A stretch of DNA of 64,000 nt, from NCBI RefSeq assembly GCF_002000055.1, contig NZ_MVBD01000001.1, forward strand, positions 62,001 through 126,000, read 5' to 3'. Numbering within the stretch: position 1 is the stretch's first letter; each line of letters opens with the position of its first letter. Below the pieces are notes generated by a model that saw nothing but the letters and a program-made list of their open reading frames with translations, was not told the origin of the DNA and searched no databases. Below are positions 1 to 64,000 of the stretch, piece by piece. The position numbers were made by a program, and so were the translations under genes. Source of the stretch: Marinicella sediminis. GTDB taxonomy: Bacteria; Pseudomonadota; Gammaproteobacteria; Xanthomonadales; Marinicellaceae.

Positions 1-2
1 TG

Positions 3-830
3 ACACGCATCCGTATGGACGGCCCCCTGCGCGCCCGGGATGTAGAAACCCAGCGCTCAGGCAACAGCGGCTGGTGGGATTGGAAACCGGCCAAAAAAGC
101 CCTGGAGCAACTGTACATGCAGGGTGATTTGATGGTCTCAGACCGCACGGGATTTCAAAAAACTTATGACCTGACTGAGCGGGTGTTGCCGGCCGGTACC
201 GACACGTCACCACCGTCAGCGGCAGAACTGGCAGCCCATCTGCTGGACCAACAACTGCGTTGTCATGGCCTGGTGTCAGGCAAAGGCCTGACCTACCTGC
301 GCCGGGTGCCGGGGCTCAAAGAGGCCATGAAAGACCTGCTCGATGAGCGCCTGGCTGCCGGTGAATTGGCATCGGTACAACTGCACAACGGCGCGGTGTT
401 TCACCTGTCAGCAGGAGCCCTGGATGGCCCGGCCCCACGCACCAGTCACCGCCTGCGCATCCTTTCGCCATTTGACAATGCGGTGATCCAGCGCGACCGG
501 CTAAACAGCTTGTTTGGCTTTGATTACCAGATTGAATGTTATGTGCCGGCGACCAAACGCCGTTATGGCTACTTCAGCCTACCGTTGCTCTACCGTGATC
601 ATTTTGTTGGTAGGATGGATGCCAAAGCGCACCGCAAGACCGGCGTGCTGGAGGTCCGGCAGTTGCACCTGGAAGACCACCCGTTCGATACCGATGCGCT
701 GATCGATGCGCTGGTCAAAGCCCTGGATGAATTCCGCGTGTTTCAGGGGTGTGCGCGGGTGGTGGTGAAGTCGGTGGAGCCTGATGAGATCAAACAACTT
801 TTACAATTGTCTTTGAATGACATCCATTGA
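3..830 (+). CDS. YcaQ-like winged-helix DNA glycosylase family protein (5' end missing)
   Basis: The frame is open from the left edge, so the N-terminus lies outside the window; about 275 residues are visible against roughly 400 usual for the family. The core LSPFDNAVIQRDR followed by YGYFSLPLLYRDHFVGRMD (about residues 150-205 of the visible part) is the signature of the YcaQ/DUF1006 winged-helix family, and GPLRARD near the visible start also fits. Escherichia coli YcaQ is a glycosylase that unhooks DNA interstrand crosslinks; the catalytic part is N-terminal and is not seen here, so activity cannot be judged. The gene is followed by 170 bases without an evident gene. Confidence 0.8.
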   Translation, partial: TRIRMDGPLRARDVETQRSGNSGWWDWKPAKKALEQLYMQGDLMVSDRTGFQKTYDLTERVLPAGTDTSPPSAAELAAHLLDQQLRCHGLVSGKGLTYLRRVPGLKEAMKDLLDERLAAGELASVQLHNGAVFHLSAGALDGPAPRTSHRLRILSPFDNAVIQRDRLNSLFGFDYQIECYVPATKRRYGYFSLPLLYRDHFVGRMDAKAHRKTGVLEVRQLHLEDHPFDTDALIDALVKALDEFRVFQGCARVVVKSVEPDEIKQLLQLSLNDIH

Positions 831-1001
831 AGTTGGTATTAAGATGCCTTATTGCCATTAATGTGTTTAGTGCAGGATCGCTCACAAGGGACATGTCTCA
901 TTGAACACGATAAATTAACCACACCAATTGAAATACCCGTGTTGTCGGTTCATAATCGCTTTATATGATTCACATACCTCAACGATTTCAAGGAACGAAA
1001 C

Positions 1002-1676
1002 ATGAAGCACAACATCACATCAAGGGCCATGCACAGCACATTCCCTGAGCTGTATCAGGCGTTTGCCCGTCACCCAAAACCCAAGTCCATCGCCGTTTGT
1101 CCGTGTTGTATGGATCAGGAGGAAGTGGATGTGATGTTAAAAAAACAACGGGATGTGTTGACCGCAGATGAGCTGAGCAGCTATGCCAGTTCTGTGTTTC
1201 TGACCTGTGGTGACATCAGTGACTTCATGTATTTTTTTCCCCGCATACTGGAGTTGCAGTTGCTTGATGTCTTCAGTTGGCCCAATCCGGAAGTTTATTA
1301 TCGTGCCATTGGGCAAGCTGAATTCAATAATTGGACAGATGCTGAACAGTCAGTTGTCATTCAACTGACAGTTGACAAGATCAATACCTTATCAATGCAT
1401 GCTGAGAATGGAGCCGAGGTGGATACCTGGTTGTGTGCTTTGTCCTCCATCATGAATGACATCAGTCCTGTTTTGGATAATTTGGAGTCAACGGAGGTTT
1501 GGGGGGACTTCATTGATTGGAACATTAAAGCCTTGACGGAAGCAAAACTGACCAACAGTTTCTGGGATGATCGACCGGAGCAGGCCAAACAGTTGCTCAA
1601 CAGACTTCAATCAAATTCTGTCAGAGCATTGTGTGGGGATAGGTATGGCATGGTGTTTGATGATGAAGGAGCATGA
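1002..1676 (+). CDS. conserved protein of unknown function with CxCC motif
   Basis: A 224-residue soluble protein with a good ribosome site (AAGGAA, 7 bases before the ATG). Visible marks are a CPCC motif at residues 33-36 and a DFMYFFPRILEL block at about 74-85. I recall a widespread unnamed bacterial family with the same layout: a Cys-Cys motif near the N-terminus, then a DFRYFLPRILEL-like block. No function is known to me. There is no signal peptide or membrane segment. The next gene also encodes a Cys-rich protein 66 bases downstream, so the two may be co-transcribed. The CxCC could bind a metal, which is inference only. Confidence 0.6.
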   Translation: MKHNITSRAMHSTFPELYQAFARHPKPKSIAVCPCCMDQEEVDVMLKKQRDVLTADELSSYASSVFLTCGDISDFMYFFPRILELQLLDVFSWPNPEVYYRAIGQAEFNNWTDAEQSVVIQLTVDKINTLSMHAENGAEVDTWLCALSSIMNDISPVLDNLESTEVWGDFIDWNIKALTEAKLTNSFWDDRPEQAKQLLNRLQSNSVRALCGDRYGMVFDDEGA

Positions 1677-1742
1677 AAAAATTGCTCGATACACCAAATC
1701 CAAGTGGGTTGTTTTTACTGGTGTTCAATAACTGAGGTTGTT

Positions 1743-2300
1743 ATGAATAAGTCTTGTTATTTCTGCGGTGTCAATGAGTCAGAATCAAAGTTTGATTTGT
1801 TAGAAGAAGGATACTATGAAGACATGCTTATCTGTCATGAATGTTGGTTTTCAGACACAGCACGTCGCTGGCGGCTCAAACAAGAAGAAAAAGACCAGGC
1901 CTATAAACTACACAGCGAACTTGTCACTGCTGGTTTTCCTGTGGACTGTGAACACTGTGGTCATCGGTCATTCCGACACCCGAAATACATAGGTCACTCA
2001 CCTGACTGGGAGGTGATGTGTGATTCTTGTCATCGCTTCAAATGGGACATTGTGAAACCCAGAAAGCATGACCTGACAAAGTGGCATGAATTTTACCAGG
2101 CCTATATGAAAGGCCGATTGAATCTGCAAGCCAATCAGAAACAGTTGCAGGACATGTCTGGTCAGTTGGGGTTACCAGAGATCAGCTGTGAATGTGGTGG
2201 GCATTATTCTATGTTGGCCAAACCCAGATGCGAACGTTGTAATCACGTGTTAAGTGACAGTTTGTTTCATGTGTTTGACCAGCATTATCAGGACAACTGA
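1743..2300 (+). CDS. multi-zinc-ribbon protein of unknown function
   Basis: A 185-residue protein. I place the start at 1743, because CxxC motifs begin at residue 5 there and a GAGG lies just upstream; the frame is open to 1704. It carries at least five paired-cysteine knuckles (CYFC, CHEC, CEHC, CDSC, CERC), each typical of a zinc ribbon, spread over the full length. No catalytic domain is recognisable. It could be a nucleic-acid-binding or scaffold protein, but that is inference. Its 3' end overlaps the convergent symporter gene by 13 bases. Confidence 0.55.
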   Translation: MNKSCYFCGVNESESKFDLLEEGYYEDMLICHECWFSDTARRWRLKQEEKDQAYKLHSELVTAGFPVDCEHCGHRSFRHPKYIGHSPDWEVMCDSCHRFKWDIVKPRKHDLTKWHEFYQAYMKGRLNLQANQKQLQDMSGQLGLPEISCECGGHYSMLAKPRCERCNHVLSDSLFHVFDQHYQDN

Positions 2301-3760
2301 TCAGTTTCTAACCTTCGCCGACTCACCAGCCACAATCCCAGGTACACCAGCCCGCCATTGATCAGCAGTATTTCGTAGCCGAACTGGTAGCCGCCGAGCC
2401 AGTCAGAACCGTGGTTGGCCAGCAGCCAGGACAGCACCGGGGCGGCGATGGCGATGACTGGGATCAACCGGCCATTGGGTTGACGTTGGCTGGTGAGGCC
2501 GAAGGCGAACAGCCCGAGCAAGGGGCCGTAGGTGTAGCTGGCGGCTTTGAGCAGGGCGTCGATGGCGTTGGTCGCCATCAGGTAGTAAAACGCCACCACC
2601 AGCCCCAGTACCAGCAACGACATGCCGACGTGGATCCATTGGCGCTGGCGGCGGTGGTGGTGTTCGTCGCGTTCCAGGATGTCCAGATAAAAAGAGGTGG
2701 TCAGCGAGGTCAATGCCGAGTCGGCACTGGAGTAAGCGCTGGCCAGCAGGCCCAGCACAAACAACAAAGCCAGACCCACTGGAAAGTGTTCCAGGGCGAT
2801 GGTGGGAAACAACAAATCGGCTTTCTCAGGCAGGGTTACGGCAAAGGCGTCGGCATACAGGTACAGGCCGGCACCGAGCAGCAAGAACACAAAATTCACC
2901 GCCACCAGAATCAGCACAAACACATACATGTTCTTCTGTGAAGCCCGCAGGTTTTTGCAGGACAGGTTCTTCTGCATCATGTCCTGATCCAGACCAGTCA
3001 TGACGATGACGATCAATATGCCAGAGAGGAATTGTTTCCAGAAATTTTGTGGGTCGGTCCAGCCATCGGTGAAGAAAAACACCTGGCTGTATGAACTGTT
3101 GGCCATCTGCGCGATGCCACCGGACAGTGAACCACCCAGCGCGGTGGCCAGAAACCACAGCGCGCCCAGTGCCGCGATGAGCATGAATGCGGTTTGCAAC
3201 AAATCGCTCCAGACAATGGTTTTGATGCCGCCTTTGACGGTGTACAGCCAGATCATCACGATGGCCAATAACGCGGTGCTCCAGAACGGCAATCCGAAAT
3301 GGGACAGCATGAAGGTGTGCAGCACCAGGGCGACCAGGTAAAGCCGAAAGGCACAACCAATCAGCCGTGAGAGCAGGAAAAAGGCCGCCCCGGTTTTGTG
3401 CGCATGCCAGTCATAGCGTTCTTTTAAATAGGTGTAAATGGTGGTGTAGCCACCGCGGTAATACAATGGCAACAACACCTGCGCGACAATCACATAGCCG
3501 AGGATGTAACCCAGCACCATTTGAAAATAGGCAAATTGTGAATTCCCAACCCAGCCGGGAATGGAGATGAAGGTCACCCCGGACAAACTGGCACCGATCA
3601 TGCCAATGGCCACCACTGGCCACGGCGACTGACGGCTGCCAATGAAAAAGTCCTGCTGGCTGCCGCGACCGGCGGTCAGCCGGGCGATCAACAGCAGAAA
3701 AGCAAAATACAGGCCGGCCACCAGGGCCAGGGTCATGGGTTCGATGCGCATGGCAGGCAT
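2288..3760 (-). CDS. sodium:solute symporter family (SSS) transporter
   Basis: A 490-residue integral membrane protein with about 13 hydrophobic segments. The N-terminal block (GRGSQQDFFIGSRQSPWPVVAIGMIGASLSG, given here only in part: FFIGSRQSPWPVVAIG) and the following SGVTFISIPGWVG are characteristic of Na+/solute symporters of the SSS family, as is LASAYSSADSALTSLTTS in the middle, which is the region of sodium-site residues. Substrate cannot be told from sequence. Starts at 3760, 3751 or 3736 are all possible. It is transcribed away from the molybdenum hydroxylase operon, with only 67 bases between the two genes. Confidence 0.85.
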   Translation of the reverse strand: MPAMRIEPMTLALVAGLYFAFLLLIARLTAGRGSQQDFFIGSRQSPWPVVAIGMIGASLSGVTFISIPGWVGNSQFAYFQMVLGYILGYVIVAQVLLPLYYRGGYTTIYTYLKERYDWHAHKTGAAFFLLSRLIGCAFRLYLVALVLHTFMLSHFGLPFWSTALLAIVMIWLYTVKGGIKTIVWSDLLQTAFMLIAALGALWFLATALGGSLSGGIAQMANSSYSQVFFFTDGWTDPQNFWKQFLSGILIVIVMTGLDQDMMQKNLSCKNLRASQKNMYVFVLILVAVNFVFLLLGAGLYLYADAFAVTLPEKADLLFPTIALEHFPVGLALLFVLGLLASAYSSADSALTSLTTSFYLDILERDEHHHRRQRQWIHVGMSLLVLGLVVAFYYLMATNAIDALLKAASYTYGPLLGLFAFGLTSQRQPNGRLIPVIAIAAPVLSWLLANHGSDWLGGYQFGYEILLINGGLVYLGLWLVSRRRLETDQLS

Positions 3761-3827
3761 GGTATCACATCCCCATTGATCTGAAATGGGTTAGAATAAT
3801 TGTTTCTGAATGAAACAGGACCAAAGC

Positions 3828-4292
3828 ATGAAGTTGACCGTCAATGGTGTCTCGCATGAAGTGGATGTCGAGGAGGACATGCCATTGCTGTGGGTGTTAC
3901 GTGATGAGTTGCAGTTAACCGGCACCAAATATGGTTGTGGCATTGCCCAATGTGGCGCTTGTACGGTACACATGAATGGCATGGCCGTGCGCTCTTGTCA
4001 GGTCCCAGCCAAAGAAGCCGCGGATCAAACCATCACCACCATCGAGGGCCTCGGGCAGCCCGAAGCCCTGCACGCGGTGCAGGCTGCCTGGGTTGAGCAT
4101 CAGGTGGCACAATGCGGTTATTGTCAATCCGGCCAAATCATGCAGGCCGCCTCATTCCTGCAGTTCAAGCCCAACCCCACCGATGAAGACATTGACCGCG
4201 CCATGTCCGCCAATCTGTGTCGCTGTGGCACCTATCCGCGGATCCGCGAGGCGGTGAAGACCGCTGCCAAATCATTGCGCGGAGGGGTCTGA
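3828..4292 (+). CDS. iorA: [2Fe-2S] subunit of a xanthine oxidase-family molybdenum hydroxylase (IorA-like)
   Basis: A 154-residue electron-transfer subunit. Start 3828 is preferred over 3810 because AGGA sits 8 bases before it. It has the plant-ferredoxin [2Fe-2S] motif ([17 protein letters not shown]) and the second C-terminal [2Fe-2S] motif (CGYCQSG, then [11 protein letters not shown]), the standard two-cluster layout of these small subunits. It should pass electrons from the molybdenum site in the next protein to the cytochrome encoded third in the operon. The family includes isoquinoline 1-oxidoreductase and aldehyde oxidases, and the real substrate is unknown. One base separates it from the next gene. 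Confidence 0.85.
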
Positions 4293-4293
4293 G

Positions 4294-6534
4294 ATGGGCA
4301 AACTGAAGACCTTCACCCGCCGCACCTTTTTGGTGGGTTCAAGCGCGATTGCCGGCGGTGTGGCTTTTGGTACCTTCCTGGCGAAAAAGCCTCACGATAA
4401 CCCCCTGGCCAAAAATCTGAACAATGGTGAGGCAACCTTCAATCCCTGGGTGTTGATCGATGCCGACAAAATCACCCTGATCGTGCCGCACATGGACATG
4501 GGTCAGGGCGTGGCCTCAATCCAGGCGGCGATGATTGCCGAAGAACTGGATTTGGAGATGGACCAGTTTGCAATCAGTTTTGGCTTGCCTGATGCAGCCT
4601 ATCACAACACCGCACTGGCTTCAGAAGCGGTGCCTTTTTTGTCCACCGATGATGGCATGACCGCCCAAGCCATGCGCACCGTGGTGCGCTCAGTGATGAA
4701 GATCCTCGGTCTGCAGGTCACCGGTGGATCGACCACCGTGCCTGATTCATTGAACAAACTGCGCATCGCCGGTGCCACCGCCCGGGAAACCCTGAAACGG
4801 GCCGCGGCCATTCAGGCTGATGTGGATGCTGCAGAACTGACGACTGCCCGGGGCGCGGTGGTGTTACCGGATGGCAAGCGCATCGCATACACCGATCTGG
4901 CGGCTGCAGCGGCGGCATTGCAACCGGTGCATCACAACACCCTGCGTGATCCGGCCAGCTGGCGCTTATTGGGTCAACCGATGCAGCGGCTGGACATCGT
5001 GGGTAAATCCACCGGCACCCTGGATTATGGCATTGATCTGCAGTTTGATGACCTGCTGTATGCCGCGGTGCAACTGAATCCCGGCAAAGGCGCGGCGCTG
5101 AAATCACACGATGACACACAGGCCAAAGCCATGCGTGGGGTGCAACAGATCCTGCCGCTGACCCATGGTGTGGCCGCGTTGGCCGACAACAGCTGGCGCG
5201 CCATGCGGGCTGCGAAGGCGGTGGTCTGTGACTGGGCCGAAGCCAGCTACCCGGCTGAGCAGGCAGACCATTGGCAACTAGTGGCTGACTCATTCACTGA
5301 GGAGCGATTGGACAAAATCTGGCGGGACGACGGTGATGTGGAACAGGCCATCACTGATGCCGCTGCCCATCAGGCCGAATACCGGGCGCCTTATGTGGCG
5401 CATCAGCCACTGGAACCTTTGAATGCGGTGATCCGTGTGACCAATGAACGGGCCGATATCTGGGTGGCCCATCAGATGCCCCGCTTTGCCCAACAAAAAG
5501 TGGCCGAGATCACCGGGCTTGAGGTGGATCAGGTGTACCTGCACAACCAATATGCCGGTGGCAGTTTCGGCCATCGCCTGGAGTTTGACAACGTCATCCT
5601 GGCTGCCGAGATCGGCCGGCAGATGCCTGGCAAGACCATCAAACTGACCTACACCCGGGAACAGGATTTTGCCCAGGACTTTACCCGCCAGATTGGTATG
5701 GCCCGTGGCCGGGGTTTGGTGAAGAACGGACAGGTAAAAGCCATGGATTTATCGGTGGCCACGGTGTCCTCTTCAGAATCACAGATGAAAAGACTCGGCC
5801 AATCAGCCCCTGGGCCAGACAAACAAATCACCGAAGGTGCCTGGAACCTGCCTTATGACATTGAACATTTCAGGGTTTCCGCTTACCGGGTACCCGAATT
5901 GGCCCCCACTTCTTCGTGGCGTTCGGTCGGGGCGTCTTCGGCCGGGTTTTTTGCTGATTGTTTTCTGGATGAACTGATTCATCAGGCCGGTGCCGATCCA
6001 TTGGCCGAACGCCTGCGTCTGTGCAACCACCCGGTGGCCAAAGCGGTGCTGGAAACCGCCGGTGAATTGTCCGGTTGGGGTCGCCCACTGGCAGAAAACC
6101 AGGGCCGGGGCATTGCTTTTGTCGAATCCTTTGGGGTGCCGGTGGCTGAAGTGGTTGAGGTGACCATGACCGACCGTGGCATCCGCCTGGATCAGGTCAC
6201 GGTGGTGGCCGATGTCGGCCGGGTGATCGATCCGGTGAATTTTGAAAACCTGATGCAAGGTGGCGCGGTGTGGGGTTTGGGTCATGCCATGAATTGTGAA
6301 ATCACCTTCAAAAACGGTGCCAGTGAACAATTGAACTACCACCGACACGCCGGCATGCGGCTGTATCAGTGTCCGAAAATTGTGGTCAAAGGCCTGGAAA
6401 ACGGAGCACAGGTCAGGGGCATTGGGGAGCCGCCGGTACCGCCGGCTGCCCCGGCATTGGCCAACGCCATTTTTGCCGCCACCGGTCAGCGCGTCCGTGA
6501 GATGCCGTTTGATCAGCACATCCGGTTCGTCTGA
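4294..6534 (+). CDS. iorB: molybdopterin-binding subunit of a xanthine oxidase-family hydroxylase (IorB-like)
   Basis: A 746-residue catalytic subunit. A twin-arginine signal (FTRRTFLVGSSAIAGG, Arg9-Arg10) predicts Tat export to the periplasm together with its bound iron-sulfur partner. Molybdenum hydroxylase marks include HMDMGQGVASIQAAM near residue 70, GGSFGHRLEFDN in the middle, and GIGEPPVPPAAPALANAI at the C-terminus, where the Glu of GEP is the expected catalytic base. The length and Tat signal fit the isoquinoline-oxidoreductase/aldehyde-oxidase branch rather than cytosolic xanthine dehydrogenase. The substrate is not predictable from sequence. Expression is likely coupled to the iron-sulfur subunit. 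Confidence 0.87.
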   Translation: MGKLKTFTRRTFLVGSSAIAGGVAFGTFLAKKPHDNPLAKNLNNGEATFNPWVLIDADKITLIVPHMDMGQGVASIQAAMIAEELDLEMDQFAISFGLPDAAYHNTALASEAVPFLSTDDGMTAQAMRTVVRSVMKILGLQVTGGSTTVPDSLNKLRIAGATARETLKRAAAIQADVDAAELTTARGAVVLPDGKRIAYTDLAAAAAALQPVHHNTLRDPASWRLLGQPMQRLDIVGKSTGTLDYGIDLQFDDLLYAAVQLNPGKGAALKSHDDTQAKAMRGVQQILPLTHGVAALADNSWRAMRAAKAVVCDWAEASYPAEQADHWQLVADSFTEERLDKIWRDDGDVEQAITDAAAHQAEYRAPYVAHQPLEPLNAVIRVTNERADIWVAHQMPRFAQQKVAEITGLEVDQVYLHNQYAGGSFGHRLEFDNVILAAEIGRQMPGKTIKLTYTREQDFAQDFTRQIGMARGRGLVKNGQVKAMDLSVATVSSSESQMKRLGQSAPGPDKQITEGAWNLPYDIEHFRVSAYRVPELAPTSSWRSVGASSAGFFADCFLDELIHQAGADPLAERLRLCNHPVAKAVLETAGELSGWGRPLAENQGRGIAFVESFGVPVAEVVEVTMTDRGIRLDQVTVVADVGRVIDPVNFENLMQGGAVWGLGHAMNCEITFKNGASEQLNYHRHAGMRLYQCPKIVVKGLENGAQVRGIGEPPVPPAAPALANAIFAATGQRVREMPFDQHIRFV

Positions 6535-6541
6535 GGAGGTG

Positions 6542-7441
6542 ATGATGAAAACTTTGTTGACCATGCTTTTACTGTCAGGCCTTTGGGCTGCCAATGCCGC
6601 GGAAGACATTCAACTGATCCCACCTGAGGCTGGCAGTGTGTCAACCAAGCAGGGGTTGCAACATTGGTCACGCATTTATGAAGTGACTTCACATCCCCGC
6701 TGTGCCAATTGTCATGTGGGCGACAGCCCCTATCCCATGTGGTCAGGGCCAAGCTATGGCGAAACCCGCCGGCATGACATGAACATCCACGCTGGGGCCA
6801 GCCGCATTGGCGTGGAATCAATCATGTGCAGTACCTGTCACCGGCAAAGCAACAGCGAGGAAGCCCATGGCGCACCGGGGGCCAATGCCAGCTGGCGACT
6901 GGCACCAGTCGAAGCCGCCTGGTTTGGCCGCAGTTCCAATGACATCTGCCAGCAACTGCGGGATCCGGCCCGCAATGGAGGCCGCACGTTCGAAGAGTTG
7001 GCCGCGCATTTGAACCACGATGAAATCCTGCACTGGGCCTGGACCCCGGGTGGTCAACGCAAGCCCGCGCCTTATTCGTTGCAGGAACACGTCAATGACT
7101 TGTTGAGCTGGGGAGTGGCGGGTATGCCCTGTCCAGCGGATCAGGCCGATGAAATAAGGAATGATCTTGGGACTTCGGCCTCCGATCCGGTCTCGGCTCT
7201 AACTCCTGTATCCCTACCGTCGTCATTCACTTTTGTTGCTGACAAAAGTGAAAGGCCAGGTGATGAAAGGTTGCTGATTTTTGCGCAGCAAAAGAAAGCA
7301 AGAATGCATACCGTAGACCGTGGCCACGGCGATCATGTCATAAATTCAAGCGCACGATCCTCTGATAATACTGCGTTTAACCAACAGGGTCGGCGGGTCG
7401 AGCTGAACATCAGCTCTCCGCTGGAGGTGGCCCATGAGTGA
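6542..7441 (+). CDS. diheme c-type cytochrome of the hydroxylase operon, with repeat-derived C-terminal tail
   Basis: A 299-residue exported protein starting at 6542 (or 6545) after a strong GAGGAGGTG site. It has a signal peptide (residues 1-20) and two heme motifs, CANCH (54-58) and CSTCH (96-100), and looks like the cytochrome subunit paired with IorA/IorB-type enzymes. Homologous content appears to end near residue 203 (GMPCPADQAD). The last 96 or so residues are read from a dispersed repeat (7156-7420) that also occurs at 24.5 kb and 50.4 kb outside genes. The tail keeps the frame open to an 8-base overlap with the next gene. Whether the tail is kept in the mature protein is unknown. Confidence 0.75.
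   Translation: MMKTLLTMLLLSGLWAANAAEDIQLIPPEAGSVSTKQGLQHWSRIYEVTSHPRCANCHVGDSPYPMWSGPSYGETRRHDMNIHAGASRIGVESIMCSTCHRQSNSEEAHGAPGANASWRLAPVEAAWFGRSSNDICQQLRDPARNGGRTFEELAAHLNHDEILHWAWTPGGQRKPAPYSLQEHVNDLLSWGVAGMPCPADQADEIRNDLGTSASDPVSALTPVSLPSSFTFVADKSERPGDERLLIFAQQKKARMHTVDRGHGDHVINSSARSSDNTAFNQQGRRVELNISSPLEVAHE
7156..7420 (+). repeat. dispersed mosaic element, copy A (in-frame inside a gene)
   Basis: Begins at AAGGAATGATC, as copy B does, and shares with it a block containing CCGGTCTCGGCT and AACTCCTGTATCCCTA. It carries a perfect 11-base-pair hairpin (TTCACTTTTGT, loop TGCTG, ACAAAAGTGAA) at 7226-7252, then a middle module with TTTTTGCGCAGCAAAAGAAAGC-like sequence at about 7279-7300, then GGCCACGGCGATCATGTC, and the conserved end (TAACCAACAGGGTCGGCGGG, then CATCAGCTCTCC). 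It is translated as the cytochrome tail. Confidence 0.8.
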
Positions 7442-7775
7442 TGTCAGGATGTTGTATCGCAGTGCAGCCCGCTGGATGTTGTACTGTGCGGCTTTACAAA
7501 TCACCGTATCCTGGGTGGTGGGTTTTCATATATCCACATATCAGATGTTGTTTTTCGGTTTATTGGGGGTGCTCACGGCGCAGGGCTTACACCGGGGTTG
7601 GCGCTGGCTGGCATGGTGCTCGTTGTTTCCAGTGATGATGGTATCGATACTGGCCATGGCCCGGGCTTTTGACGCCACCGGGTTGGGCATTGGCTGGTTC
7701 GCCGGGATCGCTCTGACAGATTGTATTGTGGCGGTGTTTTTATGGCGAATTTTGTGGCGCTCTGTTGAACGCTGA
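7434..7775 (+). CDS. small integral membrane protein of unknown function
   Basis: A 113-residue protein with three to four hydrophobic helices and Arg-rich ends (N-terminal RSAARWM, C-terminal WRSVER). Its ATG overlaps the end of the cytochrome gene by 8 bases, which suggests translational coupling and membership of the hydroxylase operon. It might anchor the cytochrome or link it to the respiratory chain, but no motif supports a specific role. I do not recognise the family. Confidence 0.6.
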   Translation: MSDVRMLYRSAARWMLYCAALQITVSWVVGFHISTYQMLFFGLLGVLTAQGLHRGWRWLAWCSLFPVMMVSILAMARAFDATGLGIGWFAGIALTDCIVAVFLWRILWRSVER

Positions 7776-7786
7776 TGGGGTTATTG

Positions 7787-9148
7787 ATGAAAGAAAAACG
7801 TATTTTGTGGTTAGTCTGTTTGGGTGTACTGACGGCCTGCGTGCCACAACCGAGGTATCTGAACCAACCCTTGACGGATGCTGAAAGGGAACAACCGGTC
7901 CCTGCCCGGTTTGAAACCCATGACCGCAATGATGACATCACCGTGATCCTGACATTTTCCGGAGGTGGCACCCGTGCGGCGGCATTTTCATATGGCGTGA
8001 TGAGAGGCCTGCGGGACATTGATGTCGACATCAACAGCCGCCATTCAACCAGCCTGTTGTCTTTGGTGGATGTGATTTCTTCGGTGTCAGGTGGCAGTTT
8101 TACAGCGGCTTATTATGGCTTGTTTGGTGAACAGTTGTTTACAGACTTTGAAGCGGATTTTCTGAAGCTCAAAGTGCAGAGTTACCTGACCCGGCAATTG
8201 TTCATCAACCCAATCAACTGGTTTCGTTTCATGTCTGGTCAGTACAACCGCTCAGAATTAACTGCGCAATATTATCAGCGGGCCATTTTTGGTGGCAAAA
8301 CCTTTGCCGACATGCGTATGGACGCTCCCGTGGTCATGATCAATGCCACCGACATCGCCACCGGAGCCGGGTTTTCTTTCACCGAAGAGCATTTTCGCTG
8401 GCTGTGTTCAGACCTGAGTGAATTTCCGGTGGGTAAAGCGGTGGCCGCATCGTCCGCGGTGCCGGTGTTGTTTTCGCCGGTGCTGGTCCGCAATCACCCT
8501 GGCTGTCAGCCCTATGAATTTCAACTGAGCCGGGTGCACGAAGATGTCCGCTTCAAACACCAGGCTTTGAAACTCAGGCAATTCCGTAAGAAACATAAGT
8601 ACCCCTATCTGCATTTGGTGGATGGCGGGGTGGCCGATAACCTGGGGGTGCGTGCATTGCTCAATCAAATTTATGAGCAAGACAATGATTTTTGGCAAGC
8701 ATTAAAAGCCTATCGGTTGACCAATACCAAGAAAGTTTTGTTTGTGGTGGTCAATGCTGCAGCGGTACTTGATGAAGGCATTTCACAATCCACCGATACG
8801 CCAAGCTTGTCACAAACCATCAATGCGGTCACCACCATTCAGTCACAAAACTACAACGCGGATACCCTTGATTTATTGGAACTCAGTGTTGCCCAATGGA
8901 CCGATCAGGTGCGGGAAGGGCGGTGTGCAGAATTTTTCAAAGCCGGTTGTGATGATTTTGAATTTTACGTCACTGAATTGAATTTCTCACACATTGGAGA
9001 GCCGCATGCTTCAGAGTTGGCGGCCATTGAAACGGCCTTGCAATTACCTGAAACAGAAGTCGACCGCCTGATCCGGGCCGGGGAGCAGTTGGTGCGTGAG
9101 TCTGAAGTGATTGCACAATTTGTGAATCAGGTCAGTGAGCAACCATGA
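7787..9148 (+). CDS. patatin-like phospholipase, predicted lipoprotein
   Basis: A 453-residue protein; the preferred start is 7787 (MKEKRILWLV), although 7775 is in frame. A signal peptide ends in the lipobox LTAC with Cys18, so it should be lipid-anchored. Patatin features are the oxyanion loop SGGGTRA (58-64), the nucleophile region SVSGGS (Ser101 is the likely nucleophile) and the DGG of the Ser-Asp dyad in LVDGGVADNLGVRAL. Such proteins hydrolyse acyl esters of phospholipids. It is a different subfamily from the PlpD-type patatin at 54.6 kb. It follows the membrane protein with a short gap and may belong to the same transcript. Confidence 0.83.
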   Translation: MKEKRILWLVCLGVLTACVPQPRYLNQPLTDAEREQPVPARFETHDRNDDITVILTFSGGGTRAAAFSYGVMRGLRDIDVDINSRHSTSLLSLVDVISSVSGGSFTAAYYGLFGEQLFTDFEADFLKLKVQSYLTRQLFINPINWFRFMSGQYNRSELTAQYYQRAIFGGKTFADMRMDAPVVMINATDIATGAGFSFTEEHFRWLCSDLSEFPVGKAVAASSAVPVLFSPVLVRNHPGCQPYEFQLSRVHEDVRFKHQALKLRQFRKKHKYPYLHLVDGGVADNLGVRALLNQIYEQDNDFWQALKAYRLTNTKKVLFVVVNAAAVLDEGISQSTDTPSLSQTINAVTTIQSQNYNADTLDLLELSVAQWTDQVREGRCAEFFKAGCDDFEFYVTELNFSHIGEPHASELAAIETALQLPETEVDRLIRAGEQLVRESEVIAQFVNQVSEQP

Positions 9149-9318
9149 ATCGGTTTTGGCAGCGATTGAGCAACGGGAATGATGTTCAAGTTGGTGAGCA
9201 GTCAGTCATTTGGGTATCATCTTCAGCCACCAATTGGTTATCTCATGCTGCTGAAAGAACAACCCATTGGTTGAGGGCAAAATGTTCACAGATGCCTGAT
9301 GTCACAATGGTAAACTAA
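9145..9318 (+). CDS. possible 57-residue protein, start overlapping the patatin stop
   Basis: Its ATG shares bases with the patatin stop codon (ATGA at 9145-9148), the arrangement of translationally coupled genes. The product begins MNRFWQRLSNGNDVQVGEQS and is rich in Trp, His, Ser and Thr, with no signal peptide, membrane segment or recognisable domain. It fills most of the otherwise empty gap before the LplT-PlsC gene. The overlap and open frame are seen directly; that it is a real gene is inference. Confidence 0.3.
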   Translation: MNRFWQRLSNGNDVQVGEQSVIWVSSSATNWLSHAAERTTHWLRAKCSQMPDVTMVN

Positions 9319-9344
9319 ATATCAGTTAATCAATCAGTTCAATC

Positions 9345-11276
9345 ATGTCAGACAAATCACAGTTTCATTTGCTTGGTCAACAACGGTTTTTGCCGTTTTT
9401 TCTCACTCAGTTTTTTGGCGCTTTCAATGACAATGTGTTCAAAAATGCATTGGTGATCATGATCGCCTTTCGGGTTGCTGAGGATCAGGTCAACATCCTC
9501 ACCAACCTGGCTTTTGGTTTATTCATTCTGCCGTTTTTTCTGTTCTCGGCCTTTGCCGGTCAGGTGGCTGATAAGTTTGAAAAAGCCATGCTGATCCGGC
9601 GGGTCAAGATTGGTGAAATCCTGATCATGTCCCTCGCCACGGTGGGTTTTTATCTGAACAGTGTGCCGTTGTTGATCTTTGTGTTGTTTTTGATGGGTTC
9701 CCAATCGACCCTGTTTGGTCCGGTGAAGTATGGCTACCTGCCGGAAAAACTCAGCAACCATGAACTGATGGGTGGTAATGGGTTGGTGGAAGCCAGTACC
9801 TTTTTATCCATTCTGCTGGGCACCATCCTCGGTGGCATTCTGATCGCTTACGATTCCTGGGTGCCGATCTCGGTGGCGGTGGTGTGTTTTGCCGCTTCCG
9901 GTTACCTGTCGGCGCGCAAAATTCCCTTGTGTGAAGCCGCTGAACCGACCATCAAACTGGATTGGAACCTGTGGCGGGCCACCGCCGGTAACCTGCGCAT
10001 CCTGCCGGAAAAACGGGTGGTGTTTTTGTCGGTACTGGGGATTTCCTGGTTCTGGTTTTTTGGTTCGGTGTTCCTTGCCCAGATGCCCAATTTCAGCCGC
10101 ACTGTACTCAGTGGCAATGAGTATGTGGTGACGCTGTTGCTGACCATGTTTTCCATCGGTATCGGCCTGGGTTCTTTGTTGTGTGAAAAACTCTCCGGTC
10201 GACGGGTTGAAATCGGACTGGTGCCGGTGGGAGCCCTGGGCCTGGCCTGGTTTGGTTTTGATTTGTATTGGGTCAGTTCTCAATGGCCTGTTTCGGCGGT
10301 ACAAAATCTGGGTATCACGGCAGTGATGTCGGTACCCGGTGCTTATCGGGTGTGCATCGATCTGGCCATGATCGGTGTGTTTGGAGGCTTATACATCGTG
10401 CCGCTTTATTCCCTGGTTCAGGAGCGTTCTGATGCCAATCAGGTGTCCCGCATCATTGCCGGCAACAACATCATCAATGCCATGTTTATGGTGGTGGCCG
10501 CGGTGCTGGGTATGGTGGTGCTTGGGGTGCTGGACATGACCATCCCGCAACTGTTTCTGATCACGGTCGGCCTGCATATCGTGGTTTGTCTTTACATCTT
10601 TAAGGTGGTCCCTGAATTCATTTTGCGTTTGATTGCCTGGTTGCTGGTGTCGCTGGTTTACCGGGTGAAGTACAAAGGTCTGGAACACATTCCGGCTGAC
10701 GGCCCGGTGGTACTGGTCTGTAATCATGTGGCGTTTGTCGATCCGGCGATCATCATGGGCCGGGTAAGGAGGCCCACCCGATTTGTCATGCACCACAAAA
10801 TCTATAACAAGTTTGGTATGAAGTTCCTCTTCAAATCAGCCAAAACCATCCCCATTGCCAGTGCCAAGGAAGATCCTGAAATGATGGAAGCGGCCTTTGC
10901 TTCAGTCAAAGAGGCGTTGGCCGAAGGTGATGTGGTGTGTATATTCCCTGAGGGTCGGTTGACGGCTGACGGGCACATTGGCCAGTTTAAACGTGGCATC
11001 GAACGCATATTGCGTGAGACGCCGGTACCGGTGGTGCCCATGGCATTGAACAACCTTTGGGGCAGCATGTTTTCCCGTTATGACAAGAAAGTCATCCACC
11101 GCCGGCCGCGCAAGTTCATGGCCACTGTGGAATTGTTGGTGGGTGAACCCATTCCGCCGGAACAGGTCACTGCTGAGTCGTTATATGAACAAGTGGTGGA
11201 CCTCAAGCATCAGGCAGAAATCGACAACCCATTGTTGGAAAAGCCGGTACCTGAGAACACTGACTCAAATGCCTGA
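9345..11276 (+). CDS. LplT-type MFS transporter fused to PlsC-type acyltransferase
   Basis: A 643-residue fusion. Residues 1 to about 420 are an MFS permease of the lysophospholipid transporter type (FLPFFLTQFFGAFNDNVFKN at the N-terminus). Residues from about 430 are a 1-acyl-glycerol-3-phosphate acyltransferase domain with the catalytic NHVAFVD (HX4D) and FPEGR motifs. In E. coli LplT flips lysophospholipids and Aas (PlsC plus acyl-ACP synthetase) re-acylates them; many bacteria fuse all three parts. Here the acyl-ACP synthetase part is absent, so acyl groups would have to come from elsewhere. The 3' end overlaps the convergent methionine gamma-lyase gene by 67 bases. Confidence 0.87.
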   Translation: MSDKSQFHLLGQQRFLPFFLTQFFGAFNDNVFKNALVIMIAFRVAEDQVNILTNLAFGLFILPFFLFSAFAGQVADKFEKAMLIRRVKIGEILIMSLATVGFYLNSVPLLIFVLFLMGSQSTLFGPVKYGYLPEKLSNHELMGGNGLVEASTFLSILLGTILGGILIAYDSWVPISVAVVCFAASGYLSARKIPLCEAAEPTIKLDWNLWRATAGNLRILPEKRVVFLSVLGISWFWFFGSVFLAQMPNFSRTVLSGNEYVVTLLLTMFSIGIGLGSLLCEKLSGRRVEIGLVPVGALGLAWFGFDLYWVSSQWPVSAVQNLGITAVMSVPGAYRVCIDLAMIGVFGGLYIVPLYSLVQERSDANQVSRIIAGNNIINAMFMVVAAVLGMVVLGVLDMTIPQLFLITVGLHIVVCLYIFKVVPEFILRLIAWLLVSLVYRVKYKGLEHIPADGPVVLVCNHVAFVDPAIIMGRVRRPTRFVMHHKIYNKFGMKFLFKSAKTIPIASAKEDPEMMEAAFASVKEALAEGDVVCIFPEGRLTADGHIGQFKRGIERILRETPVPVVPMALNNLWGSMFSRYDKKVIHRRPRKFMATVELLVGEPIPPEQVTAESLYEQVVDLKHQAEIDNPLLEKPVPENTDSNA

Positions 11277-12445
11277 TCCAAATCGGTGATGATGTCATCA
11301 ATGTGTTCCAGACCGACTGAGATCCTGATCAGATTTGGGCTGATCAGGTGGGCCAACAGTTCTTCTTCGCTGTAGGTTGAATGGGTCATTGAAGCCGGGT
11401 GTTGAATCAGGGTTTCGGCATCGCCCAGGCTCACCGCACACAAAATCATTTGCAGGGCATCAACGAAGGCAGCAGACTGTGCCCGATCGGCATTGAGTTC
11501 GAAGGCAATCATGCCTCCGGCCTGGCGCATTTGTCGATCTGCCAGCTGGCGCTGGGCAAAAGTCTGTAAACCGGGGTAAAAAGTGTTTTTGACGTATTTG
11601 GATTGTTCCAGATAGGCCGCGACCTGGTGGGCGTTTTCCACGTGGCGGTCCATTCTGACGTGTAGGGTCTTGATGCCCCTGAGCAATAAAGCCACGTCGA
11701 AACCGGAAATCACTGCGCCGGTCATGTCCTTCAGTCCAAACATGCGGATGTGGTCCATGTCTGGTTTCGTACCGGCGACAAAACCGGCAATCAGGTCGCC
11801 ATGTCCACCGAGGTATTTAGTGGCCGAATGCACCACCAGATCAGCGCCAAGGGTCAGTGGGTTTTGCAGATATGGGGTGCAATAAGTGTTGTCAATCATC
11901 AGTTTGCAGTCATACGCACGGGTGATGTCAGCCAATGCGGCAATGTCGACCAACCGCATGTTGGGGTTGCTCGGTGTTTCGCTGTAGACCAGTTTGGTTT
12001 TGTTTGTGATATGACGGGCCAGGTTCGCCGGATCGGATAAGTTCAAAAAAGTGACCTCAATGCCAAATGGTTTCAAGCCATGCGCCAGGAAGCTGAAGGT
12101 GCAGCCATACAAGCTCAAATCAGCAATGATTTCATCACCAGGTTTCACCAGTGACCAGATGGCCGCGGTGATGGCGCCCATGCCCGATGCAGTGGCCAAT
12201 GCGGCTTCAGCCTGTTCGAGTTCTGCCAGGCGGTTTTCCAGCAGTTGTTGAGAAGGTGACCCCAATCTGGCATAAATGAAATGATCGTTCTCACCCTGAA
12301 ACGCCTCACCGCCTTGTCTGACTGAGTCAAAGGCATAGGTTGAGCTGGTGTAGATGGGCGGTGTCAGCGCACCTTGATGGGCTCTGGGCTGGTAGCCGGC
12401 ATGGATGGCCTGGGTGGCGAAGTGGCGTTGATCAGTGTTTTTCAT
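11210..12445 (-). CDS. methionine gamma-lyase / Cys-Met metabolism PLP enzyme
   Basis: A 411-residue fold-type I PLP enzyme. The Schiff-base lysine is in SATKYLGGHGD; YSETPSNPNMRLVDI and the N-terminal FATQAIHAGYQP are typical of the Cys/Met gamma-family. The closest match in my judgement is methionine gamma-lyase (methionine to 2-oxobutanoate, methanethiol and ammonia), with cystathionine gamma-lyase as the alternative. The C-terminus runs about 20 residues past the usual DDIITDLDQAF end, and that extension lies inside the convergent LplT-PlsC gene. It is divergent from a TyrR-like regulator, which is a likely controller given the sites between them. Confidence 0.83.
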   Translation of the reverse strand: MKNTDQRHFATQAIHAGYQPRAHQGALTPPIYTSSTYAFDSVRQGGEAFQGENDHFIYARLGSPSQQLLENRLAELEQAEAALATASGMGAITAAIWSLVKPGDEIIADLSLYGCTFSFLAHGLKPFGIEVTFLNLSDPANLARHITNKTKLVYSETPSNPNMRLVDIAALADITRAYDCKLMIDNTYCTPYLQNPLTLGADLVVHSATKYLGGHGDLIAGFVAGTKPDMDHIRMFGLKDMTGAVISGFDVALLLRGIKTLHVRMDRHVENAHQVAAYLEQSKYVKNTFYPGLQTFAQRQLADRQMRQAGGMIAFELNADRAQSAAFVDALQMILCAVSLGDAETLIQHPASMTHSTYSEEELLAHLISPNLIRISVGLEHIDDIITDLDQAFESVFSGTGFSNNGLSISA

Positions 12446-12516
12446 AACCTTAGATGTATTTGTTATCGGGATGACTTTATTTTAAGTTGTGACCACTCGG
12501 CAACCAAGTTAGAATA

Positions 12517-12534
12517 CGTAACAATTTCATTACA
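12517..12534. promoter_or_regulatory. putative TyrR-box-like operator 1
   Basis: CGTAACAATTTCATTACA keeps the dyad GTAA-N8-TTAC and the essential G-N14-C spacing of the TyrR box (TGTAAA-N6-TTTACA). It lies midway between the divergent methionine gamma-lyase and TyrR-like genes. Resemblance to the E. coli consensus is seen; binding is inferred. Confidence 0.45.
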
Positions 12535-12584
12535 TCACGACATAAGTGCATGCATAAATTACTGATAAATAAGAAAAAACATCT

Positions 12585-12602
12585 TGTACGGAATTTCTTA
12601 CA
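12585..12602. promoter_or_regulatory. putative TyrR-box-like operator 2
   Basis: TGTACGGAATTTCTTACA has TGTA and TACA ends with the G-N14-C spacing of the TyrR box. It ends 3 bases before the TyrR-like start codon, where binding would block translation start or transcription, consistent with autorepression. The inner positions match the consensus only partly. Confidence 0.4.
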
Positions 12603-12605
12603 TTT

Positions 12606-14072
12606 ATGAAACTGGCGATCACCACCGAAAATAAACTGGGCATCACCGATGATGTGTTGTCCTTATTGCGTAACCACCAGGCTGACTTGATCAAGGTCGA
12701 AGTTGAAGATGGCAAAATCTACCTGCATACCCGCGAGCTGGATAAGCCCACCCAAGGTACCATAGCCAGTTTGCTGATGAAAATTCCTGGTATCAAATGG
12801 GTCAATCAGATCGATGTATTGCCCGGTGTGGAAACCCAGAGCATGTTACATTCTTTGATGCAGGTGATGCCTGATCCAGTACTGGGTGTCAACACCAAAG
12901 GGCAAATTTCATTTGCCAATGACAAAGCCAGGGTATTGTTTTCTGCACACACTGAGCAGCAAAAAATGCCACAACAAATGAAGCAGATTTTTGTCTCCGA
13001 AGGCTGGCAGGAAAAGGTCAATGCAGCGGCCACTTCGCACATCCCGGTGAACATCAAGACCATCGCTGGCACGATGTTGCTGGAAGTACAGGGTATCAAG
13101 GATCAGGAAGGTAAGATGAATGGCGCGATGCTGCTGTTCAGGGATTATGACAAAATTCGTGCCAGCTCTTACGTGATGCAGGGTGAGGAAATTGATGGAT
13201 TGCAGCGGTTGGTGTATCAATCTGATGCGTTTGCACAGGTCTTGCAAAAAGCCAAAACCGTGGCCAATGTGGATGCGCCCCTGAACATCGTTGGTGAAAC
13301 AGGCACGGGCAAAACAATGTTGGCTCATGCTTGTCACAGCCTGAGTGACCGCAACAATGAGTTGTTTACGGTGGTGGATTGTCAGGCGATGAAAAGCGAT
13401 GAAATGGAAAGCCTTTTGTTTGGTTCGGCCACCGGTCCCGGGATCTGGGAGCTCAACCAGTCTGGCACGCTGTTTTTCTCGCACCTGGAATTCATGGCAC
13501 CTCATATTCAGGACAAGGTTTTACAGCATTACCAACAGGCCAAACCAGCGGTGCGCATCATGGTTTCAACTGCTCAGAAACTCAGCAGCCATCAACAGGC
13601 AGGCAAACTCAAGGCAGGTCTGGTTTTGTTGCTCGATGTGTTGCGACTGGATGTACCTCCTTTGCGAGACAGACCCGAAGACATTGAACCATTGATGCAA
13701 CATTTTCTGCATCAGTTCAATGAACAACTGGGACAGGATCTGTCCTTTTCACTGGATGCGGCGGCGAAAATGAAACGCTATTACTGGCCGGGCAACGCAG
13801 GACAACTCAGGCATGCCATTTACAAAGCCATGATGTTGGCCAAAGACGGCATGATTCAGGCCTCTGACCTCGACCTTGAAGGGGCCATGAGTCTGGAAGC
13901 AGATCTGGAAGGCATGACCTTGAATGAAGCAGTCAGTGAATTTGAAAAACACTTTTTACAGCATTGGTATCAGAAATATCCGTCGACCCGGAAACTCGCC
14001 CGGCAACTGGGTGTTTCGCACACCACCATTGCGCAGAAAATCAATAAATATCAACTCAACCAAAACAACTGA
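12606..14072 (+). CDS. TyrR-like transcriptional regulator with degenerate AAA+ domain
   Basis: A 488-residue protein with TyrR order: ACT-like domain (1 to about 70), PAS domain (about 80-190), AAA+ domain (about 205-420) and a C-terminal TyrR-type helix-turn-helix (STRKLARQLGVSHTTIAQKI). Walker A is intact (GETGTGKT). The Walker B site, LLDEIGEM in E. coli TyrR, reads LFFSHLEFM, and the arginine-containing segment before the second half of the domain (FREDLYYRLN in TyrR) reads LKAGLVLLLD. ATP may bind, but hydrolysis looks lost. There is no GAFTGA loop, as in TyrR, so sigma-54 activation is not expected. It likely controls the divergent gamma-lyase gene and itself. Confidence 0.82.
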   Translation: MKLAITTENKLGITDDVLSLLRNHQADLIKVEVEDGKIYLHTRELDKPTQGTIASLLMKIPGIKWVNQIDVLPGVETQSMLHSLMQVMPDPVLGVNTKGQISFANDKARVLFSAHTEQQKMPQQMKQIFVSEGWQEKVNAAATSHIPVNIKTIAGTMLLEVQGIKDQEGKMNGAMLLFRDYDKIRASSYVMQGEEIDGLQRLVYQSDAFAQVLQKAKTVANVDAPLNIVGETGTGKTMLAHACHSLSDRNNELFTVVDCQAMKSDEMESLLFGSATGPGIWELNQSGTLFFSHLEFMAPHIQDKVLQHYQQAKPAVRIMVSTAQKLSSHQQAGKLKAGLVLLLDVLRLDVPPLRDRPEDIEPLMQHFLHQFNEQLGQDLSFSLDAAAKMKRYYWPGNAGQLRHAIYKAMMLAKDGMIQASDLDLEGAMSLEADLEGMTLNEAVSEFEKHFLQHWYQKYPSTRKLARQLGVSHTTIAQKINKYQLNQNN

Positions 14073-14088
14073 AAACCAAGAGATTACT

Positions 14089-15798
14089 ATGAAAATCATC
14101 GATGCCCATGGCGGCGAATTGATCAATTTGATACCTGAACAGGACGTCAAAGAACAGCGTCAGCAACTGGCCAACGAATCACCGGACTGGGACCTTTCTG
14201 CACGGCAGATTTGTGACATTGAGCTGTTGCTTAATGGGGCCTTCTCTCCGCTTCAAGGCTTCATGAATCAGGCTGATTACCAGTCGGTGCTCACAAACAT
14301 GCGACTGGCAGATGGCACATTGTGGCCCATGCCAATCACCCTGGATGTCGACCAGCAAACCATGGAAAAAGCGCGCGAAGCCGGTCAATTGGCACTGCGT
14401 GATCTGGAAGGCGTGGTGCTGGCTGTGCTGCAGGTGGAAGATGCCTGGCCGATTGATAAAGCAGCCGAAGCCCAGGCGGTTTATGGCACCACTGATGAAA
14501 AACATCCTGCGGTCAATTACCTGATGAATCAGGCTGGCGATTATTACCTGGGAGGTACTTTGCTGGGTTTACAGTTGCCAACCCATTATGACTATAAACA
14601 ACACCGCCATACACCGCAGGAAATCCGCACCAAGTTTAAAAAACTGGGATGGTCCAGGGTGGTGGCTTTTCAAACCCGAAATCCCATGCATCGGGCTCAC
14701 CAGGAACTGACCTTCCGGGCTGCACAACGGGTCGAGGCCAACCTGTTGATTCACCCCGTTGTCGGACTGACCAAGCCAGGTGACATTGATCACTTCACCC
14801 GGGTAAGGTGTTATGAAAATGTCATGGATCGTTATCCGGAGCGAACCACGACATTGTCCTTGCTGCCCCTGGCGATGCGCATGGGAGGCCCTCGTGAGGC
14901 CCTTTGGCATGCCATCATCAGAAAAAACTATGGTTGTACCCACATCATTGTTGGCCGCGATCATGCTGGTCCGGGTGATGATTCAAATGGACAGCCGTTT
15001 TATGACCCTTATGCGGCGCAAGATCTGTTAAAAGAACATGAAACCGAACTGGGCATTGCCATGGTTGAATTTGAGATGATGGTTTACTCCCAGGATAAAG
15101 CCCAGTATATTCCGATTTCTCAGGTTGGTGAAAAAGAAAACATCCTCAATATTTCCGGTACCGAATTGCGCCGCCGGTTACAACTGGGCCTGGAAATTCC
15201 TGAGTGGTTTTCCTACCCTGAAGTGGTGGCTGAACTGCGCAAAAGCTACCCGCCCAGAAACAAGCAGGGCTTCACGGTGTTTTTCACCGGCTTATCCGGT
15301 TCTGGCAAATCCACCATTGCCAACGCCCTGCGGGTTAAATTAATGGAAATGATCAATCGACCAGTGACCTTGCTGGATGGTGATGTGGTGCGTAAACATT
15401 TGTCCAGTGAATTGGGCTTTTCCAGAGAACATCGCAACATCAATGTACAACGCATTGGTTATGTGGCCAGTGAAATCACCAAAAATGGTGGTGTGGCGAT
15501 TTGTGCACCGATTGCGCCTTATGCCCGCATGAGGGAAGAAGTGCGTAACATGATAGAACCACTGGGTGGGTTTTTGGAAATCCATGTGTCCACCCCGCTG
15601 GAAGAATGCGAAAGGCGTGATCGCAAAGGATTGTATGCCCTGGCTCGTCAGGGAGTGATCAAGGAATTCACCGGCATCAGTGATCCTTATGAAGTACCGG
15701 AAAATCCGGAAATGGACATCAACACCCTGGACTTTTTGCCTGATCAGGCCACTCAGCGCATTGTACTCAAACTGGAAGCCATGGGACTGATTACCTGA
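14089..15798 (+). CDS. bifunctional sulfate adenylyltransferase / adenylylsulfate kinase
   Basis: A 569-residue fusion starting at 14089, 16 bases after the TyrR-like gene; the frame is open further upstream, but the family N-terminus fits this ATG. The N-terminal part is single-subunit ATP sulfurylase with QTRNPMHRAHQEL near residue 200 and GRDHAGPGDDSNG. The C-terminal part (from about residue 395) is APS kinase, with P-loop GLSGSGKST at about 401 and LLDGDVVRKHLSSELGFS. It converts sulfate plus ATP to APS and then PAPS. It is a Sat-CysC fusion rather than the CysDN heterodimer. Its place next to methionine gamma-lyase and the TyrR-like gene suggests a sulfur-metabolism locus. Confidence 0.92.
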   Translation: MKIIDAHGGELINLIPEQDVKEQRQQLANESPDWDLSARQICDIELLLNGAFSPLQGFMNQADYQSVLTNMRLADGTLWPMPITLDVDQQTMEKAREAGQLALRDLEGVVLAVLQVEDAWPIDKAAEAQAVYGTTDEKHPAVNYLMNQAGDYYLGGTLLGLQLPTHYDYKQHRHTPQEIRTKFKKLGWSRVVAFQTRNPMHRAHQELTFRAAQRVEANLLIHPVVGLTKPGDIDHFTRVRCYENVMDRYPERTTTLSLLPLAMRMGGPREALWHAIIRKNYGCTHIIVGRDHAGPGDDSNGQPFYDPYAAQDLLKEHETELGIAMVEFEMMVYSQDKAQYIPISQVGEKENILNISGTELRRRLQLGLEIPEWFSYPEVVAELRKSYPPRNKQGFTVFFTGLSGSGKSTIANALRVKLMEMINRPVTLLDGDVVRKHLSSELGFSREHRNINVQRIGYVASEITKNGGVAICAPIAPYARMREEVRNMIEPLGGFLEIHVSTPLEECERRDRKGLYALARQGVIKEFTGISDPYEVPENPEMDINTLDFLPDQATQRIVLKLEAMGLIT

Positions 15799-16700
15799 TG
15801 TCTGGTCAAAATCAACAAAAACCGACGGCATTTCTCATTGATTCGTCGGTTTTTGTGTTCCGCAGTTATTATTCCATGTCCACCGATCTGGTGGACCGCA
15901 ATGGTCAGACCAATCATGCCGTTTACGGCTTTGCCCGCTTTCTGACCCGCTTCATTCGTCAAACCCAGCCGCGACTGATTGCCACCGCTTTTGACGAAGC
16001 ATTGACCACCTCATTTCGGAATGAAATCTATCCGCCCTATAAAGCCAACCGGGATCCGGCACCGGAAGACCTCAAGCGACAATTCAAGGATTGTCAGCAA
16101 TTGGCCCGCTTGCTGGGAATTTCGGTGTTCGCTGACAACAGTTATGAAGCCGACGACCTGATTGGCACCTTGCACCAGACCTATGCCCAACGCGGCCATG
16201 CCGTTTGTGTGGTCAGTGCCGATAAAGACCTGGCTCAGCTGATCAGACCCAGCGATTGGTGGTGGGATTATGGCAAGGGTAAACCGATGGGTTTCGAAGC
16301 GCTCACTGAAAAGTTTGGGGTGCGCCCTGATCAAGTGTGTGACTTCCTCGCTTTGGCCGGTGACCAGGTGGATAACATCCCCGGTGTCAAAGGGGTGGGT
16401 GCCAAAACGGCCCAGGCTTTGTTGAATCATTTCAATGACCTGGACAGTTTGTTGGCGCGGATGAATGAAATTGAATTCCTCAGTTTTCGTGGTGCCAAGT
16501 CTTGCCAGAAGAAAATCAAGGCCCACCAGGATGACGCGAGGTTATCGAAATTATTGTCACAAATTGTACTTGATGCGCCATTGGAAAATGATGATATAAT
16601 GAAATCAAAAGCCAATCCTGAGGCACTGATAGAATTCATTGAAGCCATGAATTTCGGGCCCATGTTGAGAAGAGAGTTAATAGAAGCCGCATCCCTATGA
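15798..16700 (+). CDS. xni: 5'-3' exonuclease / flap endonuclease, Xni-like
   Basis: A 300-residue member of the family of the DNA polymerase I 5' nuclease domain. Acidic metal-binding blocks are visible: FLIDSSVF at the N-terminus, YEADDLIGTL, VSADKDLAQL and LAGDQVDNIPGVKGVGAKTAQ, the last leading into the helix-three-turn motif. E. coli Xni (ExoIX) is about 250 residues; this protein is a little longer and keeps a fuller Asp set. Expected to act on flaps or branched DNA. The ATG overlaps the preceding stop (TGATG), which implies coupling in the Sat-CysC transcript. No polymerase domain is attached. Confidence 0.83.
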   Translation: MSGQNQQKPTAFLIDSSVFVFRSYYSMSTDLVDRNGQTNHAVYGFARFLTRFIRQTQPRLIATAFDEALTTSFRNEIYPPYKANRDPAPEDLKRQFKDCQQLARLLGISVFADNSYEADDLIGTLHQTYAQRGHAVCVVSADKDLAQLIRPSDWWWDYGKGKPMGFEALTEKFGVRPDQVCDFLALAGDQVDNIPGVKGVGAKTAQALLNHFNDLDSLLARMNEIEFLSFRGAKSCQKKIKAHQDDARLSKLLSQIVLDAPLENDDIMKSKANPEALIEFIEAMNFGPMLRRELIEAASL

Positions 16701-17920
16701 CAACAGAACAGAAAAAAATATTGGTGGTCGATGACGAACCCGATATTTTGCAACTCCTGGAAATTTCCCTGTCCCGCATGGGATTCAATGTTTACAAAGC
16801 AGAAAACATAGGCTCGGCCAAATACCAACTGTCTAAAACCACCTTTCATTTGTGCTTATCTGATTTCAAACTTCCCGACGGGCATGGCAGCGAGCTGGTC
16901 GAGCACATCAACCAAAACTACCCCAATACCCCGGTGGCAGTGATCACGGCATTTGGCACGATCAATCATGCGGTTGAAACCCTGAAAAAAGGAGCCTATG
17001 ACTTCATCACCAAACCCATCAGTCTCGATACCCTCAGGCAGCTGGTCATTACTGGATTACAAAAGCACGAACAAGGTGGGGAAACCGAAGCCGAAGTCAG
17101 GACCATTGACATCAATACGGCCTATTTTGCAGGCATCAACGACCAAATACTCAAATACGCAGATAATCAACTGCCAGTGATCATTTTTGGGCCCAGGGGA
17201 ACCTGGAAACAACGCATTGCCAAGTTGATTCATGAAAACAGCTCACTCAGAAATCAGTCCTACACGGAGATCGATTGCAGTGATGAGAATATTGACCTCA
17301 CGCCAGTTGACGCCGGGACTCTGGTTTATCAAAACATTGAATCATTGTCACCCGAACGACAGAGCCAGTTGGTTAAATTCATCAAAGCTTTGGGTGATGA
17401 AAACCGCATCCTGGTGACCTCTAACTGGAGTGAAGATGAGTTCATGCATTCATTGGGAATTAAGAAAACCCTCATCCGGGTATTGTGTGTCGGCACCATC
17501 ACCACCCGGTCGATGATTGACATGCTGGATGATTTACCGGAAATCAGTAAAACCCGTCTGGAACAGTTGGCAGAAAGTTGGAACAAATTGCCCTGCAAAA
17601 TTCACCCAAGTGCCTTGAGCAAACTGAAAAGTCACGCCTTTGCCGGCAACCTCAAGGAGCTCGATCTGATCCTCTCCAAAGCTGCGGTCAATTGTCAGAA
17701 TCAACTGATTCGCGAGGAAGATGTGCAGTTAGAAAACACCGGCTTCCAGCCACAGCTGAACAAAGAAATGAACCTGGAAAAATACATTGAGGAGATTGAA
17801 ATCCGGGAAATCACCAACGCCCTGGCAAAAACCAACAACAACAAGACCAAAGCCGCCGATCTGCTGGGCATCAGTTTCCGTGCCTTGCGCTATAAGATCA
17901 AAAAACTGGGTATTGACTGA
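16697..17920 (+). CDS. PilR-like response regulator with degenerate AAA+ domain
   Basis: A 407-residue NtrC-class protein: receiver domain (1 to about 120, phospho-acceptor Asp in LSDFKLPDG, conserved Lys in ITKPIS), AAA+ region (about 145-340) and a Fis-type helix-turn-helix (KTKAADLLGISFRALRYKIK) close to PilR. The AAA+ part is worn down: Walker A reads GPRGTWKQ instead of GESGTGKE, Walker B reads TLVYQNIESL where LFLDEIGEL is expected, and no GAFTGA loop is visible. It should not hydrolyse ATP or remodel sigma-54 polymerase. No histidine kinase is encoded nearby. A phosphorylation-controlled DNA-binding role is the most likely remaining function. It overlaps xni by 4 bases. Confidence 0.82.
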   Translation: MTTEQKKILVVDDEPDILQLLEISLSRMGFNVYKAENIGSAKYQLSKTTFHLCLSDFKLPDGHGSELVEHINQNYPNTPVAVITAFGTINHAVETLKKGAYDFITKPISLDTLRQLVITGLQKHEQGGETEAEVRTIDINTAYFAGINDQILKYADNQLPVIIFGPRGTWKQRIAKLIHENSSLRNQSYTEIDCSDENIDLTPVDAGTLVYQNIESLSPERQSQLVKFIKALGDENRILVTSNWSEDEFMHSLGIKKTLIRVLCVGTITTRSMIDMLDDLPEISKTRLEQLAESWNKLPCKIHPSALSKLKSHAFAGNLKELDLILSKAAVNCQNQLIREEDVQLENTGFQPQLNKEMNLEKYIEEIEIREITNALAKTNNNKTKAADLLGISFRALRYKIKKLGID

Positions 17921-17928
17921 CCAGGACG

Positions 17929-18207
17929 ATGGGTGAAAAAAGTTCCTGCCAATTGTGCGGCAGTGATCAACAGATCACCTTTCACCACCTGATTCCAAGA
18001 ACCTGTCACCGCAACAAGTGGTTTCGCAAGAATTTCAGTCGCGAAGAGATGCGCACCCGGGGCATCGATGTGTGTCGACCGTGTCACTCCTTCATCCACA
18101 AACAGTACAATGAAAAACACCTGGGTCGGGAACTGAACACCCTGGATCGGCTGCTGGCTGAACCAGTGATCAGTACCTATGTGGCCTGGGCCCGGCAACG
18201 GCTGTAA
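17929..18207 (+). CDS. small HNH-type endonuclease-fold protein
   Basis: A 92-residue protein eight bases after the PilR-like gene. It has CxxC (CQLC), then FHHLIPR, then CRPCH with HKQY near the centre, the zinc-stabilised layout of HNH/beta-beta-alpha-metal nucleases. Small stand-alone members of this kind are common in gammaproteobacteria without a known role. It may be a non-specific or structural nucleic-acid binder; activity is not shown by the sequence alone. It is probably last in the transcript that begins with Sat-CysC. Confidence 0.65.
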   Translation: MGEKSSCQLCGSDQQITFHHLIPRTCHRNKWFRKNFSREEMRTRGIDVCRPCHSFIHKQYNEKHLGRELNTLDRLLAEPVISTYVAWARQRL

Positions 18208-18295
18208 GTGCTTACCCAAACTTTGACCCATATCAAGGTTGCATGTAGCCCGGGATGATATATTAGTGTTTTCTTATGTTTCACGGAAGTCTGTT

Positions 18296-18835
18296 ATGAA
18301 CACCACAGAAGCTGATCGTTACAACCGCACCCTGATGGCCATGCACTGGCTGATGCTGTTGCTGCTGGCCGCCGTTTATTTGTGCATTGAGTTGCGCGAA
18401 TTGTACCCCAAAGGATCTGACCCCAGAAATGCCCTTAAAGCCTGGCATTTTATGCTGGGTTTATGCGTCTGGTTGTTGGTAATAATCAGACTGGTTATTC
18501 GTTGGCGTTCGGTAATTCCACCGGTCAAACCGTCACCACCTGTCTGGCAATCCATGGTCAGCAAGCTGGTGCATATGATGCTTTATTTGTTTATGCTGGG
18601 GATGCCCATTGTGGGTCTGTTGGTTGTCAATTATGAAGGTCATGCGGTGTCATTTTTTGGTTTGGAGCTACCGGTGTTGGTGGCTGAAAACAGCCACATG
18701 GCAGAAACCCTGGAAGACTGGCATGAAACCGCAGGTGAAGCGGCTTATTGGTTGATTGGTCTGCATGCGGCGGCTGCCCTGATGCATCATTATGTATTCA
18801 AAGACAACACCCTCAAACGCATGATGCCCTGGTGA
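18296..18835 (+). CDS. cytochrome b561 family protein
   Basis: A 179-residue membrane protein. I take the ATG at 18296, which has GGAAG nine bases upstream, rather than the first in-frame start at 18239. Four transmembrane helices carry conserved histidines (MHWLMLL, KAWHFMLG, LVHMMLYL, GLHAAAALMHH) that fit the two b-heme ligands of the CybB/prokaryotic b561 family. DWHETAGEAAYWLIGLHAAAA is a family mark. Expected to move electrons between the quinone pool and periplasmic acceptors; the partner is unknown. Confidence 0.85.
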   Translation: MNTTEADRYNRTLMAMHWLMLLLLAAVYLCIELRELYPKGSDPRNALKAWHFMLGLCVWLLVIIRLVIRWRSVIPPVKPSPPVWQSMVSKLVHMMLYLFMLGMPIVGLLVVNYEGHAVSFFGLELPVLVAENSHMAETLEDWHETAGEAAYWLIGLHAAAALMHHYVFKDNTLKRMMPW

Positions 18836-18941
18836 TGACTCACCTGGTTGGTATTGGATGGTTTGGTTTTTTGTTCAGGGGGCAGTGTTCTGATGCTGCC
18901 TGAGTAGGGGCAACAGTAATGGGTGCAGCCTCAGTGCGTGC

Positions 18942-19580
18942 TTAGTTATACAATCTTCTGAACGGTGATTTTTTGGGGAAGTGGTTCATCAAAAAATCCA
19001 TCTGATCGGCAATGATGTTTTTGTTCTGTAAGAAAATGTATTCAGCGTAATTGGGGGCAAATGGGATGGCCATCAATCGCATGTTGGCCTGTAATGGTGT
19101 GCGATCGGCTTTGTGGTTGTTACAGCGTTTGCAGGAAGTCACCACATTGGTCCACACATCTTTCCCGCCCTGGGAAACTGGAGTCACATGGTCACGTGAC
19201 AATTCCACTTTGGTAAACGCGCCGCCACAATACATGCATAGGTTTTGATCACGTTTGAACAGGGTTTGATTGTTCAAAGGCGGTACATATTGAGCCAGTT
19301 GTTTATGGATGTGGTTGTTGTAACCTTTGGTGCCAATGATGGCAGGGATGTCGAAATAACTTTGTTCGCCGGATTGGGCGTTGATTCCGCCGTGCAGACG
19401 GGTGATGGTGGCGCCGAATTGGTATTGCACCATATCCAGGGCCATGAGTTTTGCTACTTGTTCACAATTCAGCCATTCGAGTGGCATACCTGATGCATCA
19501 GTTCTGAGGGTTTGATGCGCCCCAAGGTTGTGATCGTTAATTAACTTTCTCCTCAAGTGGTTTATATAATTACAAACCAC
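18942..19580 (-). CDS. HNH endonuclease family protein
   Basis: A 212-residue protein with a clear HNH module: CMYCGG, ELSRDHVTPVSQGGKDVWTN and CKRCNNHKADR at about residues 118-165. The family (about 190 residues) is widespread in proteobacteria with unknown biological role. The start is uncertain: 19580 gives an N-terminal stretch that may be longer than normal, while the conserved part begins near LRTDASGMPLEW. It ends close to a repeat-free gap after cytochrome b561. A second, unrelated HNH protein lies 0.7 kb away. Confidence 0.78.
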   Translation of the reverse strand: MVCNYINHLRRKLINDHNLGAHQTLRTDASGMPLEWLNCEQVAKLMALDMVQYQFGATITRLHGGINAQSGEQSYFDIPAIIGTKGYNNHIHKQLAQYVPPLNNQTLFKRDQNLCMYCGGAFTKVELSRDHVTPVSQGGKDVWTNVVTSCKRCNNHKADRTPLQANMRLMAIPFAPNYAEYIFLQNKNIIADQMDFLMNHFPKKSPFRRLYN

Positions 19581-19701
19581 GGCGAATCAAATTGCAACCC
19601 TTTATCGGTGTTGTCATTAAAAAAACATACTGGGTTCACAGATTTTTAATGTATTGAATCAATGTTTCCGGAGTCTTGTATAACAAACCATACACTGCGG
19701 C

Positions 19702-19751
19702 GACTGAAGTCAGTGCTCCAGTGCAGCTATCTTGGAGCGTGGACTTCAGTC
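19702..19751. repeat. REP-like inverted pair, locus 1
   Basis: GACTGAAGTCAGTGCTCC at 19702-19719 faces GGAGCGTGGACTTCAGTC at 19734-19751; 15 of 18 positions pair. Both half-sites recur in opposite order at 24790-24940, so this is a repeated family rather than a single hairpin. Bacterial REP elements of this size are usually spread by RAYT transposases; none is encoded in the window. Confidence 0.65.
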
Positions 19752-19893
19752 CACGACATGGCCAGGCGGAAGCCGCAGCCATCAAAGACTGGCAAGAAGC
19801 CAGGGTTATGAATTGAACCGTCTGGTGTATAAGGAATGAATCAATGATGGAAATAGAATTGCCTTCATATTTAAATGACTGTGGCGCCAAAGC

Positions 19894-19914
19894 TCCCCGG
19901 TTCGGTCCCGGGGA
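19894..19914. repeat. GC-rich palindrome of the CCCCGG type
   Basis: TCCCCGG, a 7-base loop, and CCGGGGA form a perfect 7-base-pair stem, with GATGACGG following. Read on the other strand it resembles the CCGTCATCCCCG palindromic repeats seen in many bacterial genomes. Only one copy is found in this window. Confidence 0.5.
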
Positions 19915-19928
19915 TGACGGTGAGTTTT

Positions 19929-19964
19929 CGTCATTGCCACGCCACTGAAGTGGCTCGCAATGAC
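19929..19964. repeat. compound palindrome of the GTCATTGC...GCAATGAC type
   Basis: Outer arms GTCATTGC and GCAATGAC pair perfectly over 8 bases, and inside them GCCACT-GA-AGTGGC forms a second stem. On the minus strand it reads GTCATTGCGAGCCACTTC, a form widely scattered between genes in many unrelated bacteria. One copy here. Confidence 0.6.
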
Positions 19965-19984
19965 TTTGGTTTGATCTGGAGTCT

Positions 19985-21493
19985 CTACCCCACCAACATA
20001 CCGGCCATGGTCGCTGAGAACAAGGAGGCCAGGGTGCCACCGAGCAAAGCCTTCATGCCAAATTCCGACAGGGTTCTGCGCTGGCCCGGGGCCAATGAAC
20101 CGATGCCACCAACCTGGATGCCTATGGAGGCAAAGTTGGCAAACCCACACAGCATGTAGGTGGCCATCAGGATGGATTTGTCGTACATCAGGTGAACTTG
20201 ATTGGCGGTGTCTTTCAGTCCGGCCAAATTTTCATAACCGACGAATTCACTGGCAATGATTTTAACCCCCAGTAACTGACCCAGTTTGGTGATGTCTTCA
20301 GTGGCGACACCGATCAGCCACATCAGGGGAGCAAAAAGGTGACCCAACAAAAATTCCAGTGAAAGTGTGCTGTACTGAGTGTTTGCTGCGATCAGTTGAT
20401 TGTAGTTGTCGCTGACATCGGCAAAATTGTAATAGTTGGTACCAATACTCATCACAATCATATAAAGGGTAAATGTCAGCGTGGTCCCGAGGGTAATGGC
20501 CTTCCATCGGGCCAGGTCAGGGCTTAACTTTTGCCAAATAATTGTTAACAGAACAGAACCCGCGATCAAAGCCAGCAAAGCGGTTGTGTTTAAAATAGAA
20601 CCAAGAAAATTGAATACAAAATTAACCAGGGCAATGAAGGAGAAAAACACCAGTAACATGGCACCAACATTCATGGCCAGTTTGAGGCCTTCGGATGTTC
20701 CATTGGTCAGGGCGTCTAAAAAGTTTGAACCCACTGCTTCATTCGAAACTTCGATATTTGATTCAATTTTTTCAGTTTGTGGATAAAGGATTTTAGCCAC
20801 CACAATGGCACCTGGTGCCGCCATGACAGACGCGGCCAACAAGTGTTTGGCATAGAACAATTGTAAGGCTTTGTCTTCACCACCCAGAAAACCTACATAG
20901 GCCGCCAATACGCCACCGGCCACCGTGGCCATTCCGCCAATCATAACCAGTAAAATTTCAGATTTGTTCATTGATTCAAGGTATTTCTTGATCATCAACG
21001 GCGCTTCGGTCTGGCCCAGGAAAATGTTACCGGCCACAGACAAACTTTCAGCACCGGAAATTTTCAGGGCTTTGGTCAGTAACCAGGCCAGACCCTTAAC
21101 GATTTTTTGAATAATGCCCAGATAAAACAACACCGAAGTCAGTGCTGAAAAGAAGATGATGGTCGGCAGGATCATCACCGCAAAATTGATCAATGGAGAT
21201 TCAATCTCTCCGGTTCCGAATGAACTGAATAAAAAGCCTGTTCCGGCTTTGGTGAAGTCCATGATATTGATGAATATGGAGCCCACCCATTTAAAGCCAT
21301 TTTGGACAGAGTCAATGTAGATGACTCCGATGGCCAATAAAAGCTGAATGGAAAGCCCAATGCCCACAACTTTCCAGTTGATTCCCTTGCGGTTGCTACT
21401 GAACGCGTAGGCGATAATGATTAAGGTCAATAACCCCAATGCTCCTCTGCTTAGTGATTCAAGTGAAAACCCCGCTGAAGGAATGATGTCCAT
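19985..21493 (-). CDS. concentrative nucleoside transporter (CNT/NupC family)
   Basis: A 502-residue membrane protein with the CNT signature GNIFLGQTEAPLMIKKYLESM and the C-terminal CGFANFASIGIQVGGIGSLAP, which line the nucleoside and cation site. Expected to import nucleosides with sodium or protons across the inner membrane. It is about 80-100 residues longer than E. coli NupC, mostly through an extra stretch around residues 230-400, as seen in some marine and Bacteroidetes homologues. It is divergent from the LytTR regulator, with about 200 bases between them. Confidence 0.88.
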   Translation of the reverse strand: MDIIPSAGFSLESLSRGALGLLTLIIIAYAFSSNRKGINWKVVGIGLSIQLLLAIGVIYIDSVQNGFKWVGSIFINIMDFTKAGTGFLFSSFGTGEIESPLINFAVMILPTIIFFSALTSVLFYLGIIQKIVKGLAWLLTKALKISGAESLSVAGNIFLGQTEAPLMIKKYLESMNKSEILLVMIGGMATVAGGVLAAYVGFLGGEDKALQLFYAKHLLAASVMAAPGAIVVAKILYPQTEKIESNIEVSNEAVGSNFLDALTNGTSEGLKLAMNVGAMLLVFFSFIALVNFVFNFLGSILNTTALLALIAGSVLLTIIWQKLSPDLARWKAITLGTTLTFTLYMIVMSIGTNYYNFADVSDNYNQLIAANTQYSTLSLEFLLGHLFAPLMWLIGVATEDITKLGQLLGVKIIASEFVGYENLAGLKDTANQVHLMYDKSILMATYMLCGFANFASIGIQVGGIGSLAPGQRRTLSEFGMKALLGGTLASLFSATMAGMLVG

Positions 21494-21697
21494 GTGCTTC
21501 TACCCGCTTATTATTATCAAACCAAACGATTATAAACGAATGACCTCTGGACTTCATTGACTTTATTGAGGCCCGGTTGTCTTACTGTGGTACGTGTGTC
21601 CGGGATGCCGGTCGTGACCGATGGCTGATTGCAATTGAAGATCGCTCAACAGATAATGGTATTTCATTCATCACAGGTTATCGGATCATTTAATTTC

Positions 21698-22528
21698 ATG
21701 GCCATACTGGGGGCACTCACAAAAAAAAACCGCAAGCTCATCCTGCGCTGGATGGTGGTTTCGGCAGGTGTTTACCTGGCTTTGGTGCTGAATTTTCTGG
21801 AGCCTTTTGGTATCCAGCTGATTCGGTTTATTCCGGTGTACCATGTTATTCTGAGCAGTTATGGGCTGGTCGCCTCACTGGTGGTGGGTTTGTGGGTGTA
21901 CTGGATATTTCCCCGTTTCGGGCTACCCCGCTGGGATCAGACCGGTGGGCAGCTGACTGCCTGGATGACAATACTGGTGATTTTGATGAGCATCAGTTGC
22001 TGGGCTTACAGCTGGGTATTGCATTGGACCATCAGTGGCTGGCATAACATGTATGTGCCGGTGCGGGGTTTTTGGGAGCTGACGCCACAATTTTTGGCGA
22101 TGCTCAGTATTTGGGGCCTGGTGTGGTTGGCCAATCTGCTGATCATGCGACATTTTCAGGATGATCGGCCGGCCTCAGAACTGTTGTTACTTGAGGCAGA
22201 CAATCAATCCGATCATGTGCAAGTCAATCCACATCAGTTACTGTGTTTCAAAACCTGTGATAATTACCTGGAAATGTACTACCTGGATGAAGCCAACCAG
22301 GTGCAGCACCGGTTGATCCGTTCAAGCATGAAAAAAATGGCGGAACAACTGGCTGAGCAGAATTTTGTGCGTCCCCATCAATCTTATCTGGTCAATTGGC
22401 AGCACGTCCGCGGCCTGAAAAAAGCCCCACCTCATCTGTCGCTGGAAATGTCATATCTGGACTTTGATGTGGCGGTTTCCAGGAAACAAGCCAGGCACAT
22501 CAAAACCAGGCTGACAGAATCTCCCTAA
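21698..22528 (+). CDS. membrane-bound LytTR-family transcriptional regulator
   Basis: About 276 residues from the ATG at 21698; in-frame starts at 21656 (ATG) and 21629 (TTG) are also open and no strong ribosome site decides. The N-terminal half has four hydrophobic helices (NFLEPFG near the first). The C-terminal 95 residues are a LytTR DNA-binding domain (LLCFKTCDNYLEMYY, NFVRPHQSYLVNWQHV). Such proteins sense a membrane-related signal and bind DNA directly. Targets are unknown; the next two exported proteins lie downstream on the same strand and are candidates. Confidence 0.8.
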   Translation: MAILGALTKKNRKLILRWMVVSAGVYLALVLNFLEPFGIQLIRFIPVYHVILSSYGLVASLVVGLWVYWIFPRFGLPRWDQTGGQLTAWMTILVILMSISCWAYSWVLHWTISGWHNMYVPVRGFWELTPQFLAMLSIWGLVWLANLLIMRHFQDDRPASELLLLEADNQSDHVQVNPHQLLCFKTCDNYLEMYYLDEANQVQHRLIRSSMKKMAEQLAEQNFVRPHQSYLVNWQHVRGLKKAPPHLSLEMSYLDFDVAVSRKQARHIKTRLTESP

Positions 22529-22607
22529 AATCTGACCGAATCTCCCCAGGCCCTTGTGTGTGGTGCTTTGCCGGGCACAATAAAGTTTTTACAACAAGAA
22601 AACATCC

Positions 22608-23453
22608 ATGAATACAATGAATCGTAATGCCCTTTGGATCTGTTTCAGCTGGCTGCTGATCAGTCCTTTTCAATTGCTCGCCGGCCCCGAATATGCCAAT
22701 CAGAAGACTCAGCAGCTTATCGAAGCCATGGTGACAGCCCATGGTGGCATTGAGCGTTGGCGCGAAGCCCCTGCCATCAGTTACCAAACGGTGATGCACA
22801 ACAATTACCACGGCAAAAATGAACTGGCCTGGTGGGTGGCCAGAGAAACCATTGATCAGCAAACCAGACAAGTCCATCAGGATTGGTTTCTGGATGATGC
22901 GCACATCGCATATGACGGCAACCAGGTGTGGGCCAACAATTGGCAAAAAGCCAACCCACCCACCGCCATGTTGTATTTCTTTTATTACTTTGTGAACCTG
23001 CCCTGGCTGACCCAGGATGATGGTGTGCGGTTGTCAGCAGTCAGTGAATTTGTCTGGCCTGGTCATGGCGGTAAAAGCTATCATGAAATCAAAATGACCT
23101 TTAAAGACAATCCAGTGGTTGGTAAAAGTCAATTGGATTATTTTGTGTTGTACATTGATCCTGAAACCCATCTGTTGGCCGGTTACCAGTACGCGGTGGG
23201 CAACCGGGCTTTTCTGGATGCCCTGGGACAACCCAAAGAACGTCAGTTGTTTGGCCCGATGTGGCGTCTGATCACCAAAAACCAGACGGTCGATGGGCTG
23301 GTGTTTCCGGCGGCTTTTCGCACCATGCCCGAAGCCAATGAACGCATCGTTGGTAACCACCTGATCCTCAATGTTGACGTCACTACCCCTTTGAATTCAC
23401 AGCAACTGGTACCGCCTGCCGGTGCCGTGATACAACCGGAGGCACATCGATGA
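22608..23453 (+). CDS. exported protein of unknown function (DUF6503/LolA-like fold suspected)
   Basis: A 281-residue protein with a signal peptide (about residues 1-25, ending near LLAGPEYA). The segment LIEAMVTAHGGIERWREAPAI resembles the start of periplasmic HGG-W proteins with a lipoprotein-carrier-like barrel, but this assignment is tentative. Aromatic-rich strands fill the middle (AMLYFFYYFVNLPWL). It overlaps the next gene by 4 bases (ATGA), so the two exported proteins probably act together. Confidence 0.6.
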   Translation: MNTMNRNALWICFSWLLISPFQLLAGPEYANQKTQQLIEAMVTAHGGIERWREAPAISYQTVMHNNYHGKNELAWWVARETIDQQTRQVHQDWFLDDAHIAYDGNQVWANNWQKANPPTAMLYFFYYFVNLPWLTQDDGVRLSAVSEFVWPGHGGKSYHEIKMTFKDNPVVGKSQLDYFVLYIDPETHLLAGYQYAVGNRAFLDALGQPKERQLFGPMWRLITKNQTVDGLVFPAAFRTMPEANERIVGNHLILNVDVTTPLNSQQLVPPAGAVIQPEAHR

Positions 23454-24448
23454 ACAGCTTGAAAAAAATCACAACTAATTTGACATTCGCCCTGATTGTG
23501 CTGACCTCTGCCACTCAGCAGGCAGTTGCCAGTTCTCACCATGATGCCTTGCACGCCATGGGTTATCAAACACTGGCGGTGAAAAAACTGCCCACCGGCC
23601 ATGATTATCTGCCGGTTTCCTTTAACAACCACGATGGCCATTTTATCCTCGACACCGGTGCCACAAGCGTATTGAATGACCGCCTGGCAGAGCGTTTTGG
23701 CTGGGTGGCTGGCAGCAGTCACCGTTTCATTGATGCAGCGGGTATTGGTGGGCCGATCCGCATAGCCTATCACCGTCCGGATCAGGTATCGATTGCCGGA
23801 TTACCGGTGGCTTTACCCGAAGTCGGCGTGACCGATTTGAATGCCGTCAGTCAGGGCTTATTTCAAGCCACCGGCGTTTTGATTGAGGGTTTGGTTGGCC
23901 AGGACCTGCTGCTCTCACAATCGGCCTTGCTGGACGTGGGGCAGTCACAACTGTACCTGTCTGGCAGCCAGGCACCGACCACACATCAGGTGCCGGGTGA
24001 TGAAGTTGCACAGCTGTTGGCCGATCATGGCTTTCAACGGCTGCCGATGAAACGGCTGGTTTTTCGGGACTCACCACTGGTGTTCAATGCGGTGGAAGTG
24101 GTCATCAATGATCAGCCTGGCGTGCTGATCATGGACTCCGGTGCTGGCCGCAGTATGTTGCACCGGGAACACCTGGCGCATTTCAACCTGCCAGGTGAGG
24201 ATGAACAAAACGGCTTCACCTCAGGGGCCGGTGGTCAACTGGCGATCAGTCTACGTGACCTTGATAACATCACCACCCATGGATTGAGCCTGCAGCTGCC
24301 AGCCATCAATGTCGGGGATTTGTCGGTGCTGATGGCCTACATCAAAAGTCAGACCGGGATCCAGGTCCATGGAGTGCTGGGTCAGGATGTGCTGCAGGCC
24401 CATCAGGCCATCATCCACGGCGTCGCTGATCAGTGGTTTGTGCGCTAG
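23450..24448 (+). CDS. exported retropepsin-like aspartic protease with two active-site motifs
   Basis: A 332-residue protein with a signal peptide (cleavage near VAS/SHH, residue 27). Two retropepsin-type motifs occur in one chain: FILDTGATSVLND (about residues 64-76) and LIMDSGAGRSMLH (about 226-238). One half each would make an internal pepsin-like pseudo-dimer, whereas many bacterial relatives have a single motif and dimerise. Expected in the periplasm or outside the cell. It is translationally coupled to the preceding exported protein. Substrate unknown. Confidence 0.78.
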   Translation: MNSLKKITTNLTFALIVLTSATQQAVASSHHDALHAMGYQTLAVKKLPTGHDYLPVSFNNHDGHFILDTGATSVLNDRLAERFGWVAGSSHRFIDAAGIGGPIRIAYHRPDQVSIAGLPVALPEVGVTDLNAVSQGLFQATGVLIEGLVGQDLLLSQSALLDVGQSQLYLSGSQAPTTHQVPGDEVAQLLADHGFQRLPMKRLVFRDSPLVFNAVEVVINDQPGVLIMDSGAGRSMLHREHLAHFNLPGEDEQNGFTSGAGGQLAISLRDLDNITTHGLSLQLPAINVGDLSVLMAYIKSQTGIQVHGVLGQDVLQAHQAIIHGVADQWFVR

Positions 24449-24472
24449 CTTTTGTCAGTGCCCTGCGTGTCA

Positions 24473-24726
24473 AAGGAATGATCCTGGATCTTTGGCTTTG
24501 ATCCGGTCTCGGCTTTAACTCCTGTATCCCTAAGTCGGCATTCAATTTTGTTCCTGACAAAATTGAATGCGGCCACGGCGATCATGTCCTTCAATCAAGC
24601 GCGAATCCGCACAAGCTTTCTTTTGCACTGCAAAAACCAGCATGTGCTCCATGACTGTTCCGTCCCTCTGATAACACTGAGTATAACCAACCGGGTCGGC
24701 TGGTCGAGCTGATCATCAACTCTCCG
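24473..24726 (+). repeat. dispersed mosaic element, copy B (intergenic)
   Basis: Matches copy A from AAGGAATGATC onwards, including CCGGTCTCGGCT and AACTCCTGTATCCCTA. The hairpin at 24540-24568 is ATTCAATTTTGT, loop TCCTG, ACAAAATTGAAT: a perfect 12-base-pair stem in which the base pair that differs from copy A has changed on both sides. GGCCACGGCGATCATGTC follows directly, then the middle module in the opposite orientation to copy A (GCTTTCTTTTGCACTGC at about 24617), then the conserved end (TAACCAACCGGGTCGGC, CTGATCATCAACTCTCC). Confidence 0.8.
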
Positions 24727-24789
24727 TTGAGACAAAAAATTGTAAAGTGGATTGATGCTCAATCGCAGGCAGTGCATTGCCCCCCACCC

Positions 24790-24940
24790 GGAGCGTAGAC
24801 TTCAATCCACGACGTGGATAGCTTGTCGGCTGCAGTCATCATCAGTTAAGGGCTTGGTGAGTGGATGAGCTGCTGAACCGAAAGTTTATTTTTCTGATGC
24901 AGATAAAAACAAGCCTTACGCTGACTGAAGTCGGCACTCC
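24790..24940. repeat. REP-like half-sites, locus 2
   Basis: GGAGCGTAGACTTCAATC at 24790-24807 and GACTGAAGTCGGCACTCC at 24923-24940 are the same two half-sites as at 19702-19751, but in the reverse order and about 115 bases apart. CCACGAC follows the GGAGC half-site at both loci. The spacer between them carries no recognisable gene. Confidence 0.55.
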
Positions 24941-25027
24941 ATTGACGGTTATACAGCCTGTGAGGTGAGTTGATTTACCAGCATACGCTCTGATACCTGG
25001 TCTGAATATGCCAGCTTTGCACTCAAA

Positions 25028-26230
25028 TCAATTGAACACTGCTTTGACCTGATTGCCACCCTGCCAATACACCAGATCAGCCACTTCATCGGTGTCCCAC
25101 AGCACCAGGCCGGGTTGTTTGCCGGGTTCGATGGAGCCTTGCTGATCATCGATGCCCAGGGCTTTGGCGGCGTTGATGGTGACGCCCAGGATGGCTTCTT
25201 CGACCGTCAGGCCAAACTGGGTGCAGGCCATGTGCAGACATTGCAACAGATTGGTGGTGGGGGCTGTGCCTGGGTTACAGTCGGTGGCTATGGCCATATC
25301 CACACCATATTGGCGAAAGGCATCAACCGGCGGCTTTTGGGTTTCCTGCAGGGCGTAGTAGGCATAAGGTAACAGCGTGGCCACGGTGTCACTGTCGGCC
25401 ATTTTTTTGATGCTGTTCAGCGAGGTGTATTCGACATGATCAGCGGACAATCCGCCGTATTCAGCCACCAGCCCGGCACCGCCCAGGTCGCTGAGCTGGT
25501 CGGCATGTAATTTAACCGGTAACCCCCAACGGGCCGCGGCATCAAAAACCTGGCGGGTTTCATCAGGGGTGAAGCCAATTCCTTCGCAGAACGCATCCAC
25601 TGCATCTGCCAGCTTTTCTTTGCTGACTTTGGGGATGATGTCCTGACAGATGTGGGTCACATAACCGGCCCGGTCATCTTTGAATTCAGGCGGCAGCGCA
25701 TGGGCGGCCAGCAAGGTGGTTTTCACTTGTACACCGGTTTGTTCACCAGCCAGTCTGGCGGCTTTCAACATCTTCAATTCACTGTCTAAATCCAGGCCGT
25801 AGCCAGATTTGATTTCCACCGTCACCACCCCTTGTGATTTCAGGTGTTGTAAACGCTTGGAAGTGGACTCAGTCAGTTGTTCTACAGTGGCTAGCCTGGT
25901 GGCAGTGACAGTGGACAGAATACCACCGCCTGCTCGGGCGATTGCTTCATAATCTGCGCCAGCCAGTCGCATGGCAAACTCATTGGCCCTGGAGCCGGCG
26001 AATACCAGGTGGGTGTGACAGTCGATCAGCCCGGGTGTGAGCACTTTGCCATGGGCATCAATGCTTTCAATGGCTTTGAAATTGGGTGTGTTGCTTTCAC
26101 TGCCCACCCAGATGATGCGTCCCTGTTCAACGGCCACAGCACCGAGAGCCAGGCGGCCCAGCGGCATGCCATTGTCGGCACAGGTAATCACCTGGGCATT
26201 GTGAATCAGTAAATCGCAGCGGTTTTTCAT
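25028..26230 (-). CDS. hutI: imidazolonepropionase
   Basis: A 400-residue amidohydrolase that hydrolyses imidazolone-5-propanoate to N-formimino-L-glutamate in histidine breakdown. Metal and substrate motifs are in place: GLIDCHTHLVFAGSR (HxH), AAHALPPEF, KLHADQLSDLGGAGL, SADHVEYTS and ATDCNPGTAPT. Start 26230 (ATG) is preferred, with an in-frame GTG at 26239. It is divergent from hutF with 64 bases between them, a natural place for a shared control region. hutH and hutU are not in this window. Confidence 0.93.
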   Translation of the reverse strand: MKNRCDLLIHNAQVITCADNGMPLGRLALGAVAVEQGRIIWVGSESNTPNFKAIESIDAHGKVLTPGLIDCHTHLVFAGSRANEFAMRLAGADYEAIARAGGGILSTVTATRLATVEQLTESTSKRLQHLKSQGVVTVEIKSGYGLDLDSELKMLKAARLAGEQTGVQVKTTLLAAHALPPEFKDDRAGYVTHICQDIIPKVSKEKLADAVDAFCEGIGFTPDETRQVFDAAARWGLPVKLHADQLSDLGGAGLVAEYGGLSADHVEYTSLNSIKKMADSDTVATLLPYAYYALQETQKPPVDAFRQYGVDMAIATDCNPGTAPTTNLLQCLHMACTQFGLTVEEAILGVTINAAKALGIDDQQGSIEPGKQPGLVLWDTDEVADLVYWQGGNQVKAVFN

Positions 26231-26294
26231 TGTGTTCACCAGCCAATTGGCCTACAGTTTGAATCACTTAGCATTATCTGAAAATAGCGTAACA

Positions 26295-27542
26295 ATGAAC
26301 AGTTATTTTTTCCAATCTGCCTTGTTGCCTGATGGCTGGCATGACCGGGTTCGGGTGTTGGTCGAGCAAGGTCAGTTTACCGCCATTGCCACAGGAGTGG
26401 AGCCTCTGGCAGGTGAACAACAATTGGGTGTGGTGATTCCACAAATGCCCAATGCCCATTCTCATGTCTTTCAACGGGCCATGGCCGGCCACAGTGAATA
26501 CCGGTCCCAACAAGCCGATGATTTTTGGTCCTGGCGTGATCTGATGTACCGGTTGGCCAATGAAATGGATGATGATCAATTGTATCAGGTGGCGTTGAGT
26601 TGTTACCGAGAAATGAAACAAGCCGGATATCTGGCAGTGTGTGAATTTCATTACCTGCATCGGGCCAAAGACAGGCCTGATGATTACCTGACTCATGGCC
26701 AGATCCTGCTTAATGCGGCCGCTGATGCAGGCTTGAACATCACTTTATTACCCGTGCTGTATGCCTTTGCCGGTGTGGGTGATCAGCCTTTGGGTGAAGC
26801 CCAGAAGCGCTTTGAATTGAGTGTGGAAGAATACCTGGATTATTTCACTCAAATCAGTCCTCAGCTGAGACCTGGTCAACAACTGGGGATCTGTTTTCAT
26901 TCTCTCAGGGCGGTGAACCAACAGCAGATGCAGGCAGTGCTCGATGGTTTGCCGGATGATCTGCCGGTACACATCCACATCGCGGAACAAACCGCTGAGG
27001 TGGAAGCCATCAGGCAACATTTCGGTATGCGGCCGGTGGCCTGGTTGCATGCGCATTTTGCCGTTAATGAACGCTGGAACCTGGTTCATGCCACCCACCT
27101 TGATGAAAGTGAAGTGCGGTTACTGGCCCGTTCCGGAGCGGTGGCGGTGTTGTGTCCACTGACCGAAGCCAACCTCGGTGATGGCATCTTTCCGATGCCT
27201 GAATACATGGCTCATCAAGGGCGCTGGTCGGTGGGGTCTGACAGCCACATTGAGATTAACCCCGGCCATGAATTAAAAATGCTGGAATATTCACAACGCT
27301 TACAACAACACAAGCGCAATGTGTGTTGTACTGCGACGCAGCCCCATGTGGGCAGTTGGTTGTGGTTGCAGGCGGTGGCTGGTGGAGCCCGTTCTCATCA
27401 TCAGCCAGTGGCTGGTCTGGTCGTGGGTCATAAAGCCTCAGTGATTGAGTTGCTGCCTTCCGCGCAACTGTCCCCAGCCACTTGTCTGGATGCCTGGCTA
27501 TTTGCCGATCAGGTGACTTCTCGGGTGATCGATTTCAACTAG
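26295..27542 (+). CDS. hutF: formimidoylglutamate deiminase
   Basis: A 415-residue amidohydrolase; ATG 26295 gives the family N-terminus, though the frame is open from 26232. It deiminates N-formimino-L-glutamate to N-formyl-L-glutamate in the five-step histidine pathway. Metal ligands are visible: PNAHSHVFQRAM, PVHIHIAEQ, LVHATHLDE and SDSHIEIN. Its presence means histidine is degraded by the HutF/HutG route rather than directly by HutE/HutG formiminoglutamase. hutG is not in this window. Confidence 0.9.
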   Translation: MNSYFFQSALLPDGWHDRVRVLVEQGQFTAIATGVEPLAGEQQLGVVIPQMPNAHSHVFQRAMAGHSEYRSQQADDFWSWRDLMYRLANEMDDDQLYQVALSCYREMKQAGYLAVCEFHYLHRAKDRPDDYLTHGQILLNAAADAGLNITLLPVLYAFAGVGDQPLGEAQKRFELSVEEYLDYFTQISPQLRPGQQLGICFHSLRAVNQQQMQAVLDGLPDDLPVHIHIAEQTAEVEAIRQHFGMRPVAWLHAHFAVNERWNLVHATHLDESEVRLLARSGAVAVLCPLTEANLGDGIFPMPEYMAHQGRWSVGSDSHIEINPGHELKMLEYSQRLQQHKRNVCCTATQPHVGSWLWLQAVAGGARSHHQPVAGLVVGHKASVIELLPSAQLSPATCLDAWLFADQVTSRVIDFN

Positions 27543-27594
27543 CCGTATGCTTTTTGCTGAAGGTGATCATGCACTCCATGATAGAATGCCGGAT

Positions 27595-28143
27595 ATGACC
27601 AACAACTCACAAAACATCATCCTGGTTGGCCCAATGGGTGCCGGTAAAACCACGGTTGGAAAACAAATCGCCAATCAGCTGAAGAAGCGCTTTGTGGATG
27701 TTGATCATGAACTGGAAAAACGCACCGGTGTGTCGATCAATTTGATTTTTGAGATCGAAAAGGAAGCCGGGTTCCGGGCCAGAGAGACCGCCATGCTGGC
27801 TGAATTGTTGAGTTGTGAGAATACGGTGATTGCCACCGGTGGAGGCATCATCACCAATGAGCAAAACCGGGAATTATTAAAGCAAACCGAGGGACTGGTG
27901 ATCTATTTGAAAACCGAAGTCAAACATCAATTAAAACGATTGCGACGGGATAAGCAACGACCCTTGTTACAGGGTGAAGGCCGGCGTGAGCGTCTGCTGA
28001 ACCTTGCCAGGGCCAGGAATCCTTTGTATGAACAGGTGTCTGATGTGGCTTTTCCCAGCGGACGGACCAGCTCCTATGGCATGGCCCGCAAGATTGTGGC
28101 CTACCTCAAAGATCCCGAAAAGCTGAAAAAAAACCTCAAATAA
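27595..28143 (+). CDS. aroK: shikimate kinase
   Basis: A 182-residue kinase for shikimate 3-phosphate formation in aromatic amino acid synthesis. The ATG at 27595 sits directly before the conserved NIILVGPMGAGKTTVGK P-loop; the ORF is open from 27547, but the extra 16 residues are unlike the family. GFRARETAM and IATGGGI are substrate-site marks. Two bases separate it from aroB. The aroK-aroB-SPOR order is standard in gammaproteobacteria. Confidence 0.93.
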   Translation: MTNNSQNIILVGPMGAGKTTVGKQIANQLKKRFVDVDHELEKRTGVSINLIFEIEKEAGFRARETAMLAELLSCENTVIATGGGIITNEQNRELLKQTEGLVIYLKTEVKHQLKRLRRDKQRPLLQGEGRRERLLNLARARNPLYEQVSDVAFPSGRTSSYGMARKIVAYLKDPEKLKKNLK

Positions 28144-28145
28144 CC

Positions 28146-29231
28146 ATGCGAACCGAACTCAATATTGAATTGCCAGGTGGCACTTATCCAATCATCATCG
28201 ATGCCAGCCAGTTTGCCATCAGTGCATTGAAAAACCGCCTCAGCGGCAAGAAAATAATGATTGTCACCAATGATGTGGTGGCACCACTTTATTTGCAGGA
28301 AGTCACAGACCTGTTTGCCGGACATCAGGTCCACCATTGTGTGGTGGGCGACGGTGAAAACCACAAATCTGTGGACAGTTGGCTGCAGATCCTGGATGAA
28401 CTGGCCCGATGTCAGTTTAACCGCAGCGATGTCCTGGTGTCGTTGGGAGGGGGCATCGTATGTGACATGACTGGTTTTGCTGCCGCCAGTTGGATGCGGG
28501 GTATGGATTTCATTCAGATTCCCACCACTTTACTTGCGCAGATCGATGCATCTGTGGGTGGTAAAACCGGGGTTAACCACCCGGCAGGAAAAAACCTCAT
28601 TGGTGCTTTTCACCAGCCAATGGCGGTATTGATCAATGCCAGAACGCTGAAATCCCTGCCGGCCAGGGAGTTCAACGCGGGAATTGGTGAAGCCATCAAG
28701 TATGCCGGAATTAACCAACCTGAATTTTACAACTGGCTGAACATTCATCAGCAAGCCATTCGTGATCAGGATGAAGAGATTCTGTTGGAATTGATTGCCC
28801 GTTGTTGTCGTTTTAAGGCAGCAGTGGTGGAATCCGATGAGAAAGAACAAGGCATCAGGGCTTTACTCAATCTGGGACACACCTTCGGTCATGCCATTGA
28901 AACGGTCACTGATTATGCTTATCTGCATGGAGAAGCTGTGGCTGTGGGGATGGTGATGGCTGCTGAACTATCGGCGCAGCTGGGTCACTGTGGATCAGAC
29001 ATACGAAAAATGCTGGAAAACTTGTTGCAAGCCTTTGATTTGCCAATTATGCTTGATGCCAATGTACCCGCAGAAGACCTGTTGCAGCTTATGAAAGCAG
29101 ACAAAAAAGTCATCAATGACCGACACCGACTGATTCTGATGAAAGGCCTGGGAGCGGCTTTCATTGCTGAGGGAATTGCCAATGAAGACATCCTGACCAC
29201 CATCGAATCCTGCCAGGAAGGGCAATCATGA
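28146..29231 (+). CDS. aroB: 3-dehydroquinate synthase
   Basis: A 361-residue NAD- and metal-dependent enzyme converting DAHP to 3-dehydroquinate. Family motifs include DGENHKSVDSW, VSLGGGIVCDMTGFAAASWMRG (shown as VSLGGGIVCDMTGF), TTLLAQIDASVGGKTGVNH and NLGHTFGHAIE, which carry the NAD-binding and metal-ligand residues. Second gene of the aroK-aroB-SPOR operon; its stop overlaps the start of the SPOR gene by 4 bases. Confidence 0.95.
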   Translation: MRTELNIELPGGTYPIIIDASQFAISALKNRLSGKKIMIVTNDVVAPLYLQEVTDLFAGHQVHHCVVGDGENHKSVDSWLQILDELARCQFNRSDVLVSLGGGIVCDMTGFAAASWMRGMDFIQIPTTLLAQIDASVGGKTGVNHPAGKNLIGAFHQPMAVLINARTLKSLPAREFNAGIGEAIKYAGINQPEFYNWLNIHQQAIRDQDEEILLELIARCCRFKAAVVESDEKEQGIRALLNLGHTFGHAIETVTDYAYLHGEAVAVGMVMAAELSAQLGHCGSDIRKMLENLLQAFDLPIMLDANVPAEDLLQLMKADKKVINDRHRLILMKGLGAAFIAEGIANEDILTTIESCQEGQS

Positions 29232-30016
29232 TCATCCGTGTGACAACTTGGTTGTCCGGCCTTTGGTTGCCGTTCACCTTGCTGGCTCAGGAACAGCCAG
29301 CAGACCCGGACATTGAAAATAACATTGTGTGTTATGCTGCCAAAAGTAAATGGGTATGTGCCCCAGCTGACGATCAGGCCCAGGCGAGGGAAAAAGCCAG
29401 GAAACTGGCTGTGGGGGAATCGCTGGATGATCCGGATGAAATCGATCCGGATGTTGCCATTCAAACCATTGATTACAATGATACCCGCCCACAAAACCAA
29501 CAGCCTGCTGCCGGTACCCAGGTCTATTCGGTCAATGATTTCGTACCCCGCGCCGATGCCCTGCAGGCGTTATCGGATGAGGAGACCACAGCCGCTGATT
29601 CCGTGACCAGCGAAGCCGCCGAAGTGACAGATAAGCAGGCCGAATCCAGACTTGAAACCAGTCAATCTGTGGTGGAACAAAACCCTGTGCGCGACGTCAT
29701 CAGCCAACCGCTAACAAGCAGTGGCCCCAGTCGCTTTGCTGAATGGCAACAGCGTTACCCAAGGCAATGGAGTTTTCAGGTCATTGGAACATCCAATCGC
29801 CATAAGCTGGGTGAATTCATCAGTCGTCACCAATTGGGTTCGCTGCCTTACAGTGTTGTGAAGACCCAGGTCAATGGTGCTGATTGGTGGGTGGTCTTGG
29901 TGGGTTTATTCGACAGCCGTGACAGCGCGCTGGCGCAACGCCATCAGCTGCCAGCGGTGTTGGCGCCACAAGCCTGGGTCAGACAAATTGCCAGTATTGA
30001 CGGCGAGTCTGAGTAA
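29228..30016 (+). CDS. exported SPOR-domain protein
   Basis: A 262-residue protein in the position of DamX in the aroKB operon. It has a signal peptide (cleavage near LLAQEQP, residue 20), a low-complexity Asp/Glu/Gln-rich middle (about 60-165) and a C-terminal SPOR domain (WSFQVIGTSNRHKLGEFI ... WWVVLVGLF, about 180-255). SPOR domains bind glycan strands stripped of stem peptides and gather at the division septum. DamX itself is cytoplasm-anchored with a transmembrane helix; here a cleavable signal seems more likely, so I avoid the damX name. Confidence 0.78.
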   Translation: MIIRVTTWLSGLWLPFTLLAQEQPADPDIENNIVCYAAKSKWVCAPADDQAQAREKARKLAVGESLDDPDEIDPDVAIQTIDYNDTRPQNQQPAAGTQVYSVNDFVPRADALQALSDEETTAADSVTSEAAEVTDKQAESRLETSQSVVEQNPVRDVISQPLTSSGPSRFAEWQQRYPRQWSFQVIGTSNRHKLGEFISRHQLGSLPYSVVKTQVNGADWWVVLVGLFDSRDSALAQRHQLPAVLAPQAWVRQIASIDGESE

Positions 30017-30092
30017 AAACTGACACAACTTCCTGTCAGCTATTCTCTCGTTTCAGGTCTTTATTGGTGAGTCAATCACAGGAAGCCAATAC

Positions 30093-30614
30093 GTGCGAGT
30101 CATCTTTTTTATTTCATGTCTGCTGCTGTCACAGGCCCAGGCTGCGGAGACACATCAGTGGACGTTGACCGATCAACAGGGTCAATTCCATCATTTCCCA
30201 CAAGATGCCATTGAACAGCAACAAGTGACTGTGGTGTTGTTTTGGGCCACCTGGTGCCCGTACTGTCAGCAATTAATGCCCCATTTACAAAGCCTGATCC
30301 ATCAATATGAACAACCATTGGGCTTGCAGATTTACGCCCTGAACATCCATGAGGATGGTGATCCAGAAGCTTATTTGAAGCAAAATGGTCTACAGTTCAC
30401 TTTGTTCCCGCAAGCAGAATCAGTGGCCGCCCAACTGACTGTTCATGGCACCCCGGTGGTTCTGATCTATGACCAGCAGGGACAACTGGTATTTGATCTT
30501 CGCGATCTGGACAGCCGTTCTGTGGCTAAAAAGAACGCCTCGCATGGCGCCAGATCAGTGCGGCTTGCTCCCTGGTGGGCAGCAGAGATCAGAAAGGTGT
30601 TGAATCAACTTTGA
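30093..30614 (+). CDS. periplasmic thioredoxin-like (TlpA/ResA-type) protein
   Basis: A 173-residue exported protein starting with GTG at 30093 after AGGAAG. The signal peptide ends at AQAAET (residue 18). The redox site is WATWCPYC, a CPYC dithiol pair like that of glutaredoxin, in a TlpA-type fold (conserved cis-Pro in VHGTPVVLIYD). Likely a periplasmic thiol reductant or oxidant, perhaps serving cytochrome c maturation, although nothing adjacent confirms that. It stands alone between the SPOR gene and the isochorismatase-like gene. Confidence 0.8.
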   Translation: MRVIFFISCLLLSQAQAAETHQWTLTDQQGQFHHFPQDAIEQQQVTVVLFWATWCPYCQQLMPHLQSLIHQYEQPLGLQIYALNIHEDGDPEAYLKQNGLQFTLFPQAESVAAQLTVHGTPVVLIYDQQGQLVFDLRDLDSRSVAKKNASHGARSVRLAPWWAAEIRKVLNQL

Positions 30615-30664
30615 TGTTGTGTGATGCTGTGTTTCGATCCTTCATTTAAAATTCAGGAGTCGAT

Positions 30665-31204
30665 ATGTTCCAAGCCGATCAGGCAGCAGTCGTTGTCATT
30701 GATGTTCAGGGCCGCCTTGCTCAGTTGATGCACCGCAAGAAGCAATTGTTCAGACACTTGCAAATCATGTTGCAGGCGGCGGACGTACTCCAATTGCCGG
30801 TATTCTGGCTGGAACAGTACCCCAAAGGACTGGGCCCTACAGTGTCTGAAATCAGTGATTTGATGGCTGACAACAAACCGCTGGAAAAACTGAGTTTTTC
30901 AGGTTGTGGTGAACCTCAGTTGCTGTCTGACCTTCGGGCTTCCGGTTGTCAGCAATTGATTGTGACTGGCATTGAAGCTCATGTCTGTGTGTATCAGACT
31001 GTACTCGATTTACTGGCAGAAAACTATCAGGTGGCAGTCAATCAGGATGCCGTTTCTTCGCGGAAGAAATCCAATAAAAAACTTGGTTTACAACGCATGC
31101 AACTGGCCGGAGCCTTGTTGACTTCCACGGAGATGGTGTTGTTTGAAATGATGCGTACCGCCAGCCATCCGCACTTCAGGCAGATTTCAGCCTTACTTAA
31201 ATAA
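30665..31204 (+). CDS. isochorismatase-family hydrolase
   Basis: A 179-residue cysteine hydrolase of the isochorismatase superfamily (YcaC-like branch). The three catalytic positions are visible: Asp in VVVIDVQGRL, Lys in LEKLSFSGCG and Cys in GIEAHVCVYQT. It has no signal peptide. Substrate is not predictable; family members act on amides, isochorismate or N-carbamoyl compounds. It is followed by a hairpin with a short T-run. Confidence 0.8.
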   Translation: MFQADQAAVVVIDVQGRLAQLMHRKKQLFRHLQIMLQAADVLQLPVFWLEQYPKGLGPTVSEISDLMADNKPLEKLSFSGCGEPQLLSDLRASGCQQLIVTGIEAHVCVYQTVLDLLAENYQVAVNQDAVSSRKKSNKKLGLQRMQLAGALLTSTEMVLFEMMRTASHPHFRQISALLK

Positions 31205-31212
31205 CAGCCCAT

Positions 31213-31233
31213 CACCGCCATGGCGGTGGTTTT
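31213..31233 (+). terminator. terminator-like hairpin after the isochorismatase gene
   Basis: CACCGCC-AT-GGCGGTG forms a 7-base-pair GC-rich stem, followed by GTTTT. The loop is only two bases, and the T-run is short, so efficiency is uncertain. It sits 9 bases after the stop codon. Confidence 0.5.
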
Positions 31234-31257
31234 ACTGAATCAGGCGGTTAAATCCGC

Positions 31258-31263
31258 TATAAT
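31258..31263 (+). promoter_or_regulatory. -10 box of the radical SAM gene
   Basis: A perfect TATAAT lies 33 bases upstream of the first start codon. No good -35 box is at the usual distance; TTTACT is too far. The box is overlapped on its left by GCGG-TTAAAT-CCGC (31244-31257), a small dyad that could be an operator. The dyad is seen; its use is inferred. Confidence 0.4.
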
Positions 31264-31295
31264 AATGCGTCTTTGATTGACCCATATTCTCAACC

Positions 31296-33800
31296 ATGAT
31301 ATTTAATCAGGACTTCATGATACTGAGCCGTAAGGATCAGCTGTTGGTTTCACAGATTTCCGGTGGTGTACAGCCATTGTTGATTCATGAACCTGATGTG
31401 TTGTTGTTGTCATATTTCTTTCAGGAGCAGGACCCACAGCAGGCCGCTGATGCCTTTTTTAATCACCCATGGGTCAGGCGCTGGATACCCCAGTTACAAC
31501 TCAATGGTGTGCAACAACGGCTGCAACAATTCCAGCAAGCAGGACTGTTTCAACCCAGTCATTATGGAAACCGGTCAGTCAATCCGGTCCCGCTGACCCT
31601 GAGCGATGATACTCAGTGCTCATTGCCTGCAGAACTGGCAATGAGCACACATGCCGCCCTGTCGATCCATGATCAAGGTTTTTTTGCCTGTGCAGGATTG
31701 GATCCCACCCCGTACCTGTTGCCCACTTCATGGGCCATACTGATGTTGGCTTTCGGCGATGGTAAGCCAGTGGATGCAGTGCTTGATGAGCGAGCCTTTA
31801 TCCTGGAAGAGCCCGCAGAACAGGTGTTAAAAACGCTGTATCAAAAAGGCTTTCTGATTCGCCGGAAAAAGGCCGGCCAGGCGGTTGAGCAACTTGCTCA
31901 ATTCGCTGAAGTCAAGCCCCAGGGACCGGTTGAAAGCTGGCAGGACTTGCAACCAGACGGACGTATACCGGTGTATTTTGTGCCGCACATGGAAAATCAT
32001 TTCCCCCTGGCATTGGGAATCATTTACAGCGCTTTACAAAATCATCAGGAAGGGGTTTTGCTGGATCGGTTTCAACTCATCCCCATCACTTTTCTGAACC
32101 CCAATGATCTGCTCAATGGGCCTTACCGCAAATTCGGAACCGGGGTGTGGCTGTTTTCCAATTACATGTGGTCGATGGACGTTAATCTGCAGGTCAGCCA
32201 GGCCATCAAAAATCATGATCAGCGCAACTTGACCATTCATGGTGGACCGAGCACACCCGAGTACAAACAGGCCAGTGCTGATTTTATGGCTGCTAACCGG
32301 TCTGTAGACGTCTCTGTTCACGGTGAAGGTGAAGTGGCGATCACAGAAATTTTTGCTCATATCATCAAAAGTGCAGAAGGTGAAGTCACCTATGATCAGC
32401 CACTTTTGAGTGAAATCACGGGCATCACCTTCAGAGATAAACTGAACCAGGGTCTGATACGCACTGCCGGGCGTAAAAGAATGGCTGCACCGGATGAGGT
32501 GCCATCACCTTATCTGGCTGGCTTATTTGATGGTTATCAGGGCCGGGTTGAGGCCGCCATCATCGAATCAAACAGGGGCTGTCCTTTTGGTTGCACCTTC
32601 TGTGATTGGGGCTCAGCTACCAATCAAAAAGTCAGGAAATTTGATCTTGACCGGGTCAAAGATGAAATCGAATGGATTGGCAGAAACAAAGTACGGGTGA
32701 TCTGGATTGCGGATGCTAATTTTGGTTTATATGACCGGGATATAGAGTTGTCACAATTCATCGTGGATACCAAGCAAAAATACGGATTCCCCCAAGAGGT
32801 GGTGGTTAATTACACCAAAAACTCAACCTGGCGATTGGTTGAAATCATCAAAATTTTCACCGCAGGGGGAATCATCAGTCAGGGCATTATTTCCATCCAG
32901 ACCACCGATGAAAAAACCCTTGAGGTGATCAACCGCAAGAACATCAAAACTGAGAAATACGATGAGCTGACCAAGGTGTTCTATGATTTGAAGTTGCCAC
33001 TGTCCACCGATCTGATGATTGGTTTACCAGGCATCACGGTGGAAGCTTTCAACAATGACCTGCAACGATATATTGATATGGATGTGTCGGTCAAAGCCTA
33101 TCCTACCCAATTGCTGCCCAACAGCCCGATGGCAGATCCTGACTACATTGAAAAATACCAGATCAAAACCGATGAACAGGACTTTGTGATCTCATCCTAT
33201 AGTTTTACCGAAGAAGACCTGCAGTGGATGAAAGGCATGTATCAGGTATATACCATGGCTGATGGGTATTCACTGTTGCGTTATGTGATTCGTTATCTGC
33301 AATGGGAACACAACATCAGAGCGATTGATTTTTTACAGGATCTGGTACGCCATGTGCGGCAGCACCCCAGTCAATTCCCGCAAATCACCTGGGCGATGCG
33401 TTATTTTAATCAGGAAAAAAGCATGCCAGGTGGCTGGACAATGTTTTATCAGCAGGTGGCCGACTACATCCGTATGGCTTGTGGTATTCATGCTGATTCA
33501 GGTCTGAACACCATCCTCAGGGTCAATCAGCTGTGCATGCCGGATGACACCGTCAGTTATCCTTTGCAAGTTCAGTTGGAGCATGATTTCACTGCTTATT
33601 TCACCGCCCGAACCAGTCAGGCGGCACACAAAGACAAACCGCTGACAGACTATCCACCAGCCAAGTTTCATGTCTCAGATCCGAATTCGATGGTCAGCAT
33701 TGACCTGGATTATCTGCAATATGATTCCCATCAATACTTCTGGGAACTTCATTCGGAGGTGGCCAGACCAAAATCAGTCTCGGAGTTTGCTGACGGTTGA
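31296..33800 (+). CDS. B12-binding-domain radical SAM protein with PqqD-like N-terminus
   Basis: An 834-residue protein; an in-frame ATG at 31317 has AGGA just upstream and may be the true start. Residues 1-200 hold two wHTH-like segments that resemble PqqD/RiPP-recognition folds (around 25-75 and 145-200). Residues about 220-350 look like a cobalamin-binding domain with VHGEGEVAITEI. The radical SAM cluster motif CPFGCTFCDWG (C-x3-C-x2-C) is near residue 430, followed by IWIADANFG. The C-terminal 250 residues are unassigned. B12 radical SAM enzymes commonly methylate unactivated carbons. It has no recognisable partner gene, and substrate is unknown. Confidence 0.83.
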   Translation: MIFNQDFMILSRKDQLLVSQISGGVQPLLIHEPDVLLLSYFFQEQDPQQAADAFFNHPWVRRWIPQLQLNGVQQRLQQFQQAGLFQPSHYGNRSVNPVPLTLSDDTQCSLPAELAMSTHAALSIHDQGFFACAGLDPTPYLLPTSWAILMLAFGDGKPVDAVLDERAFILEEPAEQVLKTLYQKGFLIRRKKAGQAVEQLAQFAEVKPQGPVESWQDLQPDGRIPVYFVPHMENHFPLALGIIYSALQNHQEGVLLDRFQLIPITFLNPNDLLNGPYRKFGTGVWLFSNYMWSMDVNLQVSQAIKNHDQRNLTIHGGPSTPEYKQASADFMAANRSVDVSVHGEGEVAITEIFAHIIKSAEGEVTYDQPLLSEITGITFRDKLNQGLIRTAGRKRMAAPDEVPSPYLAGLFDGYQGRVEAAIIESNRGCPFGCTFCDWGSATNQKVRKFDLDRVKDEIEWIGRNKVRVIWIADANFGLYDRDIELSQFIVDTKQKYGFPQEVVVNYTKNSTWRLVEIIKIFTAGGIISQGIISIQTTDEKTLEVINRKNIKTEKYDELTKVFYDLKLPLSTDLMIGLPGITVEAFNNDLQRYIDMDVSVKAYPTQLLPNSPMADPDYIEKYQIKTDEQDFVISSYSFTEEDLQWMKGMYQVYTMADGYSLLRYVIRYLQWEHNIRAIDFLQDLVRHVRQHPSQFPQITWAMRYFNQEKSMPGGWTMFYQQVADYIRMACGIHADSGLNTILRVNQLCMPDDTVSYPLQVQLEHDFTAYFTARTSQAAHKDKPLTDYPPAKFHVSDPNSMVSIDLDYLQYDSHQYFWELHSEVARPKSVSEFADG

Positions 33801-34124
33801 TCGTCAGGTTTTCAGTCAATTCAATACCAAGTGCCTGAGTAAGGTGCTGATGAAATGATCAACTTCAATCACCAGTCGGGGGTAAATGAACGTTTTGTGG
33901 CTGCCTGGTGGTCAGTTCATCAGTTGAGTTTGCGCCGCCATATGCTGCGTCCAGTCTGGCCATACGCTGTATCACCAGACACATTCGCAAAATAATCAGC
34001 AGGGCAAAACAACCTGTATGCAGCATACGGACAAAGCAGCTCATGTGACACCTCAGTATTGATCACTGACTTCTGGCACTGCAAATTCAGGGCTGTATTT
34101 GCTATGGTGATTATGAAGGGTTGA
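33801..34124. other. 324-base gap with overlapping short ORFs on both strands
   Basis: No gene longer than 60 codons. It contains a 59-residue ORF on the minus strand (33865-34044) and a 46-residue ORF on the plus strand (33855-33995), which overlap each other, so at most one is likely to be real. The right end holds a palindrome (34118-34136). Confidence 0.6.
33865..34044 (-). CDS. possible 59-residue membrane-anchored small protein
   Basis: ATG with GAGG six bases upstream, an N-terminal hydrophobic helix (CFALLIILRMCLVIQRM, about residues 12-28) and a polar tail (TDELTTRQPQNVHLPPTG). The single-helix plus polar tail layout is common among real small proteins. I do not recognise a family. 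A plus-strand ORF overlaps it fully. The RBS is the main support. Confidence 0.35.
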   Translation of the reverse strand: MSCFVRMLHTGCFALLIILRMCLVIQRMARLDAAYGGANSTDELTTRQPQNVHLPPTGD

Positions 34125-34136
34125 ATGGTTCAACCC
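34118..34136. promoter_or_regulatory. perfect palindrome at the start of the 85-residue ORF
   Basis: GGGTTGAA-TGG-TTCAACCC, 8-base arms around a 3-base centre. It covers the first possible ATG (34125) of the hydrophobic ORF, which argues that translation starts further on. It could be an operator or an mRNA hairpin. Confidence 0.5.
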
Positions 34137-34157
34137 ATGGTCATACTGGTGGTAAAC

Positions 34158-34382
34158 ATGATTGAAGCATTCATCGGCATCCTGATGTTCCTGGTGGTAC
34201 TCAAACTGCTGTTCTGGGTGTTTGTGTTGTTGTTCAGCCCGGTGATCATTGTTGGTGGTATTTTGTTGTCCATCGGTTTGTTGATCTTTACCGTGATTGG
34301 CGGGGCTTTTTTGTTGTTGTTTAAAATCCTGCTGTTGCCTTTGCTGTTGTTGCTGTTGTTGCCCTTTTGTTGGGTGTCATGA
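34158..34382 (+). CDS. very hydrophobic small membrane protein
   Basis: Open from 34125 (85 residues); I prefer the ATG at 34158 (MIEAFIGILMFLVVLKLL), giving 74 residues, because the earlier start lies in a palindrome. Nearly the whole product is Leu/Val/Ile/Phe, enough for two to three membrane helices, with hardly any charge. It may be a true small membrane protein or a chance open frame in a T/G-rich stretch; the even hydrophobic pattern favours the former. No family is recognised. It ends near a weak hairpin (GAAACAT-CC-ATGTTTC, 34395-34410). Confidence 0.45.
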   Translation: MIEAFIGILMFLVVLKLLFWVFVLLFSPVIIVGGILLSIGLLIFTVIGGAFLLLFKILLLPLLLLLLLPFCWVS

Positions 34383-34467
34383 AGCGATTAAAATGAAACA
34401 TCCATGTTTCTTGAGCTGTCCCTGGTCACCTTCCGTGATGGTGATACTTCCTGAATTAATCAGCTGA

Positions 34468-35040
34468 TCATCGCTCAGCCACGTACTCACCGTTTACATT
34501 GATGTAATTGATTAATTTAAACTCAATGGTTTGACTGAGTTGGTAGGGTACCTGTTGGCCGGCCACTGTCATTGGTTTAAATTGCCATTTGTTGATGCTG
34601 TCAATGGCGGCTTTGCTGAAAGCCCGGGAGACCGGTTTGGCATCTGTCACCTCAGCTGAAATAACCTGGCCGTGTTCATCCACATTCACCAATAACTCAA
34701 CCCAGCCTTCGCGACCTTCAAGGTGCTCCTTTCTGGGGTATAACGGTTTGATGGCAAGCAGTACTCTGCCCCCGTTGTCCGAATGGTCAACGCTCAGGTC
34801 AATGGTGGGCGCTTCCACTTCATTCAGTGATTGGGTCAAGAGTGCCGTTGTATCTACACCAGGCAATTCAACAAAGTTATCATCCGTACCTTCTTCTTCT
34901 GCTGTTTGTGGCTGGTAAAGGTAGGCGATTGGATTGTTGTGTTGCTGTTTGGTCGATTGATCTGCTTTGCCAAAGGCAGCGGTGCTGATCAGGCCCAGGC
35001 TGGTGATGCCGTAAATGAAGTGGCTTATCTGTTTGTTCAT
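34468..35040 (-). CDS. TonB C-terminal-domain protein, paralogue 1
   Basis: A 190-residue exported or anchored protein with an N-terminal hydrophobic segment and a TonB_C domain (about 90-180): IKPLYPRKEHLEGREGWVEL, then DAKPVSRAFSKAAIDSINKWQFKPM and QTIEFKL. It lacks the long Pro-Lys spacer of classical TonB. Related proteins energise outer-membrane transport, or act outside ExbBD. It shares a conserved upstream promoter sequence with the next TonB gene. GAGGAG lies just before the ATG. No exbB/exbD or receptor is nearby. Confidence 0.8.
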   Translation of the reverse strand: MNKQISHFIYGITSLGLISTAAFGKADQSTKQQHNNPIAYLYQPQTAEEEGTDDNFVELPGVDTTALLTQSLNEVEAPTIDLSVDHSDNGGRVLLAIKPLYPRKEHLEGREGWVELLVNVDEHGQVISAEVTDAKPVSRAFSKAAIDSINKWQFKPMTVAGQQVPYQLSQTIEFKLINYINVNGEYVAER

Positions 35041-35074
35041 TGTTGTCTCCTCAAAATGTAGCTGTTGGTAAAAA

Positions 35075-35103
35075 GTATGACTTTTGGCCTATGCGAAAGG
35101 TTC
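35075..35103 (-). promoter_or_regulatory. ECF (sigma-E-like) promoter of TonB paralogue 1
   Basis: On the minus strand GAACCTT is followed after 16 bases by TCATA (GTCATAC overall), close to the sigma-E form GGAACTT-N16-TCAAA; the preceding base is G, giving GGAAC. It ends 34 bases before the start codon. The same 29-base layout, including the spacer TAGGCCAAAAG, occurs before the second TonB gene. Confidence 0.6.
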
Positions 35104-35252
35104 CCAGTCTATGCAGTTGTGATGCTTGTCAAAATCAAGATAAAAGTCATAGGTTACTGATTTTAAGTGTTTAATTGATTTTCAGAAATTGATAACGGGC
35201 TGCCTGACTCAGTGGATGACGTCCATGTCGTATTCATTCCTGAGGTAATGGA

Positions 35253-35888
35253 TCACTGATCGAGCTTGAATTCAATGGTTTGCGTGACCTGGAAAGGCAT
35301 GGCCTGACCATCCTGAACTTTTTGATAAAAAGTCCATTTTTTAATCGCTTTCAGGGCCGCTGCATTGAAAACCCTGGCAGGTTCAGCATCTAGTACAGTG
35401 GCACTGCTTACTTTGCCGAATTCATTGACCTGAATCAGTAACTTTACCCAGCCTTCGGTTTTGCTGAGCAGGGGTTTTTGAGGGTACATCGGTGCAATGG
35501 CGGTTTTGATGGTTCCGGAACGATCGCCACCCTGTCCACCGGGTTCGCCCATCGAAGGCACTCCCAGCTCAGCCACCAGATTGGGTCTGGCATTGATGGC
35601 GGGGTTATCTGGCAATCCCAGATCGGCGAATTCATCACTGGCCATGGTTGGCATTTGAGGAACCGTTGGTGCCTGACTGACTTCCTGTGGTTCGGGTTTA
35701 TCAGGTCTGATGTTTTCTTCTTGTTTGATGGGCTCAAAGGCTTTGACAAATGAAAAACGAATGTCTGTGGCATCGCCACCAAACATCGGCTTTTCGCCAT
35801 CCAATAATTTCAGCATGCCGACAAATAATCCAGCAGTGATACCCATTCCTACCAGTCCTGACAGTGAAAATCTCATTATTTTTTGCAT
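35253..35888 (-). CDS. TonB family protein, paralogue 2
   Basis: A 211-residue inner-membrane-anchored protein: transmembrane helix at about residues 8-26, a Pro/Glu-rich spacer (KPEPQEVSQAPTVPQMPTM, about 62-82) and a TonB_C domain (IAPMYPQKPLLSKTEGWVKL to QTIEFKLDQ, about 130-211). The layout is closer to classical TonB than paralogue 1. Both end in nearly the same sequence, and both have the same ECF-type promoter, which points to a duplication kept under one regulator. AACGTAAATG precedes the start; a GGAGAACG site is just upstream. Confidence 0.83.
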   Translation of the reverse strand: MQKIMRFSLSGLVGMGITAGLFVGMLKLLDGEKPMFGGDATDIRFSFVKAFEPIKQEENIRPDKPEPQEVSQAPTVPQMPTMASDEFADLGLPDNPAINARPNLVAELGVPSMGEPGGQGGDRSGTIKTAIAPMYPQKPLLSKTEGWVKLLIQVNEFGKVSSATVLDAEPARVFNAAALKAIKKWTFYQKVQDGQAMPFQVTQTIEFKLDQ

Positions 35889-35946
35889 TTACGTTCTCCT
35901 TTATTGATCCCTTGGAGTAACCACTTCACTCCTTCATGGGTATAAA

Positions 35947-35975
35947 GTGTGACTTTTGGCCTATATGAAAGGTTC
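35947..35975 (-). promoter_or_regulatory. ECF (sigma-E-like) promoter of TonB paralogue 2
   Basis: On the minus strand GAACCTT, a 16-base spacer ending TAGGCCAAAAG, then TCACA. It differs from the copy before paralogue 1 at only a few positions and lies 58 bases before the start codon. The two neighbouring sequences outside the 29 bases are not alike, so this block is specifically conserved. Confidence 0.6.
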
Positions 35976-36083
35976 AATTAAATTAACGAATAATTTCGTA
36001 GAATAGTGCTTGGCCGCCGTCGATGCGTTGTTTCATGGGGGGTGTGAGGTTTGTTACAATGGGTCTTTTGGATAAGCTGTGGT

Positions 36084-36620
36084 GTGAATAAACTCATTGT
36101 TTTCAATAAGCCCTTTCAGGTGTTGTCGCAATTCACAGATCCTGAAGGGCGTCAGCATCTGGGTCATTTCATCGACCAACCCGGGTATTACGCAGCCGGT
36201 CGACTGGATTATGATTCAGAAGGCCTGATGCTGTTAACCAATGACGGTAAAGTACAACAACAGATCAGTGGTTCAACCTTTGAAAAAACCTACCTGGTGC
36301 AAGTGGAGGGCCGTCCTCAGGCAGCTCAGCTAAAGCGCTTACGGCAAGGTGTAAAGGTGCGGGATTACCAGGCCAAAGCTCTGGGTGTCGAAGTATTGGC
36401 CAAAAAGCCTGGTTGGGTTTGGAAACGCAACCCTCCGGTCAGACAACGGGTTAGCATTCCAACCAGTTGGTTGACGGTTACCATCAATCAAGGGAAAAAC
36501 CGGCAGGTCAGGCGCATGTGTGCGGCTGTTGGCCTTCCTGTTTTGAGATTGATCAGAATCAGGATTGGCCCACATCAGCTGGCACAACTGTCTCCCGGAA
36601 GATGGTTTTTTTCTGATTGA
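36084..36620 (+). CDS. 23S rRNA pseudouridine synthase, RluE-like
   Basis: A 178-residue RsuA/RluB/E/F-type synthase, from a GTG at 36084 (VNKLIVFNKPFQVLSQF), which matches the family N-terminus; a TTG at 36051 also leaves the frame open. The catalytic aspartate is in AAGRLDYDSEGLMLLTNDG, and the C-terminal INQGKNRQVRRMCAAVGLPV is the usual second motif. RluE makes pseudouridine 2457 in E. coli 23S rRNA. It has no S4 domain, as expected for RluE. The gene is divergent from TonB paralogue 2. Confidence 0.85.
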   Translation: MNKLIVFNKPFQVLSQFTDPEGRQHLGHFIDQPGYYAAGRLDYDSEGLMLLTNDGKVQQQISGSTFEKTYLVQVEGRPQAAQLKRLRQGVKVRDYQAKALGVEVLAKKPGWVWKRNPPVRQRVSIPTSWLTVTINQGKNRQVRRMCAAVGLPVLRLIRIRIGPHQLAQLSPGRWFFSD

Positions 36621-36690
36621 TAAAATTATTCGTAACATTTTCCACATACAGTCGTTTCAATGGCATCAATACACAAAACAGAGGTAATCA

Positions 36691-37359
36691 ATGAAATACG
36701 TTTTAATCTTTTTACTGACCGCTGCAATCACCGTTCAGGCCGGTGTTTTTGGCAGTGAAAAAGTCGCCGCAGGTACCAATTCTCCCGAGAAAGACTTTGA
36801 TTCCGTCAATGGCAGCATCACTGTGGGCGAAAACGCCCATGTCGATAATCTGGACACCGTGAACGGTTCAATCAAAGTGGGCAACAATGCCATTGTAGGC
36901 AAAGTTGAAACTGTCAACGGCAGCATCAAATTTCACAACGGGGTGACGGCTGATCATGCGGAAACCGTTAATGGCTCCATCAAGTTGGGGGAAAACTGTC
37001 TGATCAAGGGCCATGCAGAAACTGTAAATGGTTCTGTCACCGCCGAAGAGGGTTGTCTGGTTGAGGGCAAAATGGAAACGGTGAACGGCAAAATCACAGC
37101 CACAGGTGCTCAGGTTGGCGGTAACATTGAAACCGTTAATGGTAACATCAAACTGGACAATGGAACGGTGGTTGATGGTGATGTGATCATCGAAAAATCA
37201 ACCGGCTGGTTCAACAGTAATAAAAAGGTCCCGGAAGTATATATCGGTGAAGATGTGGTGGTCAAAGGTGACCTGGTGTTCAAAAAGAAAGTTAAATTAT
37301 ACGTTGCAGATTCCGCTCAGGTGGGTGAAATCATTGGTGATGACATCACCGATATGTGA
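36691..37359 (+). CDS. exported beta-solenoid protein with ETVNGSIK repeats
   Basis: A 222-residue protein with a signal peptide (cleavage near VQAGV, residue 17) and about seven repeats of roughly 18-20 residues built on the core xTVNGSIKxxxxxxVxG, from residue 36 to about 150. The spacing and Gly/Asn/Val pattern fit a right-handed beta-helix like DUF4097 or bactofilin-type proteins. It has no transmembrane anchor. A clear terminator follows. The role is unknown; a surface or periplasmic structural part is plausible. It overlaps the 3' end of folK by 14 bases. Confidence 0.7.
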   Translation: MKYVLIFLLTAAITVQAGVFGSEKVAAGTNSPEKDFDSVNGSITVGENAHVDNLDTVNGSIKVGNNAIVGKVETVNGSIKFHNGVTADHAETVNGSIKLGENCLIKGHAETVNGSVTAEEGCLVEGKMETVNGKITATGAQVGGNIETVNGNIKLDNGTVVDGDVIIEKSTGWFNSNKKVPEVYIGEDVVVKGDLVFKKKVKLYVADSAQVGEIIGDDITDM

Positions 37360-37840
37360 CTGGTTTCAGATCAAACTCATTGGTCTGACAAAAGGCTTGC
37401 CATAAATCGGCAAGCCTTTTTTTTGCCACCGGATGCAGCAGATCCGGTGCCAGGTCCTGCAACGGTTTAAGGACATATGGCCGCTTGAGGATTTCGTCAC
37501 GTGGCAATTGTACAAAGCCATCATCAATGATCAGTTGATCACACAACAATAAATCGACATCCAGGGTGCGGTCAGAGTACCTTGGTTTGCGTCGGTCACG
37601 ACCATGCAGGTCTTCCAGTTGTTGTAGCCATATTTTCAGTTCAGTGGGGGTGAATGCCGTATCAATGCGTACCACCAGGTTGTGAAAATCAGCTCCTTTG
37701 AAGCCATAGGAAGGTGAAGCATAAACGGGTGAAGTTTGTAGTCTGGAAAACGCACAGCGCAAGTGATGCAGGCAGGAGGTGATGTGGAGTTGCCGGTCCA
37801 CATTACTGCCAATCCCGAGGTAAAAGGTCCGGCTGTTCAC
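37346..37840 (-). CDS. folK: 2-amino-4-hydroxy-6-hydroxymethyldihydropteridine pyrophosphokinase
   Basis: A 164-residue HPPK that transfers pyrophosphate from ATP to 6-hydroxymethyl-dihydropterin in folate synthesis. Motifs are FYLGIGSNV at the N-terminus, LEDLHGRDRRKPRYSDRTLD (shown in full at 20 residues) and DVDLLLCDQ with the metal-binding acidic residues, then LPRDEILKRPYVLKPLQDLAP. It overlaps the upstream SirB2-like gene by 4 bases, and its 3' part contains the terminator of the convergent beta-solenoid gene. Confidence 0.93.
   Translation of the reverse strand: MNSRTFYLGIGSNVDRQLHITSCLHHLRCAFSRLQTSPVYASPSYGFKGADFHNLVVRIDTAFTPTELKIWLQQLEDLHGRDRRKPRYSDRTLDVDLLLCDQLIIDDGFVQLPRDEILKRPYVLKPLQDLAPDLLHPVAKKRLADLWQAFCQTNEFDLKPVTYR
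37390..37424 (+). terminator. rho-independent terminator of the beta-solenoid gene, inside folK
   Basis: AAAAGGCTTGCC-ATAAATC-GGCAAGCCTTTT followed by more T residues (eight T in all). The stem is 11-12 base pairs. It lies 30 bases after the beta-solenoid stop codon, within the coding region of the opposite-strand folK gene, where it encodes part of the C-terminal AKKRLADLWQAF segment. Confidence 0.8.
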
Positions 37841-38202
37841 CAGGGCCAGGCCGTTTTATGGATCGCGGTCCAGAGCATGTAGAGCACCGCCAGGGTGGCC
37901 AACAGATAACTGACCCATTGGGTGGAACCGGATTTTTTCATGGCCAGGGTGCCTGCCATGATGTAAACCAGCAAGGCAATGAGCTTAAAACCCAGCCAGG
38001 TGGCCACCAAAGGATTGAGGAGTGCCAGGACGGCCAGTGAGACGCCAGTGATCAGCAGCAAGGTGTCTACGGCGTGGGGCAGAATACGCACCACCTGACC
38101 CACCGGTTGTGCCCGAAATTTGAAATACCAGTATCTGAACTGGAAAAGTGTGATGCTGATCAACACCAGCCACACATGAATTTGTTTTACAATGGGATAC
38201 AT
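37837..38202 (-). CDS. SirB2-family membrane protein
   Basis: A 121-residue protein from the ATG at 38202 (MYPIVKQIHVWLVLIS), with four hydrophobic helices of the SirB2 family (KQIHVWLVLISITLFQFRYW, LPHAVDTLLLITGVSLAV). In-frame ATGs at 38226 and 38250 are possible. No start has a clear ribosome site. SirB2 was named for a role in virulence gene expression in Salmonella, but its biochemical function is not established. It is coupled to folK by a 4-base overlap. Confidence 0.78.
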   Translation of the reverse strand: MYPIVKQIHVWLVLISITLFQFRYWYFKFRAQPVGQVVRILPHAVDTLLLITGVSLAVLALLNPLVATWLGFKLIALLVYIMAGTLAMKKSGSTQWVSYLLATLAVLYMLWTAIHKTAWPW

Positions 38203-38275
38203 GGCTATGACACTGTCTGATGTGGGCATTGTAACAGCTAAAATCATCAAATAACTGAATAAAGAGGGTCCCGGA

Positions 38276-39148
38276 ATGAATCAATTGAATTGGCTGGTCA
38301 GGCAGTCACTGTGCTGCCTGTTGTTGGCTTTGTGCTGCCCTGGTGTGGCAGACGCGCAAACCCGTAAAGTATTGTTGGTGGGGGACAGTTGGGCCGCTCA
38401 GCAGTGGGAAGATGGGGTGCACAACGCGGTTTTTGACCTCAATGGCTACCCGGATCTGGAAGCATTTGGGGATGTGGTGGCCATCAGTGGTTCCACTGCT
38501 GCCGATTGGGTGGTCCCGACAGAGTTGCAAAAGATCACCGATGCCCTGAATGCCAACCCGGAGATCAATACGGTGCAGCTGACCCTGGGAGGCAATGATT
38601 TTCTCAATCAATGGAACACCGGGATGACTCCTATGCAGGTGACAGACCTGCAAAATCAAATCATTGCAGACTTGCAGATTGTCATTGATCACATCCTGGA
38701 TCTGGACATCAGCCTGGAAATCATATTGAGTTTTTATGATTATCCCAATTTTGTCGACACCACCTCAGGTGCCACAGGTATTTTTTGTTTCAACCTGCAC
38801 AATGATCTGGGATTTCCTGATCCGACTGCCATGAATACCGCTGGCGTTGCCTTTGAAGAAGCCTTTGCTACCATTGCTGCCAGCCAACCCAGGGTTCAAC
38901 ACGTCAGCCATTTTGGTTTGATGCAAAATACCTATGGATTTCCGGGCCAAAACATTCAACCGGGGGATATTTTGCCACCGGGTGACATCAGCTTACCCAG
39001 TCCTGTCGAATCCATGCGGGTGACGGCAGGTATCTTTGTGGATTGTTTTCACCTGGGTGAAGATGGTTATGGGGTGTTGGTTCAAAACCTGTTTGATCGG
39101 TATTATCAATACCGTTTTGATACGGTTTTCAAATCATTGTTTGAGTAA
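38276..39148 (+). CDS. exported SGNH/GDSL-family hydrolase
   Basis: A 290-residue protein with a signal peptide (cleavage after ADA, residue 27). SGNH blocks are present: GDSW with Ser38 as nucleophile (block I), [10 protein letters not shown] (block III, Gly-x-Asn) and [10 protein letters not shown] with the catalytic Asp-His pair (block V). Likely an ester hydrolase of the periplasm or outside; substrate unknown. Its 3' end overlaps ispF by 15 bases. Confidence 0.78.
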
Positions 39149-39607
39149 CAAGCAGGTGGCCTGAGCAGCCATACCCTCACCTCGACCAGTGAACCCCAGT
39201 CGTTCTGAGGTGGTGGCTTTGATGCTGATTTGTGTTGGCTGAATACCCAGGATCACAGCCAGACGCTGTTGCATGGCCGGTGCATGGGGGGTGATTTTGG
39301 GTTGTTCGGCGATGAGGGTGCAATCCAGGTTGCCAAGCACGTAACCGTGCTCCTGAATCAACTGGTGACAATGACTTAAAAATACCACACTGTCACACCC
39401 AGCCCATTGCGGATCAGAGGGTGGGAAATGCCGGCCAATATCGCCGAGGGCCAGTGCTCCGAGTAAGGCATCACAAATGGCATGAATCAATACGTCACCA
39501 TCGGAATGGGCCACAAAACCCTGATCAAAAGGAACGCGGATGTTACCCAGCATTAAATGGTCCCCCGGACCAAAGGCATGCACATCAAAGCCAGAACCGA
39601 TCCTCAT
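39134..39607 (-). CDS. ispF: 2-C-methyl-D-erythritol 2,4-cyclodiphosphate synthase
   Basis: A 157-residue trimeric enzyme of the MEP isoprenoid pathway. The zinc ligands are in GSGFDVHAF (Asp and His), with [18 protein letters not shown] and [11 protein letters not shown] typical of the family. Its ATG overlaps the ispD stop by 4 bases, so the ispD-ispF pair is translationally coupled. Confidence 0.95.
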
Positions 39608-40338
39608 ATAATCCTCCCTTGTTGACGCAATATGGATTCAGCCAGGGCCAGATCCTCAAATTCAGTGATTTTGATGTTATGGCGGCTGCCTTTGACCATC
39701 AATGGTTGCTGTCCCTGGGCTTCGATGGCTGAGGCTTCGTCAGTCACCGTCCCGGCTTCAAATACGGTCAGGGCCTTAATCAACTCGCCACAACGGAACA
39801 TTTGTGGTGTCAGTGCGGCATACAGGTGCTCACGGTTCATGGTGCGTTTGACTTGTTGGCCATTGGTGGAGCATTTGATGGTATCGGTCAGTGGCCTGAC
39901 CAATAAACCACCCTGTTGCTGTTGCCGGCAAGTGGTAATCAGGTCATTGATTTCCTGCTGGCTGACACAGGGCCTGGCTGCATCGTGAACCAACACCCAG
40001 TCATTGGCTGCTGCGCCAAGTGACAAAATGCCATTGCGCACTGAATCGTGGCGTTGATCGCCGCCACGGGTAACCGCAATGTGATGTTTGATCGGCACGG
40101 CCTGTTGTTGCTCCCAATGTTGATCCTGAGGGTGCAGTACCACGGTCAGTCCATCCAAACTGATGTCTTCAAAGGCCATCAGGGTGTGGAACAGGACCGG
40201 GTGATCGCCAATCGGGCAATATTGTTTAGGCAGTTGGCTGAATCGGGTTTGCTGGCCAGGGGTAGAGCGACGGAACCGGTCACCTGAACCAGCGGCCACA
40301 ATCACCAGAAAAACCTTTTGGCGTTGTTCAACGGCCAT
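39604..40338 (-). CDS. ispD: 2-C-methyl-D-erythritol 4-phosphate cytidylyltransferase
   Basis: A 244-residue nucleotidyltransferase making CDP-methylerythritol in the MEP pathway. The nucleotide-binding loop is [10 protein letters not shown], with [23 protein letters not shown] and RPLTDTIK. Classical IspD has GxGxRxG at the loop; here GSGDRFRR is a normal variant. Second gene of the ftsB-ispD-ispF operon, overlapping ftsB by 11 bases. Confidence 0.94.
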
Positions 40339-40648
40339 CGTCGTCGGTGGGGTTGATGACCTGGATAAAGGTTTCGTCCTGTTTGATCATGCCCAGTTCA
40401 GAGCGGGCGCGTTCTTCAATGGCTTCCAGACCGGTTTTCAGACTGCTCACTTCTGCAGCCAGCTTTTCATTGCGCTCAATGAGGACCTCAATTTCTGCTT
40501 GTTGGGTTTCCAACAGTCGTTGCTTGGCAAGTAATTCCTTACGACCACCATCGCCAAACTGCTGTTGGAACAAGGCCCACAGAATCAGAATCGCCAGAAT
40601 GATGTTCAGCCACTTCAATGATGTTAACCCGGTCAACAGAAGGATCAC
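40328..40648 (-). CDS. ftsB: cell division protein FtsB
   Basis: A 106-residue bitopic protein with one transmembrane helix (LNIILAILILWALFQQQF, about residues 14-31), then a coiled coil (LLAKQRLLETQQAEIEVLIE to LKTG, about 40-75) and the family end EERARSELGMIKQDETFI. It joins FtsL and FtsQ in the divisome. It is first in the ftsB-ispD-ispF transcript and divergent from the ABC exporter. The 63-base intergenic region must hold both promoters. Confidence 0.92.
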   Translation of the reverse strand: MILLLTGLTSLKWLNIILAILILWALFQQQFGDGGRKELLAKQRLLETQQAEIEVLIERNEKLAAEVSSLKTGLEAIEERARSELGMIKQDETFIQVINPTDDDGR

Positions 40649-40711
40649 ATTGTAACATTATGATGTTAAGATAGTTAATAATCGTAACAACTAATCCATG
40701 GCACATCAGTG

Positions 40712-41623
40712 ATGATAAAAACCGAGCAACTCAGCAAATCTTACGGTCAGTTTGTGGCCGCAGAAGACATCAGCTTTGAAGTACAACCAGGTGAGGTATT
40801 TGGTTTACTTGGCCCCAACGGTGCAGGTAAATCAACCACCATTAACTGCATTTCAGGGTTATTAAAACCATCTCTTGGCGAAGTATCCATCAATGGGTAC
40901 TCAGTGCTCAGCGAAGCAGTGAAAGCCAAACAGTCGCTGGGCCTGGTGCCGCAGGACCTGGCCATCTATGAAGACCTGACCGGTCAGGAAAACCTGAACT
41001 TTTGGGGGCAGGCTTATGGCCTGTCTGGTCGGCAGTTAAAAGACCGCATGAGCACAGTTTTACAGCAGGTGGGTCTGGAGAGTCGGGCTGCTGATTTGGT
41101 CAGTACTTATTCAGGTGGTATGAAACGGCGACTGAATTTTGCCTGTGCCATTTTGCATGAGCCACGTGCCTTGCTGTTGGATGAGCCCACTGTGGGGGTT
41201 GACCCGCAATCCCGGGAACACCTGCTCAGTGCCGTTGAAAACCTGAAGTCGACAGGCACGGCGGTGTTGTATACCACTCACTATATGGAAGAGGCTGAAC
41301 GTTTGTGTGACCGTCTGGCCATCATTGATCACGGCAAAATCATTGCCAGTGGTACCTTGGCGGAATTGCGCAGTCACATGGGAGAGAAAGACCTGATTAC
41401 CCTGCAAGGCGATTTCAGTCAGGTCAGTGAACAGGTACTCAGTGATTTTGAAGTCATCGAGTGGCAGGATGACAGTATCCGCTTTATGGCCGCCGATGCG
41501 GCATCACTTTTGTCTGACATCCTGTCTCGGTTTGGTAAAGGTCAGGTCAAGCAAACAGCCGTGCAACAGGCCAACCTCGAAAGCCTGTTCATCAAACTCA
41601 CCGGACGTGAACTGAGGGATTGA
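40712..41623 (+). CDS. ABC transporter ATP-binding protein (ABC-2 exporter type)
   Basis: A 303-residue ATPase. ATG 40712 is directly preceded by an in-frame GTG, so the start is ambiguous by one codon. Walker A GPNGAGKSTT, signature YSGGMKRRL, Walker B LLLDEPTVGVDP and the switch His in YTTHYMEEAE are all intact. The C-terminal stretch is of the DrrA/CcmA-like exporter type. It forms one operon with two permeases. The exported substrate is unknown; drugs, polysaccharide or lipid-like compounds are typical. Confidence 0.9.
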   Translation: MIKTEQLSKSYGQFVAAEDISFEVQPGEVFGLLGPNGAGKSTTINCISGLLKPSLGEVSINGYSVLSEAVKAKQSLGLVPQDLAIYEDLTGQENLNFWGQAYGLSGRQLKDRMSTVLQQVGLESRAADLVSTYSGGMKRRLNFACAILHEPRALLLDEPTVGVDPQSREHLLSAVENLKSTGTAVLYTTHYMEEAERLCDRLAIIDHGKIIASGTLAELRSHMGEKDLITLQGDFSQVSEQVLSDFEVIEWQDDSIRFMAADAASLLSDILSRFGKGQVKQTAVQQANLESLFIKLTGRELRD

Positions 41624-41625
41624 TC

Positions 41626-42882
41626 ATGGGTAAACTGAGTATGCCATTGAGTGTTGCCAGGATCCGCATCACCCGTGTATTGCGGGAAAAATGGGGGCTG
41701 ATTTCCTGGTTAGCCATTCCGATGATCATTGTCTTTTTGATGAGTCTGATCGCGGGGACCGGCGGTGGTCAATTGACCGGTCGGTTGCTGATCACCGATC
41801 AGGATAACTCGGTGGTTTCGAATTTTTTATCAGGTGGTTTTAATCAGGGACCAATGGCGGAGATATTCACCACGGAACTGGTTGATGAGCAACAGGCAGC
41901 TACACTGATGGAAGCCGGTGATGCCAGTGCCTGGATCACCATTCCTGAAGGTTTTGGGCAAGCCTTTCTGGATAACCAGCCTACCCGGCTGCAACTGGTG
42001 AAAAATCCGGCTCAGAATATCCTTCCGCAAATGGTAGAAACCTCGATGGCATTATTGGTGGATGCGGCCACCTATCTACAGATTATTTTTTCTGAGGAAC
42101 TGGCGGTGCTTAAACCCATGATCGAGGAATCCCAGTTCAATGATGCTGAATTGGTGGTCCTGACTTTGGGTGTCAAACAACAAATTGACCGATTGGAAGA
42201 GACCTTGTTTCCGCCACAACTGGAACTGCTGGAAAAACCTATAGAACAGTTGCCGGATGAAACAGCACAAAACCAGATCACTTTTGGATTGCTGATGTTT
42301 CCTGGGGCGATCTTCATGGCTTTGATTTTTGCCGCCAATGCCCTGGCAGTTGCGATCTGGGATGATGCCAGCAATGGGGTGATTCCACGGTTGGCAGCCA
42401 CACCATCCGCTCTGGGAGGTTATTTCAATGGTCAGGTGATGTCTGCCATGGCATTGTTGGGCTTGTTGGCCACGGTCCTCAGTGTCTTAGGCAGCTGGTA
42501 TTTTAACCTGCCCCTATCGCAGCTGCCTTTGATGATTGTCTGGCTGGTGTTTTCAGGTTTAGTGATCTGGATGTTGTTCACCGCCCTGGCCTTGTTGATG
42601 CCAACAGCAAAAGTTGCCAACATCACCATCAACGCCACCACCTTTCCCTTGCTGATGCTGGGAGGCAGCTTCTTTCCGATGGAGAGTATGCCACCCTGGC
42701 TGGCCGGTATGGGCCAGTTTTTGCCCAATGGCTTTTTGCTCAAAGGACTGAAAGATTGGATGGTAAGGGGTGAAGCATTGACTGATGCATTGTGGTTACC
42801 TTTGTTGCTGGGTGTGGCTATATTACTGATGTTTTGGGTGTTGAACCGGATGTTGTTGAATCAATTGGTACATAAGGTGTGA
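41626..42882 (+). CDS. ABC-2 type transporter permease, subunit 1
   Basis: A 418-residue permease of the ABC-2 type (also startable at TTG 41620). It has one N-terminal helix, a large extracytoplasmic domain (about residues 45-215) and five to six C-terminal helices, with the family block LLMLGGSFFPMESMPPWLAG near residue 335. It pairs with the next permease as a heterodimer. Confidence 0.85.
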   Translation: MGKLSMPLSVARIRITRVLREKWGLISWLAIPMIIVFLMSLIAGTGGGQLTGRLLITDQDNSVVSNFLSGGFNQGPMAEIFTTELVDEQQAATLMEAGDASAWITIPEGFGQAFLDNQPTRLQLVKNPAQNILPQMVETSMALLVDAATYLQIIFSEELAVLKPMIEESQFNDAELVVLTLGVKQQIDRLEETLFPPQLELLEKPIEQLPDETAQNQITFGLLMFPGAIFMALIFAANALAVAIWDDASNGVIPRLAATPSALGGYFNGQVMSAMALLGLLATVLSVLGSWYFNLPLSQLPLMIVWLVFSGLVIWMLFTALALLMPTAKVANITINATTFPLLMLGGSFFPMESMPPWLAGMGQFLPNGFLLKGLKDWMVRGEALTDALWLPLLLGVAILLMFWVLNRMLLNQLVHKV

Positions 42883-42892
42883 GGAGAGGCAA

Positions 42893-44062
42893 ATGAAAAA
42901 AATCTGGTTGATAGCACAAAAAGACTTCTTATACACCCTCAAAGACAAAACCGTGTTGGTTTGGTTATTTGTTATGCCGTTGGTGTTTTTTGCCTTTATC
43001 GGCACCACCACGCAGGGTTTTGGTGGTGGTTCAGGTAGCCAGACCACTTTGGCAGTTTGGTATGAAGGCGATGTAGATGACCCCATGTTCAAACAAATCC
43101 AAAACCGCCTGGAAACAGAATCATTTGCCTTGCGGTTGTTTAACCCTGACCAGCTACTTTACCAGGAAAAATGGGCGTTTGATGATTATGACAGGCAACT
43201 GTGGATCCCGGCAGGTATGGCGCAGCAGGTTGCTGCCGGGGAGCAGGTGACCCTCAATTATCGGGTGGATGCCGAAGACATGGGCGGAGATTTTGCCACC
43301 TTCAAGATCAATAAAGCCATTTATCAGACCCTGGGTGATCTCTTGATCATCAAAAAGCTCAACACAACACAGTGGCAGGAACTGGACTTCAGTACCGCCA
43401 ACGATGCCCCAAGAATGATTGATCTGCAGGTCAGCCAGGCTGGTGAACAACAGGAGATTCCTTCCGGTTTTAAACAAGCCGTGCCGGGAATTTTGGTGAT
43501 GTTCATCATGATGATTGCCCTTACCAGTGGCGCATTGGCATTGTTCCTGGAACGTAAAACCGGTGTCCTCAGGCGGTTGGCGGCATCTCCCATCACCCGC
43601 CGTGAACTGATTCTGGGCAAGTGGCTTGGTAAATGGATGCTGGCTACCTGCCAGTTGATTTATGGCATGATCATGGGCAGTCTGTTGTTCAGTATTCACT
43701 GGGGGCCACACTGGCCCATGGTTTTTGTGTTGCTGCTCAGTTGGGCAGCGGCCTGTGCCGGCTTTGCCATCATGATGGGTTCAATGGCAAGAAACGAAGG
43801 TCAGGTCAACGGTATTCCGGTGATCGTATCCATGTTGCTGGCTGCACTCGGTGGTTGTTGGTGGCCCATCGAGGTGGCTCCCGAGTGGATGCAGCAACTG
43901 GCCATGTTCCTACCCACCGGATGGGTCATGGATGCGCTGCACAAACTGATGTATTTCGGTGCCGATCTGGGTGATGTGTTCAATCATCAACTGGCTTTGT
44001 ATTCACTGGCTGTCATTGCCCTGATTCTGGCGTTCACAAAATTTAACCATGAAGTGAAATAA
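42893..44062 (+). CDS. ABC-2 type transporter permease, subunit 2
   Basis: A 389-residue paralogue of the preceding permease, starting with a good GAGGAG site. It has the same order: N-terminal helix, extracytoplasmic domain, then six helices with LALFLERKTGVLRRLAASPI and LLAALGGCWWPIEVAPEWM. Two permeases plus one ATPase complete an exporter. No adjacent periplasmic adaptor or outer-membrane channel is encoded. Confidence 0.85.
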   Translation: MKKIWLIAQKDFLYTLKDKTVLVWLFVMPLVFFAFIGTTTQGFGGGSGSQTTLAVWYEGDVDDPMFKQIQNRLETESFALRLFNPDQLLYQEKWAFDDYDRQLWIPAGMAQQVAAGEQVTLNYRVDAEDMGGDFATFKINKAIYQTLGDLLIIKKLNTTQWQELDFSTANDAPRMIDLQVSQAGEQQEIPSGFKQAVPGILVMFIMMIALTSGALALFLERKTGVLRRLAASPITRRELILGKWLGKWMLATCQLIYGMIMGSLLFSIHWGPHWPMVFVLLLSWAAACAGFAIMMGSMARNEGQVNGIPVIVSMLLAALGGCWWPIEVAPEWMQQLAMFLPTGWVMDALHKLMYFGADLGDVFNHQLALYSLAVIALILAFTKFNHEVK

Positions 44063-44115
44063 CCACCATGCATTTTGCGTTATACTGATTGTTTTTCAGA
44101 TTCAGGTGATTCCCT

Positions 44116-44982
44116 ATGCGTTGGAAAGGACGAAGAAAAAGTACCCGTATTGATGACCGCAGGGGTCGTGGCGGTGTGGTCAGGGGCGGGGCAAAGTTAT
44201 CAGGCACAATGATTGTCATCGCCTTGATTTATGCGGTGGTGACTGGTCAGAATCCACTGTCTTTGTTGGGCAACATCATGCAACAAGGTGGTGGCACCCA
44301 GCAACAAAAAGTACAGATTCCACGTCAGCAAACGGCAGCTGAAGCTGAAAATGCGGAATTTTCATCGGTGATCTTTGCTTCTACCGAAGACATCTGGACA
44401 CAGCTGTTTAAACAATCAGGACAAACCTACCAACCACCGAGCATGGTGTTGTTTGATGGTCAGGTACAGTCTCGTTGTGGCATCAATTCCGAAGCCGTGG
44501 GGCCATTTTATTGCCCGGGAGATAACAAAGTATACCTGTCGTTGGGGTTCTTCAGACAGCTGGAGCGCATGGGAGCACCCGGTGATTTTGCCCGGGCTTA
44601 TGTGATTGGTCATGAAGTAGGTCACCACATTCAAAACATCACCGGTACCGAACGTCAGGTTCGTCAGTGGCAACAACAGGCACGCTCTAAAGTGGAAGTC
44701 AATCAACTGTCTGTGATGATGGAATTACAGGCCGATTGCTTGGCTGGTGTTTGGGCGCATCATGCCAACCGCACGCAAAACATGTTGGAGCCGGGTGATG
44801 TTGAAGAAGGGCTGCGGGCTGCGGCATCGATTGGTGATGACACCATCCAGTCACGGGCTGGTCGCCGGGTCAATGTGGAAGCCTTTACACACGGCTCATC
44901 TGATCAACGGGTCAAATGGTTGAACAAAGGATTAAGGTCAGGTAGTTATGATGCCTGTAACCCTTTCAAAGATGGCGTCTGA
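44116..44982 (+). CDS. neutral zinc metallopeptidase, YpfJ family
   Basis: A 288-residue membrane-anchored protein: Arg/Lys-rich N-terminus (MRWKGRRKSTR), one transmembrane helix (about 29-50) and an extracytoplasmic domain with zincin motif VIGHEVGHHIQN (HExxH) and QADCLAGVWAHH further on, which carries the third ligand region. The same layout marks E. coli YpfJ. Substrate is not established. A strong terminator follows 28 bases after the stop. Confidence 0.85.
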   Translation: MRWKGRRKSTRIDDRRGRGGVVRGGAKLSGTMIVIALIYAVVTGQNPLSLLGNIMQQGGGTQQQKVQIPRQQTAAEAENAEFSSVIFASTEDIWTQLFKQSGQTYQPPSMVLFDGQVQSRCGINSEAVGPFYCPGDNKVYLSLGFFRQLERMGAPGDFARAYVIGHEVGHHIQNITGTERQVRQWQQQARSKVEVNQLSVMMELQADCLAGVWAHHANRTQNMLEPGDVEEGLRAAASIGDDTIQSRAGRRVNVEAFTHGSSDQRVKWLNKGLRSGSYDACNPFKDGV

Positions 44983-45010
44983 AGACAGCAGCAGATGACA
45001 TGTCTCCATA

Positions 45011-45040
45011 GAAAAAGGCCATCAATCGATGGCCTTTTTC
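45011..45040. terminator. bidirectional terminator between convergent genes
   Basis: GAAAAAGGCCATC-AATC-GATGGCCTTTTTC: a perfect 13-base-pair stem with A-run on one side and T-run on the other, so it can stop transcripts from both the metallopeptidase gene and the convergent methyltransferase-like gene. Confidence 0.88.
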
Positions 45041-45058
45041 ATGCTTAGGTGAGCTGGA

Positions 45059-45820
45059 TTATTTTTTTACTTTCTTGAATTTCAAGGTCCAGCGATCAGT
45101 GTTGCCAGTCACCGAGCGACGACCCACTTCATACTCCAGTTCGTCATCAGCGCGGTAATGAAGATCTGAAAAATCGACCAATTCAAAACCAGCAGCCTGA
45201 ATTTCCAAAATGGCTTTAACCGGGTCAAAGCGTCTGCGGTTTTCATCATTGTCGCCTTCCATGTGACGTCGGGTGTGATCAACCACGCCGTAAATACCAC
45301 CCATTTTCAGGGCATCCCAGGCGGCATCATTCATGGCTTTGCGGCCATCTTCAGCAAAATTGTGATAGTTTCTGAAAGTCAGCACCATATCGGCTTTTTT
45401 CTCACCAATACCGGCATTTTCCAGTGAATAAAAACGGGCGCCTTCCTTGCGATAGATGTTGGAATCTTCAGCGCCTACCTGAATGTGAGACAACCCTTCA
45501 TGTGCTTCAATCAATGTTTGAACACGGCCGGTACCCAGCGCCACAATTAATTGACCTTTTTCTTTCAAAACCGGAGCCAATATCTTGGTATACCAACCAC
45601 CACCAGGAACCAGTTCAATGACTTTCATGTCATGTTCCAGGCCCAGAAACTCGAGGGTCTGTACCGGTCTGCGATTGCGGTCCCGTTCTTTCTCAGCATC
45701 GCTTCGCAGCTCAGATTTTAAAGCCTCTTTGACCAAATCCGAAGTGGACATTTTATGATCGTCGGCCAGTGCCGAGACAGCCAAACCACACAGAATGGTG
45801 ATCACCATTAATTTTTTCAT
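45059..45820 (-). CDS. exported methyltransferase-like protein
   Basis: A 253-residue protein with a Rossmann-type methyltransferase core (VIELVPGGGWYTKILAPVL as the SAM-binding motif I region, then VALGTGRV and FRNYHNF). The start at 45820 (MKKLMVITILCGLAVSALA) has a GGGAG site and provides a clear signal peptide, so the enzyme-like fold would be sent out of the cytoplasm, where SAM is not expected. This is a known family ('predicted methyltransferase' with signal peptide), and the ligand may not be SAM. No partner gene is evident. Confidence 0.8.
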   Translation of the reverse strand: MKKLMVITILCGLAVSALADDHKMSTSDLVKEALKSELRSDAEKERDRNRRPVQTLEFLGLEHDMKVIELVPGGGWYTKILAPVLKEKGQLIVALGTGRVQTLIEAHEGLSHIQVGAEDSNIYRKEGARFYSLENAGIGEKKADMVLTFRNYHNFAEDGRKAMNDAAWDALKMGGIYGVVDHTRRHMEGDNDENRRRFDPVKAILEIQAAGFELVDFSDLHYRADDELEYEVGRRSVTGNTDRWTLKFKKVKK

Positions 45821-45897
45821 GTTGTCTCCCAAATTAAAAAGACAATGATTCTACCATTGGATTGTGGATTATGTGTGAAATACTCAGTGGTGAAGCG

Positions 45898-46200
45898 TCA
45901 ATCGTCTGCGCTGATGGTGTCCGGGCCTTTGCCGGCGGTTTTTTCATAGTGACCTTTGGCCACTTTGCGGTATTGCGTGAAGCCATTTTTGGCGATGTTT
46001 TTTTCACTCAGGGTGGATGAGGGTGAACCTGTGGTGCCGGTGTTGAGGTGCACCGCTGTGATGATTTTTTTTACAGGATGGCCACATTCCGGGCATGCCA
46101 ACAGGCGCTCATCGGCGAGTTTTTGCATCACATCAAAAGGCAGCACACAGTTGCCACAGGCGCGGTCTTGAGAAATGGCTTGATACGTATATAGAGGCAT
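45898..46200 (-). CDS. FmdB-type zinc ribbon protein
   Basis: A 100-residue protein with MPLYTYQAI at the start and two paired-Cys knuckles (CGNC and CPECG), the FmdB-type regulatory zinc ribbon layout, followed by a Ser/Thr/Gly-rich tail. In FmdB-type proteins the first knuckle is usually C-x2-C soon after the Y-x-C segment; here the spacing is about 20 residues, close to normal. Role unknown, often a small adaptor. Confidence 0.72.
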   Translation of the reverse strand: MPLYTYQAISQDRACGNCVLPFDVMQKLADERLLACPECGHPVKKIITAVHLNTGTTGSPSSTLSEKNIAKNGFTQYRKVAKGHYEKTAGKGPDTISADD

Positions 46201-46209
46201 GGCAATAAA

Positions 46210-46244
46210 AAAAGCACCAGTTGGTAGATCAATCTGGTGCTTTT
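46210..46244 (-). terminator. terminator downstream of the first POT gene
   Basis: AAAAGCACCAG, a 13-base loop, and CTGGTGCTTTT form an 11-base-pair stem. On the minus strand it is followed by a long T-run (the complement of the A-run at 46207-46213), fitting the symporter gene that ends at 46263. Confidence 0.8.
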
Positions 46245-46262
46245 ACCTTGATTTTACAAGTC

Positions 46263-48500
46263 TCAGTGAATGCCTTTCATGCCTTTTTTCAGCAAGGGTG
46301 ACACCAGTAACATGACAATGCCGAAGCCAACTCCCAAATACAACAGGGTGCTCCATAACTCATTGTACTTATCAAGTTGCTCGCTGACTGACAAAGTCAC
46401 CAACTCGTCGGCATCAAGGGCAGCAATTTTGGCCAACAGCACAGCCACCACTTCTGACAATGAGGTGGCCAGGAACCACACGCCCATCACCAGACTGACC
46501 ACACTCTTGATCGACAGTTTGGTGACTGCAGACAAGCCAACCGGAGACAAACTCAATTCACCAGTGGTGTGTAGCAAATAGGCCAGCATCAGCCAGACCC
46601 AGGCCACTTTACCAGCTTCATCTGGTGTCAGGGCCCCAATCAGCAGCGCCCCGAAACCCAGCCCGACCTGAATCAAACCCAAAGAAAATTTGACTGGTGT
46701 GGAAGGATCAAGGTTCAGCTTACCTAATTTCACCCACAAAGCCGCGAACACCGGTGCCAGGGTGAAAATAAACAAGGCATTGAGCGAGCCGTATTGTCCC
46801 GCTGTGGGTTCAAAGACCAAAGCTTTGATCTGGCCTGACTGCAGGCCTGACAATTCGGTGATGCCAAAATAAATGGCATAGCCACCAAGCAGAAACAAAC
46901 TGATGGAAATGATGTTGATACTGGCTGCAGATGCACCGGCATCGACCCGGGAAATGCGGTTTGATTTGTCACGCTTGTAGAAAAAGCCGATCAGCACAAA
47001 TGCCAGTGCGATGGCCACAGTCACGGCAGCCAGCAACAACAGAAAAATGCCCAGGTAAGACAAGTGGCCTAGCCAGTCTGCACCGCCTTGATACATGTTG
47101 AATGCCAGCAGTAGAATCACTGAAACAATCGCAACCATGAGGGAAGCTTTGAGGGATTCTGCCAAAGAGATGTTGTGCATTTTGCGGTAATTGCTGGCGG
47201 TGATAAAACCCCATATTCCCAGTATCAGCGCCACTGCTCCCATCAGGTAAAACCGCCAGGTATCACCTGCAGTCAGGCTGGCATCAACAATTTTCCGATC
47301 AATGACCCGGTCAGCGAATAATGTCATGGAGCTGGCTGATTGCTCAAACAAAGCCCAGAAAACGATGGTAGAAATGATCAGGATCAACAACACCACCATT
47401 CGAGAATAATCATCAGAGCTGGACTTAATAAAGCCATATATGCTGAAGCCAATGACCATGCCCAGCAGGACATAAGACATCCACACCATGTTGTGTGCGA
47501 GGGTATTGAAAATGGATACCGTGCCGAAAATCGAATCAGGGAAGTGGTCGGTGGTAAAGCCGAACACTGCCAATAAACCAAAGGCCACGATCACGGCGAC
47601 AAAAATCTTTGCCAGACCTTTGTTCTGATCATCGTTTTTATAATACATGGCGTAGTAGATCAAACCCACCACAGCGGCCAGTAAAAACAGGTTTTGGGTA
47701 AAGAACACGATGGATATCTTTTGTACCAGAAACCAGACAATGACAAGGCTCAATACAGAGAACAGGTAAATGGCCCATTCTTTGTTCAAGGGACCGATGA
47801 AGGACTCTTTGAGCACTTTCGGGTTGTTGGGTTCAGCGTGTCCATAGAGGTACTTCTGGCCCCAGAGGAAGGTCACCAGACCAATCAGCATGCCCAATCC
47901 TGCGGCACCAAAACCATAACTCCAGCCATAAGTTTCACCCAGCCAGGCACAAATCAGGGTGGCCACAAAGGAGCCAATGTTGATGCCCTGGTAGAAAATG
48001 GTGAAGCCAGAATCCCGGCGCGGATCATTTTCCGGATACAGTTTTCCGACAATGGTGGAAATGTTGGGTTTCAAAAAGCCCACACCCACCACAATCAGCG
48101 CCAGCGCCAGATAAAACACATTGATGGCGAATTCATCGCGTACCACCTCACCGCCAACCATGGAAGCCTGTGCACCCTCCACCGCCATCAGCAAATGCCC
48201 CAGCACCAGCAGTATGCCGCCGAAAATCACGGCTTTGCGCATCCCAAGATAGCGGTCAGCCAGCAAGCCACCAAGTAAGGGCAGTGCGTAAACCAACCCG
48301 GCATAGGAACCGACAATACTCAAGCCGCCGGCGTCACTGAATAAATGGTATTTGGTTAAATACAGCAACAGCAGGAATTTCATCCCATAAAAGGAAAAGC
48401 GTTCCCACAGCTCAGTTGCGAAACACACATACAACCCGATGGGATGGCCCCACAGGGTTTCGTCGTTGTATGTTTCAGCTTGTTCGACTTGAGTATTCAT
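46263..48500 (-). CDS. POT-family proton:oligopeptide symporter, long form
   Basis: A 745-residue peptide symporter. The POT signature FATELWERFSFYGMKFLLLLY (residues about 28-45) and FTIFYQGINIGSF are present, and the C-terminal HTTGELSLSPVGLS is typical. It is about 230 residues longer than the second POT: the extra part lies in the middle (about 400-540) and carries three more hydrophobic helices. AGAGGATAACTT precedes the ATG. Tandem with the second POT gene 31 bases upstream, so both probably share a promoter. Confidence 0.88.
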   Translation of the reverse strand: MNTQVEQAETYNDETLWGHPIGLYVCFATELWERFSFYGMKFLLLLYLTKYHLFSDAGGLSIVGSYAGLVYALPLLGGLLADRYLGMRKAVIFGGILLVLGHLLMAVEGAQASMVGGEVVRDEFAINVFYLALALIVVGVGFLKPNISTIVGKLYPENDPRRDSGFTIFYQGINIGSFVATLICAWLGETYGWSYGFGAAGLGMLIGLVTFLWGQKYLYGHAEPNNPKVLKESFIGPLNKEWAIYLFSVLSLVIVWFLVQKISIVFFTQNLFLLAAVVGLIYYAMYYKNDDQNKGLAKIFVAVIVAFGLLAVFGFTTDHFPDSIFGTVSIFNTLAHNMVWMSYVLLGMVIGFSIYGFIKSSSDDYSRMVVLLILIISTIVFWALFEQSASSMTLFADRVIDRKIVDASLTAGDTWRFYLMGAVALILGIWGFITASNYRKMHNISLAESLKASLMVAIVSVILLLAFNMYQGGADWLGHLSYLGIFLLLLAAVTVAIALAFVLIGFFYKRDKSNRISRVDAGASAASINIISISLFLLGGYAIYFGITELSGLQSGQIKALVFEPTAGQYGSLNALFIFTLAPVFAALWVKLGKLNLDPSTPVKFSLGLIQVGLGFGALLIGALTPDEAGKVAWVWLMLAYLLHTTGELSLSPVGLSAVTKLSIKSVVSLVMGVWFLATSLSEVVAVLLAKIAALDADELVTLSVSEQLDKYNELWSTLLYLGVGFGIVMLLVSPLLKKGMKGIH

Positions 48501-48531
48501 AAGTTATCCTCTGATTGATTTTATGATTGTA

Positions 48532-50079
48532 TTAATAGATGCCATGCATACGCTTCTTAAGGAACGGAGCCAGAACCAGCATCAATACGCCTGCACCAAT
48601 GGGGATCGCAGTGAACACCAGGAAAAAGCCTGATAAACCGATCGCCGCATTGATCGAATCCATGGCGCTGGCGGTGAAACCGCCAATGATGTTGGCGAAG
48701 AAACTGGACAAGAACCACACCCCAAACATGATGCCCAGCAGGCGTTTTGGTGTGAGTTTGCTGACATAAGACAAGCCCACTGGAGATAAGCACAACTCAC
48801 CTGCCGTGTGGAAGAAGTAAGCCGCTATCAGCCAGAACATGGAAACAGCTGCGGTTGATGCGCCCTGGGTGATGCCTGAAGCACCGTAGGCCAGGAAAGC
48901 AAAACCAACACCCAGCAGCATCAAACCCAAGGCAAATTTTGTGGGTCCTGACGGGTTGTATTTGGTTTCCCATATTTTCGAAAACAGGGGCGCCAGGGTG
49001 ATGATGAAGAATGAGTTCAGGATGCCAAACCAGGAAGCGGGCACTTCAATTTCATTGGCTGAAGAAAATTCATTATAGACTTTCCAGATCACAATGGCCC
49101 AAATGATGGCAAAGCTGAGCCCCAGGAAAGAATTGGATAGTGGAATTTGTTTGTGTGTGGCTTTGAACAACAGACCCAAAACCCAGGTCACTACCAGGAT
49201 GGGCACCACGGTCAGGAAGAAATTGGTCCAGATGTAGATGGTGGCAGAAGTGCCGGTTAAGACCCGTTGGGTGTAGTCTTTGGCAAATATGGTCATCGAA
49301 GAACCCGCTTGCTCAAAAGCCCACCAAAAGATGATGACGAAAAAGGCAAACACCCCGACAACCATTAATCGGTCTTTTTCAACGTCATTCAGTTTGGGTT
49401 TTTCATGCAGTTCTTGCTTGGCTTCTTTGTGCTCTGGTTTGGCACCATTGCTGCCAAAAACGCTTTGCGCAAAATAAAATTGCAGCAGGCCGAAAAACAT
49501 GAACACACCTGCCAGACCGAAACCATAATGCCAGCCGACCGTTTCACCGACATAACCACACAGCATGATGCCCAGGAAGGCCCCGGCGTTGATACCCATG
49601 TAGAAGATGGTGTAGGCACCATCTTTTTTTGAATCGTCTTTATATAAACCACCGACCATCGAAGAAATATTGGGTTTGAACAGTCCATTGCCTATGATCA
49701 GTAACACCAGTCCCAGGTAAAATGTGGCATGGGTATCAAAGGCCAGTGACAGATGACCCAGGGTCATGAGTAAAGCGCCCATCACCACAGCCAGTCTGAA
49801 GCCGGTGAATCGGTCGGCAATCCAACCTCCAATTAATGGCGTGAGGTAAACCAGGCCGGTATAGAAACCATACAGAACACCGGCATTTTCACGTGACCAG
49901 CCCCAGCCGCCACCGTCTATGGCGGTGACCAGAAACAGCACCAGCAAGGCGCGCATGCCGTAGTAACTGAAGCGTTCCCACATTTCAGTGAAAAAGAGAA
50001 TAAACAGTCCTGCCGGGTGATTGAGGACTTCGGGATTGATGTTGGAGGTGGAATTATCCAGCTGAGTAGTTGAGTTCAT
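48532..50079 (-). CDS. POT-family proton:oligopeptide symporter
   Basis: A 515-residue peptide symporter starting at the ATG at 50079; the frame is open to 50178, but that part is unlike the family. FFTEMWERFSYYGMRALLVL (20 residues) and YTIFYMGINAGAF are the two POT signatures; EFSSANEI and FHTAGELCLSPVGLS follow. Proton-driven uptake of di- and tripeptides is expected. No clear ribosome site is seen upstream. It heads the two-gene peptide-uptake transcript. Confidence 0.9.
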   Translation of the reverse strand: MNSTTQLDNSTSNINPEVLNHPAGLFILFFTEMWERFSYYGMRALLVLFLVTAIDGGGWGWSRENAGVLYGFYTGLVYLTPLIGGWIADRFTGFRLAVVMGALLMTLGHLSLAFDTHATFYLGLVLLIIGNGLFKPNISSMVGGLYKDDSKKDGAYTIFYMGINAGAFLGIMLCGYVGETVGWHYGFGLAGVFMFFGLLQFYFAQSVFGSNGAKPEHKEAKQELHEKPKLNDVEKDRLMVVGVFAFFVIIFWWAFEQAGSSMTIFAKDYTQRVLTGTSATIYIWTNFFLTVVPILVVTWVLGLLFKATHKQIPLSNSFLGLSFAIIWAIVIWKVYNEFSSANEIEVPASWFGILNSFFIITLAPLFSKIWETKYNPSGPTKFALGLMLLGVGFAFLAYGASGITQGASTAAVSMFWLIAAYFFHTAGELCLSPVGLSYVSKLTPKRLLGIMFGVWFLSSFFANIIGGFTASAMDSINAAIGLSGFFLVFTAIPIGAGVLMLVLAPFLKKRMHGIY

Positions 50080-50558
50080 ATAAGATGATTGTGCAGGGTT
50101 GAAGACACGCAGGCGACCCTTGTTGCCGGGTGCTCTACGACCAAAGCAGTAGATGATAACACAAAAAAACTGAATCAAGACTGACTGTTAACAAGATTGT
50201 AACGTCCGTTTAACCCCATAAAAAGACCGCTGAAATCATTATGTTTTCTTCTTTTGCCGTAAAACTGGTAGAATTCGTGCTTCGAAGAAGGGCTGATGAT
50301 CGGCCCAACCCGCCGACTTGGTTAGGCAGTTCATGCCACCATGGTGGTTTGACACAGTCAATAAGCCTTGGTGAAATGACCCCCAGCCGTGGTTGCTTAC
50401 GCATCCTGCTTTCGTGACTTGTCTGTATCCAGGCAAACGAAAGTGAACCGAAGAGTCGTGCACTTAGATTACATAAAATGATCGCAATGGCGGTTTCACA
50501 TTTGTCAGGAGCAAAAGTGAATACAAGCCTGTGATCGTTCCATTTTTGGTGACTCATC
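50080..50558. other. 479-base divergent gap holding copy C of the mosaic element
   Basis: No gene. It lies between the POT pair (leftward) and the SDR gene (rightward), and contains copy C of the dispersed element at about 50285-50521. The nearest promoter of the SDR gene must lie within or next to this copy. The left part (50080-50260) is AT-rich and is the likely promoter region of the POT genes. Confidence 0.6.
50285..50521 (-). repeat. dispersed mosaic element, copy C (reversed)
   Basis: Read on the minus strand it begins with the hairpin (TTCACTTTTGC, then CTGACAAATGTGAA; 50495-50521, one internal mismatch), continues with CGCCATTGCGATCATTT (the counterpart of GGCCACGGCGATCATGTC), has CGAAAGCAGGATGC in the middle module, and ends with CTAACCAAGTCGGCGGGT and GATCATCAGC. 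The 5' block before the hairpin seen in copies A and B is not recognisable. More diverged than A and B. Confidence 0.65.
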
Positions 50559-51254
50559 ATGGCTAAATATCCTGAATTGGCAAGCAAAACAATTTTTCTG
50601 ACCGGTGCCTGCGGCGGGCTGGGATCAGCGCTGGCTTTGCGCTTATCGCAACAAAATGTCAACCTCATCATCAGTGACAAAAACCCACGTGGTTTGGATA
50701 AGTTGTGTGATGAATTGATCAAAAGGGATTTGCCCGAACCAGTGATCTATCCAATGAACCTGATCGGAGCCACCCCTTCCGATTACATGGATTTGGCCAA
50801 AGTCATTAAAAAACATTTCGGACAACTGGATGGCCTGATTCACACCGCTGCAGAGTTTGGTTCACTGACACCATTCCTGCTGTATGAAGCGTCCCGCTGG
50901 CTGAAGGAGATGCAGGTCAATGTCAATTCGCCGATTTTTCTGACCCAGGCGTTACTGCCGTTGTTATTGAAAAGCAAGGGCACGGTGCTGTTTACCTCAG
51001 ATAACCAGGAAATGCTGGGTAAAGCCTATTGGGGGCAATATGGTGTGGGTAAAGCAGCCATCGAACAATTTGCCCGGATTCTTGGTCAGGAATGTGAAAA
51101 CCAAGGCGTAACGGTTCAGACCATCACACCGCCACCCATGCACACCCAATTGCGCGCCAAAGCCTGGCCGGCTGAAGATGCTGGCCGCCTGGCCAAACCT
51201 TTGGATGTGGCTGACACCTATTTGCGGGCCCTGGCCAATCGGCCTGAAGACTGA
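50559..51254 (+). CDS. short-chain dehydrogenase/reductase, YciK-like
   Basis: A 231-residue SDR. The NAD(P)-binding motif is TGACGGLGSALALRL, the active-site Tyr-x3-Lys is YGVGK, and HTAAEFG marks the N-terminal region. The nearest family in my judgement is YciK of gammaproteobacteria, a predicted oxoacyl-(acyl carrier protein) reductase of unclear substrate. The gene is alone, and its upstream region lies in copy C of the repeat. Confidence 0.8.
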   Translation: MAKYPELASKTIFLTGACGGLGSALALRLSQQNVNLIISDKNPRGLDKLCDELIKRDLPEPVIYPMNLIGATPSDYMDLAKVIKKHFGQLDGLIHTAAEFGSLTPFLLYEASRWLKEMQVNVNSPIFLTQALLPLLLKSKGTVLFTSDNQEMLGKAYWGQYGVGKAAIEQFARILGQECENQGVTVQTITPPPMHTQLRAKAWPAEDAGRLAKPLDVADTYLRALANRPED

Positions 51255-51508
51255 TATAAACTCATTTTTTTTGGTTTTTTTTGGACTGACGAAAAATACT
51301 GTGACTGAAAAAAAATCTGTGACTCAATAGACTGTTTGACAGCAAAAACAATGAACAGCTGTCATTTGATTGCGTTTGTGGCAGATGGTACGGAGAAAAA
51401 CCCCTGTTGATGTATCTGTCGACCTGTCATTGAACCCACCCTTCTTCTTGCAGTCTGTGGTTGGTTTTTGTATCATTCACTCATCACATTCAGGATCTTC
51501 TTTATACC

Positions 51509-54492
<2,984 letters not shown>

Positions 54493-54574
54493 ATCTCATT
54501 TCGGGGTTGACAGGCCTTCCATGATACCAAGCGAAATGTTGTGAATTCAGTAAGCAGACGTTAAGATTCTGTGT

Positions 54575-56740
54575 CTAAAAGCCAGTCCCCAGGCGCAAAT
54601 AAAAGCGCGCCTCGCCATCATGGCTGTAGCCGGTGCCCAGGAACATCACGGTGTCCTGAACATCAAAAGAGATACCGGCTGAGAATCCGTAAATCATGTC
54701 TTCAATGTTGATGTTTCTCTGCCAGACGTTGCCCCAATGGGTTTTTACCGTCAAATCCGGCACCCCAACGATGGGCAGGTCGATGGAACTCATCGGGGTG
54801 AACCAGCCCAGCTCCAGTAAAAAGGCATTGAGGCCCAGCAGTGATTGTGTGGGGTAGCCGGCAAAATCATCCACTCCGCCATAGGCTTTGAAGTATTCGT
54901 TGTTATTCACCAGGTCAGTAAAGTCAAATTTAATCCGCAAGTGAGCTGCGCTGCTGTTGAAAAACGGAAAACGCCGGTAGCCGTCAAAGCTCAGGTATTG
55001 GACCCGGTCAAAAATGCCCAATTCTGCTCTGAGGTCATAACCAAAGCGAGGTGAAATGGCTTTCTCCAGGGTATCGTAACCAAAATTGATCTGTAATCCA
55101 GCGGTGCGGTTGATGGCGGTATCAAAATCAATGTCATTGATCACCGGCACCACGCTTTGGTCTTTGTACCACAAGCCTGCCCTCAATTCACTGTTGATGG
55201 TGGGGTTGTAGCCGAGGTTCAGTCCAAAGCCAAATTTCTTGTGGTCGTATTCACCAATGGCATCAATGCCCTGGTAAAATCGCCGGGTGTCTTTGATGGT
55301 GTCGATGTTGGCTGTGGCAAAGAATTTGTTCTCGAAATCCAAAGGTTGGTACAGTTCAGATTGCCAGCCCAGTACCGAGCCCACACTGAGGTCATTGACC
55401 CAATGGCCGCCCTTGCTGTTGATGTTGTATCGGTGGTGTCTGACCAACAATGATATCCGCGTATTGGAATCGAAATCATCAGCCACTTTCAGTCCGAACT
55501 TCAGGTAATCAGGACCCCATTGTTTTTCTTTGACTTTGAAAGCAATGCCTTTTTTCTGGCCAATCGATTCTACCTGGTAGGTAATCACCTGGATGTCTTC
55601 TTCAGTGGACACCACCTGGTCAACAAAATCTTGTACCAGGCTGGCGTTGAACGACTGGCCGATCAGTTCATTTGCACGGGTCATTAATCGTTCGGTGGCA
55701 GTGCGTTTATTACCGGAGAAGCTGACAAAGCCTATGCGGCTGGGGATGTCTCTGGGTAAAAAGTTTCGGCTTTCCAGGTGGGTGATGAAGTCATTGTCAG
55801 GCAGGCTGAATGATGACAGGGCATCAGACTGCCGATAGGTCGCTAAATAGCCATCATTGATCATGTCTTTGGCACGGTCAAACATGGAGGCATCAATGCC
55901 TTTCAGTTCAGGCTGAATGACCAGATCAGCCAGCTTGAGGGATTGTTTGGTGTTCTGGACCAGTGCCACATCCACACTCTGATAAGTCACGGCCAGTACC
56001 GAAGATTGTTCATTAACCGTAGCCAGTGGAGATGAAATGTTGACCGCGATGACAATGTCAGCGCCCATGGCCCTGACCACATCAACCGGCAGATTGTTCA
56101 GGATGCCACCATCAACCAACATGCGTTCCTGATGTTTGACCGGACCAAAGACCAGAGGTACAGCCATTGATGCGCGCATCGCCATGGCCAGATCGCCCTG
56201 TTCAATCACATAGGGTTCTCCTGCATTGAGGTCAGTGGTCACGGCGCGAAAAGGGATGGGGAATTTGTTAAAGTCCGTTTCATTGAATGAGCCCACCAGG
56301 CGTTGCAACTCAAGCATCACTTTGTGGTCGCCAACCAATCCGGTACCGGATTTGGCGCCATCTCTGGAGATGCCGATTTCAATGTCGGCAAAATAATCTT
56401 TTTCTTCTTGCTTCTGGCGGTAGTTTTTCAGCTTGCGCTTGTTCGATGGGTTGAGTGCATTGTCCCAATCAACCGATTTGATGGCCCACTCCAGGTCATC
56501 AGGACTCATACCTGTGGCATACAATCCTCCCACAATACTGCCCATGGAAGTGCCGGCAATGTAATCAATGGGAATGCGTTTTTCTTCCAGTGCTTTGAGC
56601 ACACCAACGTGTGCCATGCCCCGGGCGCCGCCACCGGACAGTGCCAGGCCGATTTTTGGTCGTTCGCGCTGTTCTGCCAAGGCCTGAGAACAAATCAGCA
56701 GGCTCAGCAGCCATAATGTCAGGTATTTCAGTTTTAACAT
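54575..56740 (-). CDS. PlpD-type patatin phospholipase with POTRA and outer-membrane beta-barrel
   Basis: A 721-residue protein of the type Vd autotransporter layout: signal peptide (1 to about 22), patatin domain (about 30-310) with oxyanion loop GGGARG, nucleophile GTSMG and DGG (MLVDGGILNNLP), a POTRA-like segment (about 330-410) and a 16-strand-type barrel of Bam/TamA type ending in Phe (YLRLGTGF). The patatin part should be carried to the cell surface or released. Homologues are lipases of the PlpD/FplA group. Located next to the DegS-like protease gene. Confidence 0.9.
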   Translation of the reverse strand: MLKLKYLTLWLLSLLICSQALAEQRERPKIGLALSGGGARGMAHVGVLKALEEKRIPIDYIAGTSMGSIVGGLYATGMSPDDLEWAIKSVDWDNALNPSNKRKLKNYRQKQEEKDYFADIEIGISRDGAKSGTGLVGDHKVMLELQRLVGSFNETDFNKFPIPFRAVTTDLNAGEPYVIEQGDLAMAMRASMAVPLVFGPVKHQERMLVDGGILNNLPVDVVRAMGADIVIAVNISSPLATVNEQSSVLAVTYQSVDVALVQNTKQSLKLADLVIQPELKGIDASMFDRAKDMINDGYLATYRQSDALSSFSLPDNDFITHLESRNFLPRDIPSRIGFVSFSGNKRTATERLMTRANELIGQSFNASLVQDFVDQVVSTEEDIQVITYQVESIGQKKGIAFKVKEKQWGPDYLKFGLKVADDFDSNTRISLLVRHHRYNINSKGGHWVNDLSVGSVLGWQSELYQPLDFENKFFATANIDTIKDTRRFYQGIDAIGEYDHKKFGFGLNLGYNPTINSELRAGLWYKDQSVVPVINDIDFDTAINRTAGLQINFGYDTLEKAISPRFGYDLRAELGIFDRVQYLSFDGYRRFPFFNSSAAHLRIKFDFTDLVNNNEYFKAYGGVDDFAGYPTQSLLGLNAFLLELGWFTPMSSIDLPIVGVPDLTVKTHWGNVWQRNINIEDMIYGFSAGISFDVQDTVMFLGTGYSHDGEARFYLRLGTGF

Positions 56741-56916
56741 CCCTTCACTTTACCCTCATGGTCATGATCCTGTTCACAACGCTTTGTGGCCTGATGGTCA
56801 ACCGGTTGGTCAGGAAATCGTGATTCATACCCCCGGTAAAATTTTAAACAATTCCGGCGGATAAAACCATCACCCAAATGATTAACTGTGAACCATGACC
56901 GGAATTGAATCAGGAA

Positions 56917-57996
56917 TCACTGACCTTCCTGGAGTGTGACGCTGGGCGGTAATTCAATGGTCAGGTACATTTCAAAGCCGCCATTGTCATTGTATCCGGT
57001 CACTTTCACTGAATCTCCAACGGTGTTTTGTAACAGTTGGTTTTGGTATTCACTGAAAGAATTGACTGGTTTGTCATTGATGTGAGTGATGACGTCCCGC
57101 GGCTTGATGCCGGCCAGATCTGCTGAACTGCCTTCTCTGGTTTTGGACACCATGATGCCTATCACCGGTTTGGGAATCTGGTAAACCACATGTCCGTAGG
57201 GTTGGATGAAATAGATGCCCAGCCAGCCCCTCAGTACCTGTCCATAGCGGATGATGGAGTTGATGATTTGTACGGTGGTATTGGATGGAATGGCAAAATT
57301 AATGCCTTCGGCACCAATCTGACTGTAACTGGCGGTGCTGATGCCTACCACCTGCCCCAAAGGGTTGACCAGTGCGCCGCCGGAATTACCCAGGTTGATT
57401 GCTGCATCTGTCTGGATGAAGTTTTCCACCTGGCTTTCCGTCAGGCCCCGTCGACCAGTGGCGCTGACGATCCCGAGGGAAGCGCTTTGGTTTAAGCCAT
57501 ATGGGTTGCCCACTGCCAGCACCACGTCGCCGGTATTGAGCAGTTCACTGTCGGCAAATGCGGCGGGTGTCAGGTTGTCGGCATCTATTTTGATCAAGGC
57601 CAGGTCAGTCAGGGTATCTGCGCCGATGAAACTCGCTTCGTATAGTTGATTGTCCCACAGGTATACCACGACCCGGCTGGCGTCTTTAATGACGTGCTTG
57701 TTGGTCACAATGTGACCGTTTTCCGAAACCACCACACCTGATCCCAGGTAGTTTTTCGTGCGGTAGGGTGAACGTGGTGAAATACCAGAGCGACCATTGA
57801 TCGGTTCATTGCTTTGGGTGTAGATGCTCACCACTGAACGACTGATGGTGTCAATGGCAGGGGCATAGGAAAACACCAGCGCCGGTTGCTGTTCATTGGT
57901 GACCCAGCGCAATTGTCCGGTCAGAAATAAATACAGCAGCCCAATCAACAAGCCAAGCAGGGCGTATTTAAGAAAAAAGGTGAGGTGATTCAGCAT
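56917..57996 (-). CDS. degS: DegS-type serine protease with PDZ domain
   Basis: A 359-residue protein from the ATG at 57996 (MLNHLTFFLKYALLGLLIGL), matching the E. coli DegS length; the frame is open further upstream. N-terminal anchor helix (about 9-30), trypsin-like domain with catalytic His (GHIVTNKHVI), Asp (LTDLALIKID) and Ser (NLGNSGGALVNP), and a C-terminal PDZ domain (about 255-345). DegS cleaves the anti-sigma factor RseA in response to misfolded outer-membrane proteins, activating sigma-E. This fits the sigma-E-like promoters seen at 35 kb. Confidence 0.87.
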   Translation of the reverse strand: MLNHLTFFLKYALLGLLIGLLYLFLTGQLRWVTNEQQPALVFSYAPAIDTISRSVVSIYTQSNEPINGRSGISPRSPYRTKNYLGSGVVVSENGHIVTNKHVIKDASRVVVYLWDNQLYEASFIGADTLTDLALIKIDADNLTPAAFADSELLNTGDVVLAVGNPYGLNQSASLGIVSATGRRGLTESQVENFIQTDAAINLGNSGGALVNPLGQVVGISTASYSQIGAEGINFAIPSNTTVQIINSIIRYGQVLRGWLGIYFIQPYGHVVYQIPKPVIGIMVSKTREGSSADLAGIKPRDVITHINDKPVNSFSEYQNQLLQNTVGDSVKVTGYNDNGGFEMYLTIELPPSVTLQEGQ

Positions 57997-58235
57997 ATCA
58001 GGTTTGCTTGTGGTGTTCTGTGTATTGTAAAGAATTTCAGGGCAAAATGTTTGACCCATTCGTAACGCACAGTGTTGGGCAGGAAAAGGAGCAAAAAATT
58101 CCCTTTGATTGAAATTGATTTGAATAAGCCGGGTGATCGTTGTCTGGATGATTATTCCTGAATTAATCGCAGCTTGGCTATGAAATAACATTAAAATCTT
58201 GTAAAATTGCGCCGGTTTAATAGTAGATTCAACTT

Positions 58236-58263
58236 ATGGACAGTCATTGTCCATGAGTTTTTT
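58236..58263 (+). promoter_or_regulatory. hairpin with T-run in the petA leader
   Basis: ATGGACA-GTCAT-TGTCCAT is a 7-base-pair stem, then GAG and six T. It lies about 20 bases upstream of the petA start and looks like a weak terminator, so it could attenuate the bc1 operon, or just mark the end of an upstream transcript. Stem and T-run are seen; function is inferred. Confidence 0.4.
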
Positions 58264-58283
58264 ATTCATTAGGGGTTAATTCA

Positions 58284-58871
58284 ATGACTGATAATGTCAA
58301 TAAAAGTCGGCGTACTTTGTTGCTCAGCACTGGTGCAGTTGGCGCCATTGGCGCAGGTTTCGCGGCTGTTCCTTTTCTTAAGTCATGGCTGCCATCAGAG
58401 CGGGCCAAAGCGGCCGGTGGACCGGTCAAGGCAGATGTTTCCAAAGTGGAACCCGGTCAGATGATCAATATTCTGTGGCGCGGACAGCCCGTATTTGTGG
58501 TCAACCGCACACCCAAACAGCTGGACGTGTTGGAATCATTAAATGGCAAGCTGAAAGATCCCACGTCTGAATCCAGTGTTCAGCCAGCTTATGTGGATAA
58601 CATCAACCGCTCAATCAAGGAGAACTTGTTGGTGGTGGTTGGTATTTGTACGCATCTGGGATGTTCACCCAAATACTATCCGGATCTGGTACCGCAGACA
58701 TTTGATGCTGAATGGAAGGGTGGGTTCTTTTGCCCTTGTCATAATTCACGTTTTGACATTTCAGGACGGGTTTTCGCTGGTTCACCAGCCAGTCGTAATC
58801 TGGACATTCCGCCATATACATTTTTAGATGAGAACACCATCGAAATTGGCAACGATGGGGAGCAAGCATAA
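58284..58871 (+). CDS. petA: ubiquinol-cytochrome c reductase Rieske iron-sulfur subunit
   Basis: A 195-residue bc1 complex subunit with a twin-arginine-like N-terminus (KSRRTLLLSTGAVGAIGAGF) that both signals and anchors. The [2Fe-2S] cluster boxes are CTHLGC (about 125-130) and CPCHNS. It oxidises ubiquinol at the Qo site and passes the electron to cytochrome c1. First gene of petABC; its stop shares bases with the petB start. Confidence 0.96.
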   Translation: MTDNVNKSRRTLLLSTGAVGAIGAGFAAVPFLKSWLPSERAKAAGGPVKADVSKVEPGQMINILWRGQPVFVVNRTPKQLDVLESLNGKLKDPTSESSVQPAYVDNINRSIKENLLVVVGICTHLGCSPKYYPDLVPQTFDAEWKGGFFCPCHNSRFDISGRVFAGSPASRNLDIPPYTFLDENTIEIGNDGEQA

Positions 58872-60118
58872 TGGGTAAAATAGCAAGTTCAGGCAGTAAA
58901 AATGCCGCTGGTTTCATGGGTTGGCTGAATGCCAGGCTGCCAGTCACACAATTTTATAAAGACCATTTATCTGAATACTACGCGCCAAAGAATTTTAATT
59001 TCTGGTACTTTTTCGGTTCATTGGCTCTGCTGGTATTGGTTAATCAGATCCTCACAGGTATCTGGCTGACCATGCACTACAAACCCGATGCAGACAAAGC
59101 CTTCGGAATGGTTGAATACATCATGCGTGATGTGCCTTGGGGCTGGTTAATCCGCTATCTGCATACCACCGGAGCCTCGGCCTTTTTTGTGGTGATCTAT
59201 TTCCACATGTTCCGTGGTCTGTTATATGGGTCATACAAGAAGCCACGCGAATTGGTATGGATCATTGGTATGGTGCTCTATCTGGCACTGATGGCTGAAG
59301 CCTTCATGGGCTATGTTCTGCCATGGGGTAACATGTCTTACTGGGGCGCCAAAGTGATCACCCAGTTATTTGGTGCTGTGCCTTTTGTGGGCGAAGCGCT
59401 GGTCGAATGGGTGCGGGGTGATTACCTGATCTCTGATGCCACCTTGAATCGTTTCTTTGCACTGCATGTGGTGGCCCTGCCGTTGGCGATTGTGGCTTTG
59501 GTGGTGTTGCACATTGCAGCCCTGCATACGGTTGGTTCCAACAACCCTGAAGGCATTGACATCAAGCAACACAAAGATGAAAACGGCAAGCCGCTGGACG
59601 GCATTCCATTCCATCCATACTACACCGTGAAAGACATTTTCGGAGTGGGCATGTTCCTGTTGATTTTCCTCTTCATCGTATTTGTTAAACCCGATATGGG
59701 CGGTTTGTTCCTGGAACATGACAATTACGTTCCGGCTGACCCGGCAGTGACGCCACTGCACATCAAGCCGGTGTGGTACTTCACCCCATTTTATGCCATG
59801 TTACGGGCGGTGCCTGACATGCAGATGGGTGCGTTGATCATGTTATTGGCGATTGTGGTGTTGTTCTTCCTGCCGTGGCTCGATCGCTCACCGGTTAAAT
59901 CAATCAGATACCGTCGCTGGCCTTTCAAACTGATGCTGGGCTTGTTCACCATCACTTTTGTGGTACTTGGTTGGTTGGGTATGCAAGCAGGCAGTGTGAC
60001 GCTGACCCGCATAGCACAGGCCCTGACTGCATTTTACTTCTTCTATTTCATTTGGTTGTTCTTCTACAGCCGCAATGAAAAGTACCATGAAGTGCCAGAG
60101 AGAATAGAGGATCACTGA
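58871..60118 (+). CDS. petB: ubiquinol-cytochrome c reductase cytochrome b
   Basis: A 415-residue membrane subunit with eight helices. Heme-ligand histidines are in YLHTTGASAFFVVIYFHMF and HVVALPLAIVALVVLHIAALH (given as HVVALPLAIVALVVLHIAA). The Qo-site motif usually written PEWY reads PVWY here (HIKPVWYFTPFYAM), a variant I recall from beta- and gammaproteobacteria. bc1 operon middle gene with TGATG coupling on both sides. Confidence 0.96.
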   Translation: MGKIASSGSKNAAGFMGWLNARLPVTQFYKDHLSEYYAPKNFNFWYFFGSLALLVLVNQILTGIWLTMHYKPDADKAFGMVEYIMRDVPWGWLIRYLHTTGASAFFVVIYFHMFRGLLYGSYKKPRELVWIIGMVLYLALMAEAFMGYVLPWGNMSYWGAKVITQLFGAVPFVGEALVEWVRGDYLISDATLNRFFALHVVALPLAIVALVVLHIAALHTVGSNNPEGIDIKQHKDENGKPLDGIPFHPYYTVKDIFGVGMFLLIFLFIVFVKPDMGGLFLEHDNYVPADPAVTPLHIKPVWYFTPFYAMLRAVPDMQMGALIMLLAIVVLFFLPWLDRSPVKSIRYRRWPFKLMLGLFTITFVVLGWLGMQAGSVTLTRIAQALTAFYFFYFIWLFFYSRNEKYHEVPERIEDH

Positions 60119-60861
60119 TGAAAAAATTACACTTAATCACGCTGGGTTTAATGATGTTCTCTGGTTTGGCTTCTGCCGCCGGTGATGCCTACATTGGTGA
60201 ACATGTACAAACCAACATCCGCTCAACCGACTCACTGCGTAATGGCGCGAGAACCTTCATGAATTATTGCATGGGTTGTCATTCCATGGAGTTCCAAAGG
60301 TACAACCGTGTTGCCGAGGACCTGGGCCTGACAGAAGATGAAATGATGAATGGCTTGGTTTTAACGGATGCCAAATTTGCCGACAAAATGACCATAGCCA
60401 TGGATCCTCAGGATGCCGAGCAATGGTTTGGCAAGACCCCGCCGGATTTAACGGTGATTGCCAAAGCCCGTGGCCTGGATTGGTTGTATAACTTCCTGAT
60501 CAACTACTACCTGGATCCAACCAGACCCACAGGCTGGAATAACCTGACATTTGAGAATGCATCCATGCCTCATGTTTTGTGGGAGTTCCAGGGAATGCGC
60601 AAAGCCAATTTCAACGTATATGAAGATGAAGATGGCAATGAGCACAAAGAGTTCATTGATTTTGAAGTCGTTGAAGCGGGTTCAATGAGTGAGCAGGAAT
60701 ACAAAGACATGGTCAGAGACCTGGTGAATTTCCTGGATTATTCATCCGAGCCGGCACAACTGATCCGCATGTCTTATGCACCCTGGGTGTTGTTGTTTGT
60801 GGCTTTATTCACATTCCTCGCCTACCTGCTGAAAGTGAATTACTTCAGGGACATTCACTGA
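60118..60861 (+). CDS. petC: ubiquinol-cytochrome c reductase cytochrome c1
   Basis: A 247-residue exported subunit: signal peptide (cleavage after SAA/GDA region, about residue 20), heme site CMGCH (about 53-57), Met ligand region further on, and a C-terminal anchor helix (WVLLFVALFTFLAYLLK, about 222-238). Takes electrons from the Rieske protein. It is last in petABC; a hairpin terminator lies 50 bases downstream. Confidence 0.95.
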   Translation: MKKLHLITLGLMMFSGLASAAGDAYIGEHVQTNIRSTDSLRNGARTFMNYCMGCHSMEFQRYNRVAEDLGLTEDEMMNGLVLTDAKFADKMTIAMDPQDAEQWFGKTPPDLTVIAKARGLDWLYNFLINYYLDPTRPTGWNNLTFENASMPHVLWEFQGMRKANFNVYEDEDGNEHKEFIDFEVVEAGSMSEQEYKDMVRDLVNFLDYSSEPAQLIRMSYAPWVLLFVALFTFLAYLLKVNYFRDIH

Positions 60862-60880
60862 TTGTGCGATTTTGATTGCC

Positions 60881-60909
60881 TTAACAAAAGGCGCAAAATT
60901 TGATAATAT
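60881..60909 (+). promoter_or_regulatory. sigma-70-type promoter of sspAB
   Basis: TTAACA (60881-60886), 17-base spacer, TAATAT (60904-60909). It should start transcripts near 60916, within the left arm of the hairpin at 60911-60948, and serves sspA, whose GTG is at 60976. Confidence 0.6.
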
Positions 60910-60910
60910 G

Positions 60911-60948
60911 AAGGGTTTTTGCGACTGACCGTTGCGAAAACCCTTTTT
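60911..60948 (+). terminator. hairpin terminator after petC, overlapping the sspA transcription start
   Basis: AAGGGTTTTTGCGAC-TGACC-GTTGCGAAAACCCTT with two G-U pairs, then a T-run. A strong rho-independent form for the bc1 operon. Because the sspA -10 box ends at 60909, the same hairpin would be at the very 5' end of sspA mRNA, unless transcripts start further down. Confidence 0.75.
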
Positions 60949-60975
60949 GAGTTTACAGATAAGGAGAAAAAACAG

Positions 60976-61608
60976 GTGTCAATCATAGAACGTGGACGAT
61001 CCGTCATTACCGTTTATTCAGAGACAGAGTCGTTTGATTCGCACAGAATCAGATTTCTGTTGGCGACCAAGAGCATCAATTGCAAAATCATCTCTGTTGA
61101 TCGCAATAATCCACCTGAAGACTTACTGGCCAACAACCCTAAACTGGAGATTCCCACCCTGGTTGACCGGGACATGCACCTGTATGGTGTCAATGTGATC
61201 ACCGAGTACCTGGATGAACGTTATCCTCACCCGCCGTTGATGCCGCCTGATCCCATGACCCGGGCTCGTCTGCGGTTCACTGTTTATCGGTTGGAACATG
61301 GTTGGTTTGAATACATCAGTAAAATCGAAAACAACACCGGTGAGATCAAAAAACAAGCCGTTAATGACCTGACTGCAGAATTGGTGGCAGCCGAACCTTT
61401 GTTCAGTGAAAATCCTTACTTCATGAACACCGATATGACCTTGGTTGATACCAATCTGGTGCCATTTTTATGGCGTTTGGAACACTATGGACTGGATTGG
61501 GAAGCACTGCCGAAATCACTGCGTAATTATGCCCACCGGATGTTCCAAAGCAAAGCCTTCAAAAAAAGCATCACTGAATCAGAGAGAGAATACCGCTTTG
61601 ATTTTTGA
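60976..61608 (+). CDS. sspA: stringent starvation protein A
   Basis: A 210-residue glutathione-S-transferase-like protein that binds RNA polymerase, starting at GTG 60976 with AAGGAG nine bases upstream; the frame is open to 60919, but 210 residues matches the family. N-terminal thioredoxin fold (VITVYSETESFDSHRIRFLL), then NNPKLEIPTLVDRDMHLYGV and an all-helical C-terminal domain. petABC-sspA-sspB is a conserved order in gammaproteobacteria. It aids acid and stationary-phase survival in E. coli. Confidence 0.92.
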   Translation: MSIIERGRSVITVYSETESFDSHRIRFLLATKSINCKIISVDRNNPPEDLLANNPKLEIPTLVDRDMHLYGVNVITEYLDERYPHPPLMPPDPMTRARLRFTVYRLEHGWFEYISKIENNTGEIKKQAVNDLTAELVAAEPLFSENPYFMNTDMTLVDTNLVPFLWRLEHYGLDWEALPKSLRNYAHRMFQSKAFKKSITESEREYRFDF

Positions 61609-61615
61609 TCCTGAC

Positions 61616-62029
61616 ATGACATCAGTGAAGCCTTATTTCATTAAGGCATTGCATGAATGGATTTCTGATAATGGCTTGACCCCGTTGATTGTGGTTGATG
61701 CCGGTTATGAAGGTGTTCGTGTGCCTGATGGAGTGGTGGAAGATGGCAAAGTAGTGCTCAATATTTCATACGATGCCTCACAAAACCTCGTCATGGATGA
61801 TGAGCTGGTGACATTCAATGCCCGTTTTTCTGGTACTTCTCATGCAATCATCATTCCAATGGAAGCGGTTTCTGCAATCTATGCCAGAGAGAATGGCAAA
61901 GGCATGATGTTTGATGTGGAACCCATGGCAGCATCGGATGATCCTGATGAACGGGAGACAGACAAGCCCAGCCCGGACAAACCGAATAAGTCCGGTAAAT
62001 CCAAATCCCATTTAAAACTGGTTGATTGA
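61616..62029 (+). CDS. sspB: ClpXP specificity-enhancing factor SspB
   Basis: A 137-residue adaptor starting at 61616 (MTSVKPYFIKALHEWISDNG), 7 bases after sspA. It binds ssrA-tagged proteins and hands them to ClpXP. The tag-binding barrel (LTPLIVVDAGYEGVRVPDG, VVLNISYDASQNLVMDDE) is complete, and the linker and C-terminal ClpX-binding tail (SKSHLKLVD, rich in Lys) resemble the E. coli XB motif. The frame is open upstream to 61445 within sspA, which is not real. Confidence 0.92.
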   Translation: MTSVKPYFIKALHEWISDNGLTPLIVVDAGYEGVRVPDGVVEDGKVVLNISYDASQNLVMDDELVTFNARFSGTSHAIIIPMEAVSAIYARENGKGMMFDVEPMAASDDPDERETDKPSPDKPNKSGKSKSHLKLVD

Positions 62030-62036
62030 TCAGCTC

Positions 62037-63200
62037 ATGAATCAGGACACTGGAAACGCAGAAAAGACCACCACCGACGAACAGCCAGTCAGTGATGTCA
62101 CAGAATTGATCAGCAATTTTTCTGATTTATTGCCAAACGCTTGGCTGCCATATTGGGAGCAACTCCAGTCTGTACCCATGCTGGCTTTTATCCTGACTGT
62201 GATTCTGGGATATCTGGTGGCCAGAATCGGCCTGGCGATATTCACCAAGAGCCTCAGTCAAATCACCAAACGCACCAAAAGTGATGTCGATGATCAGTTG
62301 ATTCAAGCCATCCGCAAACCTTTTTTCCTGACCCTGTTCTTTTTCTTTTTAGGCATAGCGGTAAAAACCATTGGCCTGTCAGCTGCGATGGAAAGCACAG
62401 TGATCAGGATATTGGCCAGTATTTTGGTGCTCAGTTGGATGTTCCGCGGATTTAAAATACTGCATATCCTGCTCAGTACCTTGTCCACCTTCAAGGATCG
62501 GTTTGAAATCATCCAACCGAAAACCATCCCACTGTTTGAACTGGTGGGGAAGATTCTGTTAATTGGTCTGGGCTCCTACATCTTGTTGACCATTTGGGGC
62601 ATCAACCCGACAGCCTGGCTGGCTTCAGCCGGGGTGATTGGTATTGCTGTAGGTTTTGCTGCGAAGGACACCCTGGCGAATTTGTTTTCCGGCTTTTTCA
62701 TCATTGCCGATACGCCCTATAAAGTGGGAGACTTTGTCAACCTTGACTCTGGAGAGCGGGGTATGGTCACTCATGTGGGCATGCGATCAACGCGTTTACT
62801 GACCCGCGATGACATCGAAATAACCATCCCTAATAACGTCATTGGCAATGCCAAAATCATCAATGAAAGCAGTGGTCGTTGGGAAAAAAGCCGCATCCGC
62901 ATCAAAGTCGGGGCCGCATATGGAACCGATGCACAGCAAGTGGTTGAAGTATTGATGCAAGTAGCCAATGACCACCCTGAAGTGGTGAAAAATCCAGAAG
63001 CCAGGGTTCGTTTTCGGGCATTCGGGGCATCATCCATCGATTTCGAGTTGTTGGTGTGGATTGAACAACCCGTATTGCGCGGTCGCATCAGTCATGAATT
63101 ACATCTACAGGTCTATGCGGCCTTTAATCGAGCGGGTATCGAGATCCCATACGCCAAGCAAGATGTATACATCAAAGAAATGCCGGCCAGTCAAATCTGA
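62037..63200 (+). CDS. MscS-family mechanosensitive ion channel
   Basis: A 387-residue small-conductance channel protein; ATG 62037 is used although TTG 62022 is open. Hydrophobic helices lie at about 45-70, 105-130 and 170-200, then the pore-lining stretch GVIGIAVGFAAKDTLANLFSG (shown as GIAVGFAAKDTLANLFSG) and a beta domain with TPYKVGDFV and EITIPNNVI. The extra N-terminal helices make it larger than E. coli MscS (286). It releases solutes under osmotic downshock. Confidence 0.88.
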   Translation: MNQDTGNAEKTTTDEQPVSDVTELISNFSDLLPNAWLPYWEQLQSVPMLAFILTVILGYLVARIGLAIFTKSLSQITKRTKSDVDDQLIQAIRKPFFLTLFFFFLGIAVKTIGLSAAMESTVIRILASILVLSWMFRGFKILHILLSTLSTFKDRFEIIQPKTIPLFELVGKILLIGLGSYILLTIWGINPTAWLASAGVIGIAVGFAAKDTLANLFSGFFIIADTPYKVGDFVNLDSGERGMVTHVGMRSTRLLTRDDIEITIPNNVIGNAKIINESSGRWEKSRIRIKVGAAYGTDAQQVVEVLMQVANDHPEVVKNPEARVRFRAFGASSIDFELLVWIEQPVLRGRISHELHLQVYAAFNRAGIEIPYAKQDVYIKEMPASQI

Positions 63201-63215
63201 TACCCACTTGTCATT

Positions 63216-64000
63216 GTGTCCGCCGATATTGATAAACTGATCAGCCAATTGCCGGGTCATGTATTGACTCAGGACCGGCATCGTCTACAGAATCAACTGA
63301 ACAAAGCCAAAAAACAGCGGCAGATGTTGCCCGGTGTCTTGGCAGCATTGGAAGCATCGCAAAACGCTTTTGAACAACGAAAACACTCGGTTCCGCAGGT
63401 GGAGTTGGTGGCAGATTTACCCATCAGTCAACAAGCTGAAAAAATCAAAACCACCATACAAAACCATCAGGTAACCGTCATTGCGGGTGAAACCGGTTCG
63501 GGTAAAACCACTCAGATACCAAAAATCTGTTTACAGGCCGGACTGGGTGTGGCAGGACAAATTGCCTGCACCCAACCGCGCCGGATTGCAGCCAAGTCAG
63601 TGGCTCAGCGGGTGGCCGATGAATTGAATACACCATTAGGCCAACAGGTGGGCTATCAGGTGCGTTTCGATGAAAAATTCAGCCAGGATGGCTACATTCG
63701 TTTTATGACTGATGGTATTTTGCTGCAACAAACCCTGCGCGATAAATGGCTCAATGACTACGATGCCATCATCATTGATGAGGCTCATGAACGCAGCCTC
63801 AACATTGATTTTTTATTGGGTTTCATTAAGCAGCTGACTGCCAAACGCAGTGACCTCAAAGTGGTGATCACATCAGCCACCATTGATACCGAAAAGTTTG
63901 CCAGACATTTTGGTGATGCACCGATTATCAATGTCAGTGGCCGGTCTTTTCCGGTCACCGCACATTACCGGCCACTGGATGAACATAACCTGGAACTCAA
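63216..64000 (+). CDS. hrpA: ATP-dependent RNA helicase HrpA, N-terminal part
   Basis: Starts with GTG at 63216, 15 bases after the MscS stop, and runs off the right edge (about 261 residues seen; the family is about 1300). DEAH-box helicase marks are visible: Walker [13 protein letters not shown], motif Ia [15 protein letters not shown], motif II DEAH ([12 protein letters not shown]) and SAT ([11 protein letters not shown]). The N-terminal leader ([17 protein letters not shown]) is typical of HrpA. It rescues stalled ribosomes on mRNA in E. coli, a recently proposed role. Confidence 0.9.

Follow-up and report, generated by a model that had tools for sequence, protein, structure and literature searches.

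The cytochrome gene and its in-frame insert

The DNA analysed, a stretch of 64,000 nucleotides referred to below as the window, belongs to the Marinicella sediminis genome (assembly of 3.99 Mb in 44 contigs, 98.3% complete). Near its beginning, a gene for a diheme c-type cytochrome runs into the start of a gene for a 113-aa protein, and one copy of a hairpin-rich repeat, copy A, lies within the end of the cytochrome gene; copies B and C lie further along (Table 1). Pfam searches assigned the cytochrome to no family at E ≤ 0.01, and the downstream protein to none. As the first-pass annotation had described, the 298-aa frame passes through copy A and still shares 8 bases with the next gene, and the resulting tail follows both heme motifs, CANCH (residues 53-57) and CSTCH (residues 95-99). 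The annotation had ascribed the stretch 7150-7441, about 96 residues, to the repeat. The in-frame position was right, but that stretch was too long, since the insert covers 88 codons, and LEVAHE, the final six residues, belongs to the native sequence outside it. At its left end, copy A splits a codon after the second base; at its right end, it stops short of the third base of another codon.

Table 1. Coordinates of the cytochrome locus and of the repeat copies in the window.
Feature	Position	Strand	Description	Basis
Diheme c-type cytochrome gene	6545-7441	+	298 aa as found; 210 aa minus the 88 inserted codons; two CxxCH motifs	
Repeat copy A	7156-7419	+	264 nt, AAGG...CTCC; 88 codons, stop-free in phase	Ends from 65 copies, one empty site and the orthologous cytochrome junction
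Extra module of copy A	7177-7224	+	Between left end and inner hairpin; missing from the short form	Side-by-side copies
Inner hairpin TTCACTTTTGT..ACAAAAGTGAA	7225-7253	+	Reads FTFVADKSE; helix 2 of the repeat family	
Second extra module of copy A	7254-7321	+	Own predicted hairpin	Side-by-side copies
GGCCACGGCGATCATGTC	7322-7339	+	Right arm of helix 1 in the short form; reads GHGDHV	
Right-terminal hairpin GAGCTGAacaTCAGCTC	7400-7416	+	Helix 7 of the repeat family	
Native GGAGG	7423-7427	+	Likely Shine-Dalgarno of the downstream gene, 3 nt past the insert	Aligned with M. meishanensis (L080)
Downstream gene	7434-7775	+	113 aa; ATG at 7434; 8-bp overlap with the cytochrome gene (7434-7441), as in relatives	
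Predicted tail peptides of the cytochrome			LLIFAQQK, VELNISSPLEVAHE	
Copy B	24473-24725	+	253 nt, between convergent ORFs	
Copy C (L077)	50365-50541 (C1:112365-112541)	-	Diverged copy between divergently oriented ORFs	

The orthologous cytochromes were expected to end near residue 203, and the same tail in distant species would have spoken for an old domain. All 28 named orthologous loci (55-70% identity) stopped without the tail, 0-12 residues past the end of the tblastn match, and the same short ending was observed at L034 (same place as L080), L035 and L038. The three best named orthologues by E-value were from Marinicella (69-70% identity; genomes G008, G010 and G004), and the other 25 were mostly alphaproteobacterial, chiefly from Rhodobacteraceae. 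In the Marinicella relatives (L080, L078, L079 and L035), 13-14 native residues follow the residues CP, and the gene overlaps the downstream gene by 8 bases, same as in the window. When the window flanks were joined without 7156-7419, the frame ended in ADQADEMLEVAHE and a stop, 13 codons after CP, and aligned gap-free with GDVTTATEEVSDD and the stop of M. meishanensis (L080). The GGAGG six bases ahead of the ATG and the 8-bp overlap at the joined site also aligned with L080, unchanged. At the level of sequence, these alignments demonstrate the insertion, its length, and the preservation of the frame, the stop, the Shine-Dalgarno and the overlap.

Similar peptides had been noted across the hairpin in all three copies, and the readings were correct: FTFVADKSE in A, FNFVPDKIE in B and, on the minus strand, FTFAPDKCE in C, with GHGDHV common to A and B. 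However, B and C lie outside any recognisable gene, and thus their peptide likeness merely mirrors shared DNA. Copy B contains stops in all six frames, and the 171-aa ORF over copy C is antisense across the start of a 232-aa ORF (50559-51254). Elsewhere in the window (36799-37156), five 28-nt direct repeats were observed, mostly 54 nt apart (GAAACCGTTAATGGCTCCATCAAG), suggesting a repeat protein.

A dispersed and folded repeat family

The repeat is dispersed and mosaic, with a core of about 149 nt. A first blastn search gave 135 pieces of it in the own genome. A covariance model built from 11 short copies found it in 16 of the 18 genus genomes, the own genome included (E ≤ 0.1). At E ≤ 0.01, the own genome gave 59 model rows, some of which were doubled for one copy or were opposite-strand shadows. 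The number of rows varied widely within the genus, with 86 in G017, 74 in G015 and only 1-6 in eight genomes. Across the order, matches were obtained in 12 of 121 genomes, ten within the genus and two outside (G041 and G108). Fourteen model rows were observed in G041, from a different family of the order (e.g. C83:8633-8781), and the repeat may therefore have spread between families. The forms in the own genome were a short one near 149 nt, a common one of 262 nt and mosaics such as A and B. The 262-nt form (e.g. L069, L046 and L073) was nearly uniform across many own-genome copies, which looks like a recent burst; by eye, one of its inner modules resembles the reverse complement of a copy A module. 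A plasmid search with a 149-nt composite of the repeat gave no match. Rfam gave no match in the window above the gathering score and one chance-level match in L057 (16.6 vs 70 bits). Among the matches listed in the literature on palindromic, repeat or transposable elements of Marinicella, no printed description of the family was found, and within the literature searched it appears to be undescribed.

The ends and flanks were analysed with the copies having both ends recognisable, namely 33 of 46 from the own genome and 32 of 40 from relatives (L150 represents the L140 locus again and was excluded too). The base before GG was A in 57 of the 65 copies (own 27/33, relatives 30/32), and the fourth base after CTCC was G in 54 (own 29/33, relatives 25/32), with the bases between varying; copy A follows this rule (GCTG). 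At the one clean empty site, the filled G012 and the empty G001 differed by 149 nt, AAGG...CTCC. A single A at this site fits at either end, which leaves room for a 1-bp duplication. The empty site of G001 already holds the G, and the preference at +4 therefore seems to belong to the target. In the own genome, the second base before GG was A in 17 of 33 copies and T in 13. Because of this variable AA, the left end is less certain there, and the 264-nt reading of copy A rests on the cytochrome comparison. At the candidate empty sites L139, L145 and L136, the latter two judged from search rows only, no junction was visible. The hallmarks of classical MITEs were looked for and not seen: a target-site duplication amounted to at most one ambiguous base at the single empty site, flanking 3-mers were equal in at most 5/33 (own) and 5/32 (relatives) copies at the shifts tried, and the two ends, AAGGAATG.. 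and ..CTCTCC, share by eye only GGA when turned, instead of terminal inverted repeats.

Seven helices with 36 base pairs were assessed in an alignment of 34 copies drawn from five genomes; 96.7% of the cells were paired, and cells changed on both sides numbered 148, against 42.5 in shuffles (sd 5.9). When the partner was slid by 1-3 columns, pairing fell to 35-46%. One of five covariation measures, further pair types, was no higher than in shuffles (36 vs 34.8). The structure was derived from the same alignment on which it was tested, which favours it; the slid versions were far lower. From these comparisons of copies, we take the pairing to be probably under selection, be the folded strand RNA or DNA. 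T-G wobble pairs were kept at columns 10-59 and 33-37 of the family alignment (A4), in 32 and 31 of 34 copies, respectively, which may hint at RNA as the folded form or at a protein reading those bases.

The own genome contains one Y1 transposase gene. The genomes richest in copies, G015 and G017, gave no Y1 match at the Pfam level in the draft genomes, and none of the 20 Y1 loci searched, out of 26 matches, had a copy of the repeat beside it within the available flanks. A RAYT mobiliser is thus unsupported by the presence or neighbourhood of Y1 genes. With respect to REP/RAYT or IS200/IS605-derived elements, the repeat has the subterminal hairpins and no long target duplication, and an association with a Y1 transposase was not found, again at the Pfam level and in draft genomes. 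Little or no target duplication, together with compensated hairpins, would suggest, in outline only, a folded single-stranded intermediate and an enzyme acting in trans. Separately, the single Y1/RAYT-like gene (L106, G000:C41, near 1501-1752) is flanked by GGAGCGTYGACTTCAGTCRAC-type hairpins of a separate REP-like family, and a motif like these hairpins lies at 24790-24815 of the window, just past copy B.

Copies relative to genes

A total of 86 copies were screened for ORFs, 46 from the own genome and 40 from G001, G002, G012 and G017; L043, L058, L062, L070 and the first copy in L042 were excluded. Six copies were spanned by an ORF (A, L041, copy C, L135, L140 and L150), and only A had a recognisable gene on both sides. 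The spanning ORF of L041 (128 aa, no Pfam match) and those of copy C and L135 were short and overlapped or adjoined longer ORFs, and at L140 and L150 a GspH-like protein starts after the element (the L150 protein was tested). The latter two are the same 195-nt copy just upstream of a gspH-like gene, at a tight gene junction, in two species (L140:1507-1701 in G001 and L150:1607-1801 in G002).

Read-through inside a recognisable gene was therefore confined to one of the 86 screened copies, copy A. Seven more ORFs, with at least 300 nt ahead of the element, merely end inside a copy (L044, L045, L107, L113, L139, L149 and L152, the last two representing a single locus present in two species). Three of these were searched against Pfam and all three matched, as a GMC oxidoreductase (L152), a sodium/hydrogen exchanger (L045) and a lipase chaperone (L113). 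The GMC oxidoreductase ends in ILNT and a stop at the empty site of G001 (L176) and in ILNGVLLSSTTRRAGW and a stop at the filled sites of G012 (L152) and G002 (L149); here the last codon and stop were swapped for 13 element codons and an element stop, with the element on the other strand.

The length was divisible by three in 11 of the 33 own-genome copies. Across these copies and six frames, 6 of 198 frames were open, and copy A was the only such case in an element longer than 150 nt; of the 21 own-genome copies longer than 200 nt, 20 are closed by stops in every one of the six frames. Among 3000 dinucleotide shuffles of copy A, 81 were open in its phase. As the family has tens of copies, a rare open one such as copy A needs no special adaptation, and it was noticed because it is open. 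Rather than being specialised for coding, the family resides mostly between genes and at times rewrites the ends of genes.

Origin of the tail and known systems

In our interpretation, held with a probability of roughly 0.8, a mobile repeat that is dispersed and rich in hairpins inserted cleanly as copy A and is read in frame to the original cytochrome stop. The repeat would have landed 3 nt ahead of the Shine-Dalgarno, at a place in the operon where neighbouring genes share 8 bp. There is no intergenic space at this junction, so that the insertion point fell within the last codons of the cytochrome gene; copy A, of 264 nt and stop-free in the phase it met, then lets the gene read through to its original stop. 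The ribosome would presumably translate the 88 codons into a tail that follows a finished heme domain, and the lack of conservation of the native C-terminus may explain why this tail is tolerated. Read-through would keep ribosomes arriving at the downstream gene, with termination staying beside the next start. The repeat itself may have moved in trans through the folded single-stranded intermediate outlined above, and the family hits gene ends elsewhere as well, as in the GMC oxidoreductase of two relatives. A wider generalisation, which we hold only as a doubtful conjecture, would be that a transposase-orphan folded element inserts before NNNG with little or no duplication and rewrites gene ends time and again, RNA or single-stranded DNA perhaps serving as its intermediate; where genes overlap, the only survivors would be copies whose length and phase let ribosomes run on to the native stop, so that the open frame of copy A would reflect selection for operon coupling.

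Alternatively, copy A could have been retained because its hairpins, as RNA, adjust the operon at this junction through transcript stability or coupling to the downstream gene, the peptide tail being a by-product. Its position 3 nt ahead of the Shine-Dalgarno, the conserved fold of the family and the finding of no terminator-like site in copy A would all suit such a role, and effects of this kind are reported for ERIC and NEMIS in the portion of the review available (PMC2229807). However, the RNA fold around the junction was not unusual (z -1.59; 20 of 200 shuffles as good), and the covariation could serve mobility alone. The flanking ORFs were co-directional at 38 copies, divergent at 19 and convergent at 16 of the 84 counted (L068 and L116 were excluded from the 86), which suggests no single regulatory use. 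We thus regard this explanation as unlikely.

It is somewhat less probable still that the tail is never produced or is lost, either since a base error in the assembly masks a stop or frameshift or owing to clipping after export. The GC content at third positions, 0.46 in the insert vs 0.63 in the cytochrome gene, would agree with this idea, and it also fits a recent origin of the insert. In the structure model (mean pLDDT 54.6), tail residues 216-278 and 285-298 scored below 50, and scores this low also cover a large part of the heme domain. The model is too poor to show more than that the tail lacks a confident fold over most of its length. On the other hand, the open phase, the length divisible by three and the kept stop are mutually consistent.

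A protein-coding palindrome in the sense of the Rickettsia palindromic elements (RPE), adapted to in-frame life inside genes, had been the analogy drawn by the first-pass annotation. Part of it stood, as the in-frame insertion is seen against orthologues, but a family with many in-frame copies in conserved genes was not found. The phase used by copy A (s1) is indeed stop-poor, with 0-3 stops in 30 of 33 copies and open in 3, while phase s0 has at least three stops in 30 of 33; moreover, copy A is read through over 88 codons, and element letters give the final 13 residues of the GMC oxidoreductase. Nevertheless, in that oxidoreductase the element is read on the opposite strand and also provides the stop, copies occur in all gene orientations, and the single read-through copy and the stops in nearly all long own-genome copies also speak against such adaptation, which we consider highly improbable. 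RPE likewise is a small palindromic repeat found in frame in a conserved gene, but it was reported in 19 protein reading frames in the available part of PMC2229807, as compared with one read-through among the 86 copies here. Finally, an ancient C-terminal domain of the cytochrome can be dismissed, being ruled out by the tailless orthologues and by the presence of the tail DNA at tens of other places.

REP/BIME elements with RAYT share with the present repeat little or no target duplication, and differ in their mobiliser, given the Y1 loci without a copy and the copy-rich genomes without a Y1 match described above. The right end of the repeat, read on the other strand, is GGAG followed by a hairpin, reminiscent of REP tags.

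The annotation had considered a gammaproteobacterial counterpart of RPE inserted in an operon gene to be notable; such a counterpart is not new, and precedents are in print. RU-1 adds a C-terminal tail to an amidase of Erwinia carotovora and sits near the C-terminus of threonine dehydrogenase, as described in the accessible part of PMC2759123. RU-1/ERIC (127 bp) is likewise a small gammaproteobacterial hairpin repeat, some copies of which form an in-frame C-terminal tail (e.g. ECA3499 and ECA0168), and ECA0168 continues for five unrelated residues beyond the repeat peptide, which we liken to copy A (PMC2759123, same part). By description, it is set apart by the terminal inverted repeats and target duplication listed for it in an excerpt of PMC2229807, neither of which was seen in the Marinicella repeat; fusions of RPE, ERIC and NEMIS are reviewed in the same excerpt. 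In Coxiella, QMITE2 lies in frame at the 3' end of enhC as the presumed source of 33 C-terminal residues, and QMITE insertions in functional genes are placed at 3' ends, according to the section of PMC5896051 available. This placement resembles the Marinicella ORFs that stop inside copies. By the description in that section, QMITE2 has direct repeats of 7-11 nt, whereas the Marinicella repeat has none that long, and the stop in enhC directly follows the element, whereas copy A keeps six native codons and the native stop. In-frame fusions of repeats at gene 3' ends are accordingly an event kind already known in gammaproteobacteria.

Among such events, copy A is exceptionally clean as an example of how a mobile repeat can become part of a protein, with a fixed codon count and an intact stop, ribosome-binding site and gene overlap. 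The genus-wide family to which it belongs, with its compensated fold, alters the C-termini of more than one gene, and it opens the questions of how such elements move and which insertions in packed operons survive.
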